In this document: positions 1-54,597 of the stretch, one piece after another
Layout: each line of letters starts with the position of its first letter
Position numbering within the stretch: position 1 is the stretch's first letter
Assembly (NCBI GenBank): GCA_950059285.1
Contig: CATLTV010000009.1
Location: 1 to 54,597 of the forward strand
Direction: 5' to 3'
DNA length: 54,597 nt
DNA from: an uncultured Pseudomonadota bacterium
GTDB taxonomy: Bacteria; Myxococcota_A; Bradymonadia; Bradymonadales; Bradymonadaceae
Position numbers and translations under genes: made by a program
The notes under the pieces: generated by a model
The model's input: only the letters and a program-made list of their open reading frames with translations
Database searches by the model: none
What the model was told of the DNA's origin: nothing

Positions 1-2
1 TG

Positions 3-80
3 CCTCATTTCGACTTGGGCAGCATCCTCCGCAACTGGTTTGAGGCGCATTCTTTCGTCAACCTGCTGAACGCTTACTAA
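3..80 (+). CDS. 3' end of an unidentified CDS (partial)
   Basis: A single frame is open from the window edge to a TAA at 78-80, giving about 25 residues that end in FVNLLNAY; the other two forward frames have stops. The stop lies 23 bases before the next start, so the two genes may be co-transcribed. The fragment is too short to assign. A polymorphic-toxin C-terminus followed by its immunity gene would fit the context, but that is only an inference from the immunity-like debris downstream. Confidence 0.35.
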   Translation, partial: PHFDLGSILRNWFEAHSFVNLLNAY

Positions 81-103
81 AGAGTTACAATATAAATGAG
101 AGC

Positions 104-805
104 ATGATTCGCTTTTCGAATGAAATTTTTGTGCACAAAAACTGTTCTCAAAATATTATGAATGAACTGATCGAGTTTAATCGTTTAATAATGCATAATA
201 ATAAAGCTCAATGGCATGATACCAGAGTCATTCCTAATGTATGGTATTTTCAGTGTTTTATGAACACTTTTTCATGTCTTTATACAGAACCATCGTTTAC
301 CCATGACGAGTTAAAGTTTATTAATAATGGGTGTGTTATGTTAAGTGAGTTTTGTGAGCATACACTATCATCTTATTGGTCTTTATTTTTAATGATTCCC
401 AGAGATTGGTTATATAGATATTATTTTAATCAGAATTCAAACTTATTCGATTTAGATATTACTGACGAGTTAAATTTAGCACTCAATTCTATTAGTCTAT
501 TGCAACCAAACATTAAAGTTCAAAATTATGAGAAATGGTCTGAAGATTTTCATGATGATTTTGACTATCCCATTGGGTGGGTAAATAGTCACGATTTTAT
601 TTATGATGGTGCTATGCATTTTGTAGATGAAGAGGCATTAAATTTGTTTGAAAGCTCTGGCCTACATGTAAAAGGCTATCCATCATATTCTTTGTGGGAT
701 CCAATTATTCATGAACAATTATATTCGGCAAGTAGAGCTTATTCTACCATCACAGCAACTCATATACTGTTGGTTTGTTCTCTTGATCACAATTTCTGGG
801 GTTAA
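104..805 (+). CDS. AT-rich orphan protein, 233 aa, unknown function
   Basis: An uninterrupted 233-residue frame starting at ATG 104. The protein is rich in Asn, Phe, Tyr and Asp and has no signal peptide or convincing transmembrane segment. Its coding sequence is clearly AT-richer than the core genes from 6.7 kb onward, which points to transfer. I recognise no family. A cytosolic, acidic and aromatic protein of this length next to the end of another gene and close to a broken DUF1963-like gene would fit an immunity protein of a polymorphic toxin system. That is inference from context, not from a recognised motif. Confidence 0.6.
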   Translation: MIRFSNEIFVHKNCSQNIMNELIEFNRLIMHNNKAQWHDTRVIPNVWYFQCFMNTFSCLYTEPSFTHDELKFINNGCVMLSEFCEHTLSSYWSLFLMIPRDWLYRYYFNQNSNLFDLDITDELNLALNSISLLQPNIKVQNYEKWSEDFHDDFDYPIGWVNSHDFIYDGAMHFVDEEALNLFESSGLHVKGYPSYSLWDPIIHEQLYSASRAYSTITATHILLVCSLDHNFWG

Positions 806-989
806 TTACCCTTCTTTTGTCATCATGGGAATGAAAGGGGTAAGGGGTGCATTACCAAAAAGGGGGTAAGTTCACATAAAGCCTCCGAGGTTTATGAATG
901 CTGGACTTGAATCCGCTCGACTTCAGGTCTAAGCGTCAAGCACCCTTTATATTGACACTCCCATTAACAACAAATAGGATTTGTTAATT

Positions 990-1295
990 ATGATAATTAA
1001 ATTCGACAATACTACTCAAACATTAACTCATAGTGACATAGAGAATCAGTGCAAAAATAACAGCGCAGAAATAATTATAGATTTTCAACATATTAATATT
1101 GAATCGCATAGTAAAACAGAGAGTTTTTTTAATATTAAAAAACTAAAAATTGTCAATTATAATAAAAAGTATAAAGATCATTTTATATACATAAGTTCGT
1201 TATTCGGAGACATTGAAGAATTTTCATTTCTGGACAGTGTTTTTGATGATCATGTAGTGCCCCCCGAGAATCAAGCCACTTTGTGTGAAAGCTGA
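990..1295 (+). pseudogene. AT-rich orphan gene truncated by the IS element
   Basis: An ATG at 990 is preceded by AGGAT about 10 bases upstream; a TTG at 981 is an alternative start. About 88 residues are native, rich in Ile, Asn and Lys (beginning MIIKFDNTTQ). The frame then enters the left inverted repeat of the IS at about 1253-1255 and stops inside it at 1295, so the last ~13 residues are IS-encoded. The original 3' end is not present on the far side of the IS. This suggests the IS took part in a deletion, or that the two flanks come from different genes. Function is unknown and base composition matches the 104-805 gene. Confidence 0.55.
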
Positions 1296-2155
1296 GCGCG
1301 AAACTCAGCGGGTGAAAGATAACCAAGAGACTGGTGAGGACGTTGGGTATTGTAGAACTCCACCCACTCCTCGATCGTGTCTCTGGCTTGCTCAAAGTCT
1401 TCAAAGTTGTGCAGCCAGATGCATTCCTCCTTGAGCGAGCGGAAGAACCGCTCCACCATCCCGTTCTGTTGCGGTGTATAAGGCGTGATGAATTCTTGCT
1501 CGACTCCATACTGCGTGCTGCACGCTGTAAATGCCCTCGATGTAAATACTTTCCCATTGTCACTGCGCAGCACCGGACGCTGCTCCTCGAGCTCGGGATA
1601 GGCCAGTCCGAATCGATAGATACACGCCGCTTCCAGGGCTTGCTGTGCTTCTGTTGCGCGTCCATTCTTGCTCACGTGAATCGCCACGATTTCTCGGTCG
1701 TGACAATCGATGATGGCAAAGATGCCTATCCATCCGTCTTTCTCGCACCATGTGCTTGTCATGTCGATGGCCCAACGCTCATTGCTGACCTCAGCCTCCG
1801 ACTTCCACCCCTGCACACGCGGTCGAGGTGTACGGTTGAACAGGCGCACTTGAAGCCCATACTGCCTCATGATGCGCCGCACTCGCTTGCGGTTGATCAC
1901 GATATCTTCTCGGTTGCGCAGCCATGCACACACCCGCCTGTATCCCCAGGTTGGAAAGCGTTCGGTGATGGCTTTGATGCGCTCCACGATGTGTGCTTCA
2001 TCACGCGCCTTGCGCACTTTCGCAAGGTCAATCACGTCAGCCTCATCGTCGAACTCAGATGTTTGCTTGTGACGCCACATCGTCGAGCGGTTGAGCCCCA
2101 GAACCTGACACCACTGTCTTTCCGAGAGATGAGAGAACTCCTCGACTTGCGTCAA
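1271..2155 (-). CDS. IS3-family transposase OrfB (DDE integrase domain)
   Basis: This 294-residue protein is the catalytic half of an IS3-type transposase. It has an N-terminal HTH_21-like region (TWGYRRVCAWLR near residue 68) and then an rve integrase core. The DDE residues are visible in WAIDMTSTW, LRSDNGKVF and QQNGMVERFFRSLKEE, and the typical C-terminal RPHQSLGYLSPAEF is present. The start is a TTG whose bases overlap the TGA stop of orfA (TTGA), in the -1 frame relative to orfA, so translational coupling or a frameshift fusion is expected. No stop or frameshift is seen, so it could still be active. Confidence 0.92.
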   Translation of the reverse strand: MTQVEEFSHLSERQWCQVLGLNRSTMWRHKQTSEFDDEADVIDLAKVRKARDEAHIVERIKAITERFPTWGYRRVCAWLRNREDIVINRKRVRRIMRQYGLQVRLFNRTPRPRVQGWKSEAEVSNERWAIDMTSTWCEKDGWIGIFAIIDCHDREIVAIHVSKNGRATEAQQALEAACIYRFGLAYPELEEQRPVLRSDNGKVFTSRAFTACSTQYGVEQEFITPYTPQQNGMVERFFRSLKEECIWLHNFEDFEQARDTIEEWVEFYNTQRPHQSLGYLSPAEFRAQLSHKVA

Positions 2156-2490
2156 CTCTGGGAGGAGTCCTCGCAGGCTAAAGGGTCGATACCAAGCTTC
2201 TTGTAGACCGTCCTGTGGATCTTGTCCTGAAGGGTTAACTTGCCGACTTCCTTGTATAATTCGTCGATCTCTTTTTGTTTGAGTTCAAGGTCATGGCGAG
2301 GATTGGAACGCAGCGCGTTCTCACCGGCGTTCAAAAAGTCTTTCTGCCAGCGCTCGATGTCACTCTGTTTGAGGTTGTATTGGCGTGCGGCTTTGGAGGC
2401 GGTGATCTGGCCTCGCAAGATTTGCAGCACGAGCTCGGTGCGTCGTTTGGCGGTCCAACGCTTGATCTCGGGGGTGTTCGATTCGGTCAT
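2152..2490 (-). CDS. IS3-family transposase OrfA (helix-turn-helix)
   Basis: About 112 residues starting MTESNTPEIKRW. RRTELVLQILRGQ and SKAARQYNLKQSDIERW form the helix-turn-helix that binds the IS ends, followed by a leucine/charged segment (LELKQKEIDELYKEVGKL) expected to be the dimerising zipper. A start 12 bases further upstream (2502) is also open. The TGA stop overlaps the TTG start of orfB. The size and arrangement match IS3-family OrfA proteins. Confidence 0.88.
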   Translation of the reverse strand: MTESNTPEIKRWTAKRRTELVLQILRGQITASKAARQYNLKQSDIERWQKDFLNAGENALRSNPRHDLELKQKEIDELYKEVGKLTLQDKIHRTVYKKLGIDPLACEDSSQS

Positions 2491-2527
2491 GTGATACTCC
2501 AAAAGTCCAGTGAGCGCGAAGGGCTCT

Positions 2528-2587
2528 CATCGAAGGGGAGACAAGCTCCCGAACAGGTTCATAGGGGGTCTTGTCTCCCCTTCGATG
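2528..2587. repeat. 18-bp hairpin inside the IS upstream of orfA
   Basis: Left arm 2528-2545 and right arm 2570-2587 are perfect reverse complements (CATCGAAGGGGAGACAAG) with a 24-nt loop. It lies between the right inverted repeat and the transposase start, so any transcript entering the IS from outside would carry it just upstream of the orfA ribosome-binding region. Some IS elements use such a structure to prevent transposase expression from impinging transcripts. That role is inferred here. Confidence 0.7.
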
Positions 2588-2652
2588 CTCGCACACTTCT
2601 TGCTCAGTGGCGACTCAATAAGGGTGGCTTCACTTCTCTCGGGGGCACTATA

Positions 2653-3110
2653 TCGCGTCTCTCCTGCTTCTGAGATAATGAGTCGTGAAGACGAGTGGAG
2701 CATTAACCCAAATCATCCTCTTGAAGTGACTGAGTTTGTGCCATTCGTATCTTTAACTATTTGTGATGCGTCAGAAGAACTGTTCAATGACAATATAGAA
2801 GCCAATGAACGGTATCAGGAATGACAATATAGAAGCCAATGAACGGTATCAGGATATGGTGGCACAGCTTCTTGTCTTACCTGGAGAAAACGCGTCTTCT
2901 TCCAAGTTGTTAGGTTATCCAAATATGGTTTGGGATGGTTTAGATTACGATTTCCAAAACGAAGAATTTCTCACGATTGAATCTACTATTATAGATGGAG
3001 AATGGTATGCACTGTTTTGGGATGCAGGTCATCTTTGTGTCACGCTGTCAGCAAATCAAATTCAAGAGATGAACTTTGATGGCTCTCAGGTCAGTATCTT
3101 CTCCCCTTGA
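2653..3110 (+). pseudogene. DUF1963 (YwqG)-like gene, 5'-truncated and frameshifted
   Basis: The frame is open from the IS boundary, through an in-frame ATG at 2678, to a TGA at 2822. A second frame then runs to 3110. The break is caused by a 34-bp direct tandem duplication (2786-2854); removing one copy joins the frames into one protein. Its C-terminus, KLLGYPNMV then FWDAGHLCVTLSANQIQ and NFDGSQVSIF, has the pattern of the DUF1963 family (LLGYP, then W/F-GDAG-LYF-I). The family's N-terminal half is missing, lost at the IS junction. DUF1963 proteins occur in polymorphic toxin immunity loci. As it stands the gene should not give a full product. Confidence 0.7.
2786..2854. repeat. 34-bp exact tandem duplication
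   Basis: The unit beginning AATGACAATATAG is repeated exactly twice with no spacer, plus one shared base. Because 34 is not a multiple of three it shifts the reading frame of the DUF1963-like gene and creates the TGA at 2822. It looks recent because the copies are identical. Confidence 0.95.
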
Positions 3111-3237
3111 TTAACTTAAGCCTAAACTGGGTAACCATTTTAAGCTAACCTGCGAGCCCGTGCGCTGCGTAAGCCTATACGGAGTAAGCACTTTATCCAA
3201 GTGTGCCATCAACGGCGAGACAATCGGCGAGACTGGT

Positions 3238-4275
3238 TCAGCGCGTTGTTGTCTTGACCCGTTCTTGCTGCCTCTCCTTTTCCTCTAAGGCTTTCTTCTT
3301 TAACTTTTTAAAATCAGAATCTTTTACTTCATAACCCATAGGTTTGACTTCTTTGATGTGCTTATAGAGATTTTGGTAATAGTCTTCTGAGCCATCACTC
3401 CTTTCGAGCGCCCCTTTGATATCCATGTTTACTTTTTTGAGTATTTCACTTTCGCACGATACATCACGGCTTTTTTCATTGTATTGACAACTAAGTTCAT
3501 GCAAAGACATTTCATAATCATAATCACTTGGGTCCATACGATACTCGAACATGCTCAATGAGATCTTGTAGAGGCGTTTGGTCCATTTTAATTCGTCATT
3601 ATCTGTCCACGACAGACTTGAGAATCGCTCGTATTTTTTGTACGGCCACCATAGCCATCCCCTTTTAGCTTCTGAGTAATTAAAGTAGTCATGCATGACA
3701 ATTCTACTGCCTTTGACTTCTTCAAGTTCGGACTCGTCGAGATGAAATAAAAACTCATGGTGTGATTCTCCTCCTCGACAACCTCCTACATGTACTTCTA
3801 ATAATAAAGTTCCCTCCTTTGTGTAATTTCTGAATCTCGCACTTGCGGTATTCCCACCAGAACTGCAAATGTCAGCTGTGACTTTTGGATTCCCATCCAA
3901 ATACCCTCCAGATATACCGTAAGCGTGAAACTCTAAATCTCCATTTTTCCTGCATACAATCCAATCTGAAAAAGATTGGCCATGATAGGCAAATATATAA
4001 AAATATTCTGTTTTAAATGCAACTAATCCAATGATTGGATATTTGGGGACATTAACAAAGCAGGGCTTCTTCCGCATACGACTCCATGCCTTAATTGCGT
4101 ACTTCTGCTTTAGAAGGGTCACACCTCTTTCTGGCATCCAATAAGTGCTTTCAAACAAGCGTTTTTGAGTTTCCTCCTCAATATCGACATCAGGGAACTC
4201 AGATTTTTCTTGTGCATTGGACTGTGAGGATACGCACAACAACCCACACAGTAAAACTAACTTTTTCCATGTCAT
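3238..4275 (-). CDS. Exported protein of unknown function, 345 aa
   Basis: The start is ATG 4275, preceded closely by GGAGGGGAT. It gives a clean signal peptide, MTWKKLVLLCGLLCVSSQSN, with likely cleavage after NAQ. A longer open frame to 4332 lacks these signals. The mature protein is hydrophilic, with several cysteines spread through it (CFVN, CRKNGD, CSSGG, GCRGGES, CQYNE, CESEI), suggesting disulfides in a periplasmic protein. The C-terminus is Lys/Glu/Arg-rich and probably helical. I recognise no family. It lies on the opposite strand to its neighbours within the accessory region. Confidence 0.65.
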   Translation of the reverse strand: MTWKKLVLLCGLLCVSSQSNAQEKSEFPDVDIEEETQKRLFESTYWMPERGVTLLKQKYAIKAWSRMRKKPCFVNVPKYPIIGLVAFKTEYFYIFAYHGQSFSDWIVCRKNGDLEFHAYGISGGYLDGNPKVTADICSSGGNTASARFRNYTKEGTLLLEVHVGGCRGGESHHEFLFHLDESELEEVKGSRIVMHDYFNYSEAKRGWLWWPYKKYERFSSLSWTDNDELKWTKRLYKISLSMFEYRMDPSDYDYEMSLHELSCQYNEKSRDVSCESEILKKVNMDIKGALERSDGSEDYYQNLYKHIKEVKPMGYEVKDSDFKKLKKKALEEKERQQERVKTTTR

Positions 4276-4526
4276 ATCCCCTCCTTCTTCAAAACGGCGA
4301 CGGGACAAAAACCGTAAGAGAGCTGCCATCATTCCCAGTCAAGACAACACGCGATGAACTCACAGGTAAGACGATAAATGAAGCGCGTAAACCTGTACAA
4401 TTGAGCCACACTGCATCCTAGTCCACTTCTTGCCTACAAGTTCAATAACAGTTAGTCTGACTGATTGCTGCTCCAGATAGTGGCGAGCCCTCTGAAAATA
4501 CAAACCCACCCCCCTTCACCAAGAGA

Positions 4527-4868
4527 GTGAGCCTGAATGTCAAACAACAGATTCAAAGAACAATGAAGAACATATTGAGGCGAGTGTGGCACGCCTTGTC
4601 CTCTTCAAGTCAAAACAAACAAGAGGTTCAAGCCCAGATTGAGGAACAATACAATGTTTATATCCATATACTCCATCCCATGATTGAATTGGCCTCAGAA
4701 GCGCAAACAACAGTTGAGCAGCTACTGCAACAAACCGCACTAACTCCTTCCCAGCCAATCAAGCCACACCCACAACAAGGTCTGGTCCTTTATGTCCAAT
4801 GTTCACTGCAACAACTAGATCTCCTCACACAAACACTTACCAAAGCTGGCCTTGAGGTCGTTCTTTGA
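4527..4868 (+). CDS. Small hypothetical protein, 113 aa
   Basis: The frame starts at GTG 4527; an ATG at 4563 would give a 101-residue form. It is Gln-rich and predicted to be helical in the middle (QKNKQEVQAQIEEQYNVY, then MIELASEAQTTVEQLLQQ), with no signal peptide. No ribosome-binding site is convincing for either start. No family is recognised. It precedes the small membrane-protein genes in the same direction and may belong to the same mobile unit. Confidence 0.4.
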   Translation: MSLNVKQQIQRTMKNILRRVWHALSSSSQNKQEVQAQIEEQYNVYIHILHPMIELASEAQTTVEQLLQQTALTPSQPIKPHPQQGLVLYVQCSLQQLDLLTQTLTKAGLEVVL

Positions 4869-4972
4869 GCACACCTACTCCCATCGTAAACCACACGCCA
4901 AACCAGCAATCCGCTACACCAGACTCGCCACAACCTCATGCACCATCACCAAAAATCAAGTAAACGACTTCG

Positions 4973-5248
4973 ATGACCGCACCAACACACGATGAGCTCG
5001 CAGGTGAGCTCCAGGACGCTGCGCCACCTCATCACATCATCCAGACGTCAATTCACACCCTGCCCCAAAGATGCAAAGAAATTTACGAGCGTAGTTATGA
5101 CGTTGATAGGTCCATGTTTTTGAACGTATTCAGGGAGGTTAAAAGGAAGCCAACCTTTACCAGTCAAAAATGGTGGTGGGTTGAACATATCGCCAGTAGT
5201 AGTTTAATTCTGGCTTATGCTCTTCACCATGTAACCGAATCATCATAA
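4973..5248 (+). CDS. Small protein with WWWVE-type membrane tail, 91 aa
   Basis: The N-terminal ~60 residues are hydrophilic. The C-terminal ~30 carry KWWWVEHIASSSLILAYALH, a likely membrane segment. This tail is clearly related to that of the protein at 5810-6037 (QWWWVEYIALGSLILAY), and the similarity also shows at DNA level (tggtggtgggttga). The two are probably duplicated genes. Function is unknown. Fifteen bases separate its stop from the next gene, so the pair is probably one unit. Confidence 0.5.
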   Translation: MTAPTHDELAGELQDAAPPHHIIQTSIHTLPQRCKEIYERSYDVDRSMFLNVFREVKRKPTFTSQKWWWVEHIASSSLILAYALHHVTESS

Positions 5249-5262
5249 AGTTATCAAAGCAC

Positions 5263-5454
5263 ATGCACGATGACCCAAAAAAGAACCGATACAAGGATGT
5301 CGCAATAGCCACCATGCTATGCGGACTCACAACAGCCATCATCAGCTTCATCCTTGAGTTTACACAACCGAACCACGCGTACATTGTCCGATTACTCGCC
5401 ATCCTCATGGGTTTATTAGCTCTTTTCTTACGCCAGAAATGGAGTCAACTTTGA
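5263..5454 (+). CDS. Small two-helix membrane protein, 63 aa
   Basis: Two hydrophobic segments (IATMLCGLTTAIISFILEF and YIVRLLAILMGLLALFL) are separated by a short polar loop (TQPNHA). The N-terminus is basic and acidic (MHDDPKKNRYKD) and probably cytoplasmic. The gene follows the 91-residue protein by 15 bases. Holin-like or immunity-like small membrane proteins have this form, but nothing specific identifies it. Confidence 0.45.
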   Translation: MHDDPKKNRYKDVAIATMLCGLTTAIISFILEFTQPNHAYIVRLLAILMGLLALFLRQKWSQL

Positions 5455-5464
5455 ACTCAACGAG

Positions 5465-5488
5465 ATTGCTCCACAAAAATGGAGCAAT
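5465..5488. terminator. Short hairpin after the first small-gene pair
   Basis: ATTGCTCCA and TGGAGCAAT form a 9-bp stem around CAAAAA, just after the 5454 stop. There is no clear T-tract, so termination is only possible. Confidence 0.35.
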
Positions 5489-5505
5489 GATGGAGCAAAA
5501 CAAAA

Positions 5506-5570
5506 ACGCGCTTCTCCAAGCAATTGGAAAAGCGCGTCTTTTTGAGTGGATTCGGTGGGAATCGAATCCG
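5506..5570 (-). repeat. Decayed copy of the ssrA 3' end and terminator (att-like)
   Basis: Positions 5538-5570 repeat the tmRNA 3' end at 6716-6748 with about 28 of 33 matches, including the GGGAATCGAA of the T-arm complement. The mismatches destroy T-stem pairing. Just before it, the 32-nt hairpin 5506-5537 is the exact reverse complement of the genuine ssrA terminator hairpin 6684-6715. tmRNA 3' ends are known integration sites for genomic islands, and a displaced partial copy is what past insertion leaves behind. The inverted hairpin is not explained by simple duplication. Confidence 0.7.
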
Positions 5571-5809
5571 TTTAACCACAAATGCAAGAACTCAGCACTA
5601 TCAACAACTTCGACCTATCCCTTTGGTTTTTATTTGGTTTTGCCTTACCTTGCTTTATCACACATGTCCTGTTCTATTTCGTGTGCTCCAAAATAAAGGC
5701 ATACCAGGAACACATTCACAGGCCCCTCTTCACCAATCAAACCAACTATAATATTCGACATAAGCACAATTTGAAAACAAAACACAAATTCAAATCAAAA
5801 GGAAAGACG

Positions 5810-6037
5810 ATGAACAAACCAATCAAACAAGACAAGCCACCACCAAAGAAAAGACTAAGGATAGAGCTCGCCCACGCCATGTTCCTACTTTCAATAACAA
5901 TGACTCTGTGTACCATCATCTTATGGATTACAGGGCATCGAACACAATGGTGGTGGGTTGAGTATATTGCACTGGGAAGCTTAATTTTGGCCTATATATT
6001 TCGCTATGGAGTACAGCATGACTCACAAAACAGATGA
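5810..6037 (+). CDS. Small membrane protein with WWWVE motif, 75 aa
   Basis: ATG 5810 is preceded by AAAGGAAAG, a good ribosome-binding site. The open frame continues upstream to 5582, but this start is better supported. A basic N-terminus precedes two hydrophobic segments (AMFLLSITMTLCTIILWI and WVEYIALGSLILAYIF) separated by GHRTQWW. The second segment matches the tail of the protein at 4973-5248. The gene overlaps the next by 20 bases, so the two are probably co-translated. Function is unknown. Confidence 0.55.
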   Translation: MNKPIKQDKPPPKKRLRIELAHAMFLLSITMTLCTIILWITGHRTQWWWVEYIALGSLILAYIFRYGVQHDSQNR

Positions 6038-6236
6038 ACATAACGAAAACTGGGGAGGAGCTCGTGAAGGCGCAGGACGGGAGACGCTTGGAGCTCTTCC
6101 CTCATTTTCCAAAACGCTTCGATTACCAGGAGAATGGAAAGCCCGTCTTGATGCTGCTCGAATTGACGGGGAGAAGGACTCCGAGTTGATACGTCGTCTT
6201 CTTGATGAGCGGTTGATTCAGATAGAGAGCAAGTGA
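6018..6236 (+). CDS. Ribbon-helix-helix-like small protein with GGAREGAGR motif, 72 aa
   Basis: ATG 6018 has GGAG about 6 bases upstream. The N-terminal WGGAREGAGR matches the GGxRxGAGR motif common at the start of small plasmid, phage and island proteins. The C-terminal half (GEWKARLDAARIDGEKDSE, then LIRRLLDERL) looks like a ribbon-helix-helix-type DNA-binding fold. A role as a small regulator of the mobile unit is plausible; the DNA target is unknown. An inverted repeat at 6273-6330 just downstream could be an operator. Confidence 0.6.
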   Translation: MTHKTDEHNENWGGAREGAGRETLGALPSFSKTLRLPGEWKARLDAARIDGEKDSELIRRLLDERLIQIESK

Positions 6237-6272
6237 AGTTTTGATATTGACGGAACACAACTCATATACCCG

Positions 6273-6330
6273 TCATGCAAAATTGAAAACGTGTACAGAA
6301 TAATAACGACAGATACTCAACTTTGCATGA
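6273..6330. promoter_or_regulatory. Inverted repeat between the RHH-like gene and a small ORF
   Basis: TCATGCAAAATTG (6273-6285) and CAACTTTGCATGA (6318-6330) are inverted with one mismatch and separated by 32 nt. They sit between the RHH-like gene and the small ORF at 6368. Two half-sites in this position could be a paired operator or a long-loop hairpin. Confidence 0.4.
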
Positions 6331-6367
6331 CAACCTTTCTGCCATAACCAATCAGGAGGGTTATTTT

Positions 6368-6442
6368 ATGTTTAATGTATTAGATTTTCCGCACACCATC
6401 ACTATCGACGACTATCTCACTGACGATGAGTGGGATGAGTAG
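6368..6442 (+). CDS. 24-residue acidic ORF with a strong ribosome-binding site
   Basis: ATG 6368 is preceded by AGGAGGG with ideal spacing, the best ribosome-binding site in this accessory region. It encodes an acidic peptide ending YLTDDEWDE before a TAG at 6440. After the TAG the same frame stays open for 30 more codons (LDEQKNTPLDTEN and on) to a second TAG at 6533. The gene may be a short peptide, or a 55-codon gene with an in-frame amber mutation. No homolog is recognised. Confidence 0.4.
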   Translation: MFNVLDFPHTITIDDYLTDDEWDE

Positions 6443-6683
6443 CTTGATGAGCAGAAGAATACACCGCTTGATACCGAGAACCTACGCACCAGCAACACCT
6501 CACAGCACAATAGCAAGCACGCCAACCACTCGTAGGCAGCGCACGCTCCAGTACCAAGCTCGTCAAGTCACGTCGCACAAACTGCACACAACACCACTCT
6601 CCACACGAAGGTGACTCTGGCACATTACAGATGTGGTGGCGTTGCTTGACAGCGCTCACGGAGAATATACGGAGAAAAGCAAA

Positions 6684-6715
6684 ACGCGCTTTTCCAATTG
6701 CTTGGAGAAGCGCGT
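6684..6715 (-). terminator. ssrA terminator hairpin
   Basis: A 32-nt near-palindrome, arms ACGCGCTTtTCCAA and TTGGaGAAGCGCGT, lies 9 bases beyond the tmRNA 3' end on the minus strand. The T-run on the plus strand (6715-6721) lies between the hairpin and the tmRNA. Its exact reverse complement occurs at 5506-5537. Confidence 0.65.
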
Positions 6716-6724
6716 TTTTTTGAG

Positions 6725-7129
6725 TGGAGGCGGCGGGAATCGAACCCGCGTCCACAAACCTTCGGCGTCAACGAATCTACGTGTGTATTCCATGATTATT
6801 GCTTAACCTCCAAGCGGGCTGTCCATGGACAGGCCACCCGAAAAGAGGACACTTGGAAATGTCGTGTCAAGTCCAAGTATGAACCCCTTGACACCAAGTC
6901 CGCTAATCGACGCCACCAGAGGGCCGCAGACACTCCGCCCTGGTGACGTGCTCTACAAAGAGAGCAGTTGCCCCCTAAGGGGCAATGGCTTATGCAGCCA
7001 TTGCCTCGTAGGAGAGCTCAACGTTATCGTTGGCAATTATAGTGTTTCTGAGATTCATTAACGAGGCTATTCAGACACCTCGACACGCATCGTTGCCCTC
7101 ATTGCCCGTGTCGAACCCAGATCGCCCCC
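6725..7129 (-). ncRNA. ssrA: tmRNA (transfer-messenger RNA)
   Basis: The 5' end GGGGGCG (from 7129) pairs with CGCCTCC at the 3' end (complement of 6726-6732) to form the 7-bp acceptor stem with one G-U pair. The 3' T-arm GCGGG-TTCGATT-CCCGC is intact. The tag frame runs from a GCC at 7034 to a TAA at 6990 and encodes ANDNVELSYEAMAA, with the AA ending needed for proteolysis. After the discriminator A the genome reads CTC, so CCA is not encoded and must be added. With SmpB, the RNA rescues ribosomes stalled on broken mRNA. Its 3' end is the apparent island insertion site. Confidence 0.95.
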
Positions 7130-7240
7130 AGGTACAACGCGCTCAAGAACGCAACTTCATTATCACCACCACAATAACGTTCGATTTTCAAAGAACCCTG
7201 CACAACACACATTCGCTCATGCAGGCACACTCAAAGTAAG

Positions 7241-7267
7241 CGCCCCCAGATTGTCGTCAAGGGGGCG
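7241..7267 (-). terminator. Hairpin after smpB
   Basis: CGCCCCC (7241-7247) and GGGGGCG (7261-7267) form a 7-bp GC stem between the smpB stop and the tmRNA 5' end. The T-tract is poor, so termination may be partial. Confidence 0.45.
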
Positions 7268-7324
7268 AGCACTATAACAACAGCAACCCAGAACATCAAG
7301 CGTGCTGTTGAGGTTTACGCAAAG

Positions 7325-7831
7325 TTAGCGCCAGTCGCCTCGCATACGGTGATGCTGTGCGTGCGCTCGAGCCACGTCCCTGGCCGCTTCTCGCTTGGCT
7401 ACAGACTCGCGTTTATCAAACTGCTTCTTACCCTTACACAATCCAATCTCGCACTTCACGCGGCCATCCTTCAGGTACAAACTCAGAGGAATCAGCGTGA
7501 ATCCTGCCTGCTCCACCTTGTTCTGTAACCTGCGCAGCTCGCGCTTGTGCAACAACAACTTGCGTGGACGCTGCGGCTCGTGGTTCTCATGTGTGCCCTT
7601 GGAATATGGCGAGATATGCGCGCTGAGCAACCACAGCTCGTTATCATCAAAACGAGCGTAGGCATCTACAAGCTGAACCTTGTGATCGCGCAAACTCTTG
7701 ACCTCTGTACCCAATAACACGATGCCCGCCTCATAACGCTCCTCCACAAAATAATTGTGCAGAGCCTTGCGGTTACGTGTCAGCACATGATCCGCGTTTG
7801 TGCTGGCTGTTGATTTCTTCTTGCTCGCCAT
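7325..7831 (-). CDS. smpB: SsrA-binding protein SmpB
   Basis: This 168-residue protein matches SmpB throughout: NRKALHNYFVEERYEAG near the N-terminus, LLGTEVKSLRDHKVQL, DAYARFDDNELWL, then AHISPYSKGTHENHEP and RKLLLHKREL, LIPLSLYLKDGRVKCEIG and the basic tail KKQFDKRESVAKREA. SmpB folds as an OB barrel that binds the tRNA-like domain of tmRNA and places it in the A site of stalled ribosomes; the basic tail occupies the empty mRNA channel. The tmRNA gene lies 195 bases downstream on the same strand, a common and functionally matched arrangement. Confidence 0.97.
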   Translation of the reverse strand: MASKKKSTASTNADHVLTRNRKALHNYFVEERYEAGIVLLGTEVKSLRDHKVQLVDAYARFDDNELWLLSAHISPYSKGTHENHEPQRPRKLLLHKRELRRLQNKVEQAGFTLIPLSLYLKDGRVKCEIGLCKGKKQFDKRESVAKREAARDVARAHAQHHRMRGDWR

Positions 7832-7946
7832 ATCTCACCTTCTAACGTTGTTCTGTATCATCTCTAGTTGCCGCCCCCCACCTCATGGCAGTGACAACAA
7901 AACCACACTGACTCTAACCTCATTCCATCAGAAATCAAGCGTGCTC

Positions 7947-7991
7947 AAAAAAGAGGAGGCGCGCGTTGCCATCAAGCAACGCGCGCCTCCT
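7947..7991 (-). terminator. Long-stem terminator after the Tudor-like gene
   Basis: Arms 7954-7969 and 7976-7991 are perfect 16-bp complements (AGGAGGCGCGCGTTGC) with a 6-nt loop. On the minus strand the hairpin is followed by a T-run (complement of the A-run 7947-7952), so it terminates the 8023-8517 gene. Confidence 0.85.
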
Positions 7992-8022
7992 TCTCACGAT
8001 GGTGCCTTACGCGACACTACAC

Positions 8023-8517
8023 CTAGTCGAGGTTGCGGTTATCACACACAAGCTTGCGGATACCATCCTCGAAAAGCACGGAGATCTTTGTATCGCTCAA
8101 TTCCTCAAGCACAAAGCCCACACCAAATTTCTTGTGCTCAATGGTGTCATTCTGCACAAACGCTGACTTCAATGAATAAGGCTTTGGCACGGCTGCCTCG
8201 GTCTTTTCATTCATCTTCTCCCATGCCTTGAGCTGGCCTTCAGGCTTGGAGAGTTCGGCAAAGTTCAACACACCCTCAACCATGGTGCGCGCTGCCTTGC
8301 GACGAGCCTGTGCTCGCTTGGGGTTCGCTGCAAGAGCTGACTCCACAGATGCTTCACTCAGATAGTCATCCTTCTTGCTGCTCTTGCTTGATGGGGCCTC
8401 CTCGATCTCACTCAGATCAAGGTCCTCATCTGCATCCATATCAGGGTCAAAATCCTCATCAAAATCATCAAATGATTCATCAAGGCCATCGTCCTTTCCA
8501 ATCTCGTCTTCTACCAT
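8023..8517 (-). CDS. Acidic protein with a C-terminal Tudor-like domain, 164 aa
   Basis: The first ~40 residues are extremely acidic (DDGLDESFDDFDEDFDPDMD). A basic linker follows (KRAQARRKAARTMVEG). The last ~45 residues, FVQNDTIEHKKFGVGFV then SVLFEDGIRKLV, resemble the small Tudor/SH3-like barrel at the C-terminus of UvrD/PcrA helicases and CarD-like RNA-polymerase-binding proteins (pattern: V-H-x-FG-G-V, then V-F-DG-K-L). A role in nucleic-acid or polymerase binding is inferred. It is transcribed with smpB in the same direction, but a strong terminator lies between them. Confidence 0.65.
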   Translation of the reverse strand: MVEDEIGKDDGLDESFDDFDEDFDPDMDADEDLDLSEIEEAPSSKSSKKDDYLSEASVESALAANPKRAQARRKAARTMVEGVLNFAELSKPEGQLKAWEKMNEKTEAAVPKPYSLKSAFVQNDTIEHKKFGVGFVLEELSDTKISVLFEDGIRKLVCDNRNLD

Positions 8518-8716
8518 TGCGTCTCACCCTCGTTGTTCGTGTTACCCAAAGTCAATGTCTAAAACCTGTGTCGAACCGTGTATTCTAACCCTTCAAAACT
8601 CAAGGCAAATACACCACGACCAGAACGCATCCACATGTAGCTACAAAGCCATTCGTGTGTGTGTGCTCTGGTCGTCGTATGCACAGCAACGCCCTCTTAC
8701 GTCAAGAGAAAAAGCG

Positions 8717-9871
8717 TCACTTTGCCTCTTCTTTTGCCTCGGCAGGCTTGTCGCCCTCTTTGGGAGCCTCTTGCTTGCCCTCTTCTTTTACCTCAGCACC
8801 CTCTTTTTTCTCGTCCTTCTTCTCATCGCCCTTCTTGGCCTCTTCCTGCTTCTTCTCCAGGCGGTCAATCGCAAAGCGCGCATATGCCTTGAGCTGATCC
8901 TCGGGGAAGCTCGCCTTGACCTTGAAGTCACCACGCTTGAACTCACTCTCCACAACCTTGAAGAACTCGGTCTTTGTGGGCGCGCCAAGCTTCACGTCCT
9001 CGGGTACATTGGCGATCTTACGTGTCGCTGCATCAATTTTTGCCGAGAGCAAGGGCTCTGCCGCCGCAAGCGCCTCTTCTGGTGTGCCGCGACGATCAAT
9101 GCTGCCTTCGGCGACAAAGAAGATGACCTTGTTCTCCGCATCATACAGCTCGTCCTTGACCAGCGCGGGCTTGAGATCCTGCTCGAATCGCTGCGCAATC
9201 TCCTCGACCTCAACCTCGTCACGAAGCGCCGCCGCACGGGCAGTTGCCTCTTTCCTGATCTTTGGCAGCGCATAAAGATTCCCCACCTTGTCAAACACAT
9301 CGGCGGCTTCCTTCTTTTTCCCCTCGGCCACAAGCTTCTCGCCACGCTCCTGGAGGAAGTCCACAAGCATCGTGTTCAGGCGAGGGTTCTTGGTGTCATA
9401 CTTGAGCCCCTTGCTGACCACTTCCTCAAACTTCTGAGGGTTGGCATTCTTGTCCATGGAGTCAGCCCAGTCCCTGTACAGGTCGGGGAAGTAACTCTCT
9501 TCCATCAGCTGGCGAATTCTCTTTTGCTCGATCTTCTCCTTGTCATTGGAGGGCTTCTCACTTTCAAGCTTGCTCCACAACGCGAGCAGACGCTCCTCGG
9601 CTTCCTTGTATTGCTTCTTCTTCACATCTACCTGTGAGCGCAGGATAATCGCCTGTGAGCTGTTGGGCTCTTTTTTCAGCGCTTCCTCAAGTACGCTCTC
9701 GGCGCGATCCACATTACCCGCCTGAAGTGCACTGTCAGCCTCGATCATCAGATCCTTGGCAGACTTCTCACACCCCGTCACAAACAGCGCACCACTCAGT
9801 ACGCACCCTGCGACCAGCGCACGCATCATCATTGTCTTGGAACGTACAGCAGACCTCATTGCCTTCATCAT
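8717..9871 (-). CDS. TPR-containing lipoprotein, 384 aa
   Basis: The start at 9871 follows AAGGAGATAA. The N-terminus is basic and hydrophobic and ends in the lipobox FVTGC (Cys34), so the protein should be lipid-anchored. Residues ~40-120 contain TPR-like helix pairs (ALQAGNVDRAESVLEEALKK, then YKEAEERLLALW), with more helical repeats further on. The C-terminal ~45 residues are a low-complexity Lys/Glu/Ala stretch (repeats such as KKDEKKEGAEVKEEG). A scaffold or assembly role in the envelope is likely; the partner is unknown. Confidence 0.8.
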   Translation of the reverse strand: MMKAMRSAVRSKTMMMRALVAGCVLSGALFVTGCEKSAKDLMIEADSALQAGNVDRAESVLEEALKKEPNSSQAIILRSQVDVKKKQYKEAEERLLALWSKLESEKPSNDKEKIEQKRIRQLMEESYFPDLYRDWADSMDKNANPQKFEEVVSKGLKYDTKNPRLNTMLVDFLQERGEKLVAEGKKKEAADVFDKVGNLYALPKIRKEATARAAALRDEVEVEEIAQRFEQDLKPALVKDELYDAENKVIFFVAEGSIDRRGTPEEALAAAEPLLSAKIDAATRKIANVPEDVKLGAPTKTEFFKVVESEFKRGDFKVKASFPEDQLKAYARFAIDRLEKKQEEAKKGDEKKDEKKEGAEVKEEGKQEAPKEGDKPAEAKEEAK

Positions 9872-10563
9872 TTATCTCCTTACCAGCTTATATTGATATG
9901 AGCCTCATGAGCTCAACATCGCTTTCATAAAAGACTAACATATTCATACTTTATCGTCTCCCCATGCCCACGATTCTAATCACGGCCAGTCAACGTTACA
10001 GCATCATCATAAAACAGCAAGAAACTTCCCCTGATCCATATGCTTTTCCACATGCCAACATATCACCATCGCCTGGTGCCCTTGATAATACATACACTTA
10101 CATCCACTTACATCACATCTTTTCCTCGTGTCATCCGCATCACCGCATCACCACACCGCACCACAACGGAGATTGACATCAACCCTGATGGCGTTTAACT
10201 TATCGATGGCTCTGGCGGCTTGAAACAATTTCACAGAGGTTTACTGTATTTGTAGCGCTTTGATGTGCCTGAAAATACACGCATTCCTCTGTCTTTGACG
10301 CATATCCCTTCCACCATGCGTACCCGCACAGGTGACAATCTTATAAAGTCATCACTTGCGCGGTCACGTGCCAGACAGTAAATAACCGTCACTTTGAGAT
10401 CTGGTGTTGTCGTACATTACGCATGAACACACTGGCATGATGCCAGAGTTTTCACGCGTTGCGTCACACCATAAACACACAAGGGAGTCGCAGGCTATCT
10501 TCTCGCGTTACATGTGTTGCGAGGATACGCAGGCTCCCATCGTTGTAAGGAGATAAAGTCCAT
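9872..10563. other. Intergenic region upstream of ffh
   Basis: About 690 bases separate the divergent TPR lipoprotein gene and ffh. I see no convincing gene on either strand: open frames such as 9964-10176 have no ribosome-binding site and low-complexity His/Thr composition. I looked for a 4.5S/SRP RNA because ffh follows and did not find its conserved GGAAGCAGCCAAGGC core. The promoters of both genes presumably lie here. Confidence 0.6.
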
Positions 10564-12219
10564 ATGGGTATGTTTGATGTGGTGTCCAAGGGGTTCCGTG
10601 ATGTGCGTAACCGCTTTGAGGGCAAGAAAGAGCTGACAGAAGAAAACATTGACGAAGCACTCCAGCAAATCCGCATGAGTATGCTGGAAGCTGATGTGAA
10701 CTTTCGCATCGTCAAAGGTTTCCTTCGTCGCGTGAAGGAAAAGGCCCTCGGTGAAGTGGTCAAGGTCAAGGTCGGTAAGAAAGGTGAGAAACTTGAGGTC
10801 TCCGCGGGTGACCACTTCATCAAGATTTGTCACGATGAGCTTGAAAACCTCATGGGGCCAGTGGATACATCCATCGTCTTTGAAAACCCCCGTCTTGGAC
10901 CAACCAAGATCATGATGGTCGGCCTCCAGGGTGCTGGTAAAACCACCACCACCGCAAAACTCGCCAAGCACATCATCGACCGTCACGGCAAGCGTCCTCT
11001 CCTCGTGGGTGCCGACGTCTACCGTCCCGCTGCTATCGAGCAGCTTCGCGTCCTCGGTGCAAGCCTCGATATCCCCGTCTTCTCCAAGGAAGGTGGCGAC
11101 CCTATCGAAATCTGTCGCGAAGCCATCAACTACGCTGAGCGCGAAGATCGCAACGTCATCCTGTTTGATACCGCGGGCCGCCTCGCTGTGGATGACACCC
11201 TGATGAGCGAGCTTGAGCAAATCGTCGACAAGACCAAGCCTCAGAACATCTTCCTCGTCGCTGACTCCATGATCGGTCAGGATGCCGTGAACACCGCCAA
11301 GGAGTTCAACGATCGCCTCGAGATCGATGGCTTCATCATGACCAAACTCGACGGTGATGCTCGCGGTGGTGCCGCACTCTCCATCAAGGAAGTCACTGGC
11401 AAACCCATCAAATTTATTGGTGTCGGTGAGAAAGTTGATGACCTCGAAGAGTTCCGCCCTGAAGGTCTTGCAAACCGTATCCTCGGATTCGGCGATGTCA
11501 TGGGCCTCATGCAGCGCTTTGAAAAAACACTCAGCGAAGACGATGCCGCTCGCGCCGAGCAAGACGCCATGCGTATGCTCTCCGGTGAATTCGACTTCAA
11601 CGACTTCTATAACCAGCTTGAGCAGATCTCCAAGCTTGGCTCCCTCAAGGACCTCATGGAAATGATGCCCTTCTTCAACGGTGCCATCCCTGAAGATCTG
11701 AACCTCGATGATAGCGAACTCACCAAAATTCGCGCCATCATCCAGTCCATGACCCACAAAGAGCGTACTCAGCCCGATTACCTCACACGTCAACCCTCTC
11801 GCCTTCGTCGTATCGCCAAGGGTGCGGGTCAACCTCATGAGAAGGTCGAGCAGGTCGTGCAGCAGTTCAACATGATGCGCGGCATGATGCAGCAGTTCAG
11901 CTCCATGGGCGGCGGCTTCCTCGGAAAGCTCCCTGGCTTCAAGCAGCTCAACATGATGCGCCAGCTCAAAGACATGGACATCGGAGCCCTCTTCGGTGAC
12001 ATGATGAACGCTCAGGGCAACCCCAACGCTGCACAGGGTCCTGGCGGCGGACTCATGGGCCTCCCTGGCTTTGATGGCCTCAACTTGCCTCCTGGCTACA
12101 CACCACCCGGTGCTCGTATGCAAGGCAACGCTCTTAACCGTGGCACAAAGTCTCGCTCCATGAGCCACAGCAAGAAGAAACGTAAGCGTAAACTCGCAAA
12201 GAAGGCGCGCAAAAAGTAA
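10564..12219 (+). CDS. ffh: Signal recognition particle protein Ffh
   Basis: This 551-residue SRP54 GTPase binds signal peptides of nascent membrane proteins and, with SRP RNA and FtsY, targets ribosomes to the membrane. The N domain (residues ~1-90) is followed by the G domain with P-loop GLQGAGKTTTTAKLA near 120, DTAGRL near 202 and TKLDGDARGGAALS near 260. The Met-rich M domain follows (FNMMRGMMQQFSSMGGGF). It is longer than the usual ~450 residues because of a Gly/Pro-rich region (AAQGPGGGLMGLPG) and a very basic tail (SHSKKKRKRKLAKKARKK). ATG 10564 is preceded by AAGGAG about 11 bases upstream. Confidence 0.97.
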   Translation: MGMFDVVSKGFRDVRNRFEGKKELTEENIDEALQQIRMSMLEADVNFRIVKGFLRRVKEKALGEVVKVKVGKKGEKLEVSAGDHFIKICHDELENLMGPVDTSIVFENPRLGPTKIMMVGLQGAGKTTTTAKLAKHIIDRHGKRPLLVGADVYRPAAIEQLRVLGASLDIPVFSKEGGDPIEICREAINYAEREDRNVILFDTAGRLAVDDTLMSELEQIVDKTKPQNIFLVADSMIGQDAVNTAKEFNDRLEIDGFIMTKLDGDARGGAALSIKEVTGKPIKFIGVGEKVDDLEEFRPEGLANRILGFGDVMGLMQRFEKTLSEDDAARAEQDAMRMLSGEFDFNDFYNQLEQISKLGSLKDLMEMMPFFNGAIPEDLNLDDSELTKIRAIIQSMTHKERTQPDYLTRQPSRLRRIAKGAGQPHEKVEQVVQQFNMMRGMMQQFSSMGGGFLGKLPGFKQLNMMRQLKDMDIGALFGDMMNAQGNPNAAQGPGGGLMGLPGFDGLNLPPGYTPPGARMQGNALNRGTKSRSMSHSKKKRKRKLAKKARKK

Positions 12220-12244
12220 TTAGGACTTGAGCGCACTGCCTGAT

Positions 12245-12296
12245 AAGATGCAGGCGCGAGTGATTTTAAAATCACTCGCGCCTGCATCTTTTTTTC
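12245..12296 (+). terminator. ffh terminator: 46-bp perfect palindrome plus T-tract
   Basis: Arms 12245-12267 and 12268-12290 are perfect 23-bp complements with no loop, followed by a T-rich run to 12296. It starts 26 bases after the ffh stop. Confidence 0.95.
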
Positions 12297-12333
12297 TTAC
12301 CACCCTCCCCTTCTTATACGCCACGCCCTCCCT

Positions 12334-13080
12334 ATGGACAGCAACACACCACACTGTCACACACACCCTGAACACCTCGCCATTGCGTGGTGCTCTTCTT
12401 GCCAGAAACCTCTCTGCCATTATTGCTTTAGCAACAATATCAGGGGCTTGTGCATTTGTGACGCGTGCAAAGAACACAATGTCCAGTCAGGCACGCCCTG
12501 GGATGATCCCGAGAGTCCATCCGCATTCAATGCCTTCGCCACCACCCTCTTTGATATCCTGCGCTCACCACAAAAGTTCTGGCACACCATCCCCAGTCAG
12601 GCAAAACCAGCACCCGCGCTCGTGTTTGCGCTCATCTGCATCCTCTCAGGAAGCATGATGCATTACGCATGGCTCTTCATCCTGCAACCCGACATCATGT
12701 CGACCTTCCAGGAAGGGCTCAACATCCAGATGCCCGACCAGCTCTTCAAATCATTTATCTTTATACGCATCATCATGATCGCCCCCGTGCACCTTCTTGT
12801 GCACACCTTTCTGCTCCACTTCCTACTCTCTGGCGTGGGCAAACAAAAGTCCAACCTCAAACTCACAGGCCGCATCGTGGGCTACAGTTGTGGCGCCTAT
12901 ATCCTCTACTTCATCCCACCACTTGGAGGACTCCCCATTGGACAGCTCGCGGCGTTTGTCTGGGTATATCTGTCAGAGTATGGTGCACTCACACACTACT
13001 ACCCCAACGCCTCAAGCACGCGATTAAGCATCACCGCCCTGCTCGCTATTTATGGGAGCACCATCCTCACGGCGGTGTAG
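12334..13080 (+). CDS. B-box-type zinc finger plus Yip1-like membrane protein, 248 aa
   Basis: The first ~45 residues carry paired metal ligands in B-box spacing: CHTHPEHLAIAWCSSCQKPL, then CHYCFSNNIRGLCICDAC. Residues ~90-248 contain four or five hydrophobic segments (ALVFALICILSGSM, IIMIAPVHLLVHTFLLHFLL, YILYFIPPLGGLPI, ITALLAIYGSTILTAV) in the pattern of Yip1-family membrane domains. The zinc finger is expected to face the cytoplasm. Proteins with this two-part layout are common in myxobacteria and relatives, with no known function. No ribosome-binding site is obvious. The gene follows the ffh terminator. Confidence 0.75.
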   Translation: MDSNTPHCHTHPEHLAIAWCSSCQKPLCHYCFSNNIRGLCICDACKEHNVQSGTPWDDPESPSAFNAFATTLFDILRSPQKFWHTIPSQAKPAPALVFALICILSGSMMHYAWLFILQPDIMSTFQEGLNIQMPDQLFKSFIFIRIIMIAPVHLLVHTFLLHFLLSGVGKQKSNLKLTGRIVGYSCGAYILYFIPPLGGLPIGQLAAFVWVYLSEYGALTHYYPNASSTRLSITALLAIYGSTILTAV

Positions 13081-13212
13081 CACCAGGGAGCTCACCTGCG
13101 AGCCCATCGTGTGGGATGTGCAAAAAAAGGCCCATTCACAATTCATATCAATCACTTATCTATCTTGAGCGAGGCTGGTGCAGCGGCAGGCAAAGCCGTA
13201 GGGACTACAGCT

Positions 13213-16200
13213 TTACTGGAGCACGAAGTTTGCTGTCCAGGCTGTTGGCCATTGTGTCGCAGGTAAATAATCGTTTCCAAAGTTACCAAAGTAACCCCCA
13301 CTTGAGGTCAAACCACCATAGTAAGAAAATGCCATGTAAAAGGAGTGATCATCACGCGGATGAATGAACAGCGGTGACGTGGCATACATTTGCCCATCGG
13401 CTCGTAACCCCACATTCTTCACTCCCCACGACTCTCGACGCACAAGCTCTCCATCCCAGTACGCGATCTTCGTTGTGGGATACGTGGAGTCGATAAAAAA
13501 TATACGCTCGTCATCAATCGCCCGCACATCACCAATAAAGTTATGGGCAAGCTTGAAGTTCACCTCCTTTCCAGAAGTGTCCAGACGAGCATACCAGCGA
13601 CTCTCCACGATCCGCCCCAACACCTCAACCTGACGACCAATCGCCTCGCTGGGAAGTCCCCCCAGATGGACCGCATGCTGTGAAAACGCACAGGTCGAAT
13701 AGGGGACCTGAACTGCCAAGCGCTCTTCAAGATCTTCAGAATAATAGATGACCTTGTTATTCCTGATATCCAGCTCTTTGGTACACGCGATCCACCCCTC
13801 CTCCAGGCCATGCAACGTGAGATGACTCACCATGGCCGCGTCAACCTCATGAAGCACCATCCCACGCTCATCAAAGACTCGCAGGATCCTCTCCTGAGCA
13901 GTGGAGAGCAACACCACACGTTTATCTCCCTTGTAGAGCCACTGAAGGGGAGTCTCATCCTGAAGCACCGCCCACCCAAAGGATTGCTCTTCCAAGGTTG
14001 CATCATCCAATACAAACCAACCCTTACGAGCACCAGCCACACCATGGAGATCGTGTTGTAACTTTGAAGCAGCCTGCAACCACAGCTTACCATCAAAGAA
14101 ATCAAGCTGCTCTACCTCATAGTCCACCACACAACGCTCATGCAAGAGTTCTCCAGCAGCGCTCCAGCGGGCCAGACGAGTTGCAAACACCCCTTCCCCC
14201 GCACATGAGCTGATTGTCTCCCTGTACGCGACGATGTGCTCGCCTGCTTGATTGACCGTCGCTGCGAGCACAATACCGTCATGCTCAAGCTCATGAAGCT
14301 GCTTCAAGTCACGAAGATAGAGATTCCTCCTGTCTACCTGAATGGTCATGTTCCAAGGACGGTCAACAAGCGTCCATGGCATCGCGCGATTGGCGTACAG
14401 GGACATGGGGTCGATGTCCAACTGCTTGATCGCCTCAATATTGGTGACAGGCTGATAGGTGGAAGACGATATAGCCATGTAACTCAAGCTATTGCCAACC
14501 TGAGGTTGATAAATACGCCCACGCTCAAGCGTCACCTCACAACTCTCACGGCACTCCACGCCATTGATCACAAATGAGGTGTCTTCAAGAGCTGGATTCT
14601 CTTCCTCATCCAGAGCAACCCTGTCCTCAATCACAACCGGAACAATGTATGAAGGCACCCCATCACGCGGAAAGAGCCAGCGTGTATTGCCCGTTGCAAA
14701 CTCCCCATGACGACCAATATCAGCCTGAGGATAGTAGTTAAGCACATCCGTCTGGTACATGGAGACATAGGAGAGGTCTGTCTCCACAAGGCTCATGTTC
14801 CCTGTGTGATGTAGCTCAAACTCACCAGTCTCAAGATCAACCACGGTCCAGACAACCAGCCCGCCATGATGTCGCAAACCCATCGCGACAATGTATGCCT
14901 TGTTATCCCTGATCTTGAACTCAAACGGATTACCAATACCAAGATCCTGGCGCTGCCACATCTCGCCATCAAATCGAGCAAGTATGAGCCGATCATGTAT
15001 AGAATACTCAAAGTTATCGCCCGCAAAGCGAGGCTCTGGGCGCTCGGAATACACAGCATACAGATCCCCTGCATCATTCCACGCATAGAGCGTGCGAAGG
15101 TCTGGAGAAACACGCCCTAGACGTGGCTCTGGAGCCTCTTCAAAGCGTTGAAATATCTGGCTCCCTGGCTCAGTCTCAATATGGTAATTATGGGCGACCA
15201 TGATCATCAACCGCCCATCAGGATGCATGGTGGCCCGGAGCCCCTGCCCCACTTGCCCCTCAAGTGGAATCGCACGCTTTTCTAACCAGTATCCATTCTC
15301 CATCAACTCAAACAAACGCTGCCCCATGGTGGTGATAAACACAGGTCGACCATCCGGTCGGAGCACTGCTGTCATCTCATCCTGAATACCAAAGGGCCGC
15401 TCCATCTGTCCCACGACCTCGGCAGCTCCCTCCTGTTGTGGATTGGCTGCATCATAGGACCAGATCTCCATCTGAGCATCCCGGTTCCAGTTCGCCGCAT
15501 ACCCCTGATTTTTATCATTGATAATGAGCGCCGTCGCGCGAGGAAACCCATTGGCAGGCCGCAAACCACACCACTCAGGATCGGTCACCATGTGCTCACC
15601 GCCTGCCACATGCAGTTCCCCACGCGCATCCCACGCCACACGAGCGGCGTCGTCACCATTTGGTGCCTCCTCATGGGTTAAAAATGGGAGCGTTGACTGC
15701 TGTTGATAGTCTCCTGGCGCAATGCAACGATCGATATGATGAAAGGTCAACGTTTGAGCGCTGCTTCCCGACTGAAGAACGAGCCGCTCCCCAACAATGA
15801 ACTCCTTGATCTCCAGGACCTCTTGTTGACCACCACTACGACTCACGAGGGTGATCTTCCCCTCATCAACTGAAAAGGTTGAATCCACAAAGATCCCTGT
15901 GGATTGTGTGGCGTCAGCGTCACCATTGTATGTCGCGCTCCACTCCACATCAGGGAATTGTTCGGGATTTTTTCGCAACGCGAGCAGCTGGTACTCGGAG
16001 CTCTCGATGTTGGTAGGATCTTCAAGATCGTAACGTTCCACCAATGCCCACCAATAACCAGTGACATCCTCCCGCGTCACATCTTCAGGAGAGATGACAT
16101 CCCCAACCTCAGGCTCACGACATCCACCTCGACAGGACACATTGAACGCTATAAGCATCACACAGCATATCACCACCGAGAAACATCTGGACCTGAACAT
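13213..16200 (-). CDS. Very large lipoprotein, 995 aa, unknown function
   Basis: The N-terminus is a lipoprotein signal ending in FNVSC (Cys23), followed by a Cys-containing linker RGGCREPEVGD. The remaining ~970 residues are rich in Trp, aromatic residues and beta-type repeats resembling propeller blades (for example GYAANWNRDAQMEIWSYDA, LYAWNDAGDLYAV, LARFDGEMWQRQDLG, HIVAYRETISSC). No named domain is recognised. It ends WPTAWTANFVLQ. It probably sits on the outer membrane, as a sensor, binder or adhesion-type protein. It is transcribed alone. Confidence 0.75.
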   Translation of the reverse strand: MFRSRCFSVVICCVMLIAFNVSCRGGCREPEVGDVISPEDVTREDVTGYWWALVERYDLEDPTNIESSEYQLLALRKNPEQFPDVEWSATYNGDADATQSTGIFVDSTFSVDEGKITLVSRSGGQQEVLEIKEFIVGERLVLQSGSSAQTLTFHHIDRCIAPGDYQQQSTLPFLTHEEAPNGDDAARVAWDARGELHVAGGEHMVTDPEWCGLRPANGFPRATALIINDKNQGYAANWNRDAQMEIWSYDAANPQQEGAAEVVGQMERPFGIQDEMTAVLRPDGRPVFITTMGQRLFELMENGYWLEKRAIPLEGQVGQGLRATMHPDGRLMIMVAHNYHIETEPGSQIFQRFEEAPEPRLGRVSPDLRTLYAWNDAGDLYAVYSERPEPRFAGDNFEYSIHDRLILARFDGEMWQRQDLGIGNPFEFKIRDNKAYIVAMGLRHHGGLVVWTVVDLETGEFELHHTGNMSLVETDLSYVSMYQTDVLNYYPQADIGRHGEFATGNTRWLFPRDGVPSYIVPVVIEDRVALDEEENPALEDTSFVINGVECRESCEVTLERGRIYQPQVGNSLSYMAISSSTYQPVTNIEAIKQLDIDPMSLYANRAMPWTLVDRPWNMTIQVDRRNLYLRDLKQLHELEHDGIVLAATVNQAGEHIVAYRETISSCAGEGVFATRLARWSAAGELLHERCVVDYEVEQLDFFDGKLWLQAASKLQHDLHGVAGARKGWFVLDDATLEEQSFGWAVLQDETPLQWLYKGDKRVVLLSTAQERILRVFDERGMVLHEVDAAMVSHLTLHGLEEGWIACTKELDIRNNKVIYYSEDLEERLAVQVPYSTCAFSQHAVHLGGLPSEAIGRQVEVLGRIVESRWYARLDTSGKEVNFKLAHNFIGDVRAIDDERIFFIDSTYPTTKIAYWDGELVRRESWGVKNVGLRADGQMYATSPLFIHPRDDHSFYMAFSYYGGLTSSGGYFGNFGNDYLPATQWPTAWTANFVLQ

Positions 16201-16326
16201 AAGCTAAAACCATGCCTTGGGGTTGGATTGTATAATGAGTAGACACTCTCATCATATCAAGCGTCAAGGCGTGGTCAACACAGCTCACCTTTTAACATCA
16301 TAATCAATCACTTAAATAACATCAAC

Positions 16327-17583
16327 TCAACCCAAAACAGCCGCCACAAAGGTCGCATAACGCCCCTCGCTCATGCCCGCAGGCCAGGGATGATCAGCTG
16401 CCTGTGCACCCGTATACACCACAAAAGGTGAGCACCCGACCTCGGCAGCGCTCTTTGACAGCACCTTGAGGAGCGCCTTCTCACCAATCGCCTCACTACA
16501 TGATGTGATACAAAAGAGCCCACCGCGTTCGGTCACTTTCAACCCCTGAACACAGAGGCTCTCATACACCTTCAAGGCCTTGTGTGCACTGCTCCTGTTT
16601 GGCGCAAGCTTGGGAGGATCAAGAACCGTAATATCAAAGCGTTGCCCCCGCTCAATACAGGCATCAAGGTAACGGTCGACCCTGGAGGTCTCTATCTGCA
16701 CCTGCTCAAAATGGTTGAGCTTTGCGTTTGCCAGCACACGCGATGTCGCCTGGGCGGAGCTATCCACGCACATCACCCGGGCAGCACCCTTGCTCGCTGC
16801 ATGCAAACCAAAACCGCCCGTGTAACTGTAAGCATCAAGCACACTAGCCCCTTTTGAACGGGCCGCAATCCACTCGCGATGAGGACGCATATCAGCATAA
16901 TGACCTGTCTTCTGAAACTCCTCGGTCACAAGCTCAAACAACACGCCTGACTCATTGACCTCCACACGCTCGGGCCTGTGCTCGGAACGCCAGCATCGTT
17001 CATGCTCAAAACCCTCAAGCTCCATGATCTTGTCTGGCGCTGGAATATCGAGGATGCCATGCTCCGGGAAAAGTCCACAAAGAGCAGTGAAGATTGTATC
17101 GCGCATGCGATGGAGAGGCATGGTCGTGATCTGCACCACGATGAGCTCTCCGAGCACATCAATGGTGAGGCCAGGAATACCATCGCCCTCGCTGTTAACC
17201 AGTCGATAGCTCTCATGAGCATCCGTACGATGAAATGGCGGCAGCTTTTGCTGAGAAAAACCAAGCAGATGACGCCGATTATAACTAGCAAGCAAAAGTG
17301 ACGTAAAGTCTTCCACAGAAAGCTCTTTTGCGCCCTCTTCGGGGAGTTCCCCTTGAAGCGTAAGCACGCGAGCACGGATCTTGGACTGCTGAGAATACAG
17401 AGCAAACCCAAGCGCCTGCTCATCCTCATCAAGAACCTTGACGAGAGTGGCCAGGGGCATGTGACCTTTACATTGCACAATGGAGTCAGCAAAGATCCAG
17501 GGGTGGCCTTGCATCACTCTTTCGGCAGCTTTGCGATCAATTTTTATGGATGGTGTGCGAGGTGCTTTACTCTTCTTACCCAT
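16327..17583 (-). CDS. RlmI/RlmK-type class I rRNA methyltransferase
   Basis: This 418-residue protein has an N-terminal PUA-type RNA-binding domain (KAAERVMQGHPWIFADSI) and a central EEHEE-type region (YRLVNSEGDGIPGLTIDVLG). The C-terminal SAM-dependent methyltransferase has TGHYADMRPHREW, SAM-binding DAYSYTGGFGLHAASKGA and catalytic-type LDPPKLAPN. E. coli RlmI makes m5C1962 in 23S rRNA and has the same layout. Here the motif is DPPKLA rather than DPPxF, and the exact target base cannot be read from sequence. It is convergent with no neighbour and stands downstream of the ribosomal protein operon. Confidence 0.85.
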   Translation of the reverse strand: MGKKSKAPRTPSIKIDRKAAERVMQGHPWIFADSIVQCKGHMPLATLVKVLDEDEQALGFALYSQQSKIRARVLTLQGELPEEGAKELSVEDFTSLLLASYNRRHLLGFSQQKLPPFHRTDAHESYRLVNSEGDGIPGLTIDVLGELIVVQITTMPLHRMRDTIFTALCGLFPEHGILDIPAPDKIMELEGFEHERCWRSEHRPERVEVNESGVLFELVTEEFQKTGHYADMRPHREWIAARSKGASVLDAYSYTGGFGLHAASKGAARVMCVDSSAQATSRVLANAKLNHFEQVQIETSRVDRYLDACIERGQRFDITVLDPPKLAPNRSSAHKALKVYESLCVQGLKVTERGGLFCITSCSEAIGEKALLKVLSKSAAEVGCSPFVVYTGAQAADHPWPAGMSEGRYATFVAAVLG

Positions 17584-17634
17584 GAGACAAGTTCCAATGA
17601 AAAGGAGTGAGGTGAGATAAAAAAGGACGCGTAG

Positions 17635-17690
17635 AAAGAGCGAAGGCGTGGCGCCTCATGTACACATGAGGCGCCACGCCTTCGCTCTTT
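17635..17690. terminator. 56-nt near-perfect palindrome between rpsI and the methyltransferase gene
   Basis: Arms 17635-17661 and 17664-17690 are perfect 27-bp complements with a 2-nt loop. It follows rpsI on the minus strand and precedes the methyltransferase start. There is no long T-tract beyond the stem on the minus strand (only the stem's own CTCTTT), so it is not a textbook terminator. Confidence 0.8.
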
Positions 17691-17743
17691 ATCTTATTAC
17701 TCGTAGATTCCGAAGCAAACGCCCCAGAGTCGAGAGAATAATC

Positions 17744-18139
17744 TTAACGCTTGGAGAACTGGAAGCGAGCACGAGCGCCGCGCTGACCGTACTTCTTACG
17801 TTCTTTAGCACGAGCATCACGAGTAAGGAAGCCGCCAGCCTTGAGAGGAGCGCGGAGACCCTGGTCAACGAGGAGCAAAGCGCGGGCGATACCGAGGCGC
17901 ACAGCACCTGCCTGACCGCTCTTGCCGCCACCCTTGACGTTGCAAAGGATGTCGAACTTGTCGCCCATTTCGGTCAACACGAGAGGTTGACGAACGAGCA
18001 TCATAAGGACGTCGCGCTGAAAGTACTCATCAGCGTTCTTCTTGTTAACAGTAATCTGACCGGAGCCAGGGCGCAGGAAGACGCGTGCAGATGCTGTCTT
18101 ACGACGACCGATGGCGTGGTATTGTTCAATGTTTGCCAT
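17744..18139 (-). CDS. rpsI: 30S ribosomal protein S9 (uS9)
   Basis: This 131-residue protein shows the uS9 signature: [19 protein letters not shown] at the N-terminus, [32 protein letters not shown], and the C-terminal [17 protein letters not shown] ending in ARFQFSKR. The KR tail reaches the P-site tRNA on the 30S subunit. The gene follows rplM by 71 bases, the conserved bacterial rplM-rpsI order. Confidence 0.98.
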
Positions 18140-18210
18140 GAATCTCTCTTCTGATTCGCAGTTAATAAGGTAGCGCCACAGTGAAGGGCGCGTACTTCAT
18201 GAAAAATCGA

Positions 18211-18639
18211 TTATACTTCCAAAGTACCAGGCTGTTGAGCAGCGTGAGGATGCTCGGCACCAGGGTAGACTTTAAGCTTCTTGAAGATCTGACGTCCAAG
18301 CTTGTTCTTGGGCAGCATGCCCTTGACAGCAAGAGACATGACCATCTCGGGCTTCTTGGCAAGAAGTTCGCGAGCGGTGATCTCTTTCAACCCACCTGGG
18401 TAACCAGAGTGACGGTAGTAGATCTTCTGATCCATCTTGTTGCCTGTGAAGACGAGCTTGTCTGCGTTGATGCAGACCACGAAGTCACCTGTGTCAACGT
18501 GAGGGGTGAAGATGGTCTTGTGCTTTCCACGAAGAACACGAGCAACCTCTGTTGCAGCACGACCCACGGTCTTACCTTCGAGGTCGACGATCCACCACTT
18601 GCGCTCGACGTCGGAGTGCTTTGCGCTAAATGTTTTCAT
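18211..18639 (-). CDS. rplM: 50S ribosomal protein L13 (uL13)
   Basis: This 142-residue protein starts [16 protein letters not shown], the usual uL13 beginning, with GATAAGG just upstream; an in-frame ATG 12 bases further up is less likely. Family motifs present are [45 protein letters not shown] and [13 protein letters not shown]. uL13 is an early 50S assembly protein. In some bacteria it represses its own operon by binding the leader RNA; a ~430-base non-coding stretch upstream leaves room for that here. Confidence 0.98.
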
Positions 18640-19072
18640 AACCTTATCCATTGCTTGTTATCGAGGTAATCCACATAAAGTGTCACACCTCTTTGTATGG
18701 TTTTATACACCGAATAAACTTTAAATACTTTATTCGCTAAGCTCTTGCACCTGTTCATATTTCAACACTCTAAAAACCAGAAGCAAGTGGGATAGCTTCT
18801 ATGTAGTGGCTTTATGGAGCCTTACTCAGATGAACTGTTCAAGACAAAGCCAGGAGCAATAAATACTCCTGTTTGTGCGTCTTCACGAGCACGACTGGGT
18901 TACCAGGCCAGAACGACTCAACACACAAAAACATGAGATAAGCAGGATGGTTGATTCATACCATGATGGACCACACAACCCATACCTCACGAGGCGCAGT
19001 GTGATACAACGCACCTTTAATTTCTGTCAACAAAGAATCCTGAATTCCTGCCTATTTTACAGCACAGAGGGC
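18640..19072 (-). promoter_or_regulatory. Leader/intergenic region upstream of rplM
   Basis: There are about 430 bases with no gene between the BamD-like gene and rplM. A TATAAA-type -10 candidate lies on the minus strand at about 18701-18706. A small inverted repeat, CGAATAAA with TTTATTCG (18711-18736), overlaps the region just upstream of it, and CAGGAG/CTCCTG (18851-18871) forms another short stem. The region is a reasonable place for the ribosomal operon promoter and leader, but I recognise no known leader structure. Confidence 0.4.
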
Positions 19073-19945
19073 CTACTTTTTGGCATCTTCCAATTTTGCC
19101 TGCGGCGTGAGCTTGTGTTTGGCCATGTAATCCTTGGCATCAAGCGCCAGAGGATGCTTGGGATAATATTCAATCAGATCGGTCAATGCGACGACTGCCT
19201 TGTTGACATCATCCAGCTCCAAATAAGCACGCGCAAGCAGGAACAACGCCTGTGGATCTAGCCCCAGCCCTGGATAGTTCTGAAGCAAATAACTCAGACG
19301 CATTGCTGCTGCGCGAGGATTATCACGCTTCAAATAAAACTTGGCGACATACAGCTCATGATCAGCGAGCCTACGGCGAGTCTCTTTGAGTTTGCGTGTA
19401 GCCTCGGCGGTGTACTCTGTCTCGGGGTTGCGGCGCAAAAAGTACTGAAGCTCTCGCTCTGCTTCCTTGGCACGATCCAGATCGCGCTCATAACCAGGAG
19501 GCAAGAAGAACCACTCACGAGGCATCTGCTTATAAAAGGCAAATGCCACCCTCCAGTTGGCGTAGGTCACGCGATCATCATCAGGATGTAACTTGGAGAA
19601 CGCCCTGTATTGCTCCACCGCAGTGGCATACTTCTCCTGCTCAAAGTAGGCATCCGCAATGCGCAAATCTGCAAGCACAGCCAGTCCGCTGTAGGGAAAC
19701 TTCGATCGCAGCACGTTAAAGCGTCGAATCGACTCGGAGTAATCTCCAGTCTTGAAGGCACGCTCGGCATCCTTGTAAGCCTTCTGCGCACGCGCTTCAT
19801 CCGAGGAATCCTGTGCGTGTGCATCGTGCACATCCACCACGGATACAAACGAACCAGCAAGACATGCCGCACATAACGCGCCCAGAATATGGTGGCGTGT
19901 GTAACCAAGCAGACGTTTCGCTTTTTTATTCTCTAACATTCTCAC
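19073..19945 (-). CDS. BamD-like TPR protein of the outer membrane assembly type, 290 aa
   Basis: BamD-family proteins are TPR lipoproteins of the BAM complex that inserts outer membrane beta-barrels. After an N-terminal signal region the family pattern is clear: AYKDAERAFKTGDYSESIRR, FPYSGLAVLADLRIADAYFE, YATAVEQYRAFSKLHPDD, then FLRRNPETEYTAEATRK and HELYVAKFYLKRDNPRAAAMR. The usual lipobox is not evident: cleavage looks like signal peptidase I after AHA, with only LCAAC as a poor lipobox candidate. The start is GTG 19945, or ATG 19939. It may be the true BamD or a paralog. Confidence 0.8.
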   Translation of the reverse strand: MRMLENKKAKRLLGYTRHHILGALCAACLAGSFVSVVDVHDAHAQDSSDEARAQKAYKDAERAFKTGDYSESIRRFNVLRSKFPYSGLAVLADLRIADAYFEQEKYATAVEQYRAFSKLHPDDDRVTYANWRVAFAFYKQMPREWFFLPPGYERDLDRAKEAERELQYFLRRNPETEYTAEATRKLKETRRRLADHELYVAKFYLKRDNPRAAAMRLSYLLQNYPGLGLDPQALFLLARAYLELDDVNKAVVALTDLIEYYPKHPLALDAKDYMAKHKLTPQAKLEDAKK

Positions 19946-20182
19946 AACCTGATTTCATACATCGTGTCAACACCAAGGGACAGCATCACGCGGGAACCTA
20001 ACACAAGCCCCTTCAAGCTTGAATCCCTATTTTACGTGCGTGCACGCTTTAACATCATGACAAAAGAATTACCCATGGCCTATAATCTGCATTACAAGTG
20101 AACGCAAGGCTCCCTCCAGGGCACCCCTCACACAGTATATACGTCGCACATGAAGCCCCCGAATGTGCTCACAATGATCGAT

Positions 20183-20222
20183 TGGAGTAATCTTACTCCA
20201 TAACAATGACACTAATGTCACG
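20183..20222. repeat. Left copy of a palindromic direct repeat flanking the lipoprotein cluster
   Basis: TGGAGTAA-TC-TTACTCCA (20183-20200) is a perfect 8-bp-arm palindrome, followed by a smaller one, TGACA-CTAA-TGTCA. A close copy of both lies at 23753-23790, after the third lipoprotein gene. This copy overlaps the annotated start of the first lipoprotein gene. Confidence 0.7.
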
Positions 20223-21105
20223 CATGCCATATACATACACACATACTCGCACGACAACCGTGCTCAGCACCCTTTTGATGATGCTTATTACGCTTCATGC
20301 TGCGTGTCTGGGCACTTCCCTTGGGCAAAACTGCGTCTTTGACTCTGAATGCGGCCCATCCCAACGCTGTGTGCAAAGTATATGCTATCAGGAGTGCACC
20401 TCCGATGATCAGTGTGCACAGGACGAAGAAGAGAGCTGCCAGTCACAAGATCGCGGAGGTGACGGCGCTCAAGATATCGCCGTGTGCATACAGGACAATG
20501 ACATCATCGCGACTGAAGCAAATCACGAGACAAGTTGCACAGAAAATTCCGAGTGTCAGGAAAGACTTAACGATGAACGTGCACGCTGCGGCATCCTCTC
20601 GACCTGCATCATCCCACCTGAAGAACATACAATTATCGTGGAGGATTTAAGCACACGAGGACAACCTGGCGCAGAGATCCTCACTGCCCATCTTGAAGAT
20701 CAACAGGGCACCTTACTCGACACCCTGACCATCCAGGCATACACACCCGTAGAGCCACTCACCTCTGAAGGTGCTCAGGACTTCGCATGGCTCTCCCCCC
20801 ATCACATGACTTGCAACACCACAAGTACAGCGCTCGCCCTTGGCGGTCAGTCAGGAGAGCTTGAGCTTGCCTACCTCAACGCACAGGGTCGAAAATCCAC
20901 TCTGGAAGAAGGCTGGTCCATTGTAGTGCACGAAAAAGGCTCGCAGTGCGATGAGAGCGAACCAAACGACCCCCTTCAAATCATGCTATGTGTCACGCTC
21001 ACGGGCGACCCTTTCACAAAAGATCGCTGCCGAGTCCTTGACACAACCCTGCAGGAAGGAATGATTATAGCACCTGTAGCATTCAACCAATCACTTCGGT
21101 TTTAA
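20206..21105 (+). CDS. Cys-rich lipoprotein 1 of the cluster, about 299 aa
   Basis: The signal peptide ends in the lipobox LHAAC. Next come Cys-rich repeats of the C-x(5)-C type (CVFDSECGPSQRCVQSICY, then CTSDDQCAQDEEESC), typical of surface lipoproteins in Myxococcota. The C-terminal half (GAEILTAHLEDQQGTLLD) resembles the corresponding domain of the next two genes, though it has drifted more than they have. The frame starts at ATG 20206; ATG 20224 (MPYTYTHTR) is probably the real start, because 20206 lies inside a palindromic repeat. Neither has a clear ribosome-binding site. Function is unknown. Confidence 0.75.
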   Translation: MTLMSRMPYTYTHTRTTTVLSTLLMMLITLHAACLGTSLGQNCVFDSECGPSQRCVQSICYQECTSDDQCAQDEEESCQSQDRGGDGAQDIAVCIQDNDIIATEANHETSCTENSECQERLNDERARCGILSTCIIPPEEHTIIVEDLSTRGQPGAEILTAHLEDQQGTLLDTLTIQAYTPVEPLTSEGAQDFAWLSPHHMTCNTTSTALALGGQSGELELAYLNAQGRKSTLEEGWSIVVHEKGSQCDESEPNDPLQIMLCVTLTGDPFTKDRCRVLDTTLQEGMIIAPVAFNQSLRF

Positions 21106-21140
21106 GAGAGGGTTCGAGGAAGTGAAACAATAATTATTCC

Positions 21141-21167
21141 TTACAATGAATAATTTTCATGTATACT
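21141..21167 (+). promoter_or_regulatory. Possible promoter of the second lipoprotein gene
   Basis: TATACT (21162-21167) is a good -10 candidate, with TTACAA 15 bases upstream, shorter than the ideal 17. The site lies about 80 bases before the start at 21245. An AATTATTC/GAATAATT inverted repeat overlaps the -35 side. Confidence 0.35.
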
Positions 21168-21244
21168 GCGTCCAATTACAACGTAGACGTATCGACAAGC
21201 AACCTTTCACGTGTTCACACACAACTTATTGGAGATAATACACC

Positions 21245-22171
21245 ATGATTGATAATAAACTTAAAGCACTTGGCGCCACAGCTAGCGCTCTCATTGGCCT
21301 TTCAATCCTCGCTTGTGGCGGCGGCCTGGGAAACAGCGGCGGCGGTACACCCTGTACTCTTGACTCCGATTGTAGTGCAGATCAGGTCTGTTCACAGAGT
21401 GATAACGTGTGCCAATACACATGTGTTGATGACTCCGAATGTTACCTCGGCGAGCAATGCTTGCCACGTGGTGGAAACGCCGTGGGGAACACCTGTCAGG
21501 TGTCCAGCGACGACAACTCAACTACAAACAACACAACAACAAACAACACAACCACTGTAGAATGTACTGTCAACGAAGACTGTATCGCGGGTGACCTCGA
21601 AGGTGTCTGTTTTGATGGCGTATGTGATTACCCAACACCTGACACCACATACAACTGGATCTTGATCAGCGATACCAGCGCTGGTGCTGAAGCCTGTGAT
21701 AACACTGATCCTGGCTCTGACATCATGGGCGTGCGTTTGCTTGATGAGCAAGGACAGCTCGTGGGCTGGGGCTCTGCAGGTAACGACCAGCAGGGCACAG
21801 GTGAGGACATGAACAAATATCCCACCACAGTGCGTTTGGACGGACAGCCTCACGGGCTCACAAGCCTTGAATGTCCTGACGGTCGCCTCAGCGAACTGAC
21901 CCCCGAACCATTCTCCCTTGGATGTGGTGGTTGGGTCCTCATCGAATTCTATGACAGCGTAGGAACTCCCGTTGCGATCACAGAGGGTTCACGCATTGAG
22001 GTTCTTGAGTACGGCTCAAACTGCGGTGGCTCCGATGCTGACAGCTACGATGTCCTGCTGTGCACTGACTCAGAAGGAGCAAGAGGCGGCTCGGACGCAT
22101 CCTGTTCATCCGAACTCGGTCTAGGCCTTGAAGGATTTGGCTCCATTTCCGTGAGCTCCCTTCCTCAGTAA
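21245..22171 (+). CDS. Cys-rich lipoprotein 2 of the cluster, 308 aa
   Basis: ATG 21245 is preceded by GGAGATAA. The lipobox LSILAC (Cys24) is followed by GGG. Two Cys-rich repeats (CTLDSDCSADQVCSQ and CVDDSECYLGEQC) lead to a Thr/Asn spacer, NNTTTNNTTT, that looks like a stalk. The C-terminal domain (~residue 135 on) contains DPGSDIMGVRLLDEQGQLVG and CGGWVLIEFYD. The same layout, including DPGSDI, recurs in the next gene. Probably a cell-surface protein; ligand unknown. It ends just before a 58-bp palindrome. Confidence 0.82.
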   Translation: MIDNKLKALGATASALIGLSILACGGGLGNSGGGTPCTLDSDCSADQVCSQSDNVCQYTCVDDSECYLGEQCLPRGGNAVGNTCQVSSDDNSTTNNTTTNNTTTVECTVNEDCIAGDLEGVCFDGVCDYPTPDTTYNWILISDTSAGAEACDNTDPGSDIMGVRLLDEQGQLVGWGSAGNDQQGTGEDMNKYPTTVRLDGQPHGLTSLECPDGRLSELTPEPFSLGCGGWVLIEFYDSVGTPVAITEGSRIEVLEYGSNCGGSDADSYDVLLCTDSEGARGGSDASCSSELGLGLEGFGSISVSSLPQ

Positions 22172-22184
22172 TCGCTCCACATAA

Positions 22185-22242
22185 AAAAGAAAAAGAGGGG
22201 CGACCATTTGGCTAGCCAAATGGTCGCCCCTCTTTTTCTTTT
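22185..22242. terminator. 58-bp perfect palindrome, bidirectional terminator
   Basis: Arms 22185-22213 and 22214-22242 are perfect 29-bp complements with zero loop, flanked by A-rich sequence on one side and a T-rich run on the other. The GGCGACCATTTG core recurs in the palindrome at 24280-24350. Confidence 0.93.
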
Positions 22243-22592
22243 ATTTTTTTCTTCACAACCTCGTGAAGCGGCTTAAATTGTGCCCAACTCTACAGAGCCA
22301 GCGCAGTCTTGAAGATGACATGGTACGGTTTTAGAACTCGCATCCACACGCATTGCGCACCATCTGTATCAATTTGATCGCTCGCATGAAACTTTTCTAC
22401 ACATTCGATGACTTAAACTTGACGAATTGGCAAGGATCATGCATTGAACTCTGAAACGAAACGAGCCGCAGGTACACTATACTTATTCGACATGTATCTG
22501 AGTTTATCGGCTTGCAAGGTTTCTTCGTCGTGATTGTCACGACACTCTTAACCTTTCACGTTCATTCGAACCTCCAATGGAGACTAAATCAC
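22243..22592. other. Intergenic region before the third lipoprotein gene
   Basis: About 350 bases without a gene. A TTGACG at about 22419 is a possible -35 element, but no good -10 follows at the right distance. An open frame extends upstream of the third gene to 22512, but the protein start is better placed at 22593. Confidence 0.4.
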
Positions 22593-23741
22593 ATGAAGAG
22601 CACACTTAAGTTTCTCTCTGCTACAGCACTTCTCTCCCTCGCCAGCAGCCTTGTTTTGACAGGTTGCCCCGGTGAAGTCGACACATGTACAACAGACGCT
22701 GACTGCGACACAGGATACATCTGTGACGCTGACGTCAACGAGTGTGTGCTTGAGGCCGACGCCTGTACATCCAACGCTGACTGTGCAGATGGCACATTCT
22801 GTGTCCAGGAAGCCAACAACTCTGGCGACTTCGTCTGTGGCATGCCTACTGACTGTAGCGAAATCGCTCTGGCAGAAGAAAAAGACTCCTACTGCGACAC
22901 CCAGGAAGCTGGTGCAGCATGTCTTCCTATCGTCGACGGAGGAGAAGGCGCTGTGGAATGCCGCGTGCCTACAAACTGTGGCGAAGCTACTGACGTGGAC
23001 ACCTACTGCCGCAACGAACTCGGCCTCACAGACGACGATGGTGTCGCATGTGATATCGACGCCGAAACTCCTACATGTGTCGCAACCGTCATGACCGACC
23101 ACTACCACGTGATGGTGAAAGACATCAGCACCGAAGACTGTAACCTTGCAGAAGACGCAAACGGCTTCGATCCTGGTTCTGACATCACATTCGTCGAGCT
23201 TACCGACGCTGATGCCATGGTGCTTGGCTACGGTAAAACCGTAACCTACACACAGGGTAACGATCCTGCTGACCAGCAGAACGACTTCACAAACGAAGAC
23301 GTCCTCGACGGTGCTGCTCCTGATCTTCTTACAGAGAGCGATTTCGAAGAAGACCTCGAGAACCGTTGTCCTGCAGGCGACAGCGCTGGCCGCTTCAGCA
23401 CCACAAGCGTGCTTACACTTGGCTGCTCTGGTAGCGTCATCGTGGACTTCCCCACAGATTCCTCTATCCAGCCTATCTTCAACGGCCAGACCGTGACCGT
23501 TGGTGAGTACGCTCCTGTCTGTAACCAGAACGAAAACCCCACAGGTACAACAGGTACAACAGACTTCTACGAAGTCTACGTCTGTCCTGCTGTTGAAGTG
23601 GACGGAACAGCTCCTACCGATCTCGACTGCGAAATGAGCGGCGTGAAGATCTCCACCGACACCACAGCTGGCCTTAAGAGCTACGAAGTGACCGGTGTGA
23701 AAGACGCTCCTGCAGCTGACGATTCCGGCGAAGAAAGCTAA
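22593..23741 (+). CDS. Cys-rich lipoprotein 3 of the cluster, 382 aa
   Basis: ATG 22593 gives the signal MKSTLKFLSATALLSL and the lipobox LVLTGC; the frame is open upstream to 22512. Cys-rich repeats follow (CTTDADCDTGYICD, CTSNADCADGTFCV and further Cys pairs, including CSEIALAEEKDSYCD). The C-terminal domain, with FDPGSDITFVELTDADAMVLG and LTLGCSGSVIVDF, is homologous to that of the second gene. The composition is strongly acidic (DDDGVACDIDAE), as in many exported proteins of marine bacteria. Function is unknown. A direct-repeat copy and a terminator follow. Confidence 0.82.
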   Translation: MKSTLKFLSATALLSLASSLVLTGCPGEVDTCTTDADCDTGYICDADVNECVLEADACTSNADCADGTFCVQEANNSGDFVCGMPTDCSEIALAEEKDSYCDTQEAGAACLPIVDGGEGAVECRVPTNCGEATDVDTYCRNELGLTDDDGVACDIDAETPTCVATVMTDHYHVMVKDISTEDCNLAEDANGFDPGSDITFVELTDADAMVLGYGKTVTYTQGNDPADQQNDFTNEDVLDGAAPDLLTESDFEEDLENRCPAGDSAGRFSTTSVLTLGCSGSVIVDFPTDSSIQPIFNGQTVTVGEYAPVCNQNENPTGTTGTTDFYEVYVCPAVEVDGTAPTDLDCEMSGVKISTDTTAGLKSYEVTGVKDAPAADDSGEES

Positions 23742-23752
23742 TTGACATGAGG

Positions 23753-23790
23753 TGGAGTAAACTTACTCCACCACCATGACAATCGCGTCA
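23753..23790. repeat. Right copy of the palindromic direct repeat flanking the lipoprotein cluster
   Basis: TGGAGTAA-AC-TTACTCCA (23753-23770), then CCACCATGACAATCGCGTCA, parallel to 20183-20222 in order and spacing. It starts 11 bases after the stop of the third lipoprotein gene. Confidence 0.7.
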
Positions 23791-23792
23791 TA

Positions 23793-23835
23793 ATGGCGAG
23801 GCTGATTTAAATCAGCCTCGCCATTTTTCTTTTTA
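23793..23835 (+). terminator. 34-bp perfect palindrome plus T-tract
   Basis: Arms 23793-23809 and 23810-23826 are perfect 17-bp complements with zero loop, followed by TTTTTCTTTTT. It terminates the third lipoprotein gene. Confidence 0.93.
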
Positions 23836-23941
23836 AATCTTTCTCGCCCTTCCCTCGTCAAAAGCAAGTGTTGGACATCGCACGTGTCATGCTTACGTTG
23901 TATGTCATGGGCTCTCTACGACCATCACACAAAGGAGTGTT

Positions 23942-24274
23942 ATGTTTTTCGTTTATGCAATCGTTCGATTCTTGCTTCAAGCCCTGGCGCTAAAATTCTC
24001 AGTCTCACTAATTGGACAGCCAGGCGTTCAAAATAACTACACACAAGCACTGACAACCTCTGCCATTCTTGGCGTCCTGAGCTTGCTATGCGGCTGTATC
24101 CCTGTCTTTGGATGGCTACTTTATCTGGGACTCTGGTGTGCTGTGGTGATGAACACATACAAGCTCTCGTTCACCCGTAGTGTTGGCGTGGCAATCATCC
24201 AGACGTTGATCGCGTTTGGACTGCTCAAGCTGTTGGTGTTGATTAATATTCTTCCAGCAGCAACATCACTGTAA
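23942..24274 (+). CDS. Small membrane protein, 110 aa
   Basis: ATG 23942 is preceded by AAAGGAGTGTT. Three hydrophobic stretches are seen: VYAIVRFLLQALALKFSVSL, then AILGVLSLLCGCIPVFGWLL running into YLGLWCAVVMNTY, and VAIIQTLIAFGLLKLLVLI. The hydrophobic CGCIPVFGW loop suggests an integral membrane protein of unknown role. It is transcribed alone and converges on the GAF protein gene through a shared palindrome. Confidence 0.7.
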   Translation: MFFVYAIVRFLLQALALKFSVSLIGQPGVQNNYTQALTTSAILGVLSLLCGCIPVFGWLLYLGLWCAVVMNTYKLSFTRSVGVAIIQTLIAFGLLKLLVLINILPAATSL

Positions 24275-24279
24275 GACTC

Positions 24280-24350
24280 AAAAAGATAAGACCGAAAGAG
24301 GGCGACCATTTGCGCAGCAAATGGTCGCCCTCTTTCGGTCTTATCTTTTT
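24280..24350. terminator. 71-nt palindrome, bidirectional terminator
   Basis: Arms 24280-24313 and 24317-24350 are perfect 34-bp complements with a 3-nt loop. A-runs and T-runs close both ends, so it can terminate both convergent genes. Its core GGGCGACCATTTG/CAAATGGTCGCCC is shared with 22185-22242. Confidence 0.95.
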
Positions 24351-24414
24351 GAAACTGGTTCCTGGAGCGTAATAAAGAAGGATCTGTTGGGAAAAGCTCC
24401 TTCTCCATCACGCT

Positions 24415-25485
24415 CTAGAGCTTTTCTCGTTCCATAATAAGTCGGTTAATATATTCGGCAAACTGTCTACCAATGTATGTAATCGCGTTGACTTCATTGG
24501 AGGAGAATGAGGAGCCTTCCTGTCTGTTCATCAGCTCGATGCAACCGTAGACACGACCTTCGAACTGAATAGGAGCACAAAGGATGCTGTGTGTTGGGTA
24601 TTGCAACGCATCAGAGATCTCACGATAGAAGCGGTTATCACGCTGTGCATCGCTGATGGCGAGGCTCACGCCCTGGCGAGCGCAGAATCCAACGATGCCT
24701 TTGCCCATCGGCACACGGAAGTCCATCACCTCAGCAGCCTTGGGACCACGCGCAGTGGTGAAGTAGAGTTCACGTCCATCGCTGTTAGCAAAAAGAACTG
24801 CACCGCTTTCAGCAGGAACTTTGGACATCGCAAGTTCCATCACGAAATTAACGACCTGCTCCATGTCCATGGTGTTTTCGTGAATGGACTGCACCTCAAG
24901 GAAAATATCTTCGAGAATGTTTTCCGAGACGGTTTCCGCAGCGCGACCAATTTGAACAGGCTCTCGCTCAGAGGTTTTTCTGCGCTCTGAACGCACCACG
25001 CGGGCGGGCTCTTCCTCACGTTGAAGTGCTTCGATTGAAGCGCTCCCCACACGCATACGACCATCCTCGCCCAACCATGAGTCGGATGGAGAGGTGTCAG
25101 AGTGAGCTGATTCCACAGCGGGTTGTTCTGGTGCTTGTGCAGGAGGTGGCGTGGGTGGTTCTGCGGCAGCTTTCAGCGCGGCTTCTTCAGCGGCTTTGCG
25201 CTCAGCTTCGGCAGCCTCGGCGGCCTGTTTACGTAACGTTTCGACTTCTTCATCTTCCTCAGGATCAACCTCACGAAGGATGAAGACGCGGCGAGTCATG
25301 GCATCAGTCACATGAATGGAGTTATCATCCTTGATGTCACACATTACGTTGCGGATATCAGCCTCGGGCTCTCCAGTACGTTCAAGACCTGACTTCAATG
25401 CAACCATCCAGTTTGTTGCATCAACTGTAATGGTCTCGTCGTATCCGTTGGGGTCACTAGATGGAATGAGCACTTCGTAGAGCAT
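24415..25485 (-). CDS. GAF-domain protein with acidic/Ala-rich linker, 356 aa
   Basis: ATG 25485 is preceded by CGGAGTAATA; the longer open frame to 25662 is less likely. The N-terminal ~80 residues (MLYEVLIPSSDPNGYDETITV) are a small domain seen repeatedly in this group. A long Glu/Ala and Pro-rich linker follows. The C-terminal ~165 residues are a GAF domain: SENILEDIFLEVQSIHENTM, SGAVLFANSDGRELYFTTA, VPMGKGIVGFCARQGV, ILCAPIQFEGRVYGCIELMN. GAF domains bind small molecules or cyclic nucleotides, but no output domain is attached, so it may be a sensor adaptor. Confidence 0.82.
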   Translation of the reverse strand: MLYEVLIPSSDPNGYDETITVDATNWMVALKSGLERTGEPEADIRNVMCDIKDDNSIHVTDAMTRRVFILREVDPEEDEEVETLRKQAAEAAEAERKAAEEAALKAAAEPPTPPPAQAPEQPAVESAHSDTSPSDSWLGEDGRMRVGSASIEALQREEEPARVVRSERRKTSEREPVQIGRAAETVSENILEDIFLEVQSIHENTMDMEQVVNFVMELAMSKVPAESGAVLFANSDGRELYFTTARGPKAAEVMDFRVPMGKGIVGFCARQGVSLAISDAQRDNRFYREISDALQYPTHSILCAPIQFEGRVYGCIELMNRQEGSSFSSNEVNAITYIGRQFAEYINRLIMEREKL

Positions 25486-25715
25486 TATTACTCCGATAAT
25501 CCGAAAAAAGTTAAATGGTAAATCATCCTGGTGTCTGTCAATCACAGTATAACTGTAGACACTCACAAACACCAGTAAACCTTGCCCCAAAATCATTCGG
25601 GGAATAGTCGCAAGGATGGTTATTTGTGTTGATCTGTCCGTGCCACCACTAAAGAGAAACACATTTCCAGCAACACAGGAGATCTAACGTCACAAGCAGG
25701 GTTCGTTTTAGCAAA

Positions 25716-25997
25716 CTACACAGGTTGTTTCACACCGCATTGACCATCACGGCAACCACCATGCTCGCCATGTTTTGAGTCGGCGTCTTCATCCATCAGA
25801 TAACACCCAACATGTTCAAGCTCTTGCTCGCTTAACCAGGAACTACGCGGGTCATCAGGATCGAGCACGTGGTCACACACAATGCATTGCCACACAAGTT
25901 GTGTGGCGCCCTCTTGTTCTGCAAGCGCGCGCGTACCAAGAACCTGCTTTTGGCACGATGTACAATAAGATGAGAAAAATAAAACGTTGTCGCTCAT
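25716..25997 (-). CDS. Small zinc-ribbon-like protein, 93 aa
   Basis: The start MSDNVLFFSSYC at 25997 is chosen over a longer frame to 26051. Two CxxC pairs (SSYCTSCQKQ and WQCIVCDHVLD), spaced about 28 residues apart, are the ligand set of a zinc ribbon. The C-terminus carries HGEHGGCRDGQCG, possibly a second metal site. No enzymatic domain is present. A nucleic-acid or protein binding role is possible. Confidence 0.6.
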   Translation of the reverse strand: MSDNVLFFSSYCTSCQKQVLGTRALAEQEGATQLVWQCIVCDHVLDPDDPRSSWLSEQELEHVGCYLMDEDADSKHGEHGGCRDGQCGVKQPV

Positions 25998-26112
25998 AAC
26001 ACAATAAATCCATAAGGAAGGAGGGTCAGCACGGTGCAAAAAACAAAGCAAGCCAGAGGCATCATTCCCCTGGCTTTACGCGTTGTGCTCTGTGGAGGTG
26101 TGACACATCGCC

Positions 26113-26526
26113 TTAGATCTGTCGAGATGCAAAGATCAGAAGCTGATCAACCTCGCGTGAAAAGTTGGGATCGTTTGTCAGCGTATGTTGCAAGGTCTTG
26201 AGTGCTTGACGCTTCTGGCGAGGTTCAAACATATCGCCATAACGCTCATCGACAATCGCATGAAGTACCTCTGTACGGACAGCATTCTCATCAGAGATCT
26301 CGCCATTGATCACACGTTCAGCAATACCTACGAGCTTTTTGTCCAGAGGAGAAACTGTCTCTGGCGCGTTGGCTGCACCCGCAGCTTCTGATGAGCCCAC
26401 GGAAAACTGCCGTGATGACCCTCCAGCCTTGCCAGACTCACTCACGCTCTCTGCATGTGCCTTCTGCATCTGCTCAATCAAAGCAGCTTGCATTCCCCCT
26501 GCCGCATTTCCTTGCCCAACCTTCAT
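26113..26526 (-). CDS. Small helical protein, 137 aa, possible secretion-associated
   Basis: The N-terminal ~60 residues are low complexity (Gly, Ser, Ala, Glu). The C-terminal ~75 are a compact helical domain: LDKKLVGIAERVINGEISDE, VLHAIVDERYGDMFEPRQK, LQHTLTNDPNFSREVDQLL. I recognise no named family. It is the last of three small genes on this strand (27704 to 26113), and this set may relate to a type III secretion-like needle system. That link is tentative. Confidence 0.55.
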   Translation of the reverse strand: MKVGQGNAAGGMQAALIEQMQKAHAESVSESGKAGGSSRQFSVGSSEAAGAANAPETVSPLDKKLVGIAERVINGEISDENAVRTEVLHAIVDERYGDMFEPRQKRQALKTLQHTLTNDPNFSREVDQLLIFASRQI

Positions 26527-26710
26527 AACTCTACCTACTCATCGCCTTTTATGTAGCGATGACTTGATTTGGAAGAAGCCCCACAAACACCGCTCGTGTG
26601 ACACCTTTTGTCTCTTCATCATAACTCAACAGTGAACCTTGATATGGCTCCCCCCAAATGCACCTCAAACCCTAACACAAACCATACATCCATTACAGCC
26701 ATTTCATCGC

Positions 26711-26763
26711 AAGAGGAGAGGTCAACCTGTTCTTCATTGAAGAACAGGTTGACCTCTCCTCTT
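26711..26763. terminator. 53-nt palindrome after the TPR gene
   Basis: Arms 26711-26736 and 26738-26763 are perfect 26-bp complements with a 1-nt loop. It abuts the stop codon of the 26766-27221 gene on the minus strand. No T-tract follows on that strand. Confidence 0.8.
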
Positions 26764-26765
26764 CC

Positions 26766-27221
26766 TCATGATGCGCGCTCATCTGCCGTGGAAACCACGG
26801 GTTGCGGAATCTGAGCTGGCTCAAGTGATATACACAACTGCTCCAGCTCACGTGCCATATTCAGCCAGGAGTACTGGGGATGCTCCTCTGACAGCGACTC
26901 CAGATAAGTGCGTATCCCCCGAACTTTTCGCTTGGCCTGAGACAACTTGCGTGAAAACAAGTACGCCTCTGCCAAATAAATTTGCACTGATGGATCTTCT
27001 GGCCACCTGCGCGCCGCAGCACGCAAGATCACGAGTGAAGCATCAAGCTCCCCCGCTGCAATCTCAATCGAACCCTTGAGCGCAAATACCAGCGGCTCAT
27101 CAGGAAAGAGCTCTTCAACCTTCTGCATATGTTCCCTGGCAAGCGCAAGCTCACCATGTTCCATCAACAAGTAAATCCTCTTAAGCTCTGTTGAAAGCAT
27201 TATCGACTCTTCATGTGTCAT
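26766..27221 (-). CDS. Small TPR protein, 151 aa
   Basis: ATG 27221 follows GAGGAGGTTTAAACA. TPR-type helix pairs are clear: LKRIYLLMEHGELALAREHM, VFALKGSIEIAAGELDASLV, VQIYLAEAYLFSRKLSQAKR. No signal peptide is present, so it is cytoplasmic. Small TPR proteins of this size serve as chaperones of type III secretion needle or translocator subunits (SctG/SycD types), and the upstream gene encodes a small helical protein that could be such a client. The assignment to secretion is inference; only the TPR fold is seen. Confidence 0.6.
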   Translation of the reverse strand: MTHEESIMLSTELKRIYLLMEHGELALAREHMQKVEELFPDEPLVFALKGSIEIAAGELDASLVILRAAARRWPEDPSVQIYLAEAYLFSRKLSQAKRKVRGIRTYLESLSEEHPQYSWLNMARELEQLCISLEPAQIPQPVVSTADERAS

Positions 27222-27272
27222 TGTTTAAACCTCCTCAAAACACAAACTCAAACCTTTGATTTAAAACGATTT

Positions 27273-27704
27273 CTAGGCGTGCATGTTATTAATTGCTGCT
27301 TTTGCTGTATCGTGTCGGGCCTTCATCAAGTTGGATAACGTGGAGAAGTTCCTGTTGTCAGACTGAAGCTGTGTCTGGAGCTGAAGGTACTGCATATTGA
27401 ACGCCTGGCTCTCCTCCTGCATCTCCCACATTTTATCCAGATTATCTTGTGGAGCGGTCGCGATCTCTGCGCCAGAGCGCCCCTTCACCAAACTTGAGAG
27501 GCCGCGCGCAGCCAGACCCACAAGCTGCCCACCTGGGACAAAGGGAGCCACGCTCGCTGTCGCATCCAACGTCTTGCTCGCGACCTTGGACAACACATTG
27601 CCAAACTTCTTCCCTCCTGCCTTTTTCTCCTCCGCCTGCGCCCCTCCTGACATGGACTGCTGAATTGCAGACTGACCATAACTACCTGAAATTTTACCTG
27701 TCAT
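27273..27704 (-). CDS. Small helical protein, 143 aa, needle/rod-like C-terminus
   Basis: ATG 27704 is preceded by CAGGAGTCAA; the open frame to 27842 runs through a palindrome and is not used. The N-terminus is Ser/Gly/Gln-rich. A hydrophobic middle (ATASVAPFVPGGQLVGLAARG) precedes a helical, Gln-rich end (YLQLQTQLQSDNRNFSTLSN, then LMKARHDTAKAAINN). The last part recalls the helical C-termini of secretion needle/inner-rod or chaperone-client proteins. No family is certain. The gene starts a three-gene same-strand group. Confidence 0.5.
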   Translation of the reverse strand: MTGKISGSYGQSAIQQSMSGGAQAEEKKAGGKKFGNVLSKVASKTLDATASVAPFVPGGQLVGLAARGLSSLVKGRSGAEIATAPQDNLDKMWEMQEESQAFNMQYLQLQTQLQSDNRNFSTLSNLMKARHDTAKAAINNMHA

Positions 27705-27794
27705 ACATTGACTCCTGTCCTGTTCAACATGATGTAACTGTCTCAAAACGCCATGGCGCATGAGTTCCTCTGACAGGGTTTTCGGTCGCCGCAT

Positions 27795-27853
27795 CTGAAA
27801 GTTGCGTGGAGGAGTCGTTTTTTTAGAAAACGACTCCTCCACGCAACTTTCAG
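27795..27853. repeat. 59-nt orphan palindrome between divergent genes
   Basis: Arms 27795-27821 and 27827-27853 are perfect 27-bp complements with a 5-nt loop TTTAG. It lies 91 bases upstream of the minus gene (start 27704) and 110 bases upstream of the plus gene (start 27963), so no annotated gene ends here. T/A runs sit in the loop rather than outside the stem. Confidence 0.9.
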
Positions 27854-27962
27854 GGCCTCATAATCCAAGATGTATTTTCAACCAATCTCACGTACTATGT
27901 ATGACATGGCAGGCTCGTAACGCCGTTTTGACAGTGTAACCTTCACAAGAGGTCCAGATAGT

Positions 27963-28385
27963 ATGAGCAACAAGCTCAAAATCGATGCGCAACAAATCAA
28001 GCTCGAATTTCGTGGTAGCAAGGAAGACATTCGACGTGGCTACGAAATGACCCGTGAACTCCTCATCATGCACTTTCATGAGCAGCTCGCTCGAGCCGAG
28101 GTCAAGGAACAGAAAAAGAAGAGCACACGAAGCTGGACCCCACCCCAGACCCAGGAAACCATGCACATCAGCGTGGCAATCAGCTCGGACTTCTACAACA
28201 AGGTCTGTGTCCTGGAGCGAGAAGATTATGAGGACAGCATCTTCAACTCGGTGATGCGATTTGACTCCATTGACCGCATCTATATTCGCTCCTCTCAAAA
28301 GGATGCCCTTCAACGTCACATCAAGATCGGTAAAGTTCTCTGGCGAGAACTCACTCCCACAGGTAAAGCCGCCGTGCGCTCATAA
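27963..28385 (+). CDS. Conserved-looking hypothetical protein, 140 aa
   Basis: ATG 27963 has AGAGG about 10 bases upstream. The N-terminus KLKIDAQQIKLEFRGSKEDI leads into a helical region (YEMTRELLIMHFHEQLARAE) with a basic linker (VKEQKKKSTRSW). The C-terminal half has alternating beta-type segments (HISVAISSDFYNKVCVLERE, FDSIDRIYIRSSQKD). It is soluble and intracellular. No family is recognised. It is divergent from the three-gene small-protein group and may share regulation with it. Confidence 0.6.
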   Translation: MSNKLKIDAQQIKLEFRGSKEDIRRGYEMTRELLIMHFHEQLARAEVKEQKKKSTRSWTPPQTQETMHISVAISSDFYNKVCVLEREDYEDSIFNSVMRFDSIDRIYIRSSQKDALQRHIKIGKVLWRELTPTGKAAVRS

Positions 28386-28445
28386 AAGCACGCATCTTGA
28401 TATATTGAATGTACTGAGTTTCACTGCACATCATTCTCCCGCCAC

Positions 28446-29729
28446 ATGCATCACACATCATCGTTACACGCCTCATCTCATGTGTTCTCCAAGCTGCACA
28501 GTCCATGGCCCATGGAGAGCATCCATGCATTTCGCACCGAGTGCGTCTGGACAAGAAGTGATACTGATCATCGACTCCACGAAGCGGTCCTCACATCAAG
28601 TCAACTTCTCATCCCCACAGAACATGGCATCACCTCTGTAGACCTGAGCAATGGTCACACGCGCTGGCAATGGAACGAAAACCATGTGCGTCGTGGTGCA
28701 TTATGGGAACATGATCACTATGTAATTGTTCAGCAGGCATGGGGCATGGTTGTCCTGCTTCACAAGGATACGGGCAAGCTCATAAAGCGTATTGAACTCC
28801 CTCACCTACATCGTGTCATTGAAGTACACACGATGAGCGCCAAAAATCAGGAGTTTATCCTTCTGCTTGGCGAACGAGGTGTTGCAGCACTTTTGAACAG
28901 CACATCGCTACAACTTGAGTGGATACATCAAGGCGGAGTAAGAGGACTTGCTCATTATGCGCTCCGCGATCGCACACTTGTTGTGTTGCAAGGCAATCAC
29001 CTGAGCAGGATAGATCTGTTCACAGGAAAGATCCTCTGGACAAAACAAACCCCCCGCCTTGCACGTTCGGTGCTCTTGCATCTCAACCGTGTGATCATTC
29101 TTCACACAGGATCACAGTGGGCTCAAACCATTGTGCGAGGTCTTGATCTTGATACGGGTGAACTCAAAGAGGAGGTTACGCTGGATGGACACCATCTTGG
29201 TACGTCCTTGATTGTGAACGATGACTTATGGCTCGTGGTGGAGCGTTATCAACAGCCTGTCATTGAAACACTTCGTGGAGAACAGCTTCAACCTGCGTGG
29301 CTCAAAACCTTGTATCCTCAACCTCGCCCGATGTCCCCAAGTCTGACCGTACTCTCAAGCTGTCCACGCGAAGGTCTTGTGCTTGTGCAAACAGGTTCTG
29401 AAGAGGTTGTTACGCTCCAGGCGTGTGATGGAAAGACCATCTGGAGGACAGAACAACAGCCGCTGATGCGAGTGCCGCTCAAGGCGCTCGTCACGGATGG
29501 TGTCTGCTTTGGTTTGGGAGGAGAATCGCTTGATATTCGACGCGCGGATTCAGGTCGACTGCTACATCGTTATACAGAGTTTATCGATGAACCCTGCCTG
29601 ATGTTTGGCTGTGGAGCGCTTGATGTATTACTTGGCGAGCACTCGCCTGATGATGGTAGCTCCACCTTGTGGAAGGTGCGTTACTTACCTGCGCTCCGAA
29701 CAGCGTACACGCGCTCCGAACGCAGATAA
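28446..29729 (+). CDS. PQQ-like beta-propeller protein, 427 aa
   Basis: Repeated blade-like segments of the outer-membrane-assembly/PQQ type appear through the protein: LIPTEHGITSVDLSNGHTRW, VVLLHKDTGKLIKRI, LSRIDLFTGKILWTKQ, IVRGLDLDTGELKEE, VVTLQACDGKTIWRTE, LDIRRADSGRLLHRY. Each has the W/L-D-x-x-TG-x-x-x-W pattern. There is no signal peptide at 28446 or at the alternative start 28512 (MESIHAFRTEC), so it appears cytoplasmic. Probably a binding scaffold with seven or eight blades; no catalytic residues are recognised. Confidence 0.7.
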   Translation: MHHTSSLHASSHVFSKLHSPWPMESIHAFRTECVWTRSDTDHRLHEAVLTSSQLLIPTEHGITSVDLSNGHTRWQWNENHVRRGALWEHDHYVIVQQAWGMVVLLHKDTGKLIKRIELPHLHRVIEVHTMSAKNQEFILLLGERGVAALLNSTSLQLEWIHQGGVRGLAHYALRDRTLVVLQGNHLSRIDLFTGKILWTKQTPRLARSVLLHLNRVIILHTGSQWAQTIVRGLDLDTGELKEEVTLDGHHLGTSLIVNDDLWLVVERYQQPVIETLRGEQLQPAWLKTLYPQPRPMSPSLTVLSSCPREGLVLVQTGSEEVVTLQACDGKTIWRTEQQPLMRVPLKALVTDGVCFGLGGESLDIRRADSGRLLHRYTEFIDEPCLMFGCGALDVLLGEHSPDDGSSTLWKVRYLPALRTAYTRSERR

Positions 29730-29740
29730 GTTTTCATGCA

Positions 29741-30487
29741 TCAAATGCCAAAGAAGAGACGCTTGGCAAAATCGCTGGAGAGATCTGCTGCAAAGATCTT
29801 ACGTGCAGCTTCGCGAATGTTGTACTCCACACGATTGTAGCGAAATGTCTGGGCCTCGGTATCAAAGATGCCAAAGCACGCACGGTTATCGTTATCACGG
29901 GGTTGACCCACACTACCCACCGTAACAATATATTTTTTGCCTTCTTCAAAGTGCAACATTGGTCCGTGGAGTTCACGAGCGCCCTGCTGTTTGTCGAGCT
30001 CAAACGCCTTGGTCAGGTGTGAGTGGCCAATGAAGGTGATGCGCTTGAGTTCATCCCAACGATGGATCAGTTGGTTTGCCTGCTGTGTATTGAAGACATA
30101 CTCAAAATCTTCAAGGTTCACAGGAGAGCCGTGGCAAAAGGAGACATCAAGCTCTTCATCATCCTGACGATAGGTCAGTGTTTTGAGCCATGCATGATGA
30201 TGTTCATCAAGTTGTTTTGCATGCCAATCAAGCGCGTTACGTGCAGCATCGTAGTAATAAGCATAGTCCATGCGACCACTTACTGCGGCGTCATGGTTTC
30301 CAAGGATCGTGATCTCTGCAACTTCACGCACAATCTCACAACACTCATTAGGATTAGCACAGTACCCGACCACATCTCCAAGACACACGTAACGATCAAT
30401 CGCAGGAGACTGTTTTTTATAGGTTTTTAAAACTGTGGTTAATGCTTCAAGGTTACTATGAACATCGCTAAAAATACCAATGAGCAT
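29741..30487 (-). CDS. Calcineurin-like metallophosphoesterase, 248 aa
   Basis: The five metallophosphoesterase motifs are present in order: GIFSDVHSNLEAL, CLGDVVGYCANPNECC, ITILGNHDAAVSG, SFCHGSPVN and FIGHSHLTKAF. This class (YfcE/MJ0936-like) is a dinuclear-metal phosphodiesterase, but the substrate cannot be predicted. It is cytosolic with no signal peptide. The gene lies 125 bases after the long CpXC/HEAT protein on the same strand; a small hairpin (GAGCCCTG/CAGGGCTC, about 30548-30570) lies between them. Confidence 0.9.
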   Translation of the reverse strand: MLIGIFSDVHSNLEALTTVLKTYKKQSPAIDRYVCLGDVVGYCANPNECCEIVREVAEITILGNHDAAVSGRMDYAYYYDAARNALDWHAKQLDEHHHAWLKTLTYRQDDEELDVSFCHGSPVNLEDFEYVFNTQQANQLIHRWDELKRITFIGHSHLTKAFELDKQQGARELHGPMLHFEEGKKYIVTVGSVGQPRDNDNRACFGIFDTEAQTFRYNRVEYNIREAARKIFAADLSSDFAKRLFFGI

Positions 30488-30612
30488 ACGAATTAGTCCT
30501 ATCTAGTTGAGGTAAGAGCTGTGGGAAACACAGACATGATGTACTGGAGCCCTGTGATGCAGGGCTCTTGCAGTGTGAACCAGGGGGTGCGTTCTGGCAA
30601 GCTGAACCTACC

Positions 30613-33417
30613 TCAAGACAGACGTTTCCGTGCTGCTTTTGCTGCATCGCGGACGCGTCTGTGACGATGCTTGAGCGCTTTCCCCAGCGTATCAGGCTGA
30701 CGAGCCTCAAGAGAGACGAGCGCATCAAGAAGTGCATCGTTGTGACCGTGACGTTTAATCACATTGATCAGCGCGGGATAGAGCTTGTCCTCATAACGCG
30801 CTAGTGCCTCGGAGAGCGCCTTACGATTGCCGCTGCGCTTGGTGTCTTGTAAAGCATCAAGCAACACGGGAAGCGCCGAGGTTGAGCGAATACCTGCAAG
30901 GGCATATGTGCCGATGTATGTGGCGGATGCCCCACCCTCTTCAACACCTTTCACAAGCGCTGTCTCCATGGAATCTGCGCGTGACTCAACGAACTTCGCC
31001 AGACCAACGACCTCGGCAGCAAGCATCTCCTCGGACGCCTCAAGCACCTCATGAAGGACGGCATCGCCAAAGCGCTCGAGCAACATTTGCGCTGCCTCAA
31101 GACGACCATTGTGATCATCAAGGAGCAACAACAGATCATCCTTGGACATGCTCTCCATGTCATCAAACTGATCCAACACAGCATCATCAGGGAGGAAGTA
31201 TGTGACCCCTGTGTTTTCAGAGCGCTTTGCCACGACCAACTCTTCAACCTCAACAGAGGCTTTGAGCTGAGGCAGCTTGAGTGCCATCGCCTTTGGCACC
31301 TCTGCCTTGGGCTCACTGATGGGCTCAGGCACAACTGGCTTGGTCATGATCTGAGTTTGTTCATGGACCTGGGGATCTTCCTGAAATTCCTTGGCTTTAC
31401 GGAGACTTGCCTGCGCCAGCTCAACAACATCAGCCTCGGGCTGTGCACCAACCTCATCTGCAAGAGCAAGCAACGCGTCCCAGTTCTCCCAGATCTCCAG
31501 AGGATCAAGTTCGCTTGGCTTCAGACCAATGCTGACCTCTGCAAAGTTTGCCATCAAACGGCGAGCAAGAGCGCGCTCGTGATCCACAAGGTGAGCATCA
31601 AGCGCGACCTGGCGAAGAGGTTTGTTCAAATAAATCCCTTGCTTGAGCGCAGCCTCGACTACACGGCGCTGAATCGCCTTGAAGATGGAGAGAGGGAAGG
31701 AACGATTGCCCACAAGATACTCATACACATCGGGAGTGGACCAGTAGCCCACGATGCCCGCAGCCAGCTTGGCTTGCTCGGGTGTGGTGATGGTTGAGAA
31801 GCTCTCATGTGTAAAGGAGTGTCGCATTGTGCCAAGACGCTCATAACCGTCTGCGAAGTAGACCTCGGACGCCTTTGAGAAACCACCCATGTTGGCGTCT
31901 TGAATGGAGCTCTCCACCTTGTGCATCACCCACTGTGCGTTATGCTCAAGTGGAGCCTTGATATCATATGTCCTCAACAACTTGTTCTGGCGGTTGTAGA
32001 AGGCAAAGCGTACCGCACAATCCTGGGCCAGAGCTTCAAGAACCTGACGATCTGATGCATGGGACAGGTCAAGCAACCAGGCAAAGCTGTCGACAAGTTG
32101 CTGATCCTCAAGTGAGGCCAGCAGGAGCACGGCCACAGGAAACGACTCAATCGTTGCATACTGCACAAAGAGTTGTGGTTCAGCATCAAGCAGCTCATCG
32201 ATGCGTTTTCTGGAACCTCTGAGGGAGGCCACCACAGCACCATCCACAAGACCAATGTAATGGTCCTGAGCCCCAGCCTGAGCACCTGCTCGTGAGGGGT
32301 CGAACTCGGCCTTAATGTTCACGTGATCAAGCGATGGAACCTGTGTAATCTGAGTTGCCTCATCATCAAAGTCATCCGCAGGGAGAGGATCGACAAGCGC
32401 TGTCTCGGCATGCAAAGGCGCACTGGTCATGATGTCATCTGAAAAGCTCTCCTCGGCGAGGATCTCACCTTCATCAAGGACGCGATCGGCATCGTCATCA
32501 CCATCCACATCACTTGCCAGAATTTCGACAAACTGATCATCTGTCACCACCTGGGTCTTTTCCTCGACCTCGGGCTTTGGCACACCTGCATCGATGTCGC
32601 GTTGGCGTTGTTCGAGGTTCAAGCGCAGTGCTTCAAGTTGCTGCTTTTCAATAAGCAGCGAATCTCTCATTTGAGTCAGTTCTTGGCGCGCAAGTTCGAC
32701 CTCGGAGCGTTCGGTAGAGATATTCATCTCGATCTCTTCCATACGCTCACGTTCACGCTCAAGGCGATCGGACACTTCCTGAAGTTGTGTTTGCTGAAGT
32801 TCCAGTTCGGCGCGCATTTGAGACAATTCCATGCGCTCCTGTTCGACTTCTTCTTTCTTCTGCAACAGTTCAACGTCGTGCGCGGGAGGTGGGCGAAGCG
32901 TACTGGAAGACTCCTCAAGACCCATGGAAGAACCAAGGCCAAATGTCTCGGTCTTCTCCACGAGTCCATCCTCGGACTCTTCTTCACTCTCAACCTCTTC
33001 GAGTTCTTTGATCACATCCTGAAGTTGAGCGTACGAGAACACTGTATGAAATTGCCTGACGTAGTCAGGCAAGATCTCGCGTTCCTTGGCCAGCTCCTGA
33101 AGCAGCTCACTACGGTGCTTGAACTCCTCGTGACGCAAGGACTCGGGGATGATGAGCGCAAAGATCTTCCTGTCTTCATCATGGTAACGCACGGGGATAG
33201 AGAGGGAGTACACATGTGAATCGAAAGGCGAGGAGATCTGGTTCAGACTGCCCACATCCAGAGCATCCAGAAGGTTTGGATCTTGCGTGACATTAATGCT
33301 TGTGTACACGCTAGCAGGAAAAACGGGACCTGCATGGCTACTAATCAAGACAGATGTCTTGGATGTACGACCAAGACGACCACCATAGACCTGCACTTCT
33401 TCTGTAGTATTATTCAT
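30613..33417 (-). CDS. Degenerate CpXC-like plus coiled-coil plus HEAT-repeat protein, 934 aa
   Basis: Residues ~15-150 follow the CpXC domain pattern: PVFPASVYTSINVTQDPNLL, RYHDEDRKIFALIIPESL and LPDYVRQFHTVFSYAQLQDV. The family's four zinc cysteines are gone (ISSHAG and ISSPFD where CPxC would be). Residues ~185-290 are a long coiled coil rich in Glu, Gln and Leu. A central acidic region leads to a globular domain. The last ~150 residues look like HEAT repeats (ALPVLLDALQDTKRSGNRKA, LDALVSLEARQPDTLGKAL). CpXC is a predicted zinc-binding domain common in these bacteria; here it may be structural only. The function is unknown. Confidence 0.7.
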   Translation of the reverse strand: MNNTTEEVQVYGGRLGRTSKTSVLISSHAGPVFPASVYTSINVTQDPNLLDALDVGSLNQISSPFDSHVYSLSIPVRYHDEDRKIFALIIPESLRHEEFKHRSELLQELAKEREILPDYVRQFHTVFSYAQLQDVIKELEEVESEEESEDGLVEKTETFGLGSSMGLEESSSTLRPPPAHDVELLQKKEEVEQERMELSQMRAELELQQTQLQEVSDRLERERERMEEIEMNISTERSEVELARQELTQMRDSLLIEKQQLEALRLNLEQRQRDIDAGVPKPEVEEKTQVVTDDQFVEILASDVDGDDDADRVLDEGEILAEESFSDDIMTSAPLHAETALVDPLPADDFDDEATQITQVPSLDHVNIKAEFDPSRAGAQAGAQDHYIGLVDGAVVASLRGSRKRIDELLDAEPQLFVQYATIESFPVAVLLLASLEDQQLVDSFAWLLDLSHASDRQVLEALAQDCAVRFAFYNRQNKLLRTYDIKAPLEHNAQWVMHKVESSIQDANMGGFSKASEVYFADGYERLGTMRHSFTHESFSTITTPEQAKLAAGIVGYWSTPDVYEYLVGNRSFPLSIFKAIQRRVVEAALKQGIYLNKPLRQVALDAHLVDHERALARRLMANFAEVSIGLKPSELDPLEIWENWDALLALADEVGAQPEADVVELAQASLRKAKEFQEDPQVHEQTQIMTKPVVPEPISEPKAEVPKAMALKLPQLKASVEVEELVVAKRSENTGVTYFLPDDAVLDQFDDMESMSKDDLLLLLDDHNGRLEAAQMLLERFGDAVLHEVLEASEEMLAAEVVGLAKFVESRADSMETALVKGVEEGGASATYIGTYALAGIRSTSALPVLLDALQDTKRSGNRKALSEALARYEDKLYPALINVIKRHGHNDALLDALVSLEARQPDTLGKALKHRHRRVRDAAKAARKRLS

Positions 33418-33633
33418 GAGCCAGTAACCTCACTCTTACCTGTCAAATATAGTCGAAACACCATTATCATTGAGGACCGATGTCATACACATCTGTCCTG
33501 CTTTTGAAACACGTTTCAAGCTCGTCATTGTGTCAGGTGCAACCCACACTCGACACCAGTAAAACACCTGTTGTGTTCACTCAGTATGCACATAAACGTC
33601 GTTCAATCCACCTGATACCATTATATGCCCCCA

Positions 33634-33699
33634 AAAGGCAACGCTCAGGGGGGCGGCGAGCTGATATATCAGCTCGCCGCCCCCCTGAGCGTTGCCTTT
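33634..33699. terminator. 66-bp perfect palindrome after eno
   Basis: Arms 33634-33666 and 33667-33699 are perfect 33-bp complements with zero loop; four C/G pairs extend the stem beyond a 1-nt bulge. It begins 38 bases after the enolase stop on the minus strand. No T-tract follows. Confidence 0.85.
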
Positions 33700-33737
33700 G
33701 GGGTGGAGGTTGCACACAAATATGCAACCTGAACCTC

Positions 33738-35093
<1,356 letters not shown>

Positions 35094-35158
35094 TCACAAT
35101 AATAACTTTGTAAGTCTGGATATATATCTACTCTGAACAAGGCAGTAAAGGCTTGTTT

Positions 35159-35797
35159 CTATTCTTCTTCCAGACGCGAGACGGTCGGCGAGGATGCGGC
35201 TGCTGACAAGTCAGCAGCCGCATCCTCGCCGACCGTCTCGCGTCTGGTGATCACATACATGCTCGCGTTGACAAAAGCTTGCTTTGGTCGACGCGCATAA
35301 AGGGCAAGTTGTTCTTCTGGATCGGTGGAGTCGACCATCAATACAAATTGATAAGGCACATTCATCACCGAAGCATGAAGACGCACAGCAAGCTCGTTCA
35401 ATTTGGCCTTTGAGCCAGGCACGCTTAAAAACAACCCAAGCGCGTTGTCGCGCGATGCCTCAAGAGGAGGCCCTACCTGTCGCAAGAGCGACTGCACGGA
35501 CTCAAGCACATGAGCATGTAAGGTGGATTCTTCAACTTCTTCGGGATCGAAATAAAGGAGGTCCTGAAACCCTGTAATTTCGACAAATGGTCGTGATGGA
35601 CCAAGACCATATGAGCCCGTGATCGTGGCAATGGCGCACTGTTGCTGATCGTAGATTGAGATATCACGCAGAGCAGCGATCACATCAGCCCAGAAAAAGA
35701 ACCTCATGGGATACGTAGCATCACCAAGGAGGCTCACTTGAATTGTCTCCGAGGAGGTGGGCACCTCACGAAAGAGCGCAAACTGGGAAGAAGACAT
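35159..35797 (-). CDS. Hypothetical protein, 212 aa, 3' end encoded by a palindrome
   Basis: ATG 35797 (MSSSQFALFREVPTS) lies 4 bases after the stop of the upstream gene, so the two are translationally close; a longer frame to 35854 overlaps that gene. The body is soluble with mixed alpha/beta segments (VSLLGDATYPMRFFFWADVI, ATITGSYGLGPSRPFVEITG, LAVRLHASVMNVPYQFVLMV). The last ~30 residues (ETVGEDAAADLSAAASS and on) are encoded inside a 78-bp palindrome and look like low-complexity extension, not native domain. No family is recognised. Confidence 0.6.
   Translation of the reverse strand: MSSSQFALFREVPTSSETIQVSLLGDATYPMRFFFWADVIAALRDISIYDQQQCAIATITGSYGLGPSRPFVEITGFQDLLYFDPEEVEESTLHAHVLESVQSLLRQVGPPLEASRDNALGLFLSVPGSKAKLNELAVRLHASVMNVPYQFVLMVDSTDPEEQLALYARRPKQAFVNASMYVITRRETVGEDAAADLSAAASSPTVSRLEEE
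35170..35247. repeat. 78-nt palindrome inside the 3' end of a CDS
   Basis: Arms 35170-35207 and 35210-35247 are perfect 38-bp complements with a 2-nt loop. It lies wholly inside the coding region 35159-35797 and supplies its last ~26 codons before LEEE and the stop. No T-tract is present. Confidence 0.95.
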
Positions 35798-35801
35798 GAA
35801 G

Positions 35802-37085
35802 TTACTCGACGCGAGGATGAATCGCGAGCCATGCAGCCTGAGAAATGCGATCAAGAGGGGTAATCTTTTCAGATTTCAGTGCGACCTCCCAGGCCACAGA
35901 CTTCTCAACGCTATCCTTTGAGGATTCTTCATCCTTGAGGTTGTAAATGTAGCTCACCACATACACATCATCAGAGTCGTCCTTGGGCTTGGATGACCAC
36001 TTACACTGACGACTTGCTTTGCATTCCTTGAACGCCTCGGAGTTGGATGCCTGAGCTGTCAAAAGCCATTCCAGAGCCTCAACAATCTCACGCTGACCAA
36101 ACATGGTTGCCATCGATTTACACTGATCGCGAAGTTTACGTGATGCGCACGCCTTTTTGGCTCCACCTGTCCAGTTCTTTCCTGGCTTGGCAGATGGATC
36201 GTAGGATTCAGGCATAATATCTGCGCGCTCGGTCTTGGCGAAGTCCTCACCAATACGCATCACATCCGCAGCCTGGAGGTTTGAAGCTTTGAGGGCCTTG
36301 GCCTGATAATCAAACTCAAACTCGGCGTAGGTTGGTTCCCCTGCCTCGACCCACTGGAAGTAGGCTTTAAAGAGCGTGCCGCGATCGTGCGCGATGGTCC
36401 AACCCAGGATAGAGTCACCCTCGGCGGATTCTTCGCGGTTTTCAAAGTGCATCAACAGCGCGCCGCTAAGCGTCAAACCAGATTCGAAGCGGTGACTTGC
36501 AAGCGCAGATACAACCTGTTTGTGCTTGTCATAGTAGTCATCCTCCACGGACTTGGTGGGGTCCATGGCCACACGTGCGAGCACGTTCTTGGGGACCACC
36601 TTGGCCTGCTTGAGGTCGACGAGCCAGGATGGGCCCACAATAATGTGCGCATCCTTGAACGCATAGGTCACAAGGTAGAACCACTCACCGTAATCGGTCT
36701 CGCCCCACCACTGCACTTGCCAGCCAAGCTTTTCTCGATTGCCAAGTTTGAGCGTGTTTTTGATGAAGTCCTCTCGCTCAAGCAACGTTGCCACAGGCAC
36801 ACGCTCGGTGGGCACGTCCTCATCCTTTTTCTTGGCCTTCTTTTTATCATCTTCAGCAGCCTGAACAGGCACAACGGCCTTCTTGACCTTGACCAGTTCA
36901 ACGGCAGCCTGCCCCTGGATCGAGTAAGGGTTCACCTTCTCCTTGGGGGAGTTATCAATGATGACCTCTTTGACCACAGTGGTTTGTGTGCTCCCACCAA
37001 ACGATACAAAGATAAAGATCCCCAAACCAACGATTGAGAGCACAATAATTGCGAGAACAATCTGAAGAATTTGCCTGGTTTCCAT
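35802..37085 (-). CDS. Membrane-anchored protein with long external region, 427 aa
   Basis: An N-terminal hydrophobic helix (IVLAIIVLSIVGLGIFIFV) without lipobox or cleavage site anchors the protein. A Lys/Asp-rich spacer (DDKKKAKKKDEDVP) follows. The large outer part has no recognised domain, though LGWQVQWWGETDYGEWFYLV and GDSILGWTIAHDRGTLFKAY are internally similar. Cysteines near the end (KKACASRKLRDQCKS and FKECKASRQCKWSS) could form disulfides. The next gene starts 4 bases after its stop, so the two are an operon. Confidence 0.7.
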   Translation of the reverse strand: METRQILQIVLAIIVLSIVGLGIFIFVSFGGSTQTTVVKEVIIDNSPKEKVNPYSIQGQAAVELVKVKKAVVPVQAAEDDKKKAKKKDEDVPTERVPVATLLEREDFIKNTLKLGNREKLGWQVQWWGETDYGEWFYLVTYAFKDAHIIVGPSWLVDLKQAKVVPKNVLARVAMDPTKSVEDDYYDKHKQVVSALASHRFESGLTLSGALLMHFENREESAEGDSILGWTIAHDRGTLFKAYFQWVEAGEPTYAEFEFDYQAKALKASNLQAADVMRIGEDFAKTERADIMPESYDPSAKPGKNWTGGAKKACASRKLRDQCKSMATMFGQREIVEALEWLLTAQASNSEAFKECKASRQCKWSSKPKDDSDDVYVVSYIYNLKDEESSKDSVEKSVAWEVALKSEKITPLDRISQAAWLAIHPRVE

Positions 37086-37289
37086 AATTCTCTGAAGCTA
37101 GAGTGCGCGAATATTGTGATTGGTGATGTGTCAGGAGGTTTGACACCAAAAGGAACGCATTCGGGCACATGCCAATGTATCAGACTCCATTTCGGAGGCT
37201 ATCCTAACATACAAATGAAGTGCGATGTAGCAAGAAAGCAAGGAGGCATTCTGGACAGGGGCTCCACAGATAAACCTATCTCACTGCGC

Positions 37290-37928
37290 TCAATCCAGAC
37301 GATAGATCTTGACGTTGTCAAACTTCACAGGAGCGCTCCAGTCGTTGAACGAAAAGCCTCTATGCTCTGCTCCCACCAGTGGCTTTTCATCAGGATAAGA
37401 CATCACAAGCTCGCCATTTACAAACCATTTCAACGTACCATCAATACGTTCTGCGGCGAGTTTGTAGGTCTGCCCCTTGAGCGCACGTCTTGATTTTTGG
37501 GCCTTGCGATCCGAACCGTGCTCATCCAGACGCGCGATGACGTCGAGAGAGTTCTTCCAGCCACCGAAGATGACGACATAACCCGATGCGTGGACCTTGC
37601 CATCACCAAAGATCTCAAACTTCAGATCGCCATGGTCGCTGAGCGCGGTGGCATCAAACTCCACGCGCGCCTGATCGGGTAGTTGGCCTGTCCACCAAAG
37701 AGGATCGTTTTTAATATCCGATCCAACAAGTGCACCATCTTCAATGCGCCACTTTCCAGTGCCGCCCTCGCCTTCTCCACGCACCCAACTTGAGCCCAGT
37801 GTGGCGCGGTTAAAGTCATCTTCAAAGATCAGGGTCTTCCCATCGCCCTTGACGATCTCACGTGTCTGACATCCCATCAAGACACTCAACACGACCACAA
37901 ACCAACCTGTCTTCACGCCTGTACTCAC
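37290..37928 (-). CDS. LamG/concanavalin-like lipoprotein, 212 aa
   Basis: Signal and lipobox SVLMGC (Cys20) give a lipid-anchored protein. The mature part has the jelly-roll pattern of 3-keto-disaccharide hydrolase/DUF1080-like domains: FEDDFNRATLGSSWV, GKWRIEDGALVG, FEIFGDGKVHASGYVVIFGG, LKWFVNGELVMSY, and a final VKFDNVKIYRLD. Family members bind or act on polysaccharides; no catalytic set can be read here. It starts 3 bases after the stop of the PP2C gene, so it is the second gene of that operon. Confidence 0.82.
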   Translation of the reverse strand: MSTGVKTGWFVVVLSVLMGCQTREIVKGDGKTLIFEDDFNRATLGSSWVRGEGEGGTGKWRIEDGALVGSDIKNDPLWWTGQLPDQARVEFDATALSDHGDLKFEIFGDGKVHASGYVVIFGGWKNSLDVIARLDEHGSDRKAQKSRRALKGQTYKLAAERIDGTLKWFVNGELVMSYPDEKPLVGAEHRGFSFNDWSAPVKFDNVKIYRLD

Positions 37929-37931
37929 CGA

Positions 37932-40037
37932 TCAATGCTCCTCTGGATTATTCTGTTGGGATAGTGCTGCCTTGTGCGCCGCCTTGATCTGCTCAAACTC
38001 ATCAGGATCGATCTGCATCGTATTGGCCAACACATCGCGGGGTAATTTCCCCTGCTCACTTGCGCCCTGGCTGAGTTCGGCAGAGACCTGAACACTTGGA
38101 GACGATGATGTGCCTGGCTTGCGGTCAAAAGGATTGCTCTTTTGAGCAAGCGTTGATGGACGAGCAGGTTTACTTGATGCCACGGGTTTACGACCACCAA
38201 AGGGTGATTCGGCAGATTTGGAGGTCCCCTTGATACCACCCGAGAGTGGACGCGTGGCGCGTGGCGCTGCGGTCTTCTCTTTTTTGGGCGGTGTCTGATG
38301 TGCACTCTGCTGAGTCCCGCCCTCACCTGAAATCCCCTTACTCAGCGGTGGAACAGGTCGTGGTGCACGCGGAGGGGTGAGGTCCAAACGACGAGGCTTT
38401 TGAAGAGGGGCTGGCTTGGATGGAACCATGTTTGAAGGAGGTGGCGTAAGATCACCATCGATCACAGGCTCGGGCTCAAACGCCTCAATATCTTCACGCG
38501 AGAACTCTGTGGTCTTGCGCAGATCCTCATCATCGCTCTCCACCATGGAGCTTGCATACGATGGACTCTCTGTAATTTCATCAAGGCTTCCCTTTTGAGT
38601 CGCCTCAAACCCCCACATTTCATCAGCCACCGCAGCGGTAGCTGATGGAGCCTGGATCACAGGTTGTGAATCACTCATCGCACGCCCTGTCGGCGGAGAA
38701 ACCCTCACGCTATGCGTTGATGTCACACCAATTTCCACATGAGGCTTGTTCACTGGAGGCTTGGTGTCCTCTTCCCAGGAGGCAGGATTAAACATCTCGC
38801 CCGCACCAATCATAAACTCAAGAGGCAATTGCCTGAGTTGACCAGCAAATACTTGAAGGAGGTTCCACAAAATCTTGACGGAGAGCTCAGATTCGTGGCG
38901 AAACAGGTCCATGAGTTGTTTACGCGAGAGCGTCACAAGCTTACAGGACTCCTTGGCCGTCAGATACACAGGTGACTCACGCGCATCAACAAAGCCAAGA
39001 TCACCAATGTGATCGCCAGGATACAGCGTCTTGAGAATGCGACCATCAGGGGAGCAAACCTCAACCTCACCAAACAAAATCAAGGACAGGTTTGAGAGCT
39101 CCTCTCGCGGCTCCACAATGTGCATACCTGCCTGGAACTGCTTGAGCTCAATCAAACCTCGAATGTGGCCAAGTTCTTTTTGTGACAGGTAATCAAAGAC
39201 AGGCGATTGCTTGAGCGCATCAAGCACAGAAGACTCCGCGCGCTCCGTCTCACCCACACTACGAGACACGCCTGGGAACACAATATTCACAAGAATGGCC
39301 GTGATATTGTCCTTCCCTCCAGCATCCACAGCAAAATCAATACAGTGTTCGGTCGCCGTGCGCACATCAGAAATACCGATCATCGACGCGATCTGCTCGT
39401 GTGATGTAAAATACCCGCTCAAGCCATCACTACAGATCAGAAAACGATCGCCAGCCTCAAGATCAAAGTCCGCCGCGTCAACCTCGACATGCTCACGCAC
39501 TCCAATGGCGCGCGTCACGGCATTCTTGTTCGGCAAGTTCACAGGATCACCCTTACGGATCTTCCCCATACGCACCATCTCGTTATACAACGAATGGTCC
39601 TCTGTCATTTGATGAACATCGCCCTGTCTCAGGAGATAAATCCTGCTGTCGCCCACGTGTGCGATAAATGCACGTTGGTTGGTCAACAAAAGGACACAAC
39701 AGGTGGTACCCATACCACGCTTGCTTTCATCCTCAAGCGCTGCCTCATACACACGCCTTGATGCGGTGCTCAGAGATTGCTCCAGCACGCCAAGAAGTTG
39801 TCTGCGCGCATCAAGATCATCAGGGGTCTGATGCACATACTCGATCAGCTCTCGCTGCTGTGACAGCTCCTCTCGCACAAGCTTGACACACATTGCGCTG
39901 GCAACTTCGCCAGCGGCATGTCCACCCATACCATCACACACCACGAACAAACGCAGTCGCTTGTCCACGAGGAAGTTATCCTCGTTATGGTCACGAACCC
40001 TCCCCACATCTGTAGAAGCCCAGAACTGAATATCCAT
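37932..40037 (-). CDS. PP2C-type phosphatase fused to a cNMP-binding domain, 701 aa
   Basis: Residues ~1-235 are a PP2C-family Ser/Thr phosphatase: VGRVRDHNEDNFLVD, VCDGMGGHAAGEVASAM, AHVGDSRIYLLRQG, LICSDGLSGYFTSHEQI and DAGGKDNITAILV. The metal-binding Asp residues are intact. Residues ~265-390 are a cyclic-nucleotide-binding domain (SLILFGEVEVCSPDGRIL, LYPGDHIGDLGFVDARESP). The remainder is Pro/Ser/Thr-rich and probably disordered. The combination suggests phosphatase activity controlled by a nucleotide second messenger, in signalling with Hanks-type kinases. That link is inferred from family knowledge. Confidence 0.92.
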   Translation of the reverse strand: MDIQFWASTDVGRVRDHNEDNFLVDKRLRLFVVCDGMGGHAAGEVASAMCVKLVREELSQQRELIEYVHQTPDDLDARRQLLGVLEQSLSTASRRVYEAALEDESKRGMGTTCCVLLLTNQRAFIAHVGDSRIYLLRQGDVHQMTEDHSLYNEMVRMGKIRKGDPVNLPNKNAVTRAIGVREHVEVDAADFDLEAGDRFLICSDGLSGYFTSHEQIASMIGISDVRTATEHCIDFAVDAGGKDNITAILVNIVFPGVSRSVGETERAESSVLDALKQSPVFDYLSQKELGHIRGLIELKQFQAGMHIVEPREELSNLSLILFGEVEVCSPDGRILKTLYPGDHIGDLGFVDARESPVYLTAKESCKLVTLSRKQLMDLFRHESELSVKILWNLLQVFAGQLRQLPLEFMIGAGEMFNPASWEEDTKPPVNKPHVEIGVTSTHSVRVSPPTGRAMSDSQPVIQAPSATAAVADEMWGFEATQKGSLDEITESPSYASSMVESDDEDLRKTTEFSREDIEAFEPEPVIDGDLTPPPSNMVPSKPAPLQKPRRLDLTPPRAPRPVPPLSKGISGEGGTQQSAHQTPPKKEKTAAPRATRPLSGGIKGTSKSAESPFGGRKPVASSKPARPSTLAQKSNPFDRKPGTSSSPSVQVSAELSQGASEQGKLPRDVLANTMQIDPDEFEQIKAAHKAALSQQNNPEEH

Positions 40038-40273
40038 GACTCACTCTATCTTCATGCCGTGAACTTACCTTGCATCCACGAACAACTCACTCTTCACTTG
40101 CGCCCTGGACCATGCTGACCTGTTTCAAAAAACCGAACAGAGAGGTCGCGTAGCCCCGTCATACCCACACTCCTACTAAAACGGAGGGGTATACCATCCA
40201 AGCTACACTGATGGCCCACCACACACAATAGTCTTGCCACACTTCAAACCATTATTGCCGCTTTTGCTCAACC

Positions 40274-42154
40274 TCAATGATGCTCGCTACCAACCCCATG
40301 TTCACGGTTTACAACCATCTCTTCGTCCATCTGCTGCACTGCAAACTGCCCAGAAGGACTTCGCATCACAAAGAACCTGAACAATGTCAACAAGATTGAA
40401 GCTGTAGGCACCGCTAACAACGCCCCCACAAGACCAAATGCACTCTCACCTGCCAACAACGCAAAGATCACGATCACGGGGTGGATATGAGCGCTTGTAC
40501 CGATGATCTTGGGGTTCAAGATGTTAGCCTCTACGAAGTGAATGCCAAGAATCCACATCAACGCAAAGACACCTGTCATCAGCCCATCGGTCAAACCAAA
40601 GAGCACAATCGGTACAGTGGAGAGGATCGTACCAAAAATTGGAATTAGACTCAGCACGCCTGCCACCACCGCGAGCAACAAACTGAACTTGATATCAAGA
40701 ATCACGAGCCCCACATATGTGAGCACGCCGTTAATCACACAAATCAACAACTGACCACGCACCACACCCGACAAGCCACGATCCATCTCCTTGAGCAAGT
40801 TGTCATAACTTTCATGATGCTCTCGAGGGATCAGGTTTCGGAAAAAGTTCATCACCGCATGCAAGTCAATGGTAATAAACGCCGCAACCATCAACGTCAG
40901 AATCAAGGCCACAAACGCCTGAATCACACCAACCACAAGCTCCTGAGCATAGGTAATCACAGAAGCAATTCGCGCGTTTGATGATGTCACAACTTCTTCC
41001 ACAAGATCATTTAACCCCTGCTCAAGGTCCAACATCTCATGCAGCGTATGTTCGTTTTGCTCTGCATCCTGAGGAGACACCACTGGCTTTAACGCACCAC
41101 GATGTGCTGACGCGGCCACCCGCCGTACACGCCAACCCGAACCCTCAAGATGCTCCACATCGACATCCACATCATTAAGATAGAAATCAAAGCCCCCACC
41201 CTTCACAGGCACCATCCTGAAGGATGGCTCCTCATTACCCACAGCATACCGCCAGCTTCCACCCACAAGCGAGAATGGCAAAGTCATGCTCTCCTCGGCC
41301 CTCTTGATAGCAGCCTTGGGGTAGTTAATCTTGAGGATGCGCTCCTCAAATCCTGGTTCTCCCACAACTTCGGCTGACACCTCGGGGGAGGATGCAAAGT
41401 TAATCAAGTCACGTGCAACAAAGCGTGCATGGGCCTCTTTTGCGCCCTGCTTACGCGCATGCTGAACCAGAAGGCTCGCTTCAAAAGCGGCCATGGAAGC
41501 CTCCACGGCAATATCGCGACGCGCCTCTGGCTCTTCCTGAATGTGTGGGTTAAGTGGTGGAATGTAGTCCTTGATGACGCGCTGAACACGCTCATTCATA
41601 CGAGGCAGCTGCTCTGTGCGGAAAATCTTGACCTCCTCGGGCACAGTCTCACCAAAACGCACAATTTCAGAGACAAACCGAGGAATAATCAGAATCACGG
41701 AGGTTGTCACAACCCCAAAAAACACAAGGTAAACAAGGATCACAGCGAGCCAACGAGGGATTCCACGTGGGTCATCCTCAGTTTTACCTACTCGGCTTAC
41801 AATCGGCTCCATCAAATACACAATGACAAGCGCGAGAATAAACGGGAGCAAGATCTCACGGAACAATGAGAACAAAATAAGCAGAAATATCAGCACCCCG
41901 ATGGGGACGATGAACTTTCTCAACCTTGCTTTTAACGAGGTCTGTTGCATCGGGTCCGTGGCAACGCCCGCTGTCGCGACAGCGTTAAGCGCTCCTGTCG
42001 CCAGACGAGACAGACGTGAAGGAGGAAGCGTGTGGGACGTGGCCTGCTCGGTCGATGGCGACGGGGTCACATCACCAGCCTCATTGGGTTGCTCGCCTTC
42101 AGGCTCGGTTGCATTGCGTTGTTCACCCGATTCAGATTCAGACTTATCGCTCAT
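40274..42154 (-). CDS. AI-2E/PerM family transporter with large insertion, 626 aa
   Basis: The family normally has ~350 residues and eight transmembrane helices. Here the transmembrane helices are clear: FIVPIGVLIFLLILFSLF, LPFILALVIVYLMEPIVSR, LAVILVYLVFFGVVTTSVIL, then VVGVIQAFVALILTLMVAAF, and the final group including LLAVVAGVLSLIPIFGTILS. A long hydrophilic insertion (about residues 185-390) separates the third and fourth helices. An acidic, Ser/Pro-rich N-terminal tail (~80 residues) precedes the first. Family members export autoinducer-2 or ions; the substrate is unknown here. It lies between the PP2C gene and lepB on the same strand. Confidence 0.85.
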   Translation of the reverse strand: MSDKSESESGEQRNATEPEGEQPNEAGDVTPSPSTEQATSHTLPPSRLSRLATGALNAVATAGVATDPMQQTSLKARLRKFIVPIGVLIFLLILFSLFREILLPFILALVIVYLMEPIVSRVGKTEDDPRGIPRWLAVILVYLVFFGVVTTSVILIIPRFVSEIVRFGETVPEEVKIFRTEQLPRMNERVQRVIKDYIPPLNPHIQEEPEARRDIAVEASMAAFEASLLVQHARKQGAKEAHARFVARDLINFASSPEVSAEVVGEPGFEERILKINYPKAAIKRAEESMTLPFSLVGGSWRYAVGNEEPSFRMVPVKGGGFDFYLNDVDVDVEHLEGSGWRVRRVAASAHRGALKPVVSPQDAEQNEHTLHEMLDLEQGLNDLVEEVVTSSNARIASVITYAQELVVGVIQAFVALILTLMVAAFITIDLHAVMNFFRNLIPREHHESYDNLLKEMDRGLSGVVRGQLLICVINGVLTYVGLVILDIKFSLLLAVVAGVLSLIPIFGTILSTVPIVLFGLTDGLMTGVFALMWILGIHFVEANILNPKIIGTSAHIHPVIVIFALLAGESAFGLVGALLAVPTASILLTLFRFFVMRSPSGQFAVQQMDEEMVVNREHGVGSEHH

Positions 42155-42337
42155 CTTAACTTATTACCTTCAATAAAATATAAATCCCCACAAACATATC
42201 CCACAATGTTGCGCATACATCATGACAACATTCACACCTCATACACCCCCACCGCACCGAATACAACACAGACAACAAGGCGTCTGTGAAACATCCCGGC
42301 AAACATATCCCCCCACACTCAGGAACCCAGTCTAAAT

Positions 42338-43294
42338 CTAATCGATGAGTGTACCAATGCGATCCCAGCGAATCCCATTGCCTGGATCAATGGACCACCA
42401 AATGATCGAAGCTCGCCCTTTGATGTTGTCCACAGGAACCTGTCCCCAGCAACGGCTGTCCGATGAGCTATCACGGTTATCGCCCATCACGAACACGTGA
42501 CCGGGCTTGACCTTGATGGGGCCAAAGTTTTGATCGCGACCATCATACTGAATCACATACTCATGGCCATTGAGCTTCTGACTTTCCTGAAAGTTATGAG
42601 GAAACATAAAGTTCCCTGTGGTCTCCTTGCGCAGGAATGTTTGCTCCAAAGGCTCGCCATTGAGAATGATGTGATTCTTACGCAGCTCAACCGTGTCGCC
42701 CTCGGTACCGATCACACGCTTGATGAAGTCCTTTTCGTTCTCCAGGCTATCGCGATCAATGCACTCACGCTCCGAGGCTGGCTTGGCAGCGATATGCGCC
42801 TGAGCCTCCTTGATGGGAAACGTAAATACAATCACATCGCCATGATCAGGTTTGGCAAAGTGGACAAGGAAGTTCTTGGTCAATGGAACACGAATGCCAT
42901 AGATGAACTTGTTTACAAACAGATGATCCCCAATAAGCAGTGTGGGGATCATGGAGCCTGTAGGAATCTTGAATGCCTCGATCACAAATGAACGGAGCAC
43001 CAGCGCGAACATGATCGCAAGACCAATGCTCTCTGCATACTCGCGCCAGGTGCTCTTTTGTTCTGGACCAAGATGCTCATTGAGCATCTCATCACACTCG
43101 GTCATCAAGGTGTCGATCTTCTTGGCGTTGTTCTCCTTGATGGCATGACGCAAATCATTGAGGCGAGCTTGAATACGCTTGTAGACTTCATCAGAGATCT
43201 CTTTGTTTCCACGCTCCAGACGGCTCTGATTCTTGCGCACAAAGTCCTGTGCATCCTTGAGCCTCTGTTCATCTGATATGGTTTGAGTATCCAC
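42338..43294 (-). CDS. lepB: Signal peptidase I
   Basis: Signal peptidase I removes the signal peptide from exported proteins at the membrane. Catalytic Ser lies in IPTGSMIPTLLIGDHLFVNK and catalytic Lys in KDFIKRVIGTEGDTVELR; box GDNRDSSSDSRCWG is also present. One transmembrane helix (IGLAIMFALVLRSFVIEAF) precedes the Ser. An unusual ~100-residue hydrophilic, helical N-terminal extension precedes that helix (for example KDAQDFVRKNQSRLERGN). Length is 318, longer than typical single-anchor forms. lepA is upstream on the same strand, the usual lepA-lepB linkage. Confidence 0.95.
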   Translation of the reverse strand: MDTQTISDEQRLKDAQDFVRKNQSRLERGNKEISDEVYKRIQARLNDLRHAIKENNAKKIDTLMTECDEMLNEHLGPEQKSTWREYAESIGLAIMFALVLRSFVIEAFKIPTGSMIPTLLIGDHLFVNKFIYGIRVPLTKNFLVHFAKPDHGDVIVFTFPIKEAQAHIAAKPASERECIDRDSLENEKDFIKRVIGTEGDTVELRKNHIILNGEPLEQTFLRKETTGNFMFPHNFQESQKLNGHEYVIQYDGRDQNFGPIKVKPGHVFVMGDNRDSSSDSRCWGQVPVDNIKGRASIIWWSIDPGNGIRWDRIGTLID

Positions 43295-43391
43295 GCTACC
43301 AACCTGCTCGCTATCTCACTGGAGTAAACAATACATGGTGCACCAGTGTAATTCTATAAATCACGCTCATCAAAGACACTAATAAAACACC

Positions 43392-43445
43392 AGAGGGTTG
43401 CATACTTTGAGTGTGAATCAAACCACACTAAAGCTCAACCCTCAT
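43392..43445 (-). terminator. Hairpin between lepA and lepB
   Basis: GAGGGTTG and CAACCCTC form the outer stem, CTTTGAGTGTG and CACACTAAAG the inner. A second small stem, CATGGCAC/GTGCCATG, lies at 43443-43487. T-rich sequence follows on the minus strand, but only weakly, so read-through into lepB is likely. Confidence 0.45.
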
Positions 43446-43518
43446 GGCACATGTTACGCAACCGACAAAGGTCCAACAAGTGCCATGCCTTGATAAATAC
43501 AATTGTGTGACCCGACAA

Positions 43519-45339
43519 TTACTCGTCCACACGCAACACGGCGAGGAACGCTTCCTGAGGAATCTCCACGCTGCCCACCTGCTTCATGCGCTTCTTGCCT
43601 GCTTTCTGCTTCTGCAACAATTTACGCTTTCGAGAAATATCACCACCATAACACTTGGCGGTCACATTCTTTCTGTAAGCACGCACAGTCTCTCGGGCAA
43701 TCACCTTTGTACCAATTGCAGCTTGAAGTGCGACCTCAAAGAGCTGGCGAGGAATGATCTCGCGGAGCTTCTTCACAAGCGCCTTACCACGCTCGTAGGC
43801 AGAGTCCTTGTGGACAATAATGCTCAGCGCATCGACAGGATCGCCGTTCACGAGCACATCAAGTTTCACAAGATTTCCAGGGCGATAGCCGATCAACTCA
43901 TAGTCAAGACTTGCGTAACCACGAGACACACTCTTGAGGCGGTCAAAGAAGTCAAACATCACCTCGTTCATCGGGATCTCATAGTCGAGCACGATGCGTG
44001 TGGGAGATGGCTGGTCAAAACGCACCTGAGTACCACGACGCTCCTGACACAACGCCAACACAGGACCAACATGCTCTGGTGGCACGTGCAGCGTAGCCTT
44101 AATGTATGGCTCCTCAATCACCTCGATCTCGGAGACAGGAGGAAGGTTACTTGGGTTCTCGACATTGATCATCTCACCTTCCTTGGTGTGTACATGGTAC
44201 ACCACCGATGGTGCTGTGGTGATGAGATCAAGGCGATATTCCCTCTCAAGACGCTCCTGAATGATCTCCATATGAAGGAGACCAAGGAAACCACACCTGA
44301 AACCAAAACCAAGCGCCTGACTTGTCTCGGGCTCAAAGGTAAAACTTGCATCGTTAAGCTTGAGCTTCTCAAGTGCATCGCGCAGATCGTCATATGCAGA
44401 GGAGTCAATCGGGAAGATACCAGCAAAGACCATGGGCTGAGCATCCTTGAAACCAGGAAGAGGCTCTTCAGCGACCTGCTCGGCAAGTGTCACGGTGTCA
44501 CCCACGCGTGCCATCTTGATGTCCTTGATCATCGCCACGACAAAGCCAACCTCACCTGGACCAAGCTTATCCACAGACTTGGGGTAAGGCGCAAAGACAC
44601 CCATCTCAATCAGAGAACTTGTGGCGCCACTGGCCATCCAGCGCACGTCCTGACCACGCTTGAGTTCACCCTCAACCACACGAATCAGGTTAATGACGCC
44701 CTTGTAAGGATCAAACCATGAATCAAACACCAGCGCGCGAAGTGGCTTGCTTGGATCGCCTGTGGGAGGTGGAACACGTTGCACCACAGCCTCAAGAACA
44801 TCCTCAATGCCAATACCACTCTTGGCGCTTGTCAGCACTGCATCATCGCTATCAAGACCGATGACCTCTTCAATCTCTGCCTTGACACGCTCGGGCTCGG
44901 CAGCGGGGAGATCGATCTTGTTGAGCACAGGTACAATCTCAAGGTCCTGATCCACAGCAAGGTAGACGTTAGCCACCGTCTGAGCTTCGACACCCTGAGC
45001 TGCATCCACCACAAGAAGGGCACCTTCACAACAGGAGAGACTCCTTGAGACCTCGTAGCTAAAGTCCACGTGACCAGGGGTGTCAATCAGGTTCAACCTG
45101 TATGTCAATCCATCCTTGGCCTTGTAATCAAGACGCACGCTCTGAGCCTTGATTGTGATGCCGCGCTCACGCTCAATATCCATGGAGTCAAGGAACTGAT
45201 CCTTCTTCTCACGGTCGGAGATCGCACCTGTAAATTCAAGGATACGGTCTGCGAGCGTGGACTTCCCATGATCGATGTGCGCGATGATGGAAAAGTTACG
45301 GATACGTTCCTGAGGGATTTGCTCTTTTTTCTTGCTCAT
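43519..45339 (-). CDS. lepA: Elongation factor 4 (LepA)
   Basis: This 606-residue translational GTPase acts on the ribosome and can back-translocate tRNAs or affect subunit biogenesis. GTPase motifs are [49 protein letters not shown], and [17 protein letters not shown]. The LepA-specific C-terminus is present ([20 protein letters not shown], then the basic [20 protein letters not shown]). The length agrees with the family. The gene heads an operon-like pair with lepB. Confidence 0.98.
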
Positions 45340-45459
45340 AGCAACCTTATATATCGAAAGATCTGAAGTCTAAAAGTCACACCAGGTGAGTGTTGCGGCC
45401 CAATGACGCGTGGTGGCCACCAGTTGCTTCACACGACATGAACACTCTTCATCCTGATT

Positions 45460-45576
45460 TCAGCGAGGCCACGCCACCAACCTCCTTAACCGATTCTTAC
45501 ACAAATCACAACGAAACATGCACTTACTGGCCAGAATAGCCTCTTTGCCGCAGGGGCAGCCCTCATCGCCACACAA
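45460..45576 (-). CDS. Possible Cys-rich micro-ORF, 38 aa
   Basis: A short frame on the minus strand, starting at TTG 45576, reads CGDEGCPCGKEAILASK then CMFRCDLCKNRLRR, with seven cysteines in paired spacing as in zinc ribbons. It lacks an ATG/GTG start and a ribosome-binding site, so it may be a decayed fragment or chance. The surrounding gap 45340-45765 contains no other gene I can support. Confidence 0.25.
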   Translation of the reverse strand: MCGDEGCPCGKEAILASKCMFRCDLCKNRLRRLVAWPR

Positions 45577-45765
45577 ACATTGCTTTTTGTAAAAAGTTGA
45601 CTACACTCTCTGACTGCTCAGATTCCGTCATGGACTTCCACTGTTGACCTGTTACATAATAACAGAATCACCTGACTTACCCATGCTGAATCACTTTACC
45701 ATGGATCACGTCGGTTTTACTGACACTCTACATCGCGCACCGAGAACCACTCTGGAGCATGACTT

Positions 45766-46395
45766 ATGCACACGACCCCCAAGAGCCCATCATCCACATT
45801 GACACCCGTTATGATGTGTCTCCTCATCCTCTCCTGCATCCCTTTTACAGCCTGCAAAAAAGAGCAGAAAAAAGAGGACAACGCGCTGGTGCTCAATGCT
45901 AGCCCCATGACACGCGAGGAGCGCACCGAGGATGGGCTCATTGTGCGCACTTACGATCACAATGACGATGGACTTGCCGAAGTCACACGCTACTTTGAAG
46001 AGATCCCCGACCCCGATGCGCCCGAAGATATCATCCGCCGCATGAAGAAGATGGACATCGACGTCAACTCCGATGGCAAGCTCAACGTCATTCGCTACTA
46101 TGGCTTGACTGGCAAACTTGAAAAAGAACACCTCGATCAAGACCTCGACGGCGTCATTGATATCATCAGCTATTATGATGAAGGTGCTCTGACCAAGAAA
46201 GAAATCCTGAAGCCAAACAGCGACAAGGTTGATTACGTGCGCTACTACGCAAACAACCAACTTCTACGCGTTGAAAAAGACACCACCGGCGATGGCAAGA
46301 TCGACTACTGGGAGTTCTACGAACAAGGCGCGCTGACACGTATCGGCTATGACTATAACGCAGATGGACGCGCAGACTCCTGGCAAGCTCGCTAG
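45766..46395 (+). CDS. Lipoprotein with EF-hand/type-3-repeat-like Ca-binding motifs, 209 aa
   Basis: Lipobox PFTAC (Cys30) follows a hydrophobic signal. A Lys/Glu-rich stretch (KKEQKKEDNA) leads to repeats of the calcium-binding D-x-[ND]-x-DG-x-x-[DE] form: DHNDDGLAE, DVNSDGKLN, DQDLDGVID, DTTGDGKID and DYNADGRAD, each followed by aromatic-rich YY/YW segments. This is thrombospondin type-3-like. An outer-membrane or periplasmic Ca-stabilised protein is likely. GGAG lies ~13 bases before ATG 45766. The next gene starts 4 bases after its stop. Confidence 0.8.
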   Translation: MHTTPKSPSSTLTPVMMCLLILSCIPFTACKKEQKKEDNALVLNASPMTREERTEDGLIVRTYDHNDDGLAEVTRYFEEIPDPDAPEDIIRRMKKMDIDVNSDGKLNVIRYYGLTGKLEKEHLDQDLDGVIDIISYYDEGALTKKEILKPNSDKVDYVRYYANNQLLRVEKDTTGDGKIDYWEFYEQGALTRIGYDYNADGRADSWQAR

Positions 46396-46398
46396 AAC

Positions 46399-47205
46399 GT
46401 GCTCAAGAAGCATTACGCTCTAAACACAAAGGATCTCATCTTGCGCCCCTGGCTTTCGCGACAACTTCAGGCTCTCAAGGCTGACTTTGAATACACACCC
46501 GAGCAACCCTCCATGATCCATGGCTGGGTTGCTCTCATTCTTGCGCCCATTCTCCTCACACTTTACTACTACTATGGACGCTCCCACTTCTATAATCACA
46601 AACTTGCCTCGCTTGTAGAACCTGCCCTCGGGATCGCATCCCACCCCTACAAAGAACTCTTTCCCTTTGTCTACTGGGCACTGATAAGCGTCACAATTCG
46701 CCTGCTCATCCCCGCGCTTGCCATACGTTTTGTTCTGAAAGAAAAACTTGCGGACTATGGCTTCAGACTCTGGAAAAAAGGCCACGCCAAGATCTACCTC
46801 GGCATGTATGGCATCATGCTCCCCCTCCTCTTCTGGGCCAGCTCCCAACCTGACTTCATGAAGAAGTACCCCTTCTACAAGGGCGCAGATCAAAGCCTCG
46901 TACACTTCATCGTCTATGAACTTGCCTATGGTACACAGTTTGCCGCTCTTGAAGGCTTCTTTCGAGGATTCTTGCTCTTTGCCCTGTACAAGCGCTTTGG
47001 GCACCAGGCCATCCTGATCATGACCCTCCCCTACTGCATGATCCACTTTGGAAAACCTATCCCCGAAACACTTGGTTCCATCATTGCCGGTATCGTACTT
47101 GGCCACATGGCCCTCAAATCCAAATCATGGATTCCAGGCGCGCTACTACACTGGTCCATCGGATTCACCATGGACATCCTGTGTTTGTGGCAACGCGGAG
47201 CATAA
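46399..47205 (+). CDS. CPBP-type (CAAX protease-like) membrane protein, 268 aa
   Basis: Start is GTG 46399, right after the upstream stop. Multiple transmembrane segments (VALILAPILLTLYYYYG, YLGMYGIMLPLLFWASS, SIIAGIVLGHMALKSKS) surround the CPBP motifs: ALEGFFRGFLLFAL (the family EExxxR, here with one Glu), CMIHFGKPIPETLG (FxxxH-type) and LHWSIGFTMDI (HxxxD-type). Family members are intramembrane proteases, including CAAX-processing enzymes and bacteriocin self-immunity proteins. The lone Glu in the first motif makes activity uncertain. It forms a two-gene unit with the Ca-binding lipoprotein. Confidence 0.78.
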   Translation: MLKKHYALNTKDLILRPWLSRQLQALKADFEYTPEQPSMIHGWVALILAPILLTLYYYYGRSHFYNHKLASLVEPALGIASHPYKELFPFVYWALISVTIRLLIPALAIRFVLKEKLADYGFRLWKKGHAKIYLGMYGIMLPLLFWASSQPDFMKKYPFYKGADQSLVHFIVYELAYGTQFAALEGFFRGFLLFALYKRFGHQAILIMTLPYCMIHFGKPIPETLGSIIAGIVLGHMALKSKSWIPGALLHWSIGFTMDILCLWQRGA

Positions 47206-47217
47206 ACCTCGCACACA

Positions 47218-47256
47218 ACAACCTTCCCTATCCCAACTAGCTTGTGGGAAGGTTGT
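47218..47256. terminator. Convergent terminator overlapping the purF 3' end
   Basis: ACAACCTTCCC (47218-47228) and GGGAAGGTTGT (47246-47256) form an 11-bp stem. The right arm encodes the last residues of PurF (stop at 47237). It lies between the convergent CPBP and purF genes. Confidence 0.7.
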
Positions 47257-48661
47257 ATTGACCTGTAAAGCACGCATCACAAAAGTCATGACCCTGAACC
47301 GCGCGGTATAACCCCTCAAGCGACAGATATGCCAGCGACGCCACACCAATGCTCTGTTGAAGTTGCATGAGATCCGCTCTGGCCGCAGCAAGATCCTCAA
47401 TGTCAGGTGTATCAATGCCATAATAACAAGGAGACACCACCGCTGGAGAAGCGATCCTCAGATGCACATCGTGGCATCCTGCCTCCTTCAATAACCTCAC
47501 CACACCATGTGCGGTCGTACCCCTTACAAGCGAATCATCAATCACAACCACACGCTTGCCACGCACAAGCTCGCCATGAACCTGGAACTTCTGCCGCACC
47601 ACATCACGCCGTTCCTCCTGTGTGGGCTCAATAAAACTTCGTCTGTGATCCTGACGCCGCACGATAGCCTCAATATAAGGAAGCCGCGCAGCCTGGGCAT
47701 ATCCTACAGCCGCAGGACAGCTACTAAAAGGCACGGCAAGCACCATATCCACGTCACTTATGGGCCGCTCCCGATAAAGCTCACGTCCCATGGCCTTGCG
47801 CACCTGCTCAACCTGGCGATCAAACACCGTGGAGGATTGATGTGAAAAATAAACCAGCTCAAATAAACAGCGCTGCGCAGAACGATTCTCATCCCTGTTC
47901 CACACCGTGGTCTGAGGTTGCTCCCCACGCACAAAGCGCACCCAACTTCCCACAGGAACTTCTTTGAATCCTGTCACATGAAATGACTCCAGCGCCACGC
48001 TCTCGCTGGCAATGACCCACCCCTGATGTGCCACATCTTGCCCATACACAAGCGGTCTCACGCCGTGCGCATCACGCAAAGCAAACTCGCCAAAATGCTC
48101 AGAAAAAAGCACCATACTGAACGCGCCACCAAGGCGATTCAAGCACGCGGATAACACCTCATGAAAATCATCCCCTTGTGTATAATGAATCAGATACAGC
48201 AGCAAAGCGCTGTCCACACGAGGCAACTCATGCTCAAAGTACTCAAGCTGCTCAAGCTCTGCAAAGAGCGCTTCTGCATTCACAATGTGGCCATTGTGCG
48301 CAAGCGCCAGCGTACCAAATCGAGTGTGTAAAACCAGAGGTTGTGCCGCGCTTAAATCAGCCACGCCAGAGGTTCTATACCGTGTATGTGCCAGCACATG
48401 ATCTGCGCACTCACCTTGCTCCCCCCACTCCTGTTGCACACGCTGTTTAAGCTCACGTACAAGACCTGATGACTTGATACAGTCGATGATGTTTAAGGCA
48501 TTCTTGCGAACCACACCCGACGCTTCCTGCCCCCTGTGTTGAAGGCTCTCCAGACCATCCAGTACGCGCGTCAACATGCCATGATGTGGGGCACCAGAGC
48601 TAATATATGCACAAATGCCACAGGCTTCATCAAGGAGGCCATGGCGTTCACTGTCTAACAT
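47237..48661 (-). CDS. purF: Amidophosphoribosyltransferase (PurF), Fe-S type
   Basis: PurF makes phosphoribosylamine from PRPP and glutamine, the first committed step of purine synthesis. The N-terminal glutaminase nucleophile is Cys14 (EACGICAYI) after a short propeptide. PRPP-binding motif VVVIDDSLVRGTTAHG is intact. Four cysteines matching the B. subtilis [4Fe-4S] enzyme are present: RCLFELVYFSHQSS, VVSPCYYGIDTP and FCDACFTGQY. Its start overlaps the end of tatD by 7 bases, so they are co-transcribed. Oxygen-sensitive regulation of the enzyme is therefore possible. Confidence 0.96.
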   Translation of the reverse strand: MLDSERHGLLDEACGICAYISSGAPHHGMLTRVLDGLESLQHRGQEASGVVRKNALNIIDCIKSSGLVRELKQRVQQEWGEQGECADHVLAHTRYRTSGVADLSAAQPLVLHTRFGTLALAHNGHIVNAEALFAELEQLEYFEHELPRVDSALLLYLIHYTQGDDFHEVLSACLNRLGGAFSMVLFSEHFGEFALRDAHGVRPLVYGQDVAHQGWVIASESVALESFHVTGFKEVPVGSWVRFVRGEQPQTTVWNRDENRSAQRCLFELVYFSHQSSTVFDRQVEQVRKAMGRELYRERPISDVDMVLAVPFSSCPAAVGYAQAARLPYIEAIVRRQDHRRSFIEPTQEERRDVVRQKFQVHGELVRGKRVVVIDDSLVRGTTAHGVVRLLKEAGCHDVHLRIASPAVVSPCYYGIDTPDIEDLAAARADLMQLQQSIGVASLAYLSLEGLYRAVQGHDFCDACFTGQYNLPTS

Positions 48662-49500
48662 ATGCTCCTCGACATACGCCTGGACAACCCAAAAAAATCA
48701 TCAGCATTTCGCGCACTTAAAGTGGACACCTCATCTTCATCAAGATCAAGAACCTCTGAAACTGACTGAACCACATGACGCAAGTCAGCAGGCTCCCCAT
48801 GCTCCAGGTTAGTTTGTGTCACAGGACGATCGGGCGCATCTGTTTCAAGCATCCAACACTCAGGGAAGTGCGTGTACGCATCCTTGAGCGCACGCTTGAT
48901 CTTCTTTTGACCCTTCCATGTCAGAGGAGTCCCAAAGGAGAATACGGCACCACATTCCTGAAGGGGTCGAATTAAAGATTCAGGGCCACTGTAGCCATGA
49001 AGTTGAAAGCCAAAAGGTGAAGGGTTATCACGCAAGATCGCAAGAAGATCGTCATGACATTTCACGGCGTGAATAATAGCGGGAAGCTCGTACTCTCTGG
49101 CCAGCGCAAGCTGGTGCAGAAACGCCTCTCTGTGTAAGGCGCGCTCAGCATTCGAGGAGGCGCGATAATAATCAAGCCCACACTCCCCAAGCGCGCACAC
49201 GTGCGCAAACTGTGGCGTCGACTTGAGGGCAGAGAGTTTGGAGTCAAGGAGGGCCAGCCTGGTTTGAAGCGAGTGTCTGTCAGAATGCTCCGAGACAGCC
49301 CACGGATGCAATCCAGGAGCAATAAACACATGCACATCGGCGACAGAGTGGGACAGCAGCGCGACTTGTTTATCCATGTTTTCAGGACAATAGCCCGCAC
49401 TCACAATAGCGCGAACACCCTGATGTGCGGCGCGCGCAAGGACCTGCTGTATGTCGCCACTGAGAGGATCAAAGTCCAGATGTGCATGTGCATCTATCAT
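48655..49500 (-). CDS. tatD: TatD family metal-dependent hydrolase
   Basis: This 281-residue protein has the TatD pattern: metal-binding MIDAHAHLDFDP, ALGECGLDYYR, IIHAVKCHDDLLAIL, FQLHGYSGPESL and LETDAPDRPVTQTNLE. The family are 3'-5' exonucleases/DNases with a TIM-barrel and two metals, used in DNA repair and turnover. The gene begins 1 base after the stop of the lipoprotein gene and its end overlaps the start of purF. The three form one operon. The symbol is given by family, since YcfH and YjjV types are not separated here. Confidence 0.88.
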   Translation of the reverse strand: MIDAHAHLDFDPLSGDIQQVLARAAHQGVRAIVSAGYCPENMDKQVALLSHSVADVHVFIAPGLHPWAVSEHSDRHSLQTRLALLDSKLSALKSTPQFAHVCALGECGLDYYRASSNAERALHREAFLHQLALAREYELPAIIHAVKCHDDLLAILRDNPSPFGFQLHGYSGPESLIRPLQECGAVFSFGTPLTWKGQKKIKRALKDAYTHFPECWMLETDAPDRPVTQTNLEHGEPADLRHVVQSVSEVLDLDEDEVSTLSARNADDFFGLSRRMSRSIC

Positions 49501-49501
49501 C

Positions 49502-50272
49502 TTACTGACCAGGCTTCATGCTCTCAACAAACGCGTTAAAACCCTCTTCCTGAGTGGAGATTGCTGCCTTGTCGCCAAGGAGTTTGAAGAAGAACAGACC
49601 CTTTGGAGCTTCAACAATGGCACCAAGCATACGTTGCTCGGACTTTGGGCCACCGCCCATCATCGCCGCACCTGCATCATAATTGCCTGACACATCCACA
49701 AGGTGAACCTTCATGCCATTGACTTCTTTCTGGCTTCGCTTTGCAGCATCGTTACTTGAGGAGCCATCAGCTTGCTTGAACTGACCCACCCAGCGATCGA
49801 TGTTTGCCTCCACACCACCGCCGCCCTGAGCGCCGAAGAAAAAGATGGACATGACGCTTGGAGGCTCACCCTCTTTACCTGCCACATGATACTCGGCAAG
49901 TCGCATGGTGCTGGAAGGCTTGACCGCTCGCCAACCTTCAGGAGCAGTCCAGAGCAATGGACCTGCTGAACCAGGCGTTCCTGATGGCTTGTTGGCAGAG
50001 ACAGGGAATTGAGGACGAGGAGCCTTATCAGAAGGACCAGGGGCAATGTTGTCCATTTGACCCACAGGAGGATGACTCGGTGGCATCTGCGCTCCTGAGG
50101 GGAGCTTACCTGCGCTCTGGCTTCGGGTGGCAGGCGCCACGACGCGATTCTCTGGAGCCTGTGATGTCGCCCCAGCTTCAGCACCAGGGGCCGAGGCGAA
50201 TTCGTCTTTTTGACACCCACCCCACAGAAGAGACATTGCCAACACACCAAAAACAAGTTGTTTATTCATCAC
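49502..50272 (-). CDS. Pro/Ser-rich lipoprotein with a C-terminal domain, 256 aa
   Basis: Start is GTG 50272 or ATG 50269, after AAGGAG. Lipobox SLLWGGC gives the anchor (Cys20). Residues ~25-105 are a Pro/Ala/Ser-rich linker. The C-terminal ~150 residues form a globular domain: APEGWRAVKPSSTMRLAEYH, PSVMSIFFFGAQGGGGVEAN, IDRWVGQFKQADGSSSNDAA and MLGAIVEAPKGLFFFKLLG. This matches a pattern seen in planctomycete and myxobacterial lipoproteins of unknown function. First gene of the tatD-purF operon. Confidence 0.78.
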   Translation of the reverse strand: MMNKQLVFGVLAMSLLWGGCQKDEFASAPGAEAGATSQAPENRVVAPATRSQSAGKLPSGAQMPPSHPPVGQMDNIAPGPSDKAPRPQFPVSANKPSGTPGSAGPLLWTAPEGWRAVKPSSTMRLAEYHVAGKEGEPPSVMSIFFFGAQGGGGVEANIDRWVGQFKQADGSSSNDAAKRSQKEVNGMKVHLVDVSGNYDAGAAMMGGGPKSEQRMLGAIVEAPKGLFFFKLLGDKAAISTQEEGFNAFVESMKPGQ

Positions 50273-50604
50273 CGAAATACTCCTTCACATATCACGCGTT
50301 GAGCAGCCTGGGACACTCCCAGACCAGAACCAGATGCACACACATAGTACAAGTATACACCTCACGGCAAAAACAATTTAAGAACCATCACGCCTCGGTT
50401 CAGCTGCGAGAAAAAAACCACGCCATCATCATGTTGCATCAAGTTGTGGCGAGCATGGTCAAAACGATCTATAGTGCAGATCTGAACTCAGGTCAGGACA
50501 GCTTGTTTGTGTGTACATTAAGATGGATCACAAGACAGCATGAGCACCTGATAAAACCGAAGAAGCAAAAACACATACACCCAAAAGCACAGGTAGACTT
50601 TATC
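50273..50604. other. Intergenic region between divergent lipoprotein and Hsp70-like genes
   Basis: About 330 bases. An open frame runs through it on the plus strand into the Hsp70-like gene, but its sequence is not protein-like and the Hsp70 start at 50605 is clear. Promoters of both divergent genes are expected here. I see no defined heat-shock operator such as CIRCE. Confidence 0.45.
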
Positions 50605-52302
50605 ATGTCAGAGCTCGTTGTAGGCATCGATCTGGGGACATCCAACTCTGTTATCTCGGTTCTTCTTGAGGGCCAACCGATCGTGATTCCCGATCAGGAA
50701 GGTAATCGTGTTCACCCATCCATTGTGTATTTCTTTGAAGATGGACGCACTGCGCTGGGTAACATGGCCAGAAGCTACCGACTGCAAGACCCATTGAATA
50801 CGATCTATTCAGCCAAGCGTCTTATTGGTCGCCCTTATGACAGCCCTGATCTCAAGGTATTGATTGGTTCCTACCCCTACCCGATTGTACCCTCACAAGA
50901 TAATGCGCCGCGTATTCAGGTCAGGCAAACGTTGCACCCACCAGAAGGTATTGGTGCACGCATCCTTTTCTATCTCAAGGAGCTTGCACAGAATTATCTT
51001 GGACAGGAAGTCTCCAAGGCTGTGATCACAGTGCCCGCAAACTTTGATGAGGGTCAGCGCCGAGCCACAAAGCGTGCAGGAGAAATGGCAGGACTTGAAG
51101 TATTACGCCTGGTCAACGAGCCCACCGCAGCAGCGCTTGCGTATGGTTATGGACAGGGCCGCCGTGAGAAGGTCGCCATTTATGACTTTGGTGGTGGTAC
51201 GTTTGATATCACCATTCTTGAGCTCCGCGATAACGTGTTTGAGGTGCTCTCCACCGCGGGCAACAGTTACCTTGGCGGTGATGATTTTGACGACCGTCTT
51301 GTGGCGAGCATGTTGACTGCCTTTGAAAAGCAGTATGGCTTTGACCTGAGCGGTGATGAGATCATTCGTCAGCGACTCAAGGCGATTTCTCAGGATATCA
51401 AGCACGCACTCACAACGCAGGAAGCCGTGACCACACGTGTCACCGAGTATGTGCCAGGAAGTTTGACCGAGCTTGAGCTTGAGTTCTCACTATCACGAGA
51501 GGCGTTTAACCGACGCACAGTGGACATTGTAGACCAGAGCTTGAGGACATGTGAGGAAGCGCTCAATGTGGCTCAACTTCAACGCGGACAGATCGACCAC
51601 CTTGTCCTGGTGGGAGGCACCACGCGCGTGCCCATTGTACAGGAACGCACCCAACAGTTCTTTAACAAACGCGCTGTGTCAGGAATCAACCCTGATGAGG
51701 TTGTCTCCATTGGTGCGGCCATCTTTGGCGCATCGCTTGTAGCTCCTACAGTAAGCCCGAACATGCATGGCGGCTCCATCAACTTCTCACAAGCAGCATC
51801 TGGAGATGATGCCTGGATGAATAACCTTGACAGTGGTGGACCACCTCCCGTACCTCAAGCAGGAGGACATCATCAGGCCGCGCCTCAACATCATGGACCT
51901 CTCCTGATCGATGTGACTCCACACGCGCTTGGTGTGGCCACCGTGGGTGGTGTGATGGACATCATCATTGAGCGAAATGGCCAGCTTCCACTTGAGCGTT
52001 CGCGCTACTTCTCAACCTCACGCGATGATCAGACACGCGTTGTGCTCCCGATCTATGCAGGTAATTCGCGACGCATCGAGGAGAACCATCTTCTGGGTGT
52101 GCTTGAGTTGGAGGATATTCCCCCTGGACCAAGGGAAGATGTCAGCATTGAGGTGACCTTTGAGGTGAACACAAACTCAATGCTCAGCATTCGCGCCACT
52201 GACATGCGTACAGGTCGTGCACAGGCAGCACACCTCTCCATTGCAGGTGAAATGGTGGGTGGTGAAGATGCCTCTTATGATGCCACAAACTTGCTGATGT
52301 AA
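50605..52302 (+). CDS. Hsp70 (DnaK)-like ATPase, 565 aa
   Basis: ATG 50605 begins VVGIDLGTSNSVISV, the first phosphate-binding loop of Hsp70. VNEPTAAALAYGYG, IYDFGGGTFDITILE and LVLVGGTTRVPIVQE complete the ATPase domain (residues ~1-375). A His/Gly/Pro-rich linker (QAGGHHQAAPQHHGP) leads into a substrate-binding beta domain (ALGVATVGGVMDIIIERNG and ENHLLGVLELEDIPPGP). The helical lid is short or absent, since the protein is ~70 residues shorter than DnaK. It is probably a specialised Hsp70, as is common in myxobacteria. No DnaJ or GrpE gene is near. Confidence 0.92.
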   Translation: MSELVVGIDLGTSNSVISVLLEGQPIVIPDQEGNRVHPSIVYFFEDGRTALGNMARSYRLQDPLNTIYSAKRLIGRPYDSPDLKVLIGSYPYPIVPSQDNAPRIQVRQTLHPPEGIGARILFYLKELAQNYLGQEVSKAVITVPANFDEGQRRATKRAGEMAGLEVLRLVNEPTAAALAYGYGQGRREKVAIYDFGGGTFDITILELRDNVFEVLSTAGNSYLGGDDFDDRLVASMLTAFEKQYGFDLSGDEIIRQRLKAISQDIKHALTTQEAVTTRVTEYVPGSLTELELEFSLSREAFNRRTVDIVDQSLRTCEEALNVAQLQRGQIDHLVLVGGTTRVPIVQERTQQFFNKRAVSGINPDEVVSIGAAIFGASLVAPTVSPNMHGGSINFSQAASGDDAWMNNLDSGGPPPVPQAGGHHQAAPQHHGPLLIDVTPHALGVATVGGVMDIIIERNGQLPLERSRYFSTSRDDQTRVVLPIYAGNSRRIEENHLLGVLELEDIPPGPREDVSIEVTFEVNTNSMLSIRATDMRTGRAQAAHLSIAGEMVGGEDASYDATNLLM

Positions 52303-52342
52303 ACCTGCACCTGACGCGTTCAGATACACATCATATACGCCT

Positions 52343-52400
52343 GGGGAGAAGGCAAAGATCGTCAGAGGATGCTCGACATTTCTTTGCCTTCTCCCCTATA
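52343..52400 (+). terminator. Terminator after the Hsp70-like gene
   Basis: Arms 52343-52358 and 52381-52396 are 16-bp complements (GGGGAGAAGGCAAAGA) with a 22-nt loop. No pronounced T-tract follows. It starts 41 bases after the stop. Confidence 0.65.
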
Positions 52401-52597
52401 ACCCTGTTGCCTACGACAGGCATCTCGGTTATATGCAAGGGTTGAATCAGTATTCATTTCTGATTCCCACCGTGGTGGACATGTCACATGTGCGCCAAAG
52501 ACTTAGCAAAAATTTTCTCCGGCATCAGGGCAGGAATTAAACAACACGCCTTCCTGAATGCCGCACACACCGAGCATTAAGCTACGGAGACTACATC

Positions 52598-54597
52598 GTG
52601 AACAGTTTTGTTGATATTTCATTTAGCTGGCAGATCTTCCGCGCTGTTATCCTTCTCATCGTTTTGGCGGGATTTGCACGCGCAGGTTGGATTGTATACT
52701 GGCTTTTGCGTTACGTCGCATGGGGAGAAGGTACGCTCAAACTTGATCAAGTAGGCGAACGAATCAAAGGATTCCTTGTCAACGTGATTGGCCAGAAGCG
52801 CGTGATCGCCGAACCCGCAGGTTGGCTTCACCTCTTCATCTTCTGGGGCTTCCTCGCCCTTCAGATCGAGACCGTGGAGTACATGATCCGTGGTGCCTTC
52901 TGGCACTTCCACTTCAGCTCCATCATTGGTCAAAACGCATACAATGCCATACTGTTCTTCCAGGATGTGATCGCAGGCATCATCATTGTCGCGCTCACCA
53001 TCGCCACGATTCGTCGCTTTGTGCTCAAGCCCAAGCACGTTGTTGTCAGCACCGATGCGCTTGTCATCTCCCTGCTGATTGGTGGACTGATGATCACCAA
53101 ATTCTGGGCCAATGGCGCAGAGATCGCGTTCACGGTCAACTCTCTTGATATGAGCAACATCGCACCTGGTGCATTTGAAACCCTTGGACATGATCCTCGC
53201 TTCACACCTATCGCGCTTCTTCACGCCAAGTTCATTCGCGCCATTGGTGGCGACATCAACACCGATGGATTCTACTGGATTCACCACTCCATGTTCGCGG
53301 CCCACCTTCTGATCGTGGCGTTCTTCTCCAACTACATTCCTCTTGGCAAGCACCTCCACCTTGTGGGCGCCATGCCAAATATCTTCTTCCGTAAGCTTGA
53401 GCCTACTGGCGCAGTCTTCCCCATCGACATGGAAGATGAAAACGCTGAAACCTTCGGTGTGGGCCATGTGGAAGAGCTCAACTGGAAGCAGCTCCTCAAC
53501 ACCTACGCCTGTACAGAGTGTGGTCGTTGTGAGCACTACTGCCCCGCATACAACACAGGTAAACCCTTGAACCCCATGATGATTATTCACAAGGTCAAGG
53601 ATCAACTTCGTGAAAAGGGCGCTTACACCATCAAGGAAAAAGGCGAGAACCCCGAAGAGAAGTTTGAAATGCTGACAGGCTCCGTGATTACACGTGAGGA
53701 GCTCTGGAGCTGTACAACATGTGGTGCATGTGTGGCCAACTGTCCTGTGTTCATTGAACACGTCGACACCATCATCGATATGCGTCGCTACCTTGCGCTC
53801 ATGGAGTCCGACTTCTCCCCCGAGATCGCACGTACATTCCGTAATATGGAGAGCAACTCCAACCCATGGGGCATCTCCTCATCCTACCGCTCTGACTGGG
53901 CTGATGAGCTTGAGATTCCTCTCCTCAGCGAGCTTGATGAAGCTCCCGAGTACCTCTTCTGGGTTGGTTGTGCTGGTTCCTTTGATGACCGTCAGAAAAA
54001 GGTCTCCAAGGCGTTCGCACGCGTCCTTCGTCAGGCAGGCGTCTCCTTTGCTATCCTCGGTAACGAAGAAAGCTGTACAGGTGACCCCGCACGTCGTCTT
54101 GGTAACGAGTACCTCTACTGGATGCTCGCCACGACCAACATTGAAGTCCTGAACAGCTACAATGTCACCAAGATCGTGACCACCTGTCCTCACTGCTTCC
54201 ATACCATCGGTAAGGAATATCCTCAGCTTGGCGGACACTACGAAGTCATCCACCACACCGAGCTTCTTAACGACCTCATCGCCACAAACCGCATCAAACT
54301 CCGTGGCACAGGTCATATGAAGGTCACCTACCATGACTCCTGCTACGCAAACCGCTGGGCAAACGAGTACGACAACGCGCGTAACACACTCAGCGCCGTG
54401 CCTGGTGTGGAACTCGTAGAGATGGAACTCAACAAGAAGCAATCCTTCTGCTGTGGTGCAGGTGGTGGTCGTATGTGGATGGAAGAGCACATTGGTAAAC
54501 GCGTCAACATCGAGCGTACCGACCAGGCTCTTGCCACAAGCCCCGATGCCATCGCTGTCGGTTGCCCCTTCTGTTTGACCATGTTTGATGATAACCT
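52598..54597 (+). CDS. Membrane-bound Fe-S oxidoreductase, ETF:quinone-oxidoreductase type (partial)
   Basis: The frame begins at GTG 52598 after GGAG and stays open to the window end (666+ codons). The N-terminus has several transmembrane segments (IFRAVILLIVLAGFARAGWI, LHLFIFWGFLALQIETVEYM, FFQDVIAGIIIVALTIA) with His residues suited to b-type haem. Two [4Fe-4S] motifs, CTECGRCEHYCP and CTTCGACVANCP, are followed by two CCG domains (TCPHCFHTIGKEY, then YHDSCYANRW and CCGAGGGRMW). This is the layout of HdrD/GlpC-like proteins that pass electrons from electron-transfer flavoprotein to quinone in fatty-acid or aromatic degradation. Electron donor is inferred. Confidence 0.85.
   Translation, partial: MNSFVDISFSWQIFRAVILLIVLAGFARAGWIVYWLLRYVAWGEGTLKLDQVGERIKGFLVNVIGQKRVIAEPAGWLHLFIFWGFLALQIETVEYMIRGAFWHFHFSSIIGQNAYNAILFFQDVIAGIIIVALTIATIRRFVLKPKHVVVSTDALVISLLIGGLMITKFWANGAEIAFTVNSLDMSNIAPGAFETLGHDPRFTPIALLHAKFIRAIGGDINTDGFYWIHHSMFAAHLLIVAFFSNYIPLGKHLHLVGAMPNIFFRKLEPTGAVFPIDMEDENAETFGVGHVEELNWKQLLNTYACTECGRCEHYCPAYNTGKPLNPMMIIHKVKDQLREKGAYTIKEKGENPEEKFEMLTGSVITREELWSCTTCGACVANCPVFIEHVDTIIDMRRYLALMESDFSPEIARTFRNMESNSNPWGISSSYRSDWADELEIPLLSELDEAPEYLFWVGCAGSFDDRQKKVSKAFARVLRQAGVSFAILGNEESCTGDPARRLGNEYLYWMLATTNIEVLNSYNVTKIVTTCPHCFHTIGKEYPQLGGHYEVIHHTELLNDLIATNRIKLRGTGHMKVTYHDSCYANRWANEYDNARNTLSAVPGVELVEMELNKKQSFCCGAGGGRMWMEEHIGKRVNIERTDQALATSPDAIAVGCPFCLTMFDDN

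Follow-up and report, generated by a model that had tools for sequence, protein, structure and literature searches.

In the stretch studied here, mobile elements of the tyrosine-integrase type have probably integrated at the tmRNA gene (ssrA) at least twice, with the 3' end of the gene as their attachment site. The window is a complete contig of 54,597 bp, belonging to a genome of 6.65 Mb in 441 contigs. The tmRNA gene is a well-known landing site for mobile DNA, and the locus is a decayed tandem ssrA integration site of a well-known kind. The evidence consists of a second, displaced copy of the ssrA tail and terminator, a pair of direct repeats just past each terminator, and a break in synteny at the ssrA 3' end.

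The tmRNA gene and its displaced tail

One tmRNA gene was found on the contig, on the minus strand, with bounds of 6724–7129 according to ARAGORN and 6722–7129 according to Rfam (RF00023, 174 bits). The gene is intact and its 3' end would be the integration target. The encoded tag, ANDNVELSYEAMAA, has 14 residues; the other family members seen have 11–12. One side of the locus is conserved in the family, as judged by tblastn to 10 family loci, and is marked by smpB (7325–7831, minus strand). The 3' side of ssrA is shared only within one genus of the family, and synteny is lost from the ssrA 3' end onward, which is also the case at other integration sites. Since almost no gene is shared between genera on the downstream side, synteny could not be used to define the far end of the island. 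A scan for smpB in a wider contig set yielded mostly spirochaetes and no close relatives.

The last ~40 nt of ssrA and the terminator behind it are present twice, as had been noticed in the sequence-only reading. Positions 5492–5582 align with 6671–6758 at 80% identity over 91 nt (E 5e-16), and a second alignment pairs 5497–5570 with 6675–6748 (82%). The two copies have the same orientation and lie 1,178 bp apart; a third copy was not found in the whole genome (6.65 Mb). Each copy can be divided into a core and a hairpin, all on the minus strand. The intact core half of the attachment site, comprising the T-arm and acceptor 3' end of the tmRNA, spans 6720–6758, and the adjoining ssrA terminator hairpin, with a GCAA loop on the ssrA strand, spans 6681–6719. 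The decayed core is located at 5541–5582 and the second hairpin at 5502–5540.

The two halves have not diverged to the same extent. The displaced core differs from the intact one by 6 substitutions in 39 nt, all of them from G or C to T, and by a 2-nt insertion; the one-directional nature of these changes fits decay in AT-rich surroundings. The terminator copies match at about 32 of 40 nt in direct orientation and at 38 of 39 nt on the opposite strand. The near-perfect match is obtained only after inversion, so that the terminator hairpin was flipped and otherwise hardly altered, and strong folding is predicted for both copies. The divergence is thus 1/39 for the terminator (once inverted) versus 6/39 plus a 2-nt gap for the core, and uniform decay does not predict such a difference. 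Our guess is that the terminator was kept by selection, possibly also serving the gene at 5263–5454. The decayed tail contains, at 5544–5570, a perfect 7-bp inverted repeat (GGATTCG...CGAATCC) with an 8-nt loop that the intact gene does not have; this is either chance or a core-type site.

Direct repeats past the terminators

A direct repeat with a spacing of exactly 11 bp is found just past the intact terminator (TTCTCCGTataTTCTCCGT) and just past the decayed one (TTGCTCCATcaTTGCTCCAT). The repeat search placed the former at 6658–6676 on the minus strand (TTCTCCGTATATTCTCCGT; layout TTCTCCGT-ATA-TTCTCCGT) and the latter at 5479–5498, also on the minus strand (TTGCTCCATCATTGCTCCAT; layout TTGCTCCAT-CA-TTGCTCCAT), with 8 and 9 matching bases, respectively. 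An inverted third unit of the older repeat, TTGCTCCA, is present at 5466–5473 on the plus strand. When the tail copies are aligned, both pairs are at about equal offset, and two positions distinguish the intact pair from the decayed one, each being changed alike in the first and the second unit. Coordinated changes of this type are the pattern expected if one protein would read both units, and we consider the repeats to be putative integrase-binding arm sites. The pattern CTCCRT-N5-CTCCRT (with one fixed T) occurred at only these two places in a search of the 6.6-Mb genome. No matching arm pair was found inward of the displaced tail, where one would be expected for a full att site of the newer unit. 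Some viral contigs matched the arm patterns; no tRNA or tmRNA was located near these matches, and they were treated as chance.

The spacing was also assessed in a sample of 78 ssrA flanks, taken from relatives and from the phylum as a whole (L091–L110, L160, L162 and L171–L230). Uninterrupted repeats of at least 7 bases at a spacing of 11 were present in 14 flanks, versus 1.4 expected from first-order Markov resampling. In the same survey, a spacing of 10 gave no flanks, a spacing of 12 gave 7, and the remaining spacings from 6 to 30 gave 0–4. The repeat sequences themselves vary from genome to genome. A tyrosine integrase was detected within about 1.6 kb downstream in 6 of 14 flanks with 11/12-bp repeats and in 4 of 56 without (p=0.003, an approximate value because the 11/12-bp grouping was chosen after the data had been seen and the integrases had been called with a custom-built profile whose seed sequences came from this genome). 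Perfect direct repeats at 11-bp spacing, and less so at 12-bp spacing, may be a general marker of integration sites. The survey suggests that the 11-bp spacing past ssrA could help to recognise rapidly, in fragmented genomes, integration sites that are or once were occupied; at the present locus, an old integration scar that is free of integrase is still readable from the arm-site repeats.

The newer unit, the older island and the integrases

The newer unit, 1,178 bp long, is bounded by the two ssrA 3' copies and has no integration module between them (5582–6723); its open reading frames are intact and overlap. The first, at 5582–6037 on the plus strand, encodes a probable membrane protein of 151 residues, or of 75 residues from an internal start at 5810, the latter including WWWVEYIALGSLILAY. 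No Pfam match over the cut-off and no PHROG match was obtained for this frame, nor anything convincing in relatives. The second, at 6018–6236 on the plus strand, encodes a small protein with a GGAREGAGR N-terminus and a C-terminus that resembles a ribbon-helix-helix (RHH) fold. Its weak PHROG match to 'Arc-like repressor' (E 0.025) makes it the only small gene of recognisable type, namely a putative Arc/RHH-like DNA-binding protein, and its N-terminus is 54% identical over 24 residues to an ORF on a viral contig. Most likely, these genes remain from a phage- or island-type element, in which they were cargo or had a regulatory role.

To the left of the older arm-site pair are two small ORFs on the plus strand, assigned to the older element: one of 91 residues at 4973–5248, containing WWWVEHIASSSLILAY and having no database match, and one of 63 residues at 5263–5454, probably a two-helix membrane protein, which ends about 25 bp before the arm-site pair and is absent from the 188 other genomes searched. 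Overall, the small proteins had no convincing homologs in Pfam, PHROGs, plasmids, phages, viral contigs or the 58–189 genomes searched. The visible part of the older island (82–5478) is made up of AT-rich orphan genes (104–805, 981–2824, 3238–4332 and 4527–4868) and an IS3-type insertion at about 1262–2650, recognised by its transposase domains (Pfam), with the second orphan gene being interrupted. Next to this, at 2786–2853, the orphan gene already interrupted by the IS3-type element carries an exact 34-bp tandem duplication. The G+C content is 32–47% outside the insertion sequence versus 51–52% in the flanking chromosome, and with a G+C content as low as 32–46% it is plausible that the upstream accessory genes arrived by integration at ssrA as well. 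The first 81 positions of the contig include 77 bp that are identical to the ends of two other contigs (C68 and C11) and that are probably the end of a multi-copy insertion sequence. Because the contig starts in multi-copy sequence, the far (left) end of the older island cannot be read. On C68, the shared sequence adjoins a leucine-rich-repeat-like gene.

The sequence-only reading had proposed two related mini-islands, each a set of small genes with a homologous membrane segment. The membrane segments do align (5169–5231 with 5946–6008, 71% over 63 nt; at the protein level 57% over 23 residues, with a genome-wide E of 2.8e-4), and this similarity, short as it is, is probably real. It does not extend to the gene sets: no similarity was detectable in the rest, the neighbouring ORFs differ, and the tmRNA tail follows the block after 328 nt in one unit but only after 729 nt in the other. 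The relatedness of the islands thus comes down to one 63-nt block, and calling the two sets homologous as sets would be a weak claim. Both boundaries are visible only for the right-hand unit, as the left element continues past the start of the contig.

A Phage_integrase search detected no integrase on the contig, so that 'mini-island' could equally be 'deletion remnant'. Of the five integrases present in the genome, two look like XerC/D on inspection, and another looks like an integron integrase. A link of any of these to the ssrA site was rejected, as CTCCRT repeats were near none of them. The regular-expression check around the integrases covered four of the five contigs, and the genome-wide pattern search covered the whole genome; as no further occurrence of the arm pattern turned up, it lies beside none of the five.

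No tail duplicate was present in the 16 loci of the same family that were read, each over 0.3–8 kb downstream of ssrA. In other parts of the phylum, a tail duplicate with no integrase detected in between was seen at four loci, at about 78 bp (L175), 0.7 kb (L200), 1.4 kb (L189) and 5.7 kb (L207) past ssrA, and integrase-free intervals at ssrA are thus not unique to this genome. At L200 (G075:C39), the tail copy is an exact match of 38 bp and the interval holds a 66-residue ORF; this interval would be a younger analogue of the 1.18-kb unit.

Origin of the locus and comparison with known systems

Successive integration at ssrA, as the sequence-only reading had suggested, is favoured by the attachment-site anatomy of both copies and by the lack of a duplicate in the 16 same-family loci. 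In such a scheme, an integrase would join the attP of the element, which carries a copy of the tmRNA tail, the terminator and the arm sites, to the chromosomal tail. The ssrA gene would be rebuilt from the copy of the element and the old tail pushed to the far end of the element. A second integration at the rebuilt site would then displace the first site. Since a new element inserts between ssrA and the downstream DNA, the displaced tail at 5541–5582, with its own terminator and arm pair to the left, would be the old attL and would also mark where the newer unit ends. The order that we infer for the two events corresponds to the arrangement ssrA, attL(new), the newer unit (about 5.58–6.72 kb), attR(new)/attL(old) at 5479–5582, and the older island leftward, continuing beyond the start of the contig. 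Both integrases would later have been lost by deletion. The points against two integrations are that there is no integrase on the contig, no inner arm pair, a size of 1.2 kb, and a terminator that has diverged far less than the core. For this genome, the result marks the 3' flank of ssrA as an island hotspot.

In principle, a local tandem duplication of the DNA between the membrane gene and the ssrA 3' end, both included, with later divergence of the copies, could yield the same order of membrane block and tmRNA tail in both units, with two homologous blocks, and would involve no integrase. However, the similarity is confined to stretches of 63 and 91 nt, with about 265 and 665 nt without any in between. 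The coordinated differences in the repeats also speak against such an origin, as does the synteny break at the ssrA 3' end, which has its counterpart at other integration sites; we regard this origin as improbable. Chance or an assembly artefact is hardly credible: the stretch does begin at a contig end with a 77-mer common to two other contig ends, but the diverged copies are well inside the contig, they match with an E of 5e-16, and the arm repeats are coordinated.

The 1.18-kb unit could also be a non-autonomous mini-element, moved in trans by an integrase encoded elsewhere; besides an att site, a terminator and arm repeats, it would carry only two or three tiny genes. The intact, overlapping ORFs are consistent with this, as are the integrase-free intervals of 0.7, 1.4 and 5.7 kb at L200, L189 and L207, and 15 of the 31 Dehalococcoides ssrA islands have no integration module and are read as cis-mobilizable or fixed remnants (PMC3146451). 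Against it, none of the searches turned up another copy of the unit or a relative, a second arm pair is missing, and the CTCCRT pattern accompanies none of the five integrases; a mini-element of this kind is very improbable. The same low probability applies to an undescribed class of integrase-less ssrA mini-elements, moved in trans and with two members here; beyond a tmRNA tail, a terminator and an arm-site pair, each member would hold just a few tiny genes, of membrane and RHH type. Overall, at least two integrations at ssrA by tyrosine-integrase elements remain our preferred reading.

Genomic islands at tmRNA genes, including tandem arrays, were reportedly described by Williams in 'Traffic at the tmRNA gene'. 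In the Islander collection, the tmRNA gene is the most enriched integration target, and island sizes peak at 13.6 and 39.9 kb (PMC4383910). The present locus resembles these tRNA/tmRNA islands in having a regenerated tmRNA gene and a displaced 3' fragment in the same orientation. It differs in that there is no integrase between the tDNA and the fragment, that the att identity block is damaged (6 substitutions and the 2-nt insertion), and that the 1.2-kb unit is far below the typical island size; the Islander rules would reject the locus because the integrase is absent and the fragment has decayed. The Dehalococcoides ssrA-GIs (vinyl chloride respiration islands) lie in tandem downstream of ssrA and are delimited by copies of its 3' end (PMC3146451). 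The unit described here is likewise bounded by two ssrA 3' copies and devoid of an integration module; it differs in its longer, though diverged, repeat and in measuring just 1.2 kb between its bounds. The Dehalococcoides islands use serine recombinases (DsiB/DsiA), whereas at the present locus the arm repeats speak for a tyrosine integrase.

A further likeness is to the tmRNA attP of the Cluster K1 mycobacteriophages CrimD, Adephagia and Anaya, which consists of a T-stem core, a stem-loop terminator and paired 11-bp arm sites; from one related phage to another, the arm-site consensus changes along with residues of the integrase (PMC3203893). In K1 phages, arm pairs flank the core and an integrase is linked, whereas here the repeats are on one side and no integrase is linked; arm repeats on the other side were not found for the newer unit, and the contig stops short of the older element's far end. 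The host phylum and the sequences are also different. The layout, however, with a T-stem core, then a stem-loop and then paired repeats, equals that of the published K1 tmRNA attP, and both copies are therefore read as attachment-site halves of tyrosine-integrase elements.

Follow-up and report, generated by a model that had tools for sequence, protein, structure and literature searches.

The genome from which the window (the whole 54,597-nucleotide stretch of DNA analysed here) was taken carries about 155 long perfect palindromes per Mb. The 78-nt palindrome at 35170-35247, which lies in the 3' end of a protein-coding gene, appears to belong to this genome-wide class, whose members seem to be mostly intrinsic bidirectional terminators. 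The probable explanation of the class is that one arm serves as the template for correcting the other (fold-back template switching), and that this happens with unusual strength in the lineage. Long perfect palindromes are generally regarded as unstable in bacteria and as targets of cleavage by SbcCD. In a genome that has kept SbcCD together with roughly a thousand palindromes whose arms measure 18-41 bp, the stability of palindromes, template switching in replication and the origin of terminators can be tested directly. Such a genome would also harbour a mutational process so strong that it overwrites common residues of FolP, and would offer a route by which non-coding hairpins are turned into protein tails. 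A search of the open-licence PMC literature gave no report of such a genome-wide palindrome class in bacteria.

The palindrome in the tail of the gene beside enolase

A sequence-only reading of the window had described a 78-nt perfect palindrome (38-bp arms, 2-nt loop), the longest of the window, inside the 3' end of a gene. This was confirmed at 35170-35247, where the 38-nt arms are 100% complementary and the loop is AA (Table 1). The palindrome lies wholly within the minus-strand open reading frame 35159-35797, in which it provides codons 184-210 of 213, followed by Glu-Glu-stop, and it ends 11 nt from the end of the gene. The same reading had it encode an Ala/Ser tail of about 26 residues; the tail is indeed encoded by these codons, but its richness in Ala and Ser is only partial.

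Relatives of the host protein are present in 24 of 38 related genomes. Conservation stops at about residue 183, the last conserved columns being F175, N177 and V183, which bears out the view that the protein upstream of the palindrome is native. Past the conserved part the ortholog tails are about 3 to 60 residues long and each is different. An alignment of orthologs had been proposed as a check on whether the tail is absent from them. This holds in part: the tail made by the palindrome occurs in no relative, but orthologs also have tails, each with one of its own. The same tail as conserved protein in other genera, which was named as the observation that would speak against the reading, was not seen in the ortholog alignment, and the all-different ortholog tails rule it out. 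Residues 189-209 of the host protein nearly all have pLDDT below 50 and are thus predicted to be disordered. Since the tail is variable and predicted to be disordered, a palindrome could be tolerated there.

The structural model of the host protein (mean pLDDT 79) matched MPN/JAB1 domains such as Rpn11 and CSN5 in Foldseek, with E-values of 1e-6 to 1e-5 and TM scores of about 0.4-0.5, so that the protein resembles an MPN (JAB1) domain in which no metal-binding HxH motif is evident. Searches of Pfam and of PDB sequences with the host protein gave nothing useful. The next gene downstream, which we take from its sequence to be enolase, starts within 261 nt downstream of the host gene in 16 of the 19 loci examined, and one of the three exceptions ends at a contig edge.

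Two hints, which point partly in different ways, bear on the history of the palindrome. Its central 38 nt match the palindromes L003, L072, L024 and L041 with E-values of 2.6e-8, 9e-8, 1.3e-5 and 4.7e-5 respectively, the best value from 60 shuffled palindromes being 0.002, and this kinship favours a shared core. The first half of its translation, RRETVGEDAAA, resembles the tail of the ortholog in genome G013, AREQPGEESAA (6/13 residues the same; p = 0.005 by shuffling; the best match among 10 orthologs), which suggests that the 5' arm is perhaps the original one, from which the 3' arm was copied in inverted form. Both hints, and also the architecture of other copies with a shared core and unique outer arms, agree with a core that came in or was converted and whose outer arms grew out of the sequence around it. 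The kinship of the core fits arrival from elsewhere as well as growth in place. No closer relative was found in the collections searched, a scan of genome contigs with the host protein included, and so no before/after pair was seen for 35170-35247. It had also been suggested that the palindrome was probably inserted into the gene. This is possible for the core because of its kinship with other palindromes, but neither a target duplication nor a Y1 transposase was found, and the flanks of 35170-35247 showed no common target-site duplication. The interpretation given in that reading is thus partly supported: the tail is lineage-specific, insertion is unproven and perfection of the palindrome in place is the better general explanation.

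The RNA of the palindrome region folds with -93.5 kcal/mol (z = -12). The palindrome is not called a terminator because it lacks a T-tract and lies inside the gene. A rho-independent terminator has a T-tract behind its G+C-rich hairpin and stands just past a stop codon; here T takes 3 of 8 positions, and the palindrome precedes the stop codon, unlike most of the class. The terminator scan, which by design requires a T-rich tail, did not call it.

Table 1. Positions in the window of the host gene, its neighbours and the palindromes
Feature	Coordinates	Strand	Basis
Host gene, 212 aa, MPN (JAB1/Mov34)-like predicted fold, without Pfam match, conserved enolase neighbour	35159..35797	-	
Presumed enolase, next gene downstream	33738..35027	-	translation
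Upstream gene, 427 aa, without Pfam match	35802..37085	-	
78-nt perfect palindrome, 38-bp arms, 2-nt loop	35170..35247	.	palindrome scan and RNA fold
5' arm in the reading direction of the gene; codes RRETVGEDAAAD; possibly the native half	35210..35247	-	similarity to G013 tail (suggestive)
Palindrome loop, AA on the + strand	35208..35209	.	
3' arm in the reading direction of the gene; codes SAAASSPTVSRL; possibly the inverted copy	35170..35207	-	
Central 38 nt of the palindrome, kin to the L003 (beside groEL), L072, L024 and L041 palindromes	35190..35227	.	
33-bp-arm palindrome of the usual kind, 38 nt past the enolase stop, terminator position	33634..33699	.	
36-bp-arm palindrome, same class as 33634..33699	24278..24352	.	
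29-bp-arm palindrome, same class as 33634..33699	22185..22242	.	
27-bp-arm palindrome, same class as 33634..33699	17635..17690	.	
23-bp-arm palindrome, same class as 33634..33699	12245..12290	.	
26-bp-arm palindrome, gene end 2-3 nt away	26711..26763	.	
27-bp-arm palindrome within a divergent gap	27795..27853	.	

Size, position and composition of the palindrome class

The source genome, which belongs to an uncultured bacterium that is probably of Bradymonadales type, is a draft of 6.65 Mb in 441 contigs (95% complete), and 1,254,597 of its bases were sampled (the window and 60 stretches). In this sample 229 perfect palindromes with arms of at least 14 were found, 194 with arms of at least 18 and 113 with arms of at least 30, the longest arm being 41. 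By extrapolation the whole genome probably holds about 1,030 with arms of at least 18. The window alone has 10 with arms of at least 16, including 35170-35247. A chance origin is excluded by two controls: 454,597 own bases contained 88 palindromes with arms of at least 14 against one in three order-3 Markov copies combined, and coding sequence contained 15 against none in two synonymous-codon shuffles. It should be noted here that genes were called by our own hexamer script and not by a standard gene finder; among these 15 the start or frame is probably miscalled in L028, L030, L077, L081 and L084, and the trusted long-arm cases are that of the window and those in L027, L035, L068, L076, L078 and L083.

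Relatives have far fewer. In 728,025 bases from 23 relatives, a sample picked in part for a frequent core pattern, there were 13 palindromes with arms of at least 14 and three with arms of at least 18, with a maximum of 21, and no called gene contained one. E. coli K-12, sampled in two 50-kb stretches, had a single arm of 14 and nothing longer. The core pattern AGGGGCG N8-30 CGCCCCT, which like its longer version detects only the core kinds of the source genome itself, matched 160 times in the source genome (reversed control 0), and the 56 remaining genomes of the taxonomic class had 0-30 matches. The longer version matched 20 times in the source genome, and none of the other 376 genomes of the phylum that were examined had more than one match. 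Three genomes, G028, G045 and G056, had 30, 23 and 24 core-pattern matches (control 0, 0 and 7), and their sampled stretches had arms of at most 14.

The palindromes occupy particular places between genes. Over the 1,254,597 bases a palindrome was present in 71 of the 104 gaps between convergent genes, in 112 of the 448 between tandem genes and in 11 of the 134 between divergent genes, and in an 854-kb sample 121 of 161 lay from 20 nt before to 50 nt after a gene's 3' end. For 33 of 66 convergent palindromes the two stop codons are each within 20 nt of the palindrome edges, so that the gap is taken up by the palindrome. Counted from the centre, the left arm is G-rich at 9-15 nt and A-rich at 16 to 32, and thus each strand reads a G+C stem and then a T-rich stretch. 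A T-tract (at least 6 of 8) was seen in 117 of 178 gene-end palindromes, 10 of 36 other intergenic ones and 3 of 15 in genes, the background being 7%; gene-end palindromes have a median arm of 30. Judged by their composition and position, most members of the class look like over-long bidirectional intrinsic terminators, with the A- and T-runs drawn into perfect arms.

Some variation within the genome may be recorded here. Two A+T-rich palindromes in L030 (8782-8855 and 17425-17484) are made of ATATTTTGATATC-like units and form a sub-type apart from the G-rich class. Where the loop is 3 nt long, it often reads GAA or GCA with a closing C-G pair (or the complementary arrangement), which is the pattern of very stable DNA mini-hairpins.

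Origin of the palindromes

At least two palindromes lie within conserved genes, and these two are informative about how such sequences arise. In folP (L083 17395-18264; PF00809, E = 1e-87) a 48-nt palindrome at 17881-17928 lies over the conserved GADIINDVSA motif. All 48 of its positions are symmetric in the source genome as compared to 12-28 of 48 in 21 aligned relatives, a range that is itself a modest excess over chance, and there is no inserted base (the search matched 23 relatives, of which L138 and L139 were left out). The common F before D is replaced by K in the source genome. The palindrome at 9070-9107 of trkH (L035 8971-10422, PF02386) is symmetric at 38/38 positions against 10-18 in the scored sequences, and the source genome again has no inserted bases; this alignment comprises nine relatives and one paralog of the genome's own, with five loci left out and one of the nine relatives (L168, a 36-nt stretch) unscored. 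Neither palindrome has kin among the other palindromes of the genome. Since the relatives align without insertion and yet are not palindromic, both palindromes arose by rewriting of the sequence in place. Arms made perfect by substitution in place with no net insertion, which mark quasipalindrome correction, are thus found in both genes. Being in the middle of genes, the two palindromes cannot be terminators.

Perfection in the class is nearly all-or-none, with 194 perfect palindromes against 14 with one internal mismatch. Outside the arms 2.6 of 10 positions pair, as in random sequence, and G-T has no preference at the first mismatch, where it accounts, in either orientation, for 15 of 88 cases, the chance level. 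When related palindromes from different parts of the genome are compared, the substitutions and the indels of 1-2 nt that set them apart are mirrored between the arms (L032/L152, L143/L147 and three L079 copies are examples), that is, they differ by the paired changes and paired indels of quasipalindrome correction. The all-or-none perfection, the palindromes within genes and the mirrored differences point to a process at the DNA level. All-or-none perfection, origin in place and mirrored differences are also what template switching should leave behind when a nascent strand is folded (PMC7202029, PMC8794818).

The arms are probably perfected and lengthened in the DNA itself. The nascent strand would fold back on an existing imperfect hairpin, take its own 5' arm as template in place of the true one and switch back afterwards, as in quasipalindrome correction. 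In the host gene the event would have struck the 3' end, where the C-terminal tail can vary freely. The tail would now consist of a core that is kin to other palindromes and of arms copied from local sequence, with the frame open through 26 codons. The template-switch step and the identity of the native arm are what we infer from these patterns, as is the view that 35170-35247 is a by-product rather than a working terminator.

Loss of particular genes was considered as a possible cause. Rho, SbcC, SbcD and ExoVII (XseA) are all present in the source genome, and loss of any of them was therefore rejected. ExoI is missing throughout the taxonomic class, and an absence of this extent cannot single out the source genome. 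With SbcC, SbcD and ExoVII present and ExoI absent class-wide, no repair defect explains a pattern seen in the source genome only.

Correction in place does not by itself explain dispersal, because 83 of the 229 palindromes have a relative elsewhere in the genome at E <1e-5, 70 of them in one group, and the flanks of the examined pairs are mostly unrelated. This kinship is what a family of mobile palindromic elements, copied to new sites and with one copy inserted in the tail of the host gene, would produce; the matches of the central 38 nt of 35170-35247 to four palindromes (E 2.6e-8 to 4.7e-5) agree with it, and the insert would be 78 nt, or 26 whole codons. We nevertheless regard such a family as unlikely. 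All 229 palindrome sequences are distinct, and those of folP and trkH have neither kin nor inserted bases. Target-site duplications of lengths 2-9 across 194 palindromes were near chance (length 3: 6/194 against 3.3 expected), and insertion of the transposon type was rejected since none was clearly above it. The Y1 (REP-associated) transposase PF01797 had no match in the source genome, which is 95% complete so that absence is not certain, yet it is present in 12 of 18 relatives searched. REP elements are associated with RAYT transposases, and a REP/RAYT system was set aside because no Y1 match was obtained in the source genome. Pairs of DNA uptake signals were dismissed as well, as the top palindrome words occur outside hairpins at about the chance rate, an A-rich word reaching up to about 3 times that rate.

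Several related sets were noted (L079 13763, 16277 and 16916; L035 3911/L072 17521; L043 10904/L070 17743), and several of them have reverse-complement loops, which could reflect either loop inversion or inverted placement. In one L079 pair the loops are the reverse complement of each other and the flanks are unrelated, hence the two are indistinguishable there.

Selection on RNA could also keep a hairpin perfect if it served at the gene end as an RNase III site, an attenuator or a terminator and so insulated enolase. The class does occupy terminator positions and carry T-tracts, 35170-35247 stands between the body of the host gene and enolase, and its region folds with z = -12. However, selection of this kind should tolerate G-U pairs and bulges and need not extend the arms beyond the T-tract, a role as terminator is impossible for the folP and trkH palindromes because they are mid-gene, and 35170-35247 has no T-tract (3/8) and went uncalled by a scan that needs a T-rich tail by design. 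It is therefore very unlikely as the explanation. Fold-back chimeras are known from amplification and the genome is a draft of 441 contigs, so the palindromes might be sequence folded back on itself during whole-genome amplification or assembly. Against this, unique and correctly framed sequence lies on both sides of the palindrome, palindrome positions track gene ends and terminator composition, folP and trkH keep their exact length, and even the longest arm, 41 bp, falls short of the usual word length in assembly. An artefact of the draft genome is thus highly improbable.

Template switching on a folded nascent strand is the reading that we favour. A more far-reaching form of it can be imagined, in which an active arm-conversion process of a new type makes nearly every chromosomal hairpin perfect and longer. 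The palindromes would then be DNA parasites that repair themselves and that spread and last with no transposase, with terminators as their main reservoir, and an occasional spill into genes (the host gene, folP, trkH) would rewrite proteins. We put this forward tentatively and consider it doubtful.

Comparison with known systems

Quasipalindrome correction is known in the form of mutational hotspots at single sites, whereas in the source genome long perfect palindromes number about 155 per Mb and their arms reach 41 bp. Its mechanism, correction by template switching, is described as established in E. coli and is also found in phage T4 and yeast (PMC7202029). The likeness lies in the conversion of an imperfect inverted repeat to a perfect one and in the ability to rewrite coding sequence (PMC7202029). 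Template switching has also been described, from RNA genes and ancestral reconstruction, as creating and maintaining RNA hairpins (PMC8794818). In that work, as in our reading, copying at the DNA level explains paired changes and new perfect stems; that work makes no mention of terminators (0 occurrences; PMC8794818).

In their sequence the palindromes resemble bidirectional rho-independent terminators, which have a G+C-rich hairpin with an A-run before and a T-run after it (PMC1852404). The TransTermHP survey gives Neisseria the longest stems among the six species shown, with a mode of 11 (PMC1852404); by contrast, the gene-end arms of the source genome have a median of 30, and the A- and T-runs are inside the perfect arms. 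Like REP elements, the palindromes are dispersed and lie outside genes for the most part; REPs as described are 20-40 bp long with shared tagged ends (PMC3733652), whereas the copies of the source genome all differ and no Y1 transposase was found. A further parallel is provided by the mitochondrial genes of nematomorphs, which contain coding palindromes of up to 284 bp with binary perfection, for which the authors propose a repeat-conversion that removes mismatches (PMC6649704). Long perfect inverted repeats in protein genes, perfect in an all-or-none manner, are common to both; those of nematomorphs are mitochondrial and in coding genes (PMC6649704), while those of the source genome are on a bacterial chromosome and mainly at gene ends.
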